From contig SVFS01000024.1 of assembly GCA_015056725.1 (NCBI GenBank), forward strand, positions 1 to 33,220: 33,220 nucleotides of DNA, read 5' to 3'. This DNA is from Lachnospiraceae bacterium (GTDB lineage: Bacteria; Bacillota; Clostridia; Lachnospirales; Lachnospiraceae). Under the pieces are notes generated by a model. It worked only from the letters and a program-made list of their open reading frames with translations, was not told the DNA's origin and made no database searches. Position 1 is the first letter of the stretch. The number at the start of each line of letters is the position of its first letter. This document shows positions 1-33,220 of this stretch, piece after piece. The position numbers were made by a program, and so were the translations under genes.

Positions 1-41
1 GATGCAATTTTCTTTAATAAAAATTTCGTCTTAAGGTTCAT
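1..41 (-). CDS. 5' end of a gene running off the window (unknown)
   Basis: An ATG on the minus strand at 39-41 is preceded by a strong ribosome site (GGAGGAG, about 7 bases upstream). It opens a frame of 13 codons (MNLKTKFLLKKIA) that continues past the window edge. It starts 28 bases after the stop of the acyltransferase-like gene at 70-927, on the same strand, so the two are probably co-transcribed. The basic, leucine-rich start could be the beginning of a membrane or signal segment, but too little is present to name a function. Confidence 0.6.
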   Translation of the reverse strand, partial: MNLKTKFLLKKIA

Positions 42-69
42 CGTGTCTCCTCCTTCAAGTCCAACGTTT

Positions 70-927
70 TTATTTTATATCTTCCACTTTCTTTTCAAGC
101 GGTTTTTCCAACACAGCCGGATTTTTCATAATTTTACGAAGTTCCCTGAGTGCTTTTGCAAAATACAGACCGTCACAAAAACGTTCATCGGATACAAGAC
201 TGAATCCCATTCTCTTCTGGGATATGATTTCTCCCTTTTCTACTACAGGAACCATCTTTTCCTTACCCATAGCAAAGAAAAGTCCATTTGTTCCGAATTC
301 GCAAGTATGGTGGTACACGTAGTTAATACCGAGTGATTTCAAATTTGTAATGTAAAATGAAGTATGGAAGGGACTGAAATTAATAATTGCTTTCGGCAAC
401 ATATTATGTCTGTCCATCCACATAAGCACAGCCACTACCACATTCAAAATTCCGCTTGGGATAGCAGTAAAGAAACGGGCTAATTTATCAGTATCATTTT
501 CTTCTGTACGGAGAACCGTTTCCTTACGGATTGCTTCATGAATTATATTGGCAATTTCTATAATGCTTTCCGTCCCTTCAAAGCATAACTTAATTGTCGT
601 ATCAGGACTGTCTATATGTAATTCCGGATGAATCGTAAAGCTCACCCAGATTTTTGGTCTTGCATAAATTTTACCATTCATGACAAAACGATTAAGTCTA
701 GGATACAGGGCAATTGTACGGACAATTCCCGCAATAAAAATCTGCATATAGTCAAGTCTTATGCCTTCTGCTTCTTTTTCTTTAATGTATTTGTCCCACA
801 TGGTACAATCAAACGAATCCTCATACATATTCATCGCATCATAACGTCTCTTCATGAGAAATCCGGTAATCAACTGTAGCGGTTCAATATTTCTAAGCAG
901 TCTTCCGTCAGGTCTTTTGTTGAACAT
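70..927 (-). CDS. E2/CAT-fold acyltransferase-like protein with altered active site
   Basis: Predicted 285-residue protein resembling the catalytic domain of 2-oxoacid dehydrogenase E2 / chloramphenicol acetyltransferase-type trimeric acyltransferases, with no lipoyl domain. The C-terminal segment SLVSDERFCDGLYFAKALRE (residues 244-263) aligns with the E2 active-site block that normally reads DHRxxDG. Here the catalytic His position is Glu248, while Asp252-Gly253 are kept. I chose the ATG at 925-927 because GGAG sits 6 bases upstream; an in-frame ATG at 966 lacks a ribosome site. The gene diverges from the PlsC-like/PAP2 pair and is followed closely by another gene start at 41, so a role in lipid or acyl transfer is plausible. 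Loss of the His makes ordinary acetyl transfer uncertain. Family call fairly sure, substrate unknown. Confidence 0.7.
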   Translation of the reverse strand: MFNKRPDGRLLRNIEPLQLITGFLMKRRYDAMNMYEDSFDCTMWDKYIKEKEAEGIRLDYMQIFIAGIVRTIALYPRLNRFVMNGKIYARPKIWVSFTIHPELHIDSPDTTIKLCFEGTESIIEIANIIHEAIRKETVLRTEENDTDKLARFFTAIPSGILNVVVAVLMWMDRHNMLPKAIINFSPFHTSFYITNLKSLGINYVYHHTCEFGTNGLFFAMGKEKMVPVVEKGEIISQKRMGFSLVSDERFCDGLYFAKALRELRKIMKNPAVLEKPLEKKVEDIK

Positions 928-993
928 AATTTTCTCCATTTTCCTTAAATATTTATATTTTTTCAACTAAATCATATTCGTTTATTACCTTAC

Positions 994-1097
994 ATCGTAT
1001 GTCGAAAATTGACTTATTGTCAATATCTAAACTATATATTAAAAAACTCTTAAATAACATTTTTCGCCATCTTAATTTATTTTTTCTGTGCTATAAT
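994..1097. promoter_or_regulatory. Divergent promoter region
   Basis: Minus strand: TTGACA (1018-1023) and TACGAT (994-999), spacing 18, placed to transcribe the acyltransferase-like gene. Plus strand: TTGACT (1009-1014) and TATATA (1033-1038), spacing 18; further down an extended -10, TGCTATAAT (TATAAT at 1092-1097), is a second candidate. The two -35 boxes overlap as TTGAC-TTATT-GTCAA, so the divergent genes may be co-controlled. A short palindrome CCGGTCACCGG (1129-1139) lies between the plus-strand -10 and the PlsC-like start and could be an operator or leader hairpin. By eye only. Confidence 0.4.
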
Positions 1098-1175
1098 TCC
1101 TCTTTGTCAAAGGTATTATTAAGAGTCTCCGGTCACCGGCTGTACTCCTTCCTTTTAACATTTCGAGGTGTCCCC

Positions 1176-1997
1176 ATGGAAAAGAAAAAAACGTCCTTTT
1201 TATTTAAAATCATAGTCGCACTCATTCGCCTGTTTTATGGCAAAACCGAAATCATCGGCCTTGAGAATCTGCCTGAAAAAGATGCAATTCTTGTTGCCAA
1301 TCACGCGCAAATGAACGGTCCTATTGTGGGCGAATTATTTCTTCCCGACAACTGTTACATCTGGTGTGCCGGTCAAATGATGCATCTGAAAGAAGTACCC
1401 CAGTACGCTTTTACGGATTTCTGGTCGCAAAAGCCAAAATGGATTCAGCCATTTTTTAAATTAGTTTCTTATGTAATTGCACCATTATCCGTAGTTCTTT
1501 TTAATAATGCACGAACCATTCCTGTCTATCACGACATGAGAATTATGTCTACTTTTAAAAGCTCTATGCAGATGCTGCAAAAGGGTGCCAACCTTTTAAT
1601 CTTCCCCGAGAAAGATGAAACCTATAATAATATACTGTATGCTTTTCAAGATAAATTTATTGATCTTGCAAGACTATATTATAAAAAAGCCGGAAAGGAA
1701 CTCGTTTTTGTTCCTATGTATGTAGCACCGGCATTTCATAAAGCATATATCGGAAAAGGCATTACATTTCATGCCTCATGTCTCGATGATGATGTCATAC
1801 ATAGCAATAATCCAAAATACGAATCAGCTATAGATATAGAAAGAAACAGAATATGCACGTATCTCATGGAAGAAATTACGGATATAGCCCGTAAGCTCCC
1901 TGAGCATACTGTAATCCCATATCGTAATCTTCCTAAGAAATACTATCTGACAAACAAAGACGTTACGGAGGTGCCACATGAGAAATCCCGTAGTTGA
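1176..1997 (+). CDS. PlsC-like (lysophospholipid acyltransferase family) protein
   Basis: 273-residue protein of the 1-acylglycerol-phosphate acyltransferase superfamily. It has a hydrophobic N-terminal segment (about residues 7-20), the motif-I-like block VANHAQMNGP (40-49), and a later FPEKDET block matching the FPEGTRS motif III region. The Asp of the HX4D catalytic motif is not present: five residues after His43 is Gly48. The protein is therefore either a divergent acyltransferase or one using other residues. Start taken at ATG 1176, preceded by GAGGTG; an upstream in-frame ATG at 999 would add an AT-rich, implausible leader lying over promoter sequence. It overlaps the next gene by 20 bases, indicating translational coupling. 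Probable role in membrane lipid synthesis; exact substrate unknown. Confidence 0.75.
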   Translation: MEKKKTSFLFKIIVALIRLFYGKTEIIGLENLPEKDAILVANHAQMNGPIVGELFLPDNCYIWCAGQMMHLKEVPQYAFTDFWSQKPKWIQPFFKLVSYVIAPLSVVLFNNARTIPVYHDMRIMSTFKSSMQMLQKGANLLIFPEKDETYNNILYAFQDKFIDLARLYYKKAGKELVFVPMYVAPAFHKAYIGKGITFHASCLDDDVIHSNNPKYESAIDIERNRICTYLMEEITDIARKLPEHTVIPYRNLPKKYYLTNKDVTEVPHEKSRS

Positions 1998-2664
1998 TTA
2001 CCGTTCTTTTAAACTCTCTAAAATAAATGAGCCGCAATATAGACATCTGCTACTTTTACTTGGATGGCCAATTTATTTTGCATTGTATTTTATAACCGAA
2101 CAGCTCATTCCACTGGAAAGATGCTATCCCATTCATTGTTTTCTGGATGACATCGTACCTTTTTGTGAATATTTTGTAATTGCTTATGCGGGCTGGTATT
2201 TTTTAATTGTGGGCTCCCTTATATACCTTGCACTTTACAATCCTGATAATTTTAAAGGCATGATGAAATTTATCATTACCACTCAGGTTGTGGCCATGAT
2301 TATCTATATTATTTTTCCGAACCGTCAGGATTTGCGTCCTACCGAATTTGTAAATGAAAACCTATTTACTTTTATCATGGGTCTCATTTATAAATTCGAC
2401 ACCAGTACGAATGTATGTCCCTCTTTACATGTGGCATATTCTATCGGTATTGCGTCGACCTTTTTGAAGGAAAAGTCTGTATCCAAGTTATCTAAAACAC
2501 TGATTACTGTTTTCTGCTTTATGATTTGCATTTCTGTAGCTTTTGTGAAACAGCATTCGGTAGTCGATATTTTTGCAGCCATACCGGTCTGCATTTTGGC
2601 AGAATGGATTGCGTTCGGTGGATACTGGAAAGAAAAAGCCGCCAAAAAAACAAACAATACATAG
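1978..2664 (+). CDS. PAP2-superfamily membrane phosphatase/phosphotransferase
   Basis: 228-residue polytopic membrane protein with about six hydrophobic segments. PAP2 signatures are visible: a C1-like block PNRQDLRP (near residue 115), C2 CPSLHVA (near 142) and C3 KQHSVVDIFAA (near 190), holding the two histidines and the aspartate of the phosphatidate phosphatase / inositol-phosphoryl-ceramide-synthase-like active site. Such proteins dephosphorylate lipid phosphates or swap head groups at the membrane. The start at ATG 1978 lies within the last codons of the PlsC-like gene and is preceded by GGAGGTG. The overlap suggests that acylation and head-group steps are made together. A hairpin terminator follows at 2678. 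Confidence 0.8.
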   Translation: MRNPVVDYRSFKLSKINEPQYRHLLLLLGWPIYFALYFITEQLIPLERCYPIHCFLDDIVPFCEYFVIAYAGWYFLIVGSLIYLALYNPDNFKGMMKFIITTQVVAMIIYIIFPNRQDLRPTEFVNENLFTFIMGLIYKFDTSTNVCPSLHVAYSIGIASTFLKEKSVSKLSKTLITVFCFMICISVAFVKQHSVVDIFAAIPVCILAEWIAFGGYWKEKAAKKTNNT

Positions 2665-2677
2665 TTACAAAAGCAAC

Positions 2678-2722
2678 GGCAGTAGAACACACACTGTTCT
2701 ACTGCCATTATTTTATCTTTTA
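2678..2722. terminator. Intrinsic terminator between convergent genes
   Basis: Perfect 12-bp inverted repeat GGCAGTAGAACA / TGTTCTACTGCC (2678-2689 and 2695-2706) with a 5-base loop, then a T-rich run on the plus strand (ATTATTTTATCTTTT). It lies 14 bases after the PAP2 stop and about 40 bases beyond the stop of the convergent chemotaxis gene. It should end the plus-strand operon and may also act weakly on the minus strand. Confidence 0.85.
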
Positions 2723-2745
2723 TTATTATTCTCTCTATAAAGCTT

Positions 2746-4473
2746 CTACTTCTTCAACTGGAATCTGGATACTAATTCATGCATCGTTGTAGCCTGTGCT
2801 GTCAGTTCTTCACTTGTTGCATAAGATTCCTCAGCTGCTGCAGAGTTGCACTGTACTACTTCAGAGATACGTGCAATACCCTGGTCTGCCTGTTCTACAG
2901 ATTCTGCCTGAATCTGGGAATTTTCAGCAAGCTGTTTGGATGTTACAGCAATCTTCTGAATCGCCTCTACCACACCTGTTATAACATCTGCTGTTCTGTG
3001 AAGAAGTTCACTACCTTCTTTGATTTCGTTCAATGTATTGCTTACCAGTTCTCTTGTATGAACTGCAGATCTTGCACTCTGGTCTGCAAGTGTGCGGATT
3101 TCATCTGCTACTACTGCAAATCCACGTCCTGCTTCACCGGCTCTTGCTGCCTCAATACTTGCATTCAAGGATAATAAGTTTGTCTGGCTCGCAATATTTT
3201 CAATTTCAGAAATGATATCTTCAATTTTTCTGGATGTATCATTAATACGGTTCATGGATTCTACCATGTTATCCATTTCCCGATGACTGTTCTTTGCATC
3301 TTCTGCACATTTCAGTGCCTGTCGATATGCTTCTTCTACGCATTCAACGGTATAGTTAAGACCATCTGATACTGTATTCATTGTGGCAAGCATTTCTTCT
3401 ACGGACGCTGCCTGGTCTGTTGCGCCTTCTGCAAGGCTCTGTGCTGCTTCTGCCAGATTTCCGGCACCGCTGTTTACCTGATTGGAAATATCTTCTACCT
3501 CTTGTAACGCATCACTCACACGGATGTTCATTGTCGTAATAGCAATAAGAAGTTCTTCCAAATCTCCGCAATATGCTTCCGCACATTCTGATTCAACATT
3601 AAAGTTGCGGTTACTCATTTCAGAACACATTCTCTCTACGTCAAAAATAATCATCTGTAAGCGTTCTGCCATATCGTGGGAGGCGTTCATAAGTGCTGCA
3701 ATTTCATCTTTCGCTTCACTTGTTGGGAACGGTGTCTTAATATCACCTTCTGCAAAAGTACCGAATCTTTCTTCCAGTTCTGCAAGTGGTTTTGCAATAC
3801 CTCTGGAAATAACATGTGCAATGCGTTTGGACAAGATAATTGCCACAATAATCAGCACTACCATCAAAACGATAGCTACTGTTTCAAGTACTTCACAAAT
3901 CACTTCCATTTGATGTTCTTTTTCAATATTGATATTCATCAATTCTAGTGTAGCAGCATCCAAAGCTTCATACAACGGAGCCAATTCTTTGATTGCCATA
4001 TCCTGTGCCTGACGGCATAATTCCTGGTCAGTTGTGGCACCGAGTGCAATAATTTCTTTTTCTTTTGCCAGGTATGCATTTAATGCCGCTTCTATCTTTG
4101 CATATGCTGCCTGTCCTTCTGCTGTAACAACAGTTTCTTTAATAGCAGCAAATCTGTTCTGTGTATTTGCTACTCTCGTATCATGTTTCGATACCATCAA
4201 ATCAATCTGTTCCTGGTCTTCATAACCGATAATACCGCGTGTATTGGAACGACATTCTGCATATTCATTCATAAACAATGCAATATCACCTTGTGGTAAA
4301 GCATAATTTACCATCGCTTTTTCAAAATTCGACACAACGATAATAAGCGAAAGTATCCCTGCCACAGATCCGACAGAGGCAATCAAAATAATCGTCTGAA
4401 ACGCCTTTTTCAATCGTTCTTCAATACGCATCCCTTTAAAATTAAGAAATTTCTTTTTTTGTTTTTCTTTCAT
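2746..4473 (-). CDS. Methyl-accepting chemotaxis protein
   Basis: 575-residue transducer. TM1 lies around residues 27-50, then a helical extracytoplasmic sensor of about 140 residues consistent with a four-helix-bundle ligand domain, TM2 around 192-214, a HAMP domain (about 215-270), and a long coiled-coil signalling domain. The highly conserved hairpin tip is present ([20 protein letters not shown] and following [12 protein letters not shown]). It signals to CheA/CheW at the inner membrane in chemotaxis. No C-terminal CheR-docking pentapeptide is evident; the protein ends FQLKK. Ribosome site AGGGAG precedes the ATG. It stands as a single gene between the pfp terminator and the convergent terminator at 2678. 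Its position beside a uronate locus hints at, but does not show, a sugar-acid ligand. Confidence 0.95.
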
Positions 4474-4714
4474 TTTCAGGTACTCCCTTCTCTTTTTGTA
4501 GATTATACTTTTTGTCTGACCATAAAGAGTTTTTCATGGTATAACTTATTGCTATTATAGTCCTTACCAAACCTGTTTTCAATATCATTCGGCATTTTTC
4601 GTGCTATTTTTTTGGTTATTTTGTATATATGCATCGGTTTTTACTTTTTTCTTTATTCCGTTTTGCACAATTCCGCATTTTTATGCTCTTATTCCTGTTT
4701 TTATTCTTATCTGC

Positions 4715-4748
4715 AAAAAAAGAGTCCGGATGTAACCGAACTCTTTTG
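4715..4748 (-). terminator. Intrinsic terminator of pfp
   Basis: On the minus strand AAAAGAGUUCGG pairs with CCGGACUCUUUU (12 bp, one U-G pair) around a 6-base loop, followed by a U run. It starts about 13 bases after the pfp stop. The rest of the 288-base gap to the chemotaxis gene (4474-4714) is AT-rich leader and promoter sequence; a TATAAT-like box is seen on the minus strand at 4502-4507, and no gene is visible. Confidence 0.9.
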
Positions 4749-4761
4749 ATTTCATTAAGAT

Positions 4762-6423
4762 TTATTTTGCCTGTTCAAGTGCAAGTGTAACAGTTGTGAT
4801 ATCACAAACTTCTGTTGGTCCGTAGTACTGGATAGCACCCGGATATTTGAAGCATGTTTCAAGCGCCCACTGTTCACGATGAGCTTCGAAGTATTTGAAT
4901 GGTGCACCATCAAGTTCTACAAGAGCTTTTTTGATAACCGGTTTGTCTTCACCGTGTCTTCTTTCGATGTTCATCATCTTTGTAATAGGCATACCACCTG
5001 CAACCCATTCATTAGCCGGAGCAGAAAGGTTAGATACTTTAGATAAGTATCCGTTGTAACCGTACTGGATAAGCATGAATGCGTTATAACCTAAAGAGTA
5101 GCAGTAGTCAGAGTCAAAGTTAGATGGGAATGCACATCTTCCTTCATAACCTAAGAAGTGGTGAAGTGTGCTGAATTTACCTTTGTATGTTCCTGCTGCT
5201 TTTCTTGCTGCTAATTTATCTGCTACAAGTGCAGAGAATAATTTTTCAGATTCAATTAAAGAAACCTGTACGTTACCGTGTGGATCTCTTTCTAAGAATA
5301 ACTGCTGCTGGATAGCCTGTGGAAGAATTGCAAATACTTCCATAGATTCTTTTGTTAAGCCTTTTTCGATGAATGCATATTTAGCTTCCCATGTTGGAAG
5401 TGCATTAAATTCATCAGCTTTGCTTCCTGCAAGAAGTTCGTTGATTTCCTGGATAAGTACGGAGAATTCAGGAACGAATTCTACAACACCTTCTGGAATA
5501 ACAGCGATACCGAAGTTCATGCCTTTTGCTGCTCTTGCTTCTACAGAATCAGCAATGTAATCAGCGATTGCAGAAAGAGACATCTTCTTAGCTGCTACTT
5601 CTTCAGAGATTAAGCAGATGTTTGGCTGTGTTTCAAGAGCACATTCAAGAGCTACGTGGCTTGCAGAACGTCCCATAACTTTAATGAAGTGCCAGTATTT
5701 CTTAGCGGAGTTACAGTCTCTTGCGATGTTACCGATGATTTCACTGTATGTCTTTGTAGCTGTATCGAAACCGAAAGAGCATTCGATATCTTCGTTCTTT
5801 AAGTCACCGTCGATTGTCTTAGGGCATCCGATTACCTGAACGCCTGTGTTATTAGCTGCAAAGTATTCAGCAAGGATACCTGCGTTTGTATTAGAGTCAT
5901 CACCACCGATGATAACGATAGCTGTAATGCCGTGTTTTTTACAAACTTCAGCAGCAATAGCAAACTGTTCGTTTGTTTCAAGTTTTGTTCTACCGGAACC
6001 GATGATATCGAAACCACCTGTATTTCTGAACTGGTCTACGTATTCGTCTGTTAATACGATGTAATCATCTTCGATAAGTCCGCTTGGACCGCCTTTGAAG
6101 CCGTAAAGTTCGTTTTCTTTGTTTGTTGCTTTTAAAGCATCATACAAACCGCATACAACGTTATGTCCGCCAGGAGCCTGTCCACCGGAAAGAATAACAC
6201 CTACAACCTGTTTCTTTGCTTCAGATGTGTTCTGACCTTTTTCAAAAGTAATTTCTTTCTTACCATAAGTATTTGGGAAAAGTGCTTTGATTTTTTCCTG
6301 ATCAGCTACGCTCTGTGTTTCGTTACCTTCCTTTACGCAGATGTCTGCGATACCGTTTCTAAGCATACCCGGAAGCTTTGGTGTATACTCATATCTGGCT
6401 TTCTGTAATGCTGAAATATTCAT
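4762..6423 (-). CDS. pfp: Diphosphate-fructose-6-phosphate 1-phosphotransferase (PPi-PFK)
   Basis: 553-residue long-type phosphofructokinase that interconverts fructose-6-phosphate + PPi and fructose-1,6-bisphosphate + Pi in the cytoplasm. Visible family blocks are [12 protein letters not shown] (about residues 78-89), [27 protein letters not shown] and the substrate block [11 protein letters not shown]. The GGDD sequence (rather than GGDG) and the PKTIDGDL loop are hallmarks of PPi rather than ATP use. The length fits the long PPi-PFK clade. Ribosome site AAGGAG lies 7 bases before the ATG. It follows the uronate genes after a 113-base gap that contains a long inverted repeat and a TATAAT box, so it may have its own promoter. 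Because the reaction is reversible, it could supply hexose phosphate during growth on uronates. Confidence 0.95.
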
Positions 6424-6453
6424 AACTAAATCTCCTTTATAATATTATACAAT

Positions 6454-6504
6454 CATACAGGGTTTATTTTAGTACATTTTAGGTACTAAAGTAAACCCTG
6501 TATG
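6454..6504. repeat. Long inverted repeat between kdgK and pfp
   Basis: Two 22-base arms (6454-6475 and 6483-6504, starting CATACAGGGTTTA) match at 21 of 22 positions around a 7-base loop. In minus-strand RNA the one mismatch is A-C; in plus-strand RNA it is a U-G pair. In the direction of transcription no U run follows, so it is not a textbook terminator. A TATAAT box (minus strand, 6444-6449) and the pfp ribosome site come right after it. Possible roles: mRNA 3'-end stabiliser for kdgK, operator or leader element for pfp, or a remnant of a small mobile element. Confidence 0.7.
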
Positions 6505-6536
6505 AAAAGAAAAGTTTAATATTATTGTATTTTTTG

Positions 6537-7634
6537 TTATCTTTGTACTCTTGCGCCTGCGCCACCCATGATAGCTTCTACTTCTTTTTTGCTTGCCATA
6601 GTAGTATCACCAGGAGTTGTCATTGCAAGTGCGCCGTGAGCTGCACCGTAGTTAACAGCAATTTCTGCATCACCTGTTGTCATAAGTCCGTAGATTAATC
6701 CGGAAGCGAAAGAATCACCACCGCCTACACGGTCCATGATTTCAAGTCCCTTGTAATCTTTTGCTTTGTAAATTTCACCGCCTGCCCAGCAAAGAGCGCT
6801 CCAATCGTTTACTGTAGCTGTTTTTACTTCACGAAGTGTTGTAGCAACAGCTTTAAAGTTTGGATATGTCTTTACTGCTTCGTTGATCATCTTTTTGTAA
6901 CCGTCGATGTTTAATTCTTTCAGGTTTTCATCGTTTCCTTCGATTTCAAAACCAAGACATGCTGTGAAATCTTCTTCGTTACCAATCATAACATCAACAT
7001 ATTTTGCAATTTCTTTATTTACTTCCTGTGCTTTTGCAAGACCACCGATTGCACTCCACATGGATGGACGGTAGTTTAAGTCGTAAGATACGATTGTTCC
7101 GTATTTTTTAGCTGTCTTGATTGCTGCTAAAACTGTTTCACAAGACTGTTCTGATAAAGCAGCGTAAATACCGCCTGTATGTAACCAGCGTACGCCTAAT
7201 GTACCGAAGATATATTCAAAATCAAAATCTTCCGGAGTTGCTTTGGAAATCGCTGTATTGGCACGATCAGAGCAACCTACTGCTCCACGGATACCGAAAC
7301 CTCTTTCTGTAAAGTTAATACCGTTACGGCATACTCGGCCGATACCGTCTGTCTTCATCCATTTAATCAAGGAAGTATCTACGCCACCCTGCAGGATAAA
7401 GTCTTCCATTAACATACCAACTTCATTATCAGCAAACGCTGTAATAACTGCTGTCTTTAATCCGAAACATCTTCTAAGGCCACGTACTACGTTGTATTCT
7501 CCGCCGCCTTCCCAAGCTCTGAAGCTTCTTGCTGTACGGATTCTGCCTTCACCCGGATCAAGACGAAGCATGATTTCACCGAGAGATACTGCATCATATT
7601 TGCATTCATTTGCAGGTCTTAAATTTAAATCCAT
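6537..7634 (-). CDS. kdgK: 2-keto-3-deoxygluconate kinase (PfkB family)
   Basis: 365-residue PfkB/ribokinase-fold sugar kinase that phosphorylates KDG to KDPG with ATP. The N-terminal substrate block SLGEIMLRLDPGEG (17-30) and the glycine-rich EGGGEYNVVRGL block (42-53) are present. The C-terminal catalytic motif DRVGGGDSFASG (301-312) corresponds to the family DTxGAGD, with Asp307 as the likely base. It is directly downstream of kdgA, about 48 bases apart, at the end of the uronate gene run. Assignment to KDG rather than another sugar rests on that context and on overall similarity to bacterial KDG kinases. Slightly longer than the roughly 310-340 residues common in the family. Confidence 0.9.
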   Translation of the reverse strand: MDLNLRPANECKYDAVSLGEIMLRLDPGEGRIRTARSFRAWEGGGEYNVVRGLRRCFGLKTAVITAFADNEVGMLMEDFILQGGVDTSLIKWMKTDGIGRVCRNGINFTERGFGIRGAVGCSDRANTAISKATPEDFDFEYIFGTLGVRWLHTGGIYAALSEQSCETVLAAIKTAKKYGTIVSYDLNYRPSMWSAIGGLAKAQEVNKEIAKYVDVMIGNEEDFTACLGFEIEGNDENLKELNIDGYKKMINEAVKTYPNFKAVATTLREVKTATVNDWSALCWAGGEIYKAKDYKGLEIMDRVGGGDSFASGLIYGLMTTGDAEIAVNYGAAHGALAMTTPGDTTMASKKEVEAIMGGAGARVQR

Positions 7635-7682
7635 TTTTTAATCTCCTGTTAACCTAATCTTTATTTTATTGTTGCTTTTCGC

Positions 7683-8321
7683 CTATTTTCTGATTTCTGC
7701 TACTAATGCAACTGCTTCTTTTGTCATTTCTTTAATCTTATCAAATTCACCGGCTGTAATCATGTCGCCTTTTACCATCCAGCTTCCGCCGCATGCCACG
7801 ATTTTCTTAAAGCCAAGATAATCTGCAAGATTTTTTGCACTAATACCGCCTGTCGGCATAAATTTCATATTTGTATAAGGCGCTGCAAGTGCTTTGATTG
7901 TTGCCAATCCGCCAAACTGTTCTGCCGGGAAGAATTTTACTACTTCCAAGCCGCGTTTTACTGCCTGTGCTACTTCAGAAGGAGTAATACAGCCCGGTAA
8001 TACTAAGATATCTTTTGACAAACAGTAATCTACGATTTCCGGATCAAATCCAGGGCTTACGATAAATTTTGCACCTGCTGCCACAGCACGGTCTACCTGG
8101 TCAATTGTCAAAACAGTACCTGCGCCAAGGAGCATTTCCGGGAACTGTTCTGCCATAATTTTGATAGATTCTTCTGCAGCATCTGTACGGAAAGTTACTT
8201 CTGCACATGGAAGTCCGCCTTCGCAAAGAGCTTTTGCAAGCGGTGCTGCATCTCCTGCATCATTTAATACGACTACAGGCACTACACCGAGTTCCTGTAC
8301 TTTTTGTAATAATTCGCTCAT
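7683..8321 (-). CDS. kdgA: KDPG/KHG aldolase
   Basis: 212-residue class I aldolase cleaving 2-keto-3-deoxy-6-phosphogluconate to pyruvate and glyceraldehyde-3-phosphate. Key blocks are CAEVTFRT (39-46, catalytic Glu41 and phosphate-side Arg45), LGAGTVLT, FIVSPGFD, LPGCITPSE, the Schiff-base lysine in EVVKFFPAE (Lys129), and the phosphate-binding MPTGGIS and GGSWMV loops. Length is normal for the family. It begins 11 bases after uxuB and precedes kdgK, so the two final pathway steps are made together. Ribosome site GAGAGG lies upstream of the ATG. Confidence 0.95.
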   Translation of the reverse strand: MSELLQKVQELGVVPVVVLNDAGDAAPLAKALCEGGLPCAEVTFRTDAAEESIKIMAEQFPEMLLGAGTVLTIDQVDRAVAAGAKFIVSPGFDPEIVDYCLSKDILVLPGCITPSEVAQAVKRGLEVVKFFPAEQFGGLATIKALAAPYTNMKFMPTGGISAKNLADYLGFKKIVACGGSWMVKGDMITAGEFDKIKEMTKEAVALVAEIRK

Positions 8322-8332
8322 ATTATACCTCT

Positions 8333-9949
8333 CTAGGAAACATATTTCTTTAAAGTTGCTCTTACAGCACCAGGACCGGCAATCATTTCACGGAAATAAT
8401 CACATACGGTCTGTGCCATACCTACTTCATATAAATTTACACCAAAAATAGTTGCGTTTTCAAGTGCTGGCTTTAATGCTGTTTCTACGTCAGCATCTTT
8501 TCCTAATTCGATACCTGCCACATATGGACATACTGTATCAAGAAGCGGATCGGAGCTAAGTTCGAAGGCTTCACCGTTATCATTTACAGCCATTAAGTAA
8601 CGTAACCAGCCTGCAAATACAAGCGGAATCAGTTTTAAGTCAGATACATTTAAGCTGTCACTTGCTGCATACGCTTTAATTGTTTCGCCATAACGGATTG
8701 GCAATTTCTGAGAAGTATCTGTTGCAATACGCTGTGGTGTATCCGGCATGAAAGGATTCGGAATACGTACATTTAATACGGTATCGATGAATTCTTTCGG
8801 ATCAAGTACACCCGGATTTACTACTACAGGAAGTCCTTCTACATAACCGATTGTTTCTACCAGTTTCTTCAGTTCCGGATCTTTCATTTCTTCGGAAATC
8901 TTTACATATCCTAAAAGGCATCCATATACTGCCAGTGCTGTATGAAGCGGATTCAAACAGGTACATACTTTCATACGTTCTACTTTATCTACTGTTTCAC
9001 GCTCTGTAAACATGAGACCGCCTTTTTCAAGTGCATCCGGTCTTCCGTTCGGGAATGCATCTTCAATAACGAGGTATTCACATTCTTCTGCATTTACGAA
9101 TGGTGCTACATATGTATTTTTGGATGTAATAACCGGGTCAAGTTCTTCTACACCGTCTGCTCTTAAGATTTCTTCTACGGATGCATCCGGTCTAGGTGTA
9201 ATCTTGTCAATCATTGTCCAAGGGAAAGAAACTTTGGAAGCATCATTGATGTATGCTTTAAAGCCTTCTTCTGCCACATCGTTTTCTGCCCATTTTTCTG
9301 CAAATGTATTTACTGCCGCATACAATTTATCTCCATTGTGGGAGCAGTTGTCCATACTTACCATTGCTACCGGTTTTTCACCTGCTTCATATCTTGCATA
9401 AAGAAGCGCTGCTACTTTTCCCATGTAGCTGTTCGCTTTTTTCGGACCATTTGCAAAGTCCTCCGGTACGCCCGGAAGATAATCACCTTTACCGTTTACA
9501 AGGCTATAGCCTTTTTCTGTAATCGTAAAGGATACTATCTGAAGAGAATCTTTTCCAAAAATTTCAACAAGACGATCAAAATCTTTTCTGTTTTCAGCAT
9601 CAACAGTAAGGGATTCTACCACACTACCGATTACTGTTTTTTCTACGTTTCCGTCTGCTTTTAATGTTACAAGGAGATTGTAATCATCATGTGGATGATT
9701 CATTTTCTCGATAATTTCATAGTCATAACCTTCTGCTACAACAAGTCCTCTGTCTAAAAGACCTTCGTTCAAAAGATTCTGTACTACATTTGCCTGGAAT
9801 GCACGGAAAATATTTCCCGGTCCAAAATGAATCCAAAACGGATTTTCTTTTGTAGCAGCAGTTACTGCCGCACGGTCAAATTTCGGAAGGTTATAACCTT
9901 TTTCTTCCCACTGAGCTTTATTGCTAAGTCCTTGCTCGTTTAATCTCAT
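8333..9949 (-). CDS. uxuB: Fructuronate reductase (D-mannonate oxidoreductase)
   Basis: 538-residue member of the long-chain mannitol dehydrogenase family, reducing D-fructuronate to D-mannonate with NAD(P)H. The N-terminal Rossmann segment includes IHFGPGNIFRAFQ (about 40-52). The central active-site block KVCTCLNPLHTALA carries the Asn and His of the family, with the preceding Lys one residue further from Asn than in the classic K-x4-N-x2-H spacing seen in the neighbouring uxaB. The ATG overlaps the uxuA stop (ATGA at 9946-9949), so translation is coupled to mannonate dehydratase, the next enzyme of the glucuronate branch. That pairing supports fructuronate over tagaturonate as substrate. 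Confidence 0.9.
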   Translation of the reverse strand: MRLNEQGLSNKAQWEEKGYNLPKFDRAAVTAATKENPFWIHFGPGNIFRAFQANVVQNLLNEGLLDRGLVVAEGYDYEIIEKMNHPHDDYNLLVTLKADGNVEKTVIGSVVESLTVDAENRKDFDRLVEIFGKDSLQIVSFTITEKGYSLVNGKGDYLPGVPEDFANGPKKANSYMGKVAALLYARYEAGEKPVAMVSMDNCSHNGDKLYAAVNTFAEKWAENDVAEEGFKAYINDASKVSFPWTMIDKITPRPDASVEEILRADGVEELDPVITSKNTYVAPFVNAEECEYLVIEDAFPNGRPDALEKGGLMFTERETVDKVERMKVCTCLNPLHTALAVYGCLLGYVKISEEMKDPELKKLVETIGYVEGLPVVVNPGVLDPKEFIDTVLNVRIPNPFMPDTPQRIATDTSQKLPIRYGETIKAYAASDSLNVSDLKLIPLVFAGWLRYLMAVNDNGEAFELSSDPLLDTVCPYVAGIELGKDADVETALKPALENATIFGVNLYEVGMAQTVCDYFREMIAGPGAVRATLKKYVS

Positions 9950-11025
9950 TTTGCTGCTGCCTCCTTTTCAATTGCTTCCCAGAGACCCTGTAAGTAGCAT
10001 GCACCAAGTGCTCTGTCATATAAACCGTAACCAGGCATTGCTACTTCGTCCCAAATCATACGTCCGTGGTCAGGACGGATTGGTCCGTCAAATCCGATAT
10101 CATATAATGCTCTCATGATTGCATGCATATCAAATGTTCCGTCAGAAGAAAGGTGTGCGGATTCTTCAAAGTTTGTTGGTGTAATGAAGTTTAAGTTACG
10201 CACATGTGCAAAGTGGATTCTTCCTTTTAAGGAACGGATCATATCCGGCAAATCGTTTTCAAGGTTTGTACCGTAAGAACCGGAGCAGAATGTTACACCA
10301 TTGTGTTTATTATCAACTGCTTTCATCATACGAAGAATGTTTTCTTTGTTGATGATAATACGTGGAAGACCAAATACGCTCCATGCAGGATCATCCGGAT
10401 GAATCGCCATATTGATATCGTATTTATCACATACAGGCATAATTCTTTCTAAGAAATATACTAAATTTTCAAATAATTTTTCATCATCGATTTCTTTATA
10501 CATTTCAAAGAGTTCTTTTACTCTTTCCATTCTTTCAGGTTCCCAACCCGGCATAATCGTACCGTTTGTATCACCTGCGATAGATTCAAACATTTTTTCA
10601 GGATCAAGAGAATCAACTGCTTCCTGTGTATAAGCAAGTACTGTAGAGCCGTCTTCACGTACTCTTGCAAGCTCTGTTCTTGTCCAGTCAAATACAGGCA
10701 TGAAGTTATAACATACCATGTGGATGCCTTCTTCGCCTAAGTTTTCAAGACACTGAATATAATTATCGATATATTTGTCTCTGTCTGCTGCACCTGTCTT
10801 GATTGCATCGTGTACGTTTACACTTTCGATACCTGCTACATGAAGTCCTGCTGCTTCTACTTCATCAATCATTGCACGGATTTTTTCACGTGTCCAAACT
10901 TCGCCCGGCTGTGTATCATATAATGTTGTGATAACACCTTTTACGCCCGGAATCTGGCGAATCTGTTTTAACGTTACTGTGTCAAATTTGGAACCATACC
11001 ATCTTAATGTCATTTCCATAGTCAT
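9946..11025 (-). CDS. uxuA: D-mannonate dehydratase
   Basis: 359-residue TIM-barrel, metal-dependent dehydratase converting D-mannonate to 2-keto-3-deoxygluconate. Typical stretches include the start EMTLRWYGS, PGVKGVITTLYD (28-39), the metal-ligand regions MAIHPDDPAWSVFGLPRI and NGVTFCSGSYG, and GRIHFAHVRN near residue 285. The terminal RPDHGRMIWDE block is also typical. Length matches the family, about 350-400 residues. It overlaps uxuB by ATGA and follows uxaA after 39 bases. An AAGGAAGG ribosome site lies just upstream; an in-frame ATG two codons later is an alternative start. Confidence 0.95.
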   Translation of the reverse strand: MTMEMTLRWYGSKFDTVTLKQIRQIPGVKGVITTLYDTQPGEVWTREKIRAMIDEVEAAGLHVAGIESVNVHDAIKTGAADRDKYIDNYIQCLENLGEEGIHMVCYNFMPVFDWTRTELARVREDGSTVLAYTQEAVDSLDPEKMFESIAGDTNGTIMPGWEPERMERVKELFEMYKEIDDEKLFENLVYFLERIMPVCDKYDINMAIHPDDPAWSVFGLPRIIINKENILRMMKAVDNKHNGVTFCSGSYGTNLENDLPDMIRSLKGRIHFAHVRNLNFITPTNFEESAHLSSDGTFDMHAIMRALYDIGFDGPIRPDHGRMIWDEVAMPGYGLYDRALGACYLQGLWEAIEKEAAAK

Positions 11026-11064
11026 TTACCTTCCTTTTCTTTTATTGTCATATACCGTTTCTAT

Positions 11065-12540
11065 TTACAGGGTAACTCCCTTTTTAAAAATTGCCATATC
11101 CTGAAGACCGGCTTTTTCACTACACACTTTCTCGCCTGATGCTACTTTTATAACATAATCAAATAATGCTCTTGCTGTAGTTTCCATATCCTGATCTTCA
11201 ACCAGCACCCCTGCATTAAAGTCAATCCAATTGCTCTTTCTTCCTGCAAGATTGCTGTTTGTAGATATTTTTACCGTCGGGACAGGACACGCGAACGGTG
11301 TTCCTCTTCCAGTTGTAAACAGTACGATATGGGCTCCGCTGGATGCAAGTGCTGTGGATGCTACCAGGTCATTTCCCGGTGCACTCAGAAGATTTAACCC
11401 TTTTGTCTGTACTCTCTGTCCGTATGCCAGCACACCTTTTACTGCCGCGCTACCGGACTTCTGGATACATCCGAGGGATTTATCTTCCAGTGTGGTAATA
11501 CCACCTTTTTTATTTCCCGGTGACGGATTTTCATAAATCGTCTGGTTATTGTCCTTGTAATACTGTTTAAAATCGTTAATCAGTTTTACTGTCTCTTCAA
11601 ACAACTGCGTATTTTCGCAACGGTTCATTAAGAATGTTTCCGCACCGAACATTTCCGGTACTTCTGTTAAAATCGTTGTACCGCCCTGGCGGACAATTAA
11701 ATCCGAAAATTTTCCTACTGCCGGATTGGCTGTAATGCCTGAGAAGCCATCGCTTCCGCCACATTTGAGACCGATAATCAATTCGGATACTCCTATAGGC
11801 TCTCTTTTAAAGGTTGAAATGTAAGCATGCAGTTCTTCCAATATTTTGGCACCAGCTTCCATTTCATCTTCCACATCCTGACAAACAAGGAAACGTACTC
11901 TGTTTGCGTCGTATTCACCGATGTAAGATTTCAGTACATCAATATTGCTGTTTTCACAGCCCAGCCCCAGTACGAGTACTGCCCCTGCATTCGGATGATG
12001 AATTAAATCGGCTAAAATTGTCCGCGTATTCTCTTCATCCTCACCCATCTGGGAGCAACCGTAAGGATGCTGGAATGCAATGATTTTGTCTGTATCCAAC
12101 GCCTGATTTGCTGCCTTTGCCATTGCTGTACCAATTGCATTGACACACCCTACTGTGGGAATAATCCAGACTTCGTTTCTGACACCTACTTTTCCGTCCG
12201 GTCTGCGATATCCCATAAAGGTTTCTTCTTCCATCGGACTAAGGTCTGTATCAACAGGCTGATAACTGTACTCCAGCAAATCTCCAAGCGCCGTTTTTAC
12301 ATTATGGGTATGTACCCACTGTCCCGGCTTTAAATCCTCTGTAGCATTTCCGATACAGCTTCCGTATTTCATGACACCTGTTCCTGCCGGTATTTCGGTA
12401 AGTGCCATTTTGTGGCCTGCCGGAATGACTTCCATTGCCACAATTTCTTTATCATCCAAGGATACGGTTTGTCCTTTTGCAATCTCTTTGATTGCTACAA
12501 GCACATTGTCCTTTTCATGAATCTTAATATATTCTTTCAT
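11065..12540 (-). CDS. uxaA: D-altronate dehydratase
   Basis: 491-residue enzyme dehydrating D-altronate to 2-keto-3-deoxygluconate in the galacturonate branch. An N-terminal SAF-type domain (about 1-95) is followed by the large UxaA/GarD catalytic domain, recognisable by FMGYRRPDGKVGVRNEVWII (about 108-127). Further blocks are PTVGCVNAIG, HPYGCSQMGEDEENT, LGLGCENSN and GLKCGGSDGFSGITANPAVG. Several conserved cysteines and histidines in these blocks fit an iron-dependent dehydratase. Length equals that of the E. coli-type enzyme. It lies 14 bases after uxaB, so the reductase and dehydratase of the galacturonate branch are adjacent. Confidence 0.95.
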   Translation of the reverse strand: MKEYIKIHEKDNVLVAIKEIAKGQTVSLDDKEIVAMEVIPAGHKMALTEIPAGTGVMKYGSCIGNATEDLKPGQWVHTHNVKTALGDLLEYSYQPVDTDLSPMEEETFMGYRRPDGKVGVRNEVWIIPTVGCVNAIGTAMAKAANQALDTDKIIAFQHPYGCSQMGEDEENTRTILADLIHHPNAGAVLVLGLGCENSNIDVLKSYIGEYDANRVRFLVCQDVEDEMEAGAKILEELHAYISTFKREPIGVSELIIGLKCGGSDGFSGITANPAVGKFSDLIVRQGGTTILTEVPEMFGAETFLMNRCENTQLFEETVKLINDFKQYYKDNNQTIYENPSPGNKKGGITTLEDKSLGCIQKSGSAAVKGVLAYGQRVQTKGLNLLSAPGNDLVASTALASSGAHIVLFTTGRGTPFACPVPTVKISTNSNLAGRKSNWIDFNAGVLVEDQDMETTARALFDYVIKVASGEKVCSEKAGLQDMAIFKKGVTL

Positions 12541-12554
12541 TGAGTGCTCCTATC

Positions 12555-14018
12555 TTATGCGAAAACATCTTCCATCGTCGCTCTCATACCCTTTGTACGG
12601 ATATCAGAAACATAAGAAGCAATCATCTGTTCCAAACCTTCAATCAGGCTTAAATCCTGCCCCCAGAAATCTACATTGGAAAGAACTGCTTTTGCATATT
12701 CTGCTTCAGCTTTTCCACTGTTTTCTGCAAAGAATTCAAGTACTGCCGCATCATCTAAGATTCTATATTCTGCACCGTCTCTATTACCGATGAGTGCACT
12801 GTCTTTGATTTCACTACCTGTATAGAATGCCATTAGGGCTGCCAATGAGAATGTCAAATGCTTCGGCAGAGCCTTTTCCTTTTCGATATATTCAAGGAAG
12901 CTCGGCATACATCTTGCTTTCCACTTGGAAACAGAGTTTAAGGAGATAGACAACAGTGCATGTTTTACATATGGATTTTCAAATCTGGTCAATACTGCAT
13001 TTGCAAAGTCTACCAAATCCTGTTTCGGTAATGTAAGAGTCGGAATAATTTCATCAAAAATCGTATCTTTGATGTATTTCAAAATCAGCTCATCATTCAT
13101 GGATTCCAATACAATATCATTACCGCAAAGGTAAGATGCCAGTACAAACGATGTATGTGCACCGTTTAAGATACGCACTTTTCTCTGTTTGTATGGTTTC
13201 TGATTGTCTGTAAAAATAACCGGAAGTCCTGCATCCGGAAGCGGAAGTTCTTTGCTGATATCCTTCTCACTTTCGATAACCCAAAGTGCAAACGGTTCTC
13301 CTGTTACGAGCATACGGTCTTCGTATCCAAACTCTTCCCAGATAGCCTCTGCTTCATCTCTTGGATAACCTGTTACGATGCGGTCTACCAAGGTAGATGT
13401 AAATACGCAGGCTTCATTTACCCAGTTTACAAAGCCTTCTTCCAGCTGCCATAAAGCTGCCAGCTTTAATACACATTCTTTTAAATGAATTCCGTTATCA
13501 TCAATTAATTCTACAGGGAGCATTACAAGACCCTTGTCCATTGCTCCGTTAAAGTATGTATAACGTTCATATAAAAATTTAGTCAGTTTACCCGGGAAGC
13601 TCTTTGGTGGCATAAATTCCAGCTTGTCGCTATCATCATATGTAATACCTGCTTCTGTTGTATTACTTACAACAAACTGCAAAGTATCAAGCTTTGCATA
13701 TTCTGCATATCTGTCATATTCGCCATAAGAATCCACTACGTCTGCTACGCTTGTGATAATTCTGTTAAGCTTCTGTGGCTGTCCATCCACGATACCGCGA
13801 AGCTGTACCGTATACTGGCATTCCTGAGCTTTGATGTAATCCACGCTACCAAATTCAATTGGTTTTACAAGTACGATATCTCCGTCAAACTTGCCCTGTT
13901 CGTTTGCAATATCAATCATATAATCTACAAAAGCACGCAGGAAATTTCCTTCTCCAAACTGCAATACTTTTATCGGTCTGTCTTTTTTATTTGTTTTAAT
14001 TTTACTTAATGCTTCCAT
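12555..14018 (-). CDS. uxaB: Tagaturonate reductase (altronate oxidoreductase)
   Basis: 487-residue long-chain polyol dehydrogenase that reduces D-tagaturonate to D-altronate with NADH. The N-terminal Rossmann block VLQFGEGNFLRAFVDYMID sits at about residues 19-37. The catalytic signature K-x4-N-x2-H is present in KVRILNGAHTSF. It is clearly distinct in sequence from the uxuB paralogue in the same operon. Placement between uxaC (29 bases upstream) and uxaA (14 bases downstream) supports the tagaturonate assignment. Length is normal. Confidence 0.93.
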   Translation of the reverse strand: MEALSKIKTNKKDRPIKVLQFGEGNFLRAFVDYMIDIANEQGKFDGDIVLVKPIEFGSVDYIKAQECQYTVQLRGIVDGQPQKLNRIITSVADVVDSYGEYDRYAEYAKLDTLQFVVSNTTEAGITYDDSDKLEFMPPKSFPGKLTKFLYERYTYFNGAMDKGLVMLPVELIDDNGIHLKECVLKLAALWQLEEGFVNWVNEACVFTSTLVDRIVTGYPRDEAEAIWEEFGYEDRMLVTGEPFALWVIESEKDISKELPLPDAGLPVIFTDNQKPYKQRKVRILNGAHTSFVLASYLCGNDIVLESMNDELILKYIKDTIFDEIIPTLTLPKQDLVDFANAVLTRFENPYVKHALLSISLNSVSKWKARCMPSFLEYIEKEKALPKHLTFSLAALMAFYTGSEIKDSALIGNRDGAEYRILDDAAVLEFFAENSGKAEAEYAKAVLSNVDFWGQDLSLIEGLEQMIASYVSDIRTKGMRATMEDVFA

Positions 14019-14047
14019 CTTCTATCCTCTCAAGTTTTATCCAAAAT

Positions 14048-15460
14048 TTATTCTACCGGAAGTTTAAAATAGTTCTTTGCATTGTAGTAAGAAATACCTT
14101 TAATAATTTCTTCAAGCATTTCCATATCAGCCGGATATTCTCCGTTTTCTACCCAACCACCTACAAGATTACAAAGAATTCTTCTGAAATATTCATGTCT
14201 TGTGTAAGATAAGAAACTTCTGGAGTCTGTAAGCATTCCTACAAAGCCGGATAAGTTTCCTAAGTTTGCAAGAGAAATCATCTGATTTTCCATGCCTACT
14301 TTATGATCATTGAACCACCATGCGCTACCCTGCTGAATCTTAGCAACTGCTGTAGAATCCTGGAAACAGCCAAGGATTGTACCAATTGCTTCGTTATCGT
14401 TTGGATTCAGGCTGTAAATAACTGTTCTTGGAAGTTCGTTTGTCGCAATGAGTGCATTTAAGAAATCTGCAAGCTGTGCAGATGGTGCATAGTTGTTGAT
14501 ACAGTCAAAGCCTGTATCAGGTCCCATCTTGTCATACATGAACTTGTTGTTATCACGTTTACAGCCATAATGTAACTGCATACCCCAGTCAAGTTCATTA
14601 CATTTCTTGCCCATGTAAATCATAAATGCTGTCTTAAACTGCAGTTCTTCTTCTCTTGTTACTGCTTCGCCGGAAAGTCTCTTTGCAAGAATTGCTTCAA
14701 TTTCTTCTGCTGTTGCAGGTGCATACATTACATATTCAAGAGCATGGTCAGAAACCTTACAGCCGTTTGCATTAAAGTAATCCATTCTGTTTGCAAGCGC
14801 TGCTTTTAAATCTTCGAAACTCGCAATCTTATCCATTCCTGCTGCCGCTGCCAATTTTACAAGATAATCTGCAAAATCCGGTTTTTCGATGTTCATTGCC
14901 TTATCCGGTCTCCAGGATGGAGCAACTACTACGTCAAAGCTGTCATCTGCTTTAATCTTCTGATGCCATTCCAAAGTATCAATTGGGTCATCTGTTGTAC
15001 CGATAAATTTAACGTTACTTTGTCTGATCAGATTGCGTACGCTCATGGAATCATCCTGCAATTTTTCGTTACAAAGATTCCATACTTCATCAGCTGTCTT
15101 TTTGTTTAAATGACCGTTATATCCGAAATATCTTTGTAATTCCAGATGGCTCCAATGGAATAATGGATTTCCGATTGCTTTTCCTACACACTCTGCCCAT
15201 TTACAGAATTTCTCATAATCAGATGCATCACCTGTAATATACTTTTCTTCAACACCACAGGAACGCATAAATCTCCATTTGTAATGGTCCCCACCAAGCC
15301 ATACCTGTGTAATGTTTTCAAATTTGCGGTCTTCCGCGATTTCCTTTGGATTGATGTGGCAGTGATAATCGATAATCGGTGTTTTCGCTGCAAAATCATG
15401 ATACAGCTTCTGTGCTGTTTCTGTTTCCAAAATAAAGTTTTGATCCATAAATGCTTTCAT
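14048..15460 (-). CDS. uxaC: Uronate isomerase (glucuronate/galacturonate isomerase)
   Basis: 470-residue amidohydrolase-superfamily isomerase acting on both glucuronate (to fructuronate) and galacturonate (to tagaturonate), the entry step of both branches. The metal site HCHINP (about residues 33-38) and the following KEIAEDRKFENITQVWLGGDHYKWR block are typical. Also seen are FIGTTDDPIDTLEWH, PSWRPDKA and the late LTDSRSFLSYTRHEYFRRILC block, which carries the family's conserved Asp. Length matches E. coli UxaC (470). It follows kdgF after 58 bases. Confidence 0.97.
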   Translation of the reverse strand: MKAFMDQNFILETETAQKLYHDFAAKTPIIDYHCHINPKEIAEDRKFENITQVWLGGDHYKWRFMRSCGVEEKYITGDASDYEKFCKWAECVGKAIGNPLFHWSHLELQRYFGYNGHLNKKTADEVWNLCNEKLQDDSMSVRNLIRQSNVKFIGTTDDPIDTLEWHQKIKADDSFDVVVAPSWRPDKAMNIEKPDFADYLVKLAAAAGMDKIASFEDLKAALANRMDYFNANGCKVSDHALEYVMYAPATAEEIEAILAKRLSGEAVTREEELQFKTAFMIYMGKKCNELDWGMQLHYGCKRDNNKFMYDKMGPDTGFDCINNYAPSAQLADFLNALIATNELPRTVIYSLNPNDNEAIGTILGCFQDSTAVAKIQQGSAWWFNDHKVGMENQMISLANLGNLSGFVGMLTDSRSFLSYTRHEYFRRILCNLVGGWVENGEYPADMEMLEEIIKGISYYNAKNYFKLPVE

Positions 15461-15518
15461 TACATATCCTCCATTTCTGATAACCTGTCTCTTTTATATA
15501 AACTTCATTACCTGATAT

Positions 15519-15869
15519 TTAGTTTTCTCCTACAAATTCTTTTCGCATCGGATTAAAAATGTCTAATAAAATTCCTTCTTCCAGACATACACATCCGTGC
15601 TCAATACCATTTCTTTTCAGCAGTACATCACCTGCTCTGACAATCTTTTTCTCTCCGTCGACTTCAAATTCAAATGCGCCGGACACAATATAAGTAATCT
15701 GTGTATGCGGGTGTGAATGTAATGCACCTACACCACCTTTTTCAAAATGATTTTCCACACACATCATCTCATCTGCATATGCCATAATCTTACGGGAAAT
15801 CCCTTGTCCACAAGGCTCTAAATCAATCTCTTTATTAAAATTCCAAATATTGTTTTTTTGTGTTTTCAT
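15519..15869 (-). CDS. kdgF: KdgF-type cupin (unsaturated uronate ring opening)
   Basis: 116-residue single-domain cupin. The metal-binding motif HSHPHTQITYIVSGAFEFEV (about residues 51-70) contributes two His plus Gln/Glu-type ligands, and GDVLLKRNGIEHG supplies the third His. KdgF proteins speed the conversion of 4,5-unsaturated uronates, released by pectin or alginate lyases, to the linear 5-keto-4-deoxyuronate. No kduI/kduD follow in this window, so that route would need genes elsewhere. A general cupin sensor or isomerase is the main alternative. It lies between the anchored binding protein (24 bases) and uxaC; ribosome site GGGAGG. Confidence 0.8.
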   Translation of the reverse strand: MKTQKNNIWNFNKEIDLEPCGQGISRKIMAYADEMMCVENHFEKGGVGALHSHPHTQITYIVSGAFEFEVDGEKKIVRAGDVLLKRNGIEHGCVCLEEGILLDIFNPMRKEFVGEN

Positions 15870-15893
15870 ACTCTGCCTCCCGTATTCCTTATC

Positions 15894-16919
15894 TTACTCT
15901 TTTTCACTTTCAATAATCTGTTCGATAATATCCATATAGTCACCGCAATACTTTTCATAAATAGGCTGTACTGCCTCTCTGAATCGTCTTTTTTCATCTG
16001 CCGAAAGAATTGTGACTTCCGTTCCGTGCGCTAACGCATTCGTTCTTGCAGTTTCCTCATACTCTACCCACAACTGACGTTCATAAAGCGCTGATTCTTT
16101 TGCACATTCCAAAATAGTTTGTCTGTCTTCCTCACTTAATACTTTCCATGTATGAGCTGAACATAATTGCAATTCCGGTACACGCGTATGCTCATCTATG
16201 GAATAATATTTTGCCACCTCATAATGCTGCATAGAGTTGTAAGAAGGCCAGTTATTTTCTGCGGCATCAATATGTCCTCTCTCAAAAGCAGCATAAATCT
16301 TTTCGTAATCTAATTGGACTGCTTCTGCACCAAGAGCTTCTATCGTATCCGCCATCATTTCCGATTCCTGGACTCTGATTCGCATTCCTTCCATATCTTC
16401 CAGACAGGTAATCGGCTTTCCGGTACTATAAAAATTACGGACACCGGCATCATACCAGGACAAACCTATGAGTTCTTCATCTTCTGTCATTTTCAGAAAA
16501 CGGTCTCCCAATTCTCCATCCAAAATCGACCACATGTGTTCCGAATCCGTATACAAATACGGTGCTGACAATACATTCAGCTCCGGAAGATGTTCTGCTG
16601 CCGTTAGGGAAGATACTCTGGTAAAATCAATACCACCGTACTTTAACTGCTTCAGTACTTCTGTCTCCGTACCAAGCTCACCACCCGGTCTGACTAAAAT
16701 CCGGATTCTTCCTTCCGTCTTTTCTTCTACCAATTCTGCAAAATACTTTCCCCCAAGCGTCGTCGGATAATCCTCCGGCTGGTTATCTGCATAATAAAAA
16801 ACGTACTCCGGTACCACTTCATCATTACTTACATATTTCCAGACCAAAAGCCCGGCAAGAAGAACAAAAGCTGTCGTTAAACACACTATGATGCTCCGTT
16901 TTCTGTTCCATTTTTTCAT
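15894..16919 (-). CDS. Membrane-anchored TRAP-type (DctP-family) binding protein, probable sensor partner
   Basis: 341 residues of the DctP/SBP family 7 fold, with blocks such as GGKYFAELVEEKTEGRI, the Arg-containing GMRIRVQES region and QLDYEKIYAAFERGHIDAAENN. The N-terminus is a basic patch and one hydrophobic helix (about residues 9-27) with no lipobox cysteine, so the protein is probably a tethered binding protein rather than a diffusible or lipid-anchored transporter subunit. Its ATG overlaps the response-regulator stop (ATGA, 16916-16919), and the regulator lies against the kinase. No DctQ/M pair adjoins it; the transporter has its own dctP at 21770. I infer that it presents a uronate-type ligand to the kinase. 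Confidence 0.8.
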   Translation of the reverse strand: MKKWNRKRSIIVCLTTAFVLLAGLLVWKYVSNDEVVPEYVFYYADNQPEDYPTTLGGKYFAELVEEKTEGRIRILVRPGGELGTETEVLKQLKYGGIDFTRVSSLTAAEHLPELNVLSAPYLYTDSEHMWSILDGELGDRFLKMTEDEELIGLSWYDAGVRNFYSTGKPITCLEDMEGMRIRVQESEMMADTIEALGAEAVQLDYEKIYAAFERGHIDAAENNWPSYNSMQHYEVAKYYSIDEHTRVPELQLCSAHTWKVLSEEDRQTILECAKESALYERQLWVEYEETARTNALAHGTEVTILSADEKRRFREAVQPIYEKYCGDYMDIIEQIIESEKE

Positions 16920-17716
16920 GCTTTATTCTTCTCCTGTTTATCGTACGCGCCAAGAATACTGTTTCTATATTCTGTAGGCGTAACGCCTTCCAAGCGTTTA
17001 AACACTTTTGTAAAATAATTCGAATCACGATATCCTACTTTGTAGCTGATATCTTTAATATTAATCGAAATATCTTTTAGCAATTCCTTCGCACGTTCGG
17101 TTCTGAATTCTGTCAAATATGCTAAAAAGTTTTTATCAAAACATTGTTTAAAAATTCTACAAAAATATGCATCCGAATAATTCATGTGACCTGCAACATC
17201 CTGCAGGGAAATATCTTCAAAATAATGTGTTTTGATATATTCACTAATGACATCCGCCACCACATTTAATTTTACGTTTTCCGAATGATGTACACCCATC
17301 TGCTTCTCAGAAGAGTTTTCATCCGCTACAGAAACCATTTTGTTTTGAAGCATCCAAATGGCTGCATCTATAGTTGCTATCAGTTCTTCTTCAGATGTCG
17401 GTTTTAACAGATATTCCATTGCCTGTACTGAAATCGCCTTTTTTGCATAACTGAATTCATCAAAAGCTGTCAGAAAAATGATAATGGCATCTTCCGAATA
17501 CTCTCTGATTTTTTCTGCTGCTTCCAATCCGTTTACACCGGGCATTTCAATATCCAATAGTGCAATTTTGCAATCCTGTTCTTTATAAAACTGTATAGCT
17601 TCTCTCCCATTTACAGCAGTAACAAGCTCCAGTTGCTTTTCATAATTTTTAAGCAACATTTTGGAAACTACTGCTCTTTCAATTGGTTCATCATCTGCGA
17701 TTAGTATACGATACAT
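16916..17716 (-). CDS. YesN-type response regulator, REC + AraC HTH
   Basis: 266-residue cytoplasmic regulator. The N-terminal receiver holds the acidic pair in ADDEP (7-11), phospho-acceptor Asp55 in LLDIEMPG, and the conserved Lys in YLLKPTSEEE. A linker leads to a C-terminal AraC/XylS double helix-turn-helix (about 168-262), with the signature FKRLEGVTPTEYRNS. I prefer the ATG at 17716, since receivers usually begin M-x-[KR]-[IVL] and GGGGA lies 7 bases upstream. An ATG at 17740, overlapping the kinase stop as ATGA, would add eight residues and is a real alternative. With the adjacent kinase it probably activates the uronate and TRAP genes. Confidence 0.92.
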   Translation of the reverse strand: MYRILIADDEPIERAVVSKMLLKNYEKQLELVTAVNGREAIQFYKEQDCKIALLDIEMPGVNGLEAAEKIREYSEDAIIIFLTAFDEFSYAKKAISVQAMEYLLKPTSEEELIATIDAAIWMLQNKMVSVADENSSEKQMGVHHSENVKLNVVADVISEYIKTHYFEDISLQDVAGHMNYSDAYFCRIFKQCFDKNFLAYLTEFRTERAKELLKDISINIKDISYKVGYRDSNYFTKVFKRLEGVTPTEYRNSILGAYDKQEKNKA

Positions 17717-17736
17717 ATAGTTGTCCCCGATTTTTA

Positions 17737-19224
17737 TCATCTCAGAATTATAATATGAATCTCAGTACCTTTCCCTTGGATACTTTTGATGATCATCTTA
17801 CTTCCCGGATGCATTAATTTAATTCTTCTATAAATATTTCCAAGTCCTATATTCGAATGGGTATAATCCTCTTCCATTCTCGCCTGTACTCTATCTAACT
17901 CCTCTTCACTCATTCCGATTCCGGTGTCTTTTACCGAAATCTCAAGATTCTCTCCGTTTTCCCAAATACGGATATGGATGTTTCCGCCTTCTTCTTTCTT
18001 AGCAAGCCCATGAATTACTGCGTTTTCTACAAGCGGCTGCAATATAAAAGTCGGTATTTTTACTTGTTCTTCATCCGCATCACATTCAATTTCAAAGTGA
18101 ATACGGTCTCCAAAACGCATTTGCTGGATATACATATAGTCTCTTATAATTTTCAATTCCCTGAATAGTGCTGTGTCCGTTTCAGAGTTTTGCAAATTAT
18201 AGCGGAATAAGGAACTGAGTGCCTTTATCATCTGTCCTGTAGTTTCTGCATTTTCCAGCATCGCCATTCCGCCAATTACATTTAATGTATTGAACAGGAA
18301 ATGCGGATTTATTTGATTTCGAAGGGCTTCAAGCCGCATTGTTTCTACCCGTCGCTCTGCTTCCAACCTTTGTACTTCTTCATGATGGAGTTTATCAAGG
18401 GTTGCCCTGTTCTCCTCCATCGCCATAATATATTCTCTGGTGGAATACTTCATTTTATTGAAAGCCTGAACCAAATCTCCAAGCTCATCTTTATTATCTA
18501 CTGTTACATCTTCTATCTGAAACTCATTGGCTGCAATCTTTCTGGATGCATCAGCAAGCTTCGTAACCGGCTCAACAATTGCCTTGTTCATTGCCTTAGC
18601 AAGACCTGCCATACTAACCATTAAAAGCGTTCCAAAAGCAATTACAATCCATGGCGTAATAACAAGTGATGGTATCTTTTCCTGATAAATCTTACTGCTG
18701 TCTGCAATCGTTTCATCCATCAACTCATTTCCGTATTTTTGTAAATACGCCTGCATATCATACAGTTCATACAAACGTTCTACATAATTCGCCTGGTTTT
18801 CGTCATTATTCAAAAAAAATTCTCTCTGTTTCGCATATACCTCATAGCTGCTCCGTATGGACCAAGTATACGCATACCGTTCTTCACCAATTTGCGTATA
18901 GTTATAATTCAAAGCATATACCGAATCTCTTGTTTTCTCAATTGCCTCATCTAACAACACTTTTGTTTCTTCGTTTCCGTTTTTAACGTATTGTTCAAAC
19001 AGGTCCATTTCTGTTTCCAGAGATTGCAAATAGTCATTACATTTGTAATTTTCATTTAAGATCGTTCCAAAGTCGACCATAGAAAATTTAACAATCAAAA
19101 TATTAAACAAAATGGATAATGAAATAGACGCAAAAACAATCGCCGTAAATAATGCAATTTTGTTTTTAATTGTAAAAGCCCGCCAATTTTGCCGAATCTG
19201 CCTTATAAGCCCCATTCTTTTCAT
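17737..19224 (-). CDS. YesM-type sensor histidine kinase
   Basis: 495-residue membrane kinase. TM1 is about residues 22-46, an extracytoplasmic, mostly helical sensor of about 140 residues follows, then TM2 (about 187-207) and HAMP (about 208-262). A coiled coil leads to the His_kinase (LytS/YesM-type) domain with phospho-acceptor His308 in RNQINPHFLFNTLN. The HATPase has an N box (QPLVENAVIHG, about 396-406) and a G box (DTGIGM). The stop overlaps the regulator's upstream ATG. The sensor region is not a PAS or Cache domain that I can recognise, which fits indirect sensing through the tethered binding protein two genes downstream. Ribosome site GGAGAAGG precedes the ATG. Confidence 0.93.
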   Translation of the reverse strand: MKRMGLIRQIRQNWRAFTIKNKIALFTAIVFASISLSILFNILIVKFSMVDFGTILNENYKCNDYLQSLETEMDLFEQYVKNGNEETKVLLDEAIEKTRDSVYALNYNYTQIGEERYAYTWSIRSSYEVYAKQREFFLNNDENQANYVERLYELYDMQAYLQKYGNELMDETIADSSKIYQEKIPSLVITPWIVIAFGTLLMVSMAGLAKAMNKAIVEPVTKLADASRKIAANEFQIEDVTVDNKDELGDLVQAFNKMKYSTREYIMAMEENRATLDKLHHEEVQRLEAERRVETMRLEALRNQINPHFLFNTLNVIGGMAMLENAETTGQMIKALSSLFRYNLQNSETDTALFRELKIIRDYMYIQQMRFGDRIHFEIECDADEEQVKIPTFILQPLVENAVIHGLAKKEEGGNIHIRIWENGENLEISVKDTGIGMSEEELDRVQARMEEDYTHSNIGLGNIYRRIKLMHPGSKMIIKSIQGKGTEIHIIILR

Positions 19225-19251
19225 GCCTTCTCCATTTTATTTAAATATGCA

Positions 19252-19296
19252 AAATGCAAAACCATAGAAGCTCTTTTGCACTATGGCTTTGCATTT
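19252..19296 (-). repeat. Stem-loop between the transporter segment and the kinase gene
   Basis: Arms 19252-19267 and 19281-19296 pair over 16 bp on the minus strand (one G-U pair) around a 13-base loop. The hairpin lies after the YcxB-like gene stop (19322) and before the kinase start (19224). The tail is AT-rich but lacks a solid U run, so it may be a weak terminator or mRNA processing/stabilising element. Just upstream on the same strand is a short tandem A-rich repeat (AAATGAAAAAG twice plus a partial copy, about 19293-19320). Confidence 0.6.
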
Positions 19297-19321
19297 CTTT
19301 TTCATTTCTTTTTCATTTCGT

Positions 19322-19789
19322 TTATTGTATCTTGGACTGAATAAATGCCCAAAAATCCTGTTTTTGTTTTCCAAGCATACGATTTGTAATAATATAACCA
19401 TGCTTTGCATCAGAGCGTACAATTACCATATTATATTCTTTTGTGACACTTGTAATTTTCTTCCATGGGATACTCTGTGCCTGTGTTCCCACTTCCACAA
19501 GAAGTCCTCTGTCATCAAATGTCAGTACCAGATTTTCCGGTATCATCATCGCCTGTCCTCTTGCTCTCAAATATACAAAGAACGGTTGCAGAACAGGAAA
19601 TAAAATGCATCCGAAAAACAACAGTACTTCTACCGCATCACCGGCTGTTTTTCCAAAACGATATACCAGAGCAAACATTGCCAATGTAAATACGATATTG
19701 CATATGCCTACTGTCGAATGATAAGTGTGGTGCATGGACAGCAACCAAAAATCAGATGGTTTTACTTTATTTTCAAATCGATATGTCAT
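19322..19789 (-). CDS. YcxB-like small membrane protein
   Basis: 155-residue protein with two transmembrane helices (about residues 27-45 and 50-72) and a C-terminal cytoplasmic PH-like domain. The stretch LTFDDRGLLVEVGTQAQSIPWKKITSVTKEYNMVIV is the pattern seen in YcxB-like C-terminal domains (given here in parts: LTFDDRGLLVEVG, then SIPWKKITSV). The function of that family is not established. It lies 49 bases after dctM and before a hairpin and the kinase gene, so it probably shares the transporter transcript. It could be an incidental membrane protein or an accessory to signalling; nothing in the sequence decides. Confidence 0.7.
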   Translation of the reverse strand: MTYRFENKVKPSDFWLLSMHHTYHSTVGICNIVFTLAMFALVYRFGKTAGDAVEVLLFFGCILFPVLQPFFVYLRARGQAMMIPENLVLTFDDRGLLVEVGTQAQSIPWKKITSVTKEYNMVIVRSDAKHGYIITNRMLGKQKQDFWAFIQSKIQ

Positions 19790-19838
19790 AAAAATCCAAA
19801 CCTTTATTGATATAGCATAAAACTATTTAATCACATAA

Positions 19839-21134
19839 TTATTTCATAAATAAATTCGGCAGGAACATACTGATTCCCGGAATAAATGTAAGAAGCAGTA
19901 ATACTACGATCATGCAAAGGTAGAACGGTAATGTTGCTTTAACAACACGTTCCATTTTAACTTTACCTACAGCAGAACCGATGAAAAGAACTGCACCTAC
20001 AGGTGGTGTCAATAAACCGATACCACAGTTGAGAATCATCATGATACCGAACTGAATCGGATTAATACCAATACTGGTTGCAATCGGTAATAAGATAGGT
20101 GTAGCAATCAAAATGATTGGAGCCATATCCATAATACAACCAAGAACAAGTAAAATCAGGTTTAATAAAATAGCAATCACGTATGGGTTATCAGAAACAC
20201 CAATAATTGCTTTTGCTGCCATATCCGGTACGTGTAAAGTTGTTAAACAGAAACCAAAGATACTGGATGTGGAAATCAAAATAAGTACTACGGATAAGAT
20301 ATCAACACATTTTTCCAGTTCCTGCCATACACCTTTCCATGTAAGACCTCTGTAAATAAATACAGAAACAATCAAGCTGTAGATAACGGCAATCGCTGCA
20401 GATTCTGTAGCAGTAAACCAACCGCCTACTACACCAACTACTACGATGATGATTGCTGCCAGTGCCCAGAAAGATACGGATAACTGTTTGATTAATGCCT
20501 TAAAGCTGAACTTATCTCCTTTTGGATAATGTCTCTTTTTAGAGATAATGTAAGAACCAATCATTAAGGAAATAGCAAGCATTGCGCCCGGAATATAACC
20601 TGCCAGGAATAAACTACCTACAGAAATACCGCCGGCACTCATTGCGTAAATTACCATGTTATGACTTGGAGGTACTAAAAGGCCTTCACAAGAAGAAGTA
20701 ATGGTAACTGCTGTCGAGAAGTCATCATCATATCCCTGATCAACCATCATAGGAATTAAGATACTTCCAAGAGAAGCTGTATCTGCGGAAGCAGAACCGG
20801 AAATACCACCGAAGAAGTAAGAAGCAACGATATTTACCATCGCCATACCACCGGTCATCCATCCTACACAGGCATTTGCCAGTGCAATCAGTTTCTCCGA
20901 TATACCACCGGAGCCCATCAGACATCCCATGGTAATAAAGAACGGTACCGCCATCAAACTGAAGGAACGAATACCTTTTACCATTTGCTGACATACAGTA
21001 ATAAGCGGTTTATCCATTGCGATTAAGCAGAACATAGAAGACAATGCAACTGCATATGCAATCGGAAAACGAAGGAGAATCATAATAAGAAAACTGCCAA
21101 GTAATACTAAAATCGCTAATTGTTGAGCATCCAT
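19839..21134 (-). CDS. dctM: TRAP transporter large permease (DctM)
   Basis: 431-residue inner-membrane permease with about 12 hydrophobic segments, the ion-coupled translocation subunit of a tripartite ATP-independent periplasmic transporter. Family blocks include FFGGISGSASADTASLGSILIPMM (in parts: FFGGISGSASADTASLG, SILIPMM), TITSSCEGLLVPPSHN and the late GIGLLTPPVGAVLF. Length is typical (about 425-435). Its ATG overlaps the dctQ stop by one base (TAATG), so the two membrane subunits are translationally coupled. Substrate is inferred to be galacturonate and/or glucuronate from the downstream catabolic genes. Confidence 0.95.
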   Translation of the reverse strand: MDAQQLAILVLLGSFLIMILLRFPIAYAVALSSMFCLIAMDKPLITVCQQMVKGIRSFSLMAVPFFITMGCLMGSGGISEKLIALANACVGWMTGGMAMVNIVASYFFGGISGSASADTASLGSILIPMMVDQGYDDDFSTAVTITSSCEGLLVPPSHNMVIYAMSAGGISVGSLFLAGYIPGAMLAISLMIGSYIISKKRHYPKGDKFSFKALIKQLSVSFWALAAIIIVVVGVVGGWFTATESAAIAVIYSLIVSVFIYRGLTWKGVWQELEKCVDILSVVLILISTSSIFGFCLTTLHVPDMAAKAIIGVSDNPYVIAILLNLILLVLGCIMDMAPIILIATPILLPIATSIGINPIQFGIMMILNCGIGLLTPPVGAVLFIGSAVGKVKMERVVKATLPFYLCMIVVLLLLTFIPGISMFLPNLFMK

Positions 21135-21658
21135 TATTCATTTTCCTCCTTTACGCAAATTTCTCTGATACGCTGATATAATTTTTCTATCTGGAAAATC
21201 AGCATTGCAACACCTGCCATTGGTACAGGCAGATACATCCAGAATCTGGATACCTTAGGCATACTTGTGAAAGTCGCCTTTGCACCGATACCTGTTGCAT
21301 ATTCCCAACCTACAGTAATCATAACTACTGCCAGTGCAAGCACCATAATGTCGGCCAGAAAATCAAGGAAAATCAAAACCTTTTTCGGCAAATATCTGTC
21401 GAAAGCATCCATACGAATATGGGCACCTCTACGGATAGCCAACGCCGCTGATAATACCGCCATATAAGACATCAATGTAAGCACCACTTCTTCACTCCAT
21501 GCCGGATCATCGATAAACGGTACATAACGGCCAAGTACAGCATAAGAAGTGATAGCAATATCTGCTACCAACAGTACTTTACAAATACAAAGTACTGCTT
21601 TGTACAGGATGTCATACAGGGGTTTAATCTTATCAATTGTCTTAAAAACAGATGACAT
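21134..21658 (-). CDS. dctQ: TRAP transporter small permease (DctQ)
   Basis: 174-residue membrane protein with four hydrophobic helices, matching the DctQ small subunit. Recognisable features are the early TSYAVLGRYVPFIDDPAWSE block with the family's conserved R-Y and W-x-E, and the following LRRGAHIRMD-like sequence (IRRGAHIRMDAF). Start chosen at ATG 21658, preceded by GGAGGAGAAGG; the frame stays open for 23 more codons upstream, but those run through the hairpin after dctP and have no ribosome site. It is coupled to dctM by TAATG. Confidence 0.92.
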   Translation of the reverse strand: MSSVFKTIDKIKPLYDILYKAVLCICKVLLVADIAITSYAVLGRYVPFIDDPAWSEEVVLTLMSYMAVLSAALAIRRGAHIRMDAFDRYLPKKVLIFLDFLADIMVLALAVVMITVGWEYATGIGAKATFTSMPKVSRFWMYLPVPMAGVAMLIFQIEKLYQRIREICVKEENE

Positions 21659-21683
21659 AACCTTCTCCTCCCACTCCATCTGA

Positions 21684-21718
21684 AAAATATAGGGCACAGA
21701 GATCACTCCCTGTGCCCT
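21684..21718 (-). terminator. Stem-loop with U run between dctP and dctQ
   Basis: On the minus strand AGGGCACAG pairs with CUGUGCCCU (21710-21718 and 21691-21699) around a 10-base loop, then AUA and five U. It resembles a leaky intrinsic terminator or 3' stabiliser. Such an element would leave much more dctP message than dctQM message, as is usual for binding-protein genes at the head of transporter operons. Confidence 0.75.
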
Positions 21719-21769
21719 CAAACACATTTTACTTTATTTCACTATGTAAAATCTATAGTTTGTTTGAAA

Positions 21770-22867
21770 TTACTGAAGATCTAAGATCTGCTGATATACA
21801 TCTTCAAGACCTGCTGTCTGTTCTTCGATAACAGATTTTGTAGCTTCCTGCCATGGTGTAATATCTGTAACTTCAACAATCTTTGTACCTTCAGCTTTTA
21901 ATTCTTCAAGTACTTTTGCTTCAGCGTCTGCAGAGATCTGTTTGTTGTATGCAGATGCAACTTTACCAGCTTCAACGAGAACATTCTGCTGTTCTTCTGT
22001 TAATTTATCCCATGCTTCATCTGTGATGATAACCTGAATAGCACCAAGTGTATGACCATCAAGGATCATTGTACCAGCTACTTCCTGGAATGCATTAGAT
22101 TTGTAGTTAGCGATTGGCTGTTCAGCACCGTCTACTACACCTGTCTGTAATGCAGAGTATAATTCACCGAAAGCTACTACTGTTGGAGATGCACCAAGAC
22201 CTTCTACAAGACCGTTCATAACAGGGTCATCAGATACACGAAGTTTTAAGCCTGCTAAATCTTCAATAGAGTTAAGTTCTGTAGCTGTGAAGAAATGACG
22301 GAAACCTTCTTCTCCGTAGAATAAACCTCTTACACCACTTCCGTTAACCTGTGGCTCAAGAAGGAAATCGCTTGCTAAATCAGATTCTGCGAAATTCCAG
22401 AAATGTTCACGGCTTACGAATGTGTAAGGAAGAGATAATAATTTGGATTTCTGTCCGCCGTAGCTTGTTAAAGCGAAAGCAGAGATACGGGACATATCAA
22501 TTGTGCCAGCGCCACCGAGCATAGCGTCAAGTACGTCGTTTTCTGCACCTAATACACCACTGTGCTGGATGTCGATGATGATAGAACCATTAGACATTTC
22601 TTCTACTGTTTCTTTGAACTTTGTAGCTGTCTGTCCAACGATAGAATCAAGTGGATTAACTTCTGCGTATACTAATGTAACTGCTTCTGCTGCTGGAGCT
22701 GCTTCTTCTGCTGCTGGAGCTTCTGCTTCTGCTGCTGGAGCTTCTGTTGCTGCCGGAGCTTCTGTTGCTGCCGGAGCTGCTGGTGCTTCTGGCTCTTTAA
22801 GACCACATGCTGTAAGAGAAGCAACCATTGCTACACATAAAAGTGCTGCTAATAATTTCTTTTTCAT
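21770..22867 (-). CDS. dctP: TRAP transporter substrate-binding lipoprotein (DctP)
   Basis: 365-residue extracellular binding protein. The signal peptide ends in a lipobox, LTAC, with Cys21 for lipid anchoring. A low-complexity Ala/Pro/Glu linker follows (about 25-62), then the SBP family 7 domain. Typical blocks are ATKFKETVEEMSNGSI, the Arg-bearing DLAGLKLRVSDDPV and ALQTGVVDGAEQPIANYKS. It delivers the substrate to DctQ/M. AGGAGG ribosome site; strong hairpin after the stop. It is the first gene of the uronate run, with a possible promoter at 22923-22952. The binding domain probably recognises uronates, judged from gene context. Confidence 0.93.
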   Translation of the reverse strand: MKKKLLAALLCVAMVASLTACGLKEPEAPAAPAATEAPAATEAPAAEAEAPAAEEAAPAAEAVTLVYAEVNPLDSIVGQTATKFKETVEEMSNGSIIIDIQHSGVLGAENDVLDAMLGGAGTIDMSRISAFALTSYGGQKSKLLSLPYTFVSREHFWNFAESDLASDFLLEPQVNGSGVRGLFYGEEGFRHFFTATELNSIEDLAGLKLRVSDDPVMNGLVEGLGASPTVVAFGELYSALQTGVVDGAEQPIANYKSNAFQEVAGTMILDGHTLGAIQVIITDEAWDKLTEEQQNVLVEAGKVASAYNKQISADAEAKVLEELKAEGTKIVEVTDITPWQEATKSVIEEQTAGLEDVYQQILDLQ

Positions 22868-22922
22868 TCTTATTCCCTCCTGAAAAGATTGTTAAACATT
22901 CGGGCACTTCGCCCTTACCACT

Positions 22923-22952
22923 ATTATCAAGGAGAGACTTGTCTTCCGTAAA
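22923..22952 (-). promoter_or_regulatory. Candidate promoter of the TRAP/uronate genes
   Basis: Minus strand TTTACG (22947-22952) and GATAAT (22923-22928), spacing 18, about 55 bases before dctP. The -35 box is part of a direct repeat (TTACGGT-TTACGGA), the sort of arrangement bound by AraC-type regulators such as the one encoded at 16916. A small hairpin GGGC-GAAGU-GCCC lies in the leader at 22902-22914. Seen by eye; no other copy of the repeat was found upstream of other genes here. Confidence 0.35.
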
Positions 22953-22983
22953 CCGTAAAATTTTAATTTATATAGTAGATTTT

Positions 22984-24174
22984 TTACAAATCAACATTTT
23001 TCTTTCGTAAATAAGTTACATATCCTGCCAATCCCAATATGCAAATCATGTCAATAATTACCACAAATACAACCGATTGCATTCCATAATAAATACCGGA
23101 AGTTTCTGCAATTTTTCCGATAATGGACGGCATAAGGATAGAACCCGTACTTGCAATTGTCAAAATAAAACTCCATGCAAGGGAATACTTCTGGATAATT
23201 GTTCCTGTAAAAGAAACCGTGGTCGGATAAATTCCCGACATGCTAAAGCCAAAGCCCATAATTCCCAAAAGAATCCATTTTGTCGTAGTTCCAAATAAAA
23301 GAAGTATGAAAAATCCTACAAGTCCAACTCCCATCAACACTAAAAGCTTTTCTTTCTTTACCTTAGAGGATGCCCATGCCACAAGCAGTCTTCCCACTAA
23401 AATCATAATCCAAAGCACACTTGCGGTTACCTGTGAAAGAGACTCCGGTAAAAGACCTGTATCTTTAAAATATGTAATCATCCAACCGATAACGCCCTGC
23501 TCTGCGCATAAATAAAAGAACAGCGTAAGTGTACACACATAGAATAACGGTTCTTTAAAGAAACCGAACCCTGCACCGTCTTTCTTTTCCTGTTTCACTA
23601 CCTTATCATTTTCAAGCGGAATAATATAATACATGCACCAGCTCAAAACACCCATAGCAAGCATAAAATAGCATGCATATATCCAGTTTGCTTCATTAGA
23701 TGCCGTAATCGCCAATAAGATAAGCGGGAATGCAAAAGCACCGATGGCAAACATCGCATGTAAACCATTCATAATAGAAGCTTTTCCCGGTGCAAGCTCG
23801 TTAATCGCTTTATTGCAGAAATTACTGGTAGCACCTCTTGCAACACCGGTTAAGAAAAATGCCGCTGCTATAAAAAGCGGATTCTCTCCCAGAATGATCA
23901 ACAGATACGATAATGCAAAAAATGAATTAAAAATCAAAATGCTCTTCTTTCTGCCAATCCATATCGGTAACGCACCACTAATAAAGCTGGACAAAAGGTT
24001 TCCTACGGAATGTAAGCTTACTATCATTCCACAAAATACATATTCCAATCCTTTGGCATCTCTGATAAACGGCAATAATGAGCCTATCGAAAGTGCCAGC
24101 ATACCATTTACGACAAAAACGCCATAACTACAAATAAACTGTTTTTTCTTTGCACTATTTTGTAAAAACTCCAT
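22984..24174 (-). CDS. MFS permease (sugar-type)
   Basis: 396-residue major facilitator with 12 predicted membrane helices. A central cytoplasmic loop (about residues 192-208, rich in Lys/Glu) separates the two halves, and the inter-helix 2-3 motif ISGALPIWIGRKKSILI is a form of the MFS G-x3-D/[GR]-R-[KR] loop. General resemblance is to fucose/glucose permease-type MFS carriers, but the substrate is unclear. It starts 11 bases after the reverse transcriptase stop, and its ribosome site (GAGGAC) abuts that stop, so it can be read from the same transcript. It may be an extra uronate or oligosaccharide importer or belong to another pathway. Confidence 0.85.
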   Translation of the reverse strand: MEFLQNSAKKKQFICSYGVFVVNGMLALSIGSLLPFIRDAKGLEYVFCGMIVSLHSVGNLLSSFISGALPIWIGRKKSILIFNSFFALSYLLIILGENPLFIAAAFFLTGVARGATSNFCNKAINELAPGKASIMNGLHAMFAIGAFAFPLILLAITASNEANWIYACYFMLAMGVLSWCMYYIIPLENDKVVKQEKKDGAGFGFFKEPLFYVCTLTLFFYLCAEQGVIGWMITYFKDTGLLPESLSQVTASVLWIMILVGRLLVAWASSKVKKEKLLVLMGVGLVGFFILLLFGTTTKWILLGIMGFGFSMSGIYPTTVSFTGTIIQKYSLAWSFILTIASTGSILMPSIIGKIAETSGIYYGMQSVVFVVIIDMICILGLAGYVTYLRKKNVDL

Positions 24175-24185
24175 TTCTTTGTCCT

Positions 24186-25415
24186 CTACATTTCTTTTTG
24201 TTTATAGTGTTTATAGTGTTCATAGTATTCATGAACCAGGCTTTGGTAGCCCCATTTTTTCATTTGTTCATAGGATGTCCTATAGTTCCCCTTATAGTGA
24301 CGGCCTGTAACGCAGTATCTGACATATTGCTGCATATACGCATCTATCTCTTTTAAACCAATATCTGTAGTCAGACACGAAAAAAACCACCTGCTCCAGG
24401 AAAACTCCGTACCATCGCCGCTATCATAAAGTTTTCTGTTCATTGCCCGGACAAATCCTTTGGCCGCTCGTTCTCCATCCAGATTCTTTTTCTCCGACCA
24501 TCTGCGAAGGGCATGGGCTTTTCGTTTTATTTTGTCTTTCATTTTTTGTATCGTCGCAGCAGATAAGTCCACACTGCCGTGTCGGAAACAAAAGCCCAAA
24601 AACTCAAATCCTTCTTCCGGTTTGCTGATATGTACTTTCTTCGGATTTAATTGCAGTTGTTTTTCTTTAAGCCATTGATATAACTGCTCTTTTCTCCGTT
24701 CCAGTTCTGTATCAGTATCTGCAAACAATAAAATATCATCAGAATACCGAAAATACAATACATTTTCTTTCTCAAAAAAATGATCCATGTCCATCAGATA
24801 CACATTTGCCAGAAACGGTGAAATCGGTGTTCCCGCCATGGCACCACGTTTTTCCCTAATACATTTTTCTATTCCGTCTTCACTGACAACCGCTACATCC
24901 GCAGTCAATAATCTCTCTAAAAAATCAAATAGTTTTCCATCCTCTTGCCTCAAAAAAGATAATTGGTTTAAAAGCTGATGTACATTAATGGAATTAAAAT
25001 AATTGCTGATATCTACTTTCAAACAATACTTTTTTTCTATTCCACTTGTTTTACGAAGCCGTTTCACTGCATCTTTTACCCCATAATTTCTACGGAACGC
25101 ATAACAATTATCCGCAAAAACAGTATCGTAACGATATAATAAATATGCCTGCAATTTCAAAAGCATACTGAAATCTCCGGCAAAAGAATATACAACCCTC
25201 TTTTTTGATGCACCAAGTTTATTAATCTCCTTCTTATAAGGAGATGGTAAATTTCCCCCTGACGCAAGTTCCAAAAGTACCGGCTGATATCTTTTCTGTC
25301 CGATATATTCCTCCAGTTCTTTTTGCTCTTTGTCGGATAAATGTTGTTTTTCTATTTTGTACTCTAAAAATTCCTGCCATACTTCTGGCAGGAACTGTTT
25401 ATCCCATAACTCCAT
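24186..25415 (-). CDS. Stand-alone reverse transcriptase, unassigned group
   Basis: 409-residue RNA-directed DNA polymerase. Motifs in order: KVDISNYFNSI (catalytic Asp135), RGAMAGTPISPFLANVYL (190-207), FRYSDDILLFAD (catalytic Asp226-Asp227), LQLNPKK (254-260) and FEFLGFCF (270-277). A helical thumb and a C-terminal block WSRWFF...YVRYCVTGRHYKGNYR...GYQSLVHEYY (340-398) follow. There is no HNH endonuclease or maturase domain as in group II introns, no retron-type NAxxH motif or thumb VTG element that I can align, and no DGR-type motif 4 or variable-repeat target. The last codons are a degenerate 9-base tandem repeat (HYEHYKHYK-like tail). A structured RNA element lies 25 bases upstream. Probably a defence-type (DRT/retron-like) or domesticated RT. 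Confidence 0.9.
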   Translation of the reverse strand: MELWDKQFLPEVWQEFLEYKIEKQHLSDKEQKELEEYIGQKRYQPVLLELASGGNLPSPYKKEINKLGASKKRVVYSFAGDFSMLLKLQAYLLYRYDTVFADNCYAFRRNYGVKDAVKRLRKTSGIEKKYCLKVDISNYFNSINVHQLLNQLSFLRQEDGKLFDFLERLLTADVAVVSEDGIEKCIREKRGAMAGTPISPFLANVYLMDMDHFFEKENVLYFRYSDDILLFADTDTELERRKEQLYQWLKEKQLQLNPKKVHISKPEEGFEFLGFCFRHGSVDLSAATIQKMKDKIKRKAHALRRWSEKKNLDGERAAKGFVRAMNRKLYDSGDGTEFSWSRWFFSCLTTDIGLKEIDAYMQQYVRYCVTGRHYKGNYRTSYEQMKKWGYQSLVHEYYEHYKHYKQKEM

Positions 25416-25440
25416 TTCCGTTTCCCCAATTAAGCTTATA

Positions 25441-25591
25441 AAAAAAGAAAGAGAAATAACTTTGAAGGAAACAAAGCGTGCTTGTTTCTACCAGACTGAA
25501 CATATCCCTGCTACCTGCAAAGCACCTTTCGGAATAGGATATGCTTCATCCATCACAGGTGTAACTACCGTCACATTTCTCTTTCTTTTCT
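25441..25591 (-). ncRNA. Putative structured RNA associated with the reverse transcriptase
   Basis: The 185-base gap upstream of the RT gene is closed by a perfect 15-bp inverted repeat (25443-25457 and 25575-25589) that extends to 17 bp with one G-U pair. Between the arms lie 117 bases that fold on the minus strand into three hairpins. H1 is GUGAC-GGUA-GUUAC (25561-25574). H2 has a 10-bp stem AGCAUAUCCU/GGGAUAUGUU (25499-25545) enclosing a CC-GAAA-GG tetraloop. H3 is GAAACAAG/CUUUGUUUC with one bulge (25468-25488). The layout (long closing arms, several hairpins, RT start 25 bases downstream) is that of a retron msr-msd or DRT-type template RNA. RNA status is inferred; no promoter is obvious. 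Confidence 0.6.
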
Positions 25592-25600
25592 ATCACTAAT

Positions 25601-26095
25601 TTATGCAAACTCTCTTCGGATTCTTTCTTCCATATAGCCATACTCATTTGGCAGATATTCAAAGAAATCAACCATCTTTATACCATTATTGTCACAATAA
25701 TTTTTCAGTTCACGGTTTGCTGTATGTTTATAGCTTTCATAAGTATCCCAAAGATTCACAAAACCTTTGCGTTCGCCATCTTTAGAGATAACGTATGTAA
25801 ACATATCCGGTTTTGCAAAGCAGCCTCCACGAGAATAAATCTGTCTGCCGGCTTCTGCTTCAAGTGCATCCGGTGAAAATCCTCTTTGGACTTCATAGCC
25901 TTCCATTCCGTTCATAATCTGAGTAAACTTCATATCAAAGTTTCTGTTATCTGCCAGTTTTCTTGTTGGCTGTTCATTGTCTGACTGACCCAAACCATTC
26001 CGAATGGCGTCTGTCACCACATCAGATACTACATCCGTTACCGCTTCTTTTACCGCCTTTAAGCCCTTTTCCATTAACTTATCAAATAACCCCAT
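25601..26095 (-). CDS. Hypothetical protein
   Basis: 164-residue soluble protein that I do not recognise. The N-terminal third is an amphipathic helix rich in Val/Asp/Lys (MGLFDKLMEKGLKAVKEAV...), followed by a polar linker and a compact C-terminal domain of mixed composition with several aromatics (about 55-164, including GFVNLWDTYESYKHTANRELKN in parts). There is no signal peptide or membrane helix. A good AGGAGG ribosome site lies 7 bases before the ATG. The stop is 10 bases from the outer arm of the putative RNA element, so read-through from this gene could supply the RNA and RT transcript. A functional link to the RT is possible but unproven. Confidence 0.75.
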   Translation of the reverse strand: MGLFDKLMEKGLKAVKEAVTDVVSDVVTDAIRNGLGQSDNEQPTRKLADNRNFDMKFTQIMNGMEGYEVQRGFSPDALEAEAGRQIYSRGGCFAKPDMFTYVISKDGERKGFVNLWDTYESYKHTANRELKNYCDNNGIKMVDFFEYLPNEYGYMEERIRREFA

Positions 26096-26149
26096 ATGTA
26101 TCCTCCTATTTTATCAAACATCGCAAACATTTTGAGTATAGCAGACGCC

Positions 26150-27304
26150 TTACATGTTTTCAACAAAATTCCGCACTTCTTCCTGCAGATAGTTTCCAAG
26201 TTTCCCTTGTACATAACCGCTTTGACCGCCGCCTTTTCCGGAAAATGCTTCGTTCAATTTTTTCGCCGTTTCACGTACATCTCCACCTTTGCTGCTGAGT
26301 ACATAATTGTATCCATCATCTCCGTTTTGGGAAAGCAGCAAATAGGTTTTATCACTATTTTCTGTCAGCTGATTGGCACAATATCTTAAATCATCAAAAG
26401 ACAGATTTTCTGTCATGGCATAAACCAAATCATTTACTTCTGTCAATTCTAATTCAAGAAATGCCAAACGTTTTGCTACTTTTTGATAATCCCCACGAAG
26501 CGTCTGATAAGCACTATTTCTTTCACGTACCGCTTCCACCACTCCGTCTCTCGGTGCCGACAGCATTTTCATAATTTCCTTAATCGAACTATTCAAGCTC
26601 ATATAATCCAAAAGTGCATTTTTGCCTGCCACCATCTCGATACGTGTTCCCTGCTTGTAAGAAGCAAAGTCTATTACTTTAATCATACCGACTTCGCCCG
26701 TTCTTGCCACATGCGGAGCACAGCATGCACAGCAGTCGATATCTTCTCCGATCGTAACAATACGCACATCACTTTCCAAATCCAGCTTGCTTCTGTACTG
26801 CAATTTTTCAAGTTCTTCCTTTTTCGGGTAATATGCAACAACATCGGCATTGGCATATACTGCTTCATTTGCCTTCAGTTCTATCTTTCTAATATCATCT
26901 GCTGACAAGCTTCCGTTAAAATCAACAGACATGGTTTTATCTCCCATATGAAATCCTACATTATCATATCCGTACAGGGAATGAACGACGCCTGAGATAA
27001 TATGCTCGCCGGTATGCCCCTGCATTCTTGCATATCTCACGTCCCAGTCGATTTCACAGCTTACTTCCGCTCCGGTTTCCAGTTGCGATTCCAATATATG
27101 TAGAATAACAGAACCCTCTTCCTGTACATCCAAGACAGGCAAACCGTTTATCAATCCTTCATCTGCATCCTGTCCGCCGCCTTCCGGAAAAAAGGCTGTC
27201 TTATCCAAAACGATTCCATATTTTCCATCCATCTGTCTGCATTCAGTTACTACCGCATCAAAACTTTTGCAATATGCGTTTTTTTCATATAGTTTTTCAG
27301 TCAT
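26150..27304 (-). CDS. AlaX-type alanyl-tRNA editing protein
   Basis: 384-residue stand-alone homologue of the AlaRS editing region, which hydrolyses mischarged Ser- or Gly-tRNA(Ala). An N-terminal AlaRS-like beta-barrel (about 1-90, including FFPEGGGQDADEG) precedes the Zn-binding editing site HTGEH (97-101) and C-x3-H (Cys194, His198 in CCACCAPH). A long helix and a DHHA1-like C-terminal domain ending in GKGGGQSGYVQGK follow. The size and C-terminal domain fit the long AlaX-L type. It lies 17 bases after the asparaginase-family gene, within a run of tRNA-charging genes. Ribosome site GGAAGAA. Confidence 0.92.
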   Translation of the reverse strand: MTEKLYEKNAYCKSFDAVVTECRQMDGKYGIVLDKTAFFPEGGGQDADEGLINGLPVLDVQEEGSVILHILESQLETGAEVSCEIDWDVRYARMQGHTGEHIISGVVHSLYGYDNVGFHMGDKTMSVDFNGSLSADDIRKIELKANEAVYANADVVAYYPKKEELEKLQYRSKLDLESDVRIVTIGEDIDCCACCAPHVARTGEVGMIKVIDFASYKQGTRIEMVAGKNALLDYMSLNSSIKEIMKMLSAPRDGVVEAVRERNSAYQTLRGDYQKVAKRLAFLELELTEVNDLVYAMTENLSFDDLRYCANQLTENSDKTYLLLSQNGDDGYNYVLSSKGGDVRETAKKLNEAFSGKGGGQSGYVQGKLGNYLQEEVRNFVENM

Positions 27305-27321
27305 GTTTTTCTTCCTTCATC

Positions 27322-28416
27322 TTAGTTTTTCATATCTACTAATTCAAAATTATATTCGTTTTCAAGAAATGCCTTTCTGTCTTCTTCTTTTTCAAAAACA
27401 GAATATGCCATCACAAGTTTTGCATATGCCATTTCATAAGTATAACCATACAAAAAGTTTGCTTTTTTTCCATTTACTGTATGATTCCCAATGGTTGGTA
27501 TCGTCTCGTATGTACCATTTCTGCATATGGAAGGTGAAAAGTATACATCCACGTTCTTTCCTCCTTCAAAACATCTGTCTAACATATACAGTACGGAATG
27601 CTCTCCATAAGTCTCACTCTTCTCCGTCTTTTCCGCACATGCAGTTCCTGAATGAAACGTTCCATGGAGTACTGCTGAAAATCTGCCATAATCATATATA
27701 GAATAATTAATTCCTACATATGGTGTTATATATAACACGCAATCTTTTAGCTTCCAATCCCCGAATATATTGACTGCTTCCTTCCGGTCTGCTTGTGGAA
27801 ACATTGTTTTCAGTTTTTCAAAATATAACGGATAATTCTCTTCTGTCATGTCAGACAAATCAAATTCGCCGGTGCTATGAAAATCTTCTGTATAATTTTC
27901 ACATTGTCTGAGTCTTGATGCAAGATGGAGATACATCTTTCCATCTGACAGGTTCTGATAAGGTACATAAACATTTGGCATGATACCACGACAGATGCAT
28001 TCCATGGCACATTTGAAATTCGCGTTACCATTCGTTCTTTCCGACTTTAAATTCTCATTGGCAGATACAAGAAACACCGGTACTTTGGTGCCACTAAGGA
28101 GGATAGAAAAAAGAGCTGCCGAATACGCCAACGTATCTGTCCCATGAGCCATAATAATTCCGTCATATGTATTATCTTTTGTGTATTTCCTGTATGTATC
28201 GATAATCGTATTCCATTTATCGACAGTCATATTTTCACTTAAGATATATAAGTTCTCTGTGGGTTCTATTATCACGTCATTTACATACGGCGAATCAGAA
28301 TGCTTATAGTTTTCCACAAGCAATGCACCTGCTTTATCACTAACAGAAAGATTTCCCTCTTCATTTAACGAGGTGCAGATGGTTCCGCCCACAAGTATCA
28401 GCAATACTTTTTTCAT
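27322..28416 (-). CDS. Asparaginase/glutaminase-family protein
   Basis: 364-residue member of the bacterial L-asparaginase family. The N-terminal nucleophile block LVGGTICTS has Thr12, and the second block IMAHGTDTLAYSA supplies Thr93-Asp94. The usual catalytic Lys region is not clear: the matching segment reads LASRLRQCENY, with Arg where Lys is expected. The enzyme may therefore be altered or specialised. No signal peptide, so cytoplasmic. The Cys/Lys-rich C-terminal half is divergent. It follows gatB by 70 bases across a weak hairpin and precedes alaX by 17 bases. Family members release ammonia from Asn or Gln; the archaeal GatD amidotransferase subunit belongs to the same family, which matters because the local GatA is degenerate. 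Confidence 0.82.
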   Translation of the reverse strand: MKKVLLILVGGTICTSLNEEGNLSVSDKAGALLVENYKHSDSPYVNDVIIEPTENLYILSENMTVDKWNTIIDTYRKYTKDNTYDGIIMAHGTDTLAYSAALFSILLSGTKVPVFLVSANENLKSERTNGNANFKCAMECICRGIMPNVYVPYQNLSDGKMYLHLASRLRQCENYTEDFHSTGEFDLSDMTEENYPLYFEKLKTMFPQADRKEAVNIFGDWKLKDCVLYITPYVGINYSIYDYGRFSAVLHGTFHSGTACAEKTEKSETYGEHSVLYMLDRCFEGGKNVDVYFSPSICRNGTYETIPTIGNHTVNGKKANFLYGYTYEMAYAKLVMAYSVFEKEEDRKAFLENEYNFELVDMKN

Positions 28417-28457
28417 AGCTTCTCCGTTTTTATATTACATTTACTATCATGAATAAT

Positions 28458-28480
28458 AGCGGGAGCTTATCACTCCCGCT
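28458..28480 (-). terminator. Hairpin after gatB
   Basis: AGCGGGAG/CTCCCGCT (8 bp, 28458-28465 and 28473-28480) with a 7-base loop, starting 7 bases after the gatB stop. The tail AUUAUUCAU is a poor U tract, so this is probably a partial terminator that lets some transcripts reach the asparaginase-family and alaX genes. Confidence 0.65.
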
Positions 28481-28486
28481 TTATCA

Positions 28487-29911
28487 TTAACATTTACTCA
28501 ATTTTTCATCAAGAAGTTCTCTGATTACATCTGTATCAGCAGTATTCTTTAATTCGCGCATACAAGCACCAAACAATGCCTGTTTTGCTTTTACTTTACC
28601 ATTCTTGTAATCTTCGATTGCTTTTGTATTTTCTGCAAACACACGATCCATAACGCTTTCAATCGTTGCTGTATCAACCTTTGTATCCAGTGCGTTTTCT
28701 TTACAATAAGCAACAGGGTCTACACCTTCTTCCAGAACAGCAGTCAAAATCTTTCTACCGCTCATTCTGTTTACATCACCGCTGTCTACCATTTTGATAA
28801 TTGCTGCAAGATCTTTTGCTGTAATTTCCAAATCGCCTAATAATTTGCCGTTTTTGCGTAGAATTCCCACGCAATCCGTAAGTAACCAGCCTGCTGCATT
28901 TTTCGCATCACAGCCCATCGCAACCACTTCATCCAAAATCGTGCTTACGTTATGATTATGAATCAGCATATCAATTTCTTTTTCTGATATACCCGCTTCT
29001 CTGTACATGTCAGCTTTTTCATCAATCGCTACCGGTTTTGCAGCCTTAATCTGTTCAAGCCATTCATCATCAATGATAATCGGCATCAGATTTGCATCCG
29101 GGAAGTAACGGTAATCTGCTTCTGTTTCTTTATTACGCATTGCAAATGTCTTTCCGCTTGCATCATCAAAACGTCTTGTTTCCTGTACAAGTTCTTCTGT
29201 TTCGAACTCGATAGCATCGATATGACGCTGTACTTCGTAGCGGATAGCTTTTTCAATTGCTTCGAAAGAAGCCATGTTTTTAATTTCTGTACGGACACCA
29301 AATTCTGTACTTCCTTCCGGACGGACAGAAATATTAACGTCACAACGCATAGCGCCTTCTTCACATTCAGAAATACCGCTGGAACGGAACATCGTTTTTA
29401 ATTTATTCAAATAAGCCAATACTTCTTCCGCACTACGGAAATCAGGCTGTGTAACAATTTCAATAAGCGGAACGCTGGTACGGTTAAAGTCAACATAAGA
29501 TGCTTTTCCCATGTGAACTAACTTGCCTGCGTCTTCTTCCATATGAATCTGTTTGATATGGATATCTCTTTCCCCAGCTGAAGTTTTGAGTGTCACACAT
29601 CCATTTGTACAAATCGGATGATTTAACTGTGTAATCTGATATGCACACGGAAGGTCAGGATAGTAATAGTTCTTCTTATCAAATGTAGTGTATCTGCTGA
29701 TTTCACAATTCAGCATAAGTCCTGCTGTAACAGCAAGTTCTACTACCTTCTTATTCATAATCGGAAGCATACCCGGCATACCGCTGCAGGCAGGGCATAC
29801 ACAATCGTTAGGTTCCTTCGGTGAGGAATGACCTCCACAAGAGCAGAAAATCTTAGAATCAGTACTAAGTTCTACGTGTGTTTCAAGACCAATGACCATT
29901 TCATATTTCAT
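28487..29911 (-). CDS. gatB: Aspartyl/glutamyl-tRNA amidotransferase subunit B
   Basis: 474-residue GatB, the kinase/transamidase subunit that activates Asp- or Glu-tRNA and adds ammonia to form Asn- or Gln-tRNA. The N-terminal block YEMVIGLETHVEL, the Zn-type cysteine cluster (FCSC ... CVCPAC, about 22-42), the KNYYYPDLP segment, IKQIHMEEDAGKL (about 119-131), and the C-terminal YqeY-like tail domain are all present. Length and motifs look intact. It begins 2 bases after gatA. Its ammonia source is in question because the adjacent GatA lacks catalytic serines. Confidence 0.96.
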   Translation of the reverse strand: MKYEMVIGLETHVELSTDSKIFCSCGGHSSPKEPNDCVCPACSGMPGMLPIMNKKVVELAVTAGLMLNCEISRYTTFDKKNYYYPDLPCAYQITQLNHPICTNGCVTLKTSAGERDIHIKQIHMEEDAGKLVHMGKASYVDFNRTSVPLIEIVTQPDFRSAEEVLAYLNKLKTMFRSSGISECEEGAMRCDVNISVRPEGSTEFGVRTEIKNMASFEAIEKAIRYEVQRHIDAIEFETEELVQETRRFDDASGKTFAMRNKETEADYRYFPDANLMPIIIDDEWLEQIKAAKPVAIDEKADMYREAGISEKEIDMLIHNHNVSTILDEVVAMGCDAKNAAGWLLTDCVGILRKNGKLLGDLEITAKDLAAIIKMVDSGDVNRMSGRKILTAVLEEGVDPVAYCKENALDTKVDTATIESVMDRVFAENTKAIEDYKNGKVKAKQALFGACMRELKNTADTDVIRELLDEKLSKC

Positions 29912-29913
29912 AG

Positions 29914-31098
29914 TTATTCACCTACCCTTTCAGTACTTCCTGCAAGGCTGAGCAGAACACTTTCGCTAAAATACTTGCCCATCAGCTGAACTCCACCACT
30001 TACGAGCGCCGGAATTCCAATCAGGTTTGCAACAGCAGTAAATACGCTTTCCTTGAAAACAGTTTCAAATGCTTCGCTTATGTCATAAGCTTTATATTCC
30101 GTCTTGCTGCATACAGGAGTAAGAATTGCATCATAATTTTTCATCAATTCTTCAAACTTATCTGCAATTACGCGACGTACCTTAAGGGCTTTGCCATAGC
30201 AATCATCATAACGGTTCTTGGATAACACATCAGAACCATAGAGAATCACTGACTTCGTTAAGAAGTTAAAGCCTTCTGTTCTTGTATTTACATATAATTC
30301 ATCAATGTTTTTATATTCTGCCGCACGATGACCGAACTTCACGCCGTCATAACGGGAAACATTGTTACACGTTTCTGCTGTCATCAGAATCTGCCATGTT
30401 GTATTTGCAATATCAAACATATCGCAGGAAACTTCTTCTACTACTACACCGTTTTCACGAAGCTTGTTAGCGAAAGCATCTACTTTCTTACAAGTTTCTT
30501 CATCTGCCTTTTCCATAAGCTCTTTCGCAATACAAACTTTTTTGCCTGCTACCGGCAGTTTCGTATCGTAATCATAAGAAGCATCTTTCAGACTTGTTCC
30601 GTCCTTTTCATCATGTCCTGCAATGACATCCATCACTTCTTTAACAGCTTCTACATTGCCGCCATATACGCCAAGCTGTTCACCGGAAGCCGCACAGGAG
30701 ATTACACCATAACGGGAAACGGTACCATAAGAAGGTTTCAAAAAGTCTACATTTGATAACGCTGCAGCACGTCTTGTTGCTCCAGTCATATCAACGCCAA
30801 GTGCTGCTTTTACCGCACCTTTTGAAACAAGCTGTGCAGCTGCACCTTTTAAAACTTCTTCTTTTTCTGCATAATAAGAAAATTCGCCTACTAAATCGAG
30901 ACCGAACTCGCCTACCTGCGTTTTGCCGGAAATCACATACCCTTTGTCTTCCAAACGGGTAACTGCTTCCGCACTAAATAATGGCTTAAAGCCTTCCATT
31001 ATACGGGAACCTGCTGCGGACTGTGCATCTTTTACAAGTATGGTATCGTCAACTGCGATTGTTCCCTTATCAGATAACTGTACTGTATATTCTTTCAT
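29914..31098 (-). CDS. GatA homologue with lost amidase active site
   Basis: 394 residues against about 485 for normal GatA; roughly 65 N-terminal residues are missing. It aligns along the amidase-signature fold: ILVKDAQS matches the PIGVKDNI block (Lys23 kept). The GGSSGGSAA loop has become LKGAAAQLV (83-91), removing the cis-Ser, and GSDTGGSIRQPA has become GVDMTGATRRAA (101-112), placing Ala107 where the nucleophile Ser should be. Downstream FLKPSYGTVSRYGVI is well conserved, so the reading frame is maintained and the fold is probably intact. It should not hydrolyse Gln or Asn. Start taken at ATG 31098, with GAGGTG 6 bases upstream; a GTG at 31107 lies within that ribosome site. Probably a structural subunit. 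Confidence 0.9.
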   Translation of the reverse strand: MKEYTVQLSDKGTIAVDDTILVKDAQSAAGSRIMEGFKPLFSAEAVTRLEDKGYVISGKTQVGEFGLDLVGEFSYYAEKEEVLKGAAAQLVSKGAVKAALGVDMTGATRRAAALSNVDFLKPSYGTVSRYGVISCAASGEQLGVYGGNVEAVKEVMDVIAGHDEKDGTSLKDASYDYDTKLPVAGKKVCIAKELMEKADEETCKKVDAFANKLRENGVVVEEVSCDMFDIANTTWQILMTAETCNNVSRYDGVKFGHRAAEYKNIDELYVNTRTEGFNFLTKSVILYGSDVLSKNRYDDCYGKALKVRRVIADKFEELMKNYDAILTPVCSKTEYKAYDISEAFETVFKESVFTAVANLIGIPALVSGGVQLMGKYFSESVLLSLAGSTERVGE

Positions 31099-31108
31099 TC
31101 TACGCACC

Positions 31109-33184
31109 TCACTTTACAAGTCGTGGCACCTGCCAACTGTCTTCATTACGTTCAGGAGCTCCTGCAAGCAGACTTTCTCTTGTAAACGGCTGCTTTCTCA
31201 CGTCTTCACGAAGAACATTGGTCATAGGCTGGACATAAATCATTTCTTCCACATTTTCTGTATCAATCGTCTTTAATGCATCTTCATGCTCTTTCATCAT
31301 CTTGAAAATGTTCTGCATATCATTATCTTCTGTTTCTGTTAAAGACAACTGGTTCAGCTGCTGGGAGTTGGAGAACGTAGAACGTTTCTCGCCACGGGTT
31401 TTATTACCGCCAACAGGCACTGCGCGTGAAGCAAGTGCATTTGTACTGCCGAGCAGATGTACATCTTCCAACTGCTGGTTTGTAACTTCACTTGGTGCAC
31501 CCAGAAGAAGATCCTGTGCATTACCATTCAGCGGGAATGCGATTACTTCCAAAATCTTTTCTTCATCTGTAAGGAGCATTACCATACGGTCAATACCAGG
31601 CGCCATACCTGCATGTGGTGGTGCACCATACTGGAATGCTGTATAAAGTGCGTTAAATCTGGATTTTAATTCATCTTCTGTATAGCCTGCGATTTCAAAA
31701 GCTTTTTTCATGATATCGATATCATGGTTACGGACAGCTCCTGATGCCAGCTCGATACCGTTACATACAAGGTCATACTGATAAGCCAGAACCTGTGTCG
31801 GATCATCTCCCAGTAACGCTTCCATTCCGCCCTGTGGCATAGAGAATGGGTTGTGTGTAAAGATTGTTTCACCTGTTTCTTCATCGTTTTCATACATTGG
31901 GAAATCAACAATGAAACAGAACTCGAACGCATCATCACGGATTAAATCAAGCTGTTCTTTTGCTGCAAGCCAGGAACGGATATGTCCTGCTTTCTTTTCT
32001 GTATCGTTTTTCTTATCGTCACAGATAAAGAATAATGTTTCGCCTTCTTTTACACCTGTTATTTCTATAATTTCAGCTTTCTTTGCATCAGATAAAAACT
32101 TTGCAATCGGGCCTGCAAATACGCCTTCTTTTAATGTAATGTATCCGAGACCGCCAAGTCCTACTTCCGGAGAAGTTGCAAACTTCAGGGAATCTTCAAA
32201 GAACTTTTTGGATTTGCCTACACAGTTTGCCACAATACCGCGTACTGGTTTGCCTTTAAATGCAGGGAAATCTACATCTGCAAAAAATGCTGTCAAGTCT
32301 TCGATAATCAATGGGTTACGAAGGTCCGGTTTATCAGAACCGTATTTCATCATGGATTCTGCATATGTGATACGGCGGAATGGCTTTGGAGTAATCTTCT
32401 TGTCAGAAAATGTCTTGAAAGTATCGTATACTACATCTTCACACACATCCAAAACTTCTTCCTGAGTTGCAAAAGCCATCTCGAAGTCAAGCTGATAGAA
32501 TTCACCCGGAGAACGGTCTGCTCTTGCATCCTCATCTCTGAAACATGGTGCTACCTGGAAATATCTGTCAAATCCGGAAACCATCAAAAGCTGCTTAAAC
32601 TGCTGCGGAGCCTGTGGCAGAGCATAGAATTTGCCCGGATGCTTACGGCTTGGCACGAGGAAGTCACGGGCACCTTCTGGAGATGATGCAGTCAGAATCG
32701 GTGTCTGCATATCCAAAAAGCCTTTTTCTTCCATCTTATTACGTAAGTGACGGATAATCTTTGATCTCACTACAAGTTTTTCATGATTCTTTGGATTACG
32801 AAGATCCAGATAACGGTATTTTAAACGGAGCTCATCCTTGCTCATATGAGAGGAACGAACTTCAAACGGTAACATGTTGCGGCTCTTGCCAAGTACCTGA
32901 AGAGAATCTGCTACAAGCTCTACATAACCTGTATCAATCTTCTCATTTACAGTTTCAGGTGCACGCTTCTCTACTTTACCTGTTACGGAAATAACAGTTT
33001 CACGATTCACATTTTTAAGCAGTTCTTCATCATGAACTACGACCTGTGTTACACCGGTATAGTCACGTAAATCAATGAAAATAACGCCACCATGGTCACG
33101 TACTACATCTACCCATCCGGCAAGTTGTACGGTACTGCCGATATGCTTATCGCAGATATCATTACAGTATTGTGTTCTATACAT
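31109..33184 (-). CDS. aspS: Aspartyl-tRNA synthetase fused to GatC
   Basis: 691 residues. Residues 1 to about 585 are a full bacterial-type class IIb AspRS: OB-fold anticodon domain (1-110), motif 2 FRDEDARADRSPGEFYQLD in parts, the bacterial GAD insertion, and motif 3 GMAPGIDRMVMLL, ending LLLGAPSEVTNQQLEDVHL. A linker leads to a GatC domain (about 605-691), recognisable by TIDTENVEEM, the Met-x-Asn-VLREDV block and the terminal WQVPRLVK. No ribosome site precedes the internal Met of the GatC part, so it is a true fusion. It physically joins Asp-tRNA charging to the amidotransferase, as in a transamidosome for Asn-tRNA. AGGAGG site before the ATG; first gene of the gatA-gatB operon. Confidence 0.95.
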   Translation of the reverse strand: MYRTQYCNDICDKHIGSTVQLAGWVDVVRDHGGVIFIDLRDYTGVTQVVVHDEELLKNVNRETVISVTGKVEKRAPETVNEKIDTGYVELVADSLQVLGKSRNMLPFEVRSSHMSKDELRLKYRYLDLRNPKNHEKLVVRSKIIRHLRNKMEEKGFLDMQTPILTASSPEGARDFLVPSRKHPGKFYALPQAPQQFKQLLMVSGFDRYFQVAPCFRDEDARADRSPGEFYQLDFEMAFATQEEVLDVCEDVVYDTFKTFSDKKITPKPFRRITYAESMMKYGSDKPDLRNPLIIEDLTAFFADVDFPAFKGKPVRGIVANCVGKSKKFFEDSLKFATSPEVGLGGLGYITLKEGVFAGPIAKFLSDAKKAEIIEITGVKEGETLFFICDDKKNDTEKKAGHIRSWLAAKEQLDLIRDDAFEFCFIVDFPMYENDEETGETIFTHNPFSMPQGGMEALLGDDPTQVLAYQYDLVCNGIELASGAVRNHDIDIMKKAFEIAGYTEDELKSRFNALYTAFQYGAPPHAGMAPGIDRMVMLLTDEEKILEVIAFPLNGNAQDLLLGAPSEVTNQQLEDVHLLGSTNALASRAVPVGGNKTRGEKRSTFSNSQQLNQLSLTETEDNDMQNIFKMMKEHEDALKTIDTENVEEMIYVQPMTNVLREDVRKQPFTRESLLAGAPERNEDSWQVPRLVK

Positions 33185-33220
33185 AACAAAACCTCCTATG
33201 ATGAAACAACCAAAAACCCT

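Follow-up and report, generated by a model that had tools for sequence, protein, structure and literature searches.

DRTs make strikingly different DNA products. One group of reverse transcriptases (RTs), UG26, reportedly goes back to a survey of UG/Abi RTs from 2022, and the RNA family RT-5 to one of structured RNAs from 2017. Both the RT (RT_UG26) and the RNA (RT-5) are already named in databases. The literature searched, whose reach stopped short of subscription papers and the founding surveys, gave no description of an RNA or a partner for UG26; the UG26 label is carried there by RTs of cold-seep viruses (available part of PMC10504277). Among the closest described systems, DRT10 (UG17) needs three components for phage defence, an RT, an ncRNA of 137 nt and a SLATT protein, and its RT makes repeat cDNA from its ncRNA (available part of PMC12632851). 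The RNA of DRT2 is pseudoknotted (available part of PMC12039810).

The window analysed here is the whole stretch of 33,220 nt of contig SVFS01000024.1 (GCA_015056725.1, Lachnospiraceae bacterium), numbered on the forward strand. On its minus strand lie, in this order, a gene for a 164-residue protein (hereafter the partner), a structured RNA element and a gene for a 409-residue RT, together one locus of about 1.9 kb (Table 1) whose host is a gut bacterium. This locus is like DRT10 in having three parts, a compact RT and a structured RNA beside the genes, but the DRT10 RNA lies upstream of the SLATT gene whereas the UG26 RNA sits between partner and RT, and the partner is DUF2726-like by hhalign with no SLATT match. 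DRT10 furthermore uses an A-B-A' direct repeat, whereas the UG26 junctions J3/4 and J5/1 showed no enrichment for one. DRT9 and DRT2 likewise join an RT to its own structured RNA, which measures 280 nt in DRT2 and about 150 nt here, but the UG26-linked RNA carries no homopolymer common to all copies.

Table 1. Features of the UG26 locus (forward-strand positions within the window).
Feature	Position	Strand	Basis
Promoter-like site 5' of partner gene: TTGAAA-17-TATACT, TG ahead of second hexamer	26135-26163	-	motif scan
Partner, 164 aa, with short conserved N-terminal stretch, linker and DUF2726-like domain at the C-terminus	25601-26095	-	profiles
Whole RNA element: RT-5 core, closing stem P1 and hairpin P2	25443-25589	-	Rfam match and fold
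P1 5' arm, pairs with 25443-25457	25575-25589	-	base pairing
P2 hairpin, 5 bp, loop of 4	25561-25574	-	fold
Rfam RF03026 (RT-5) match, 64.9 bits	25454-25564	-	gathering cut-off 45.7
Pseudoknot strand PK5 (ACCUGU), partner strand PK3	25555-25560	-	covariation
P3 long hairpin	25492-25552	-	covariation
J3/4, variable loop inside P3	25525-25536	-	alignment
P4, hairpin capping P3	25509-25524	-	covariation
Pseudoknot strand PK3 (GCAGGU), within P4 hairpin loop	25513-25518	-	covariation
P5 hairpin, sequence variable	25468-25488	-	fold
J5/1, conserved unpaired UUCAAAG-like segment	25458-25467	-	alignment A2
P1 3' arm, then U-rich stretch	25443-25457	-	base pairing
Reverse transcriptase, RT_UG26 (DRT), YSDD active site	24186-25415	-	ORF 409 aa; profile match

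A first-pass annotation of the window had described an RT of 409 residues with an intact YSDD, preceded by a closing stem and internal hairpins in the RT orientation, and had read the layout as that of a retron or a DRT-type system. The open reading frame was confirmed, and its product matched the PADLOC model RT_UG26 (PDLC03764) over nearly its full length (531 bits, E 3.4e-160, residues 1-402), with the runner-up PADLOC model at 136 bits. The models that followed UG26 (generic RT, UG4, UG27, Cas1-fused RT, UG17 at 117 bits, UG18 and Drt9) all scored 95 to 136 bits. The RT alone matched among the four window proteins searched against PADLOC. Judged by these profiles, the window RT is a UG26 (DRT group) reverse transcriptase. 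The NCBIfam retron St85 model aligned to it at 68.3 bits (cut-off 235) and the NCBIfam group II maturase model at 135.8 bits (cut-off 300), while in an Rfam search of the window RT-5 was the sole match over its gathering score, with no intron RNA. Template and variable repeats of the DGR kind were sought in 20000-33220, where only a low-complexity family and one 70% pair of 44 nt appeared. By the tests made, the window RT is thus not that of a retron, a group II intron or a DGR. The DRT half of the earlier reading is supported by the UG26 profile, RT-5, co-occurrence and strong covariation, and the retron half is unsupported, the St85 score lying far below its cut-off. Of the two retron features that the same annotation found missing, NAxxH is indeed absent from the window RT (it is present by string in 2 of 34 RT copies), but VTG occurs at residue 369, near the C-terminus (by string in 9 of 34 copies).

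A profile search of PDB with the RT placed a group II intron RT nearest (6ar1, E 7.5e-34), and a chain titled Drt2 was matched at E 2.2e-13. The locus shares with Class 2 (ncRNA-templated) DRTs an ncRNA of its own linked to the RT gene (beside it in 32 of 34 copies); profile scores do not by themselves place UG26 with the Class 2 groups, because the generic RT and group II maturase models (136 bits) equal the other UG models in score and the nearest PDB chain is a group II intron RT.

The RNA element was recognised by an Rfam scan of the window as RT-5 (E 1.1e-10). Its core scores above the family cut-off, P1 mostly and P2 largely lie outside the 104-position Rfam model, and PK5 is unpaired in the structure line of the match. 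P1, a stem of 15 bp that ends 27 nt 5' of the RT start codon, encloses P2, a long P3 capped by P4, and P5, all in the RT sense. Folded as a single sequence, 25438-25592 reached -48 kcal/mol (z -4.3); shuffles averaged -32.7 kcal/mol (sd 3.5), and 0 of 200 equalled it. The closing stem and hairpins of the first-pass annotation are therefore upheld.

Comparison of copies from RT homologues (alignment A2, 33 RNA copies; L138, found later, stands outside it) bore out the structure and revealed a six-pair pseudoknot between the strand 3' of P2 and the P4 loop. All 198 cells of this pseudoknot in the 33 copies hold standard pairs; all six pairs vary, five of them on both sides. Taken together with P3 and P4, it makes up 24 pairs, of which 93.1% of cells are paired across the 33 copies and 21 show two-sided changes. 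The 24 pairs scored 0.640 for covariation, where shuffles scored 0.278 and slid versions between 0.107 and 0.166, the latter comparison favouring the structure since it was drawn from the window sequence and the Rfam match. Some pairs are weaker: three fail in 9, 13 and 23 of the 33 copies, respectively, while a further five each fail in one or two copies. The two arms of P1 pair better within a copy (mean -16.7 kcal/mol) than when mixed between copies (-10.1), the own partner arm ranking first in 16 of 33 copies and in the top two in 24, with a rank of 13th in L030. P2 with at least four pairs is found in 24 of 33 copies (shuffles: mean 3.7, maximum 10). In L138 the pseudoknot sequence differs and is still fully complementary, and the P1 stem is kept with a different sequence. 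A scan over all column pairs gave no convincing additional helix.

J5/1 is the most conserved unpaired segment of the RNA (in A2, one A is invariant and two T occur in at least 90% of copies) and may be a candidate RT-binding site or template. J3/4 ranges from 6 to 46 nt across copies. A U-run 3' of P1 is present in the window and many copies and missing from others, e.g. L007 and L029.

RT and RT-5 RNA go together. A contig scan for relatives gave 10 loci, including L010, a decayed remnant in which two short pieces of a mostly deleted UG26 RT gene survive (L010:5904-6102). We then surveyed 295 genomes, the window's own and relatives, with thresholds of E 1e-60 for RT_UG26 and E 0.01 for RT-5, the latter run with Infernal's stricter filters. 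RT_UG26 was detected in 24 genomes and RT-5 in 23 (22 over the Rfam cut-off), all 23 lying inside the 24, hence RT-5 was found in 23 of 24 UG26 genomes vs 0 of 271 without UG26. With the window's included, there were 34 RT copies in total. An RNA was found for 33 of them: 32 have it upstream on the same contig and strand, and that of G097 lies at the end of a separate contig of the same assembly. The RNA of G069, one of the 33, scored 41.7 bits, under the Rfam cut-off, and the sole RT copy lacking an RNA (G288) is truncated to 312 aa. At the 31 loci where it was measured, the distance from RNA to RT start ranged from 25 to 477 nt. Among 398 Bacillota genomes drawn separately, RT-5 occurred in the window's genome and one other, and L138, a genome found through the RNA alone, also has the RT and a partner-like gene. 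Relatives extend to Coriobacteriales (L007). On a plasmid with a distant RT (L139), the same RNA search detected an intron RNA.

The partner is the conserved third component of the locus. Neighbour clustering yielded two groups of small proteins directly upstream of the RNA and on the same strand, at 9 and 8 loci, which profiles joined and extended. The gene is present in 21 of 34 RT copies (that of G097 counted via a second contig, L084), and is missing beside the RNA in 11 (including the truncated G288); in two (L005, L071) the contig ends too early to judge. This supports the suggestion in the first-pass annotation that the 164-residue protein might belong to the unit; its statement that no effector lies beside the RT is now doubtful, since that same upstream protein, a conserved partner, could be one. 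The partner profile matched 18 of 295 genomes, namely 17 of 24 UG26 genomes and G127, where a DUF2726 protein (E 1.3e-5) gave a weak match, the only one among 271 non-UG26 genomes; as most loci behind the profile come from the genomes surveyed, its recall is flattered and its specificity is not. L138 provided an out-of-sample match (E 4.7e-10) at the expected position. Longer versions at L074:7682-8797 and L138:1684-2382 keep the C-terminal domain and lack the MG(L/F) N-terminal stretch.

For the window partner, neither Pfam nor NCBIfam (both at E 1e-3) nor PADLOC (at E 0.01) gave a family match. With the Pfam threshold relaxed to E 1 for the 21 members, no family recurred in a second member and SLATT was not among the matches; a PDB search with the partner profile returned one chance match (E 1.4). 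By hhalign, the C-terminal domain is a remote relative of DUF2726 (PF10881), aligning to five rows of that family with 96% probability over 67 columns. We take DUF2726 to be a PD-(D/E)XK-like domain. Its invariant D and E read T and N in the window partner; of the 19 partners compared, one keeps D, the other 18 having T, S, V, I or Q instead, and eight keep E, the column alignment being uncertain. With the D and E columns so replaced, the domain may be nuclease-like in fold but probably does not act as a nuclease. For 7 of 21 partners, the window's included, the N-terminal hydrophobic moment ranked within the top 5% of shuffles, and for the other 14 it did not, hence an amphipathic N-terminus is a hint only.

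Distances between RTs correlated with those between partners (r 0.85) and between RNAs (r 0.79) over 19 loci, with 0 of 5000 permutations as high, though linked genes need no more than joint inheritance to give such correlations. On an RT tree of 33 rows including the window (L009 was excluded because it is short, at 161 aa; L005 and L035 carry no label), the partner occurs on the main branches and has been gained or lost at least five times; one of these changes rests on L024, a contig-end copy labelled partner-less. These changes, and its absence from 11 of 34 RT copies, indicate that the partner is not strictly required everywhere. The promoter-like site 5' of its gene is weak, since 24000-26400 holds 7 such sites where 6.8 are expected.

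The window locus sits among housekeeping genes. A fused synthetase-GatC gene (31109-33184) encodes a class II tRNA synthetase of the D/K/N type with an OB fold, a GAD domain and a C-terminal GatC domain, and is followed by genes for a GatA-like amidase, GatB, an asparaginase/GatD-like protein and an AlaX-like editing protein, forming a transamidation cluster. Overlapping 9-nt units at 22663-22797 form a low-complexity linker near the gene start of a DctP-type TRAP-transporter solute-binding protein. RT_UG26 was found in none of eight other genomes of the genus, and in an empty-site comparison the AlaX-like neighbour gene (26150-27304) was also absent from these eight. Kin of the AlaX-like gene lie within about nine genes of the UG26 loci L060 and L079, in one blast cluster of three loci, by chance or through a shared site. 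At three loci a tRNA gene stands less than 300 nt 3' of the UG26 RT gene (L060:10306-10380, L064:3297-3372, L068:8628-8704), as at insertion hot spots. Neither 50,697 phage records nor the 5,000 best-scoring plasmid records contained a relative of at least 60% identity; the RTs that came from phage, plasmid and viral collections were all distant (for plasmids, within the same 5,000 records), and the four viral RTs tested were UG27. These four, on IMG/VR viral contigs L111, L114, L115 and L116, have neither RT-5 RNA nor partner, and the partner was lacking at all 26 viral loci checked.

A DRT10-type A-B-A' repeat that might mark a template showed no enrichment: 64 of 300 shuffles reached the observed level in J3/4 and 55 of 300 in J5/1, and an A of 2 nt could escape the test. 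Elsewhere, the PK3/P4 region exceeded all shuffles (0 of 300 reached it) and the P5 region nearly all (12 of 300 did), but these are not read as templates because both are paired, by covariation or fold. For the 20 nt preceding PK5 and for the stretch following it, 281 and 294 of 300 shuffles were as high. For a gene-assembling concatemer like that of DRT2, stop-free frames were found in 11 of 31 concatenated cores, a count uncalibrated against chance that says little; the lengths of the 31 cores fall over the three frames as 13, 11 and 7.

We consider it probable that the partner protein, the RT-5 RNA and the UG26 RT, encoded in one orientation, form a three-part module of DRT type in which the RT copies its own RNA and the partner responds, in phage defence. 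The RT would bind the pseudoknotted RNA adjoining its gene and an unpaired RNA segment would template a cDNA, either short or repetitive. The partner, with its DUF2726-like, apparently nuclease-dead domain and an N-terminal helix perhaps touching the membrane, might sense the cDNA, bind it or be restrained by it. RNA binding, templating, cDNA, membrane contact and defence are steps that we infer; the families of RT and RNA, the RNA fold, the association of RT with RNA, the conservation of the partner and its distant kinship to DUF2726 are results of the analysis. Were the RNA instead a scaffold or regulator of RT assembly, the DNA made by the RT would be untemplated or templated otherwise; the shortness of J5/1, the most conserved unpaired segment, the variability of the J3/4 loop and the want of a repeat pattern marking a template all agree with this, but the Class 2 DRT RTs studied to date copy their own RNA (available parts of PMC13174585 and PMC12632851) and the UG17 and Drt9 models are among those next after UG26, hence we regard a scaffold as unlikely. 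An RNA lying on the coding strand between the genes of partner and RT, with a U-rich stretch 3' of its closing stem, could also act in cis as a leader controlling RT gene expression, e.g. by attenuation. This is improbable given how widely its distance to the RT start varies, and given the conservation of a pseudoknotted core that the search did not detect in any of the 271 genomes lacking the RT.

A retron, with P1 as the a1/a2 repeat of an msr-msd RNA, would account for a closing inverted repeat around internal hairpins in the RT sense and for the alignment of St85 (68 bits), but UG26 fits the RT far better, the window RT is without NAxxH and Rfam finds RT-5 alone in the window, so that this reading is scarcely credible. 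What the module does for its host is a separate question. Its position amid housekeeping genes and the absence of close relatives from the phage and plasmid records searched would suit a host function other than phage defence, yet the patchy spread of the RT (24 of 295 genomes and none of eight others of the genus), usual for accessory defence genes, and the decayed remnant at L010 speak against one, and we hold such a function to be distinctly unlikely. Within the three-part, RNA-copying module that we favour, a more specific proposal is that UG26 is an antiviral system whose catalytically dead nuclease-like protein, tethered by its N-terminal helix, reads RT-written DNA as a signal. We offer this tentatively, as a possibility that is more doubtful than probable; if true, it would be a cDNA-sensing partner of a kind new among DRTs.

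Beyond the existing database labels, the analysis brings out the pseudoknot and closing stem P1 of the RNA, the stem lying mostly outside the Rfam model, together with the co-occurrence of RT and RNA and the conserved partner protein. The locus suggests a compact DNA-writing module in which RT and RNA are kept together in relatives, and often the partner too. UG17 (DRT10), among the models next after UG26, builds telomerase-like repeats, and UG26 is a further group. With the RNA structure, pseudoknot, partner and gene boundaries in hand, what UG26 copies and how its product acts become testable.
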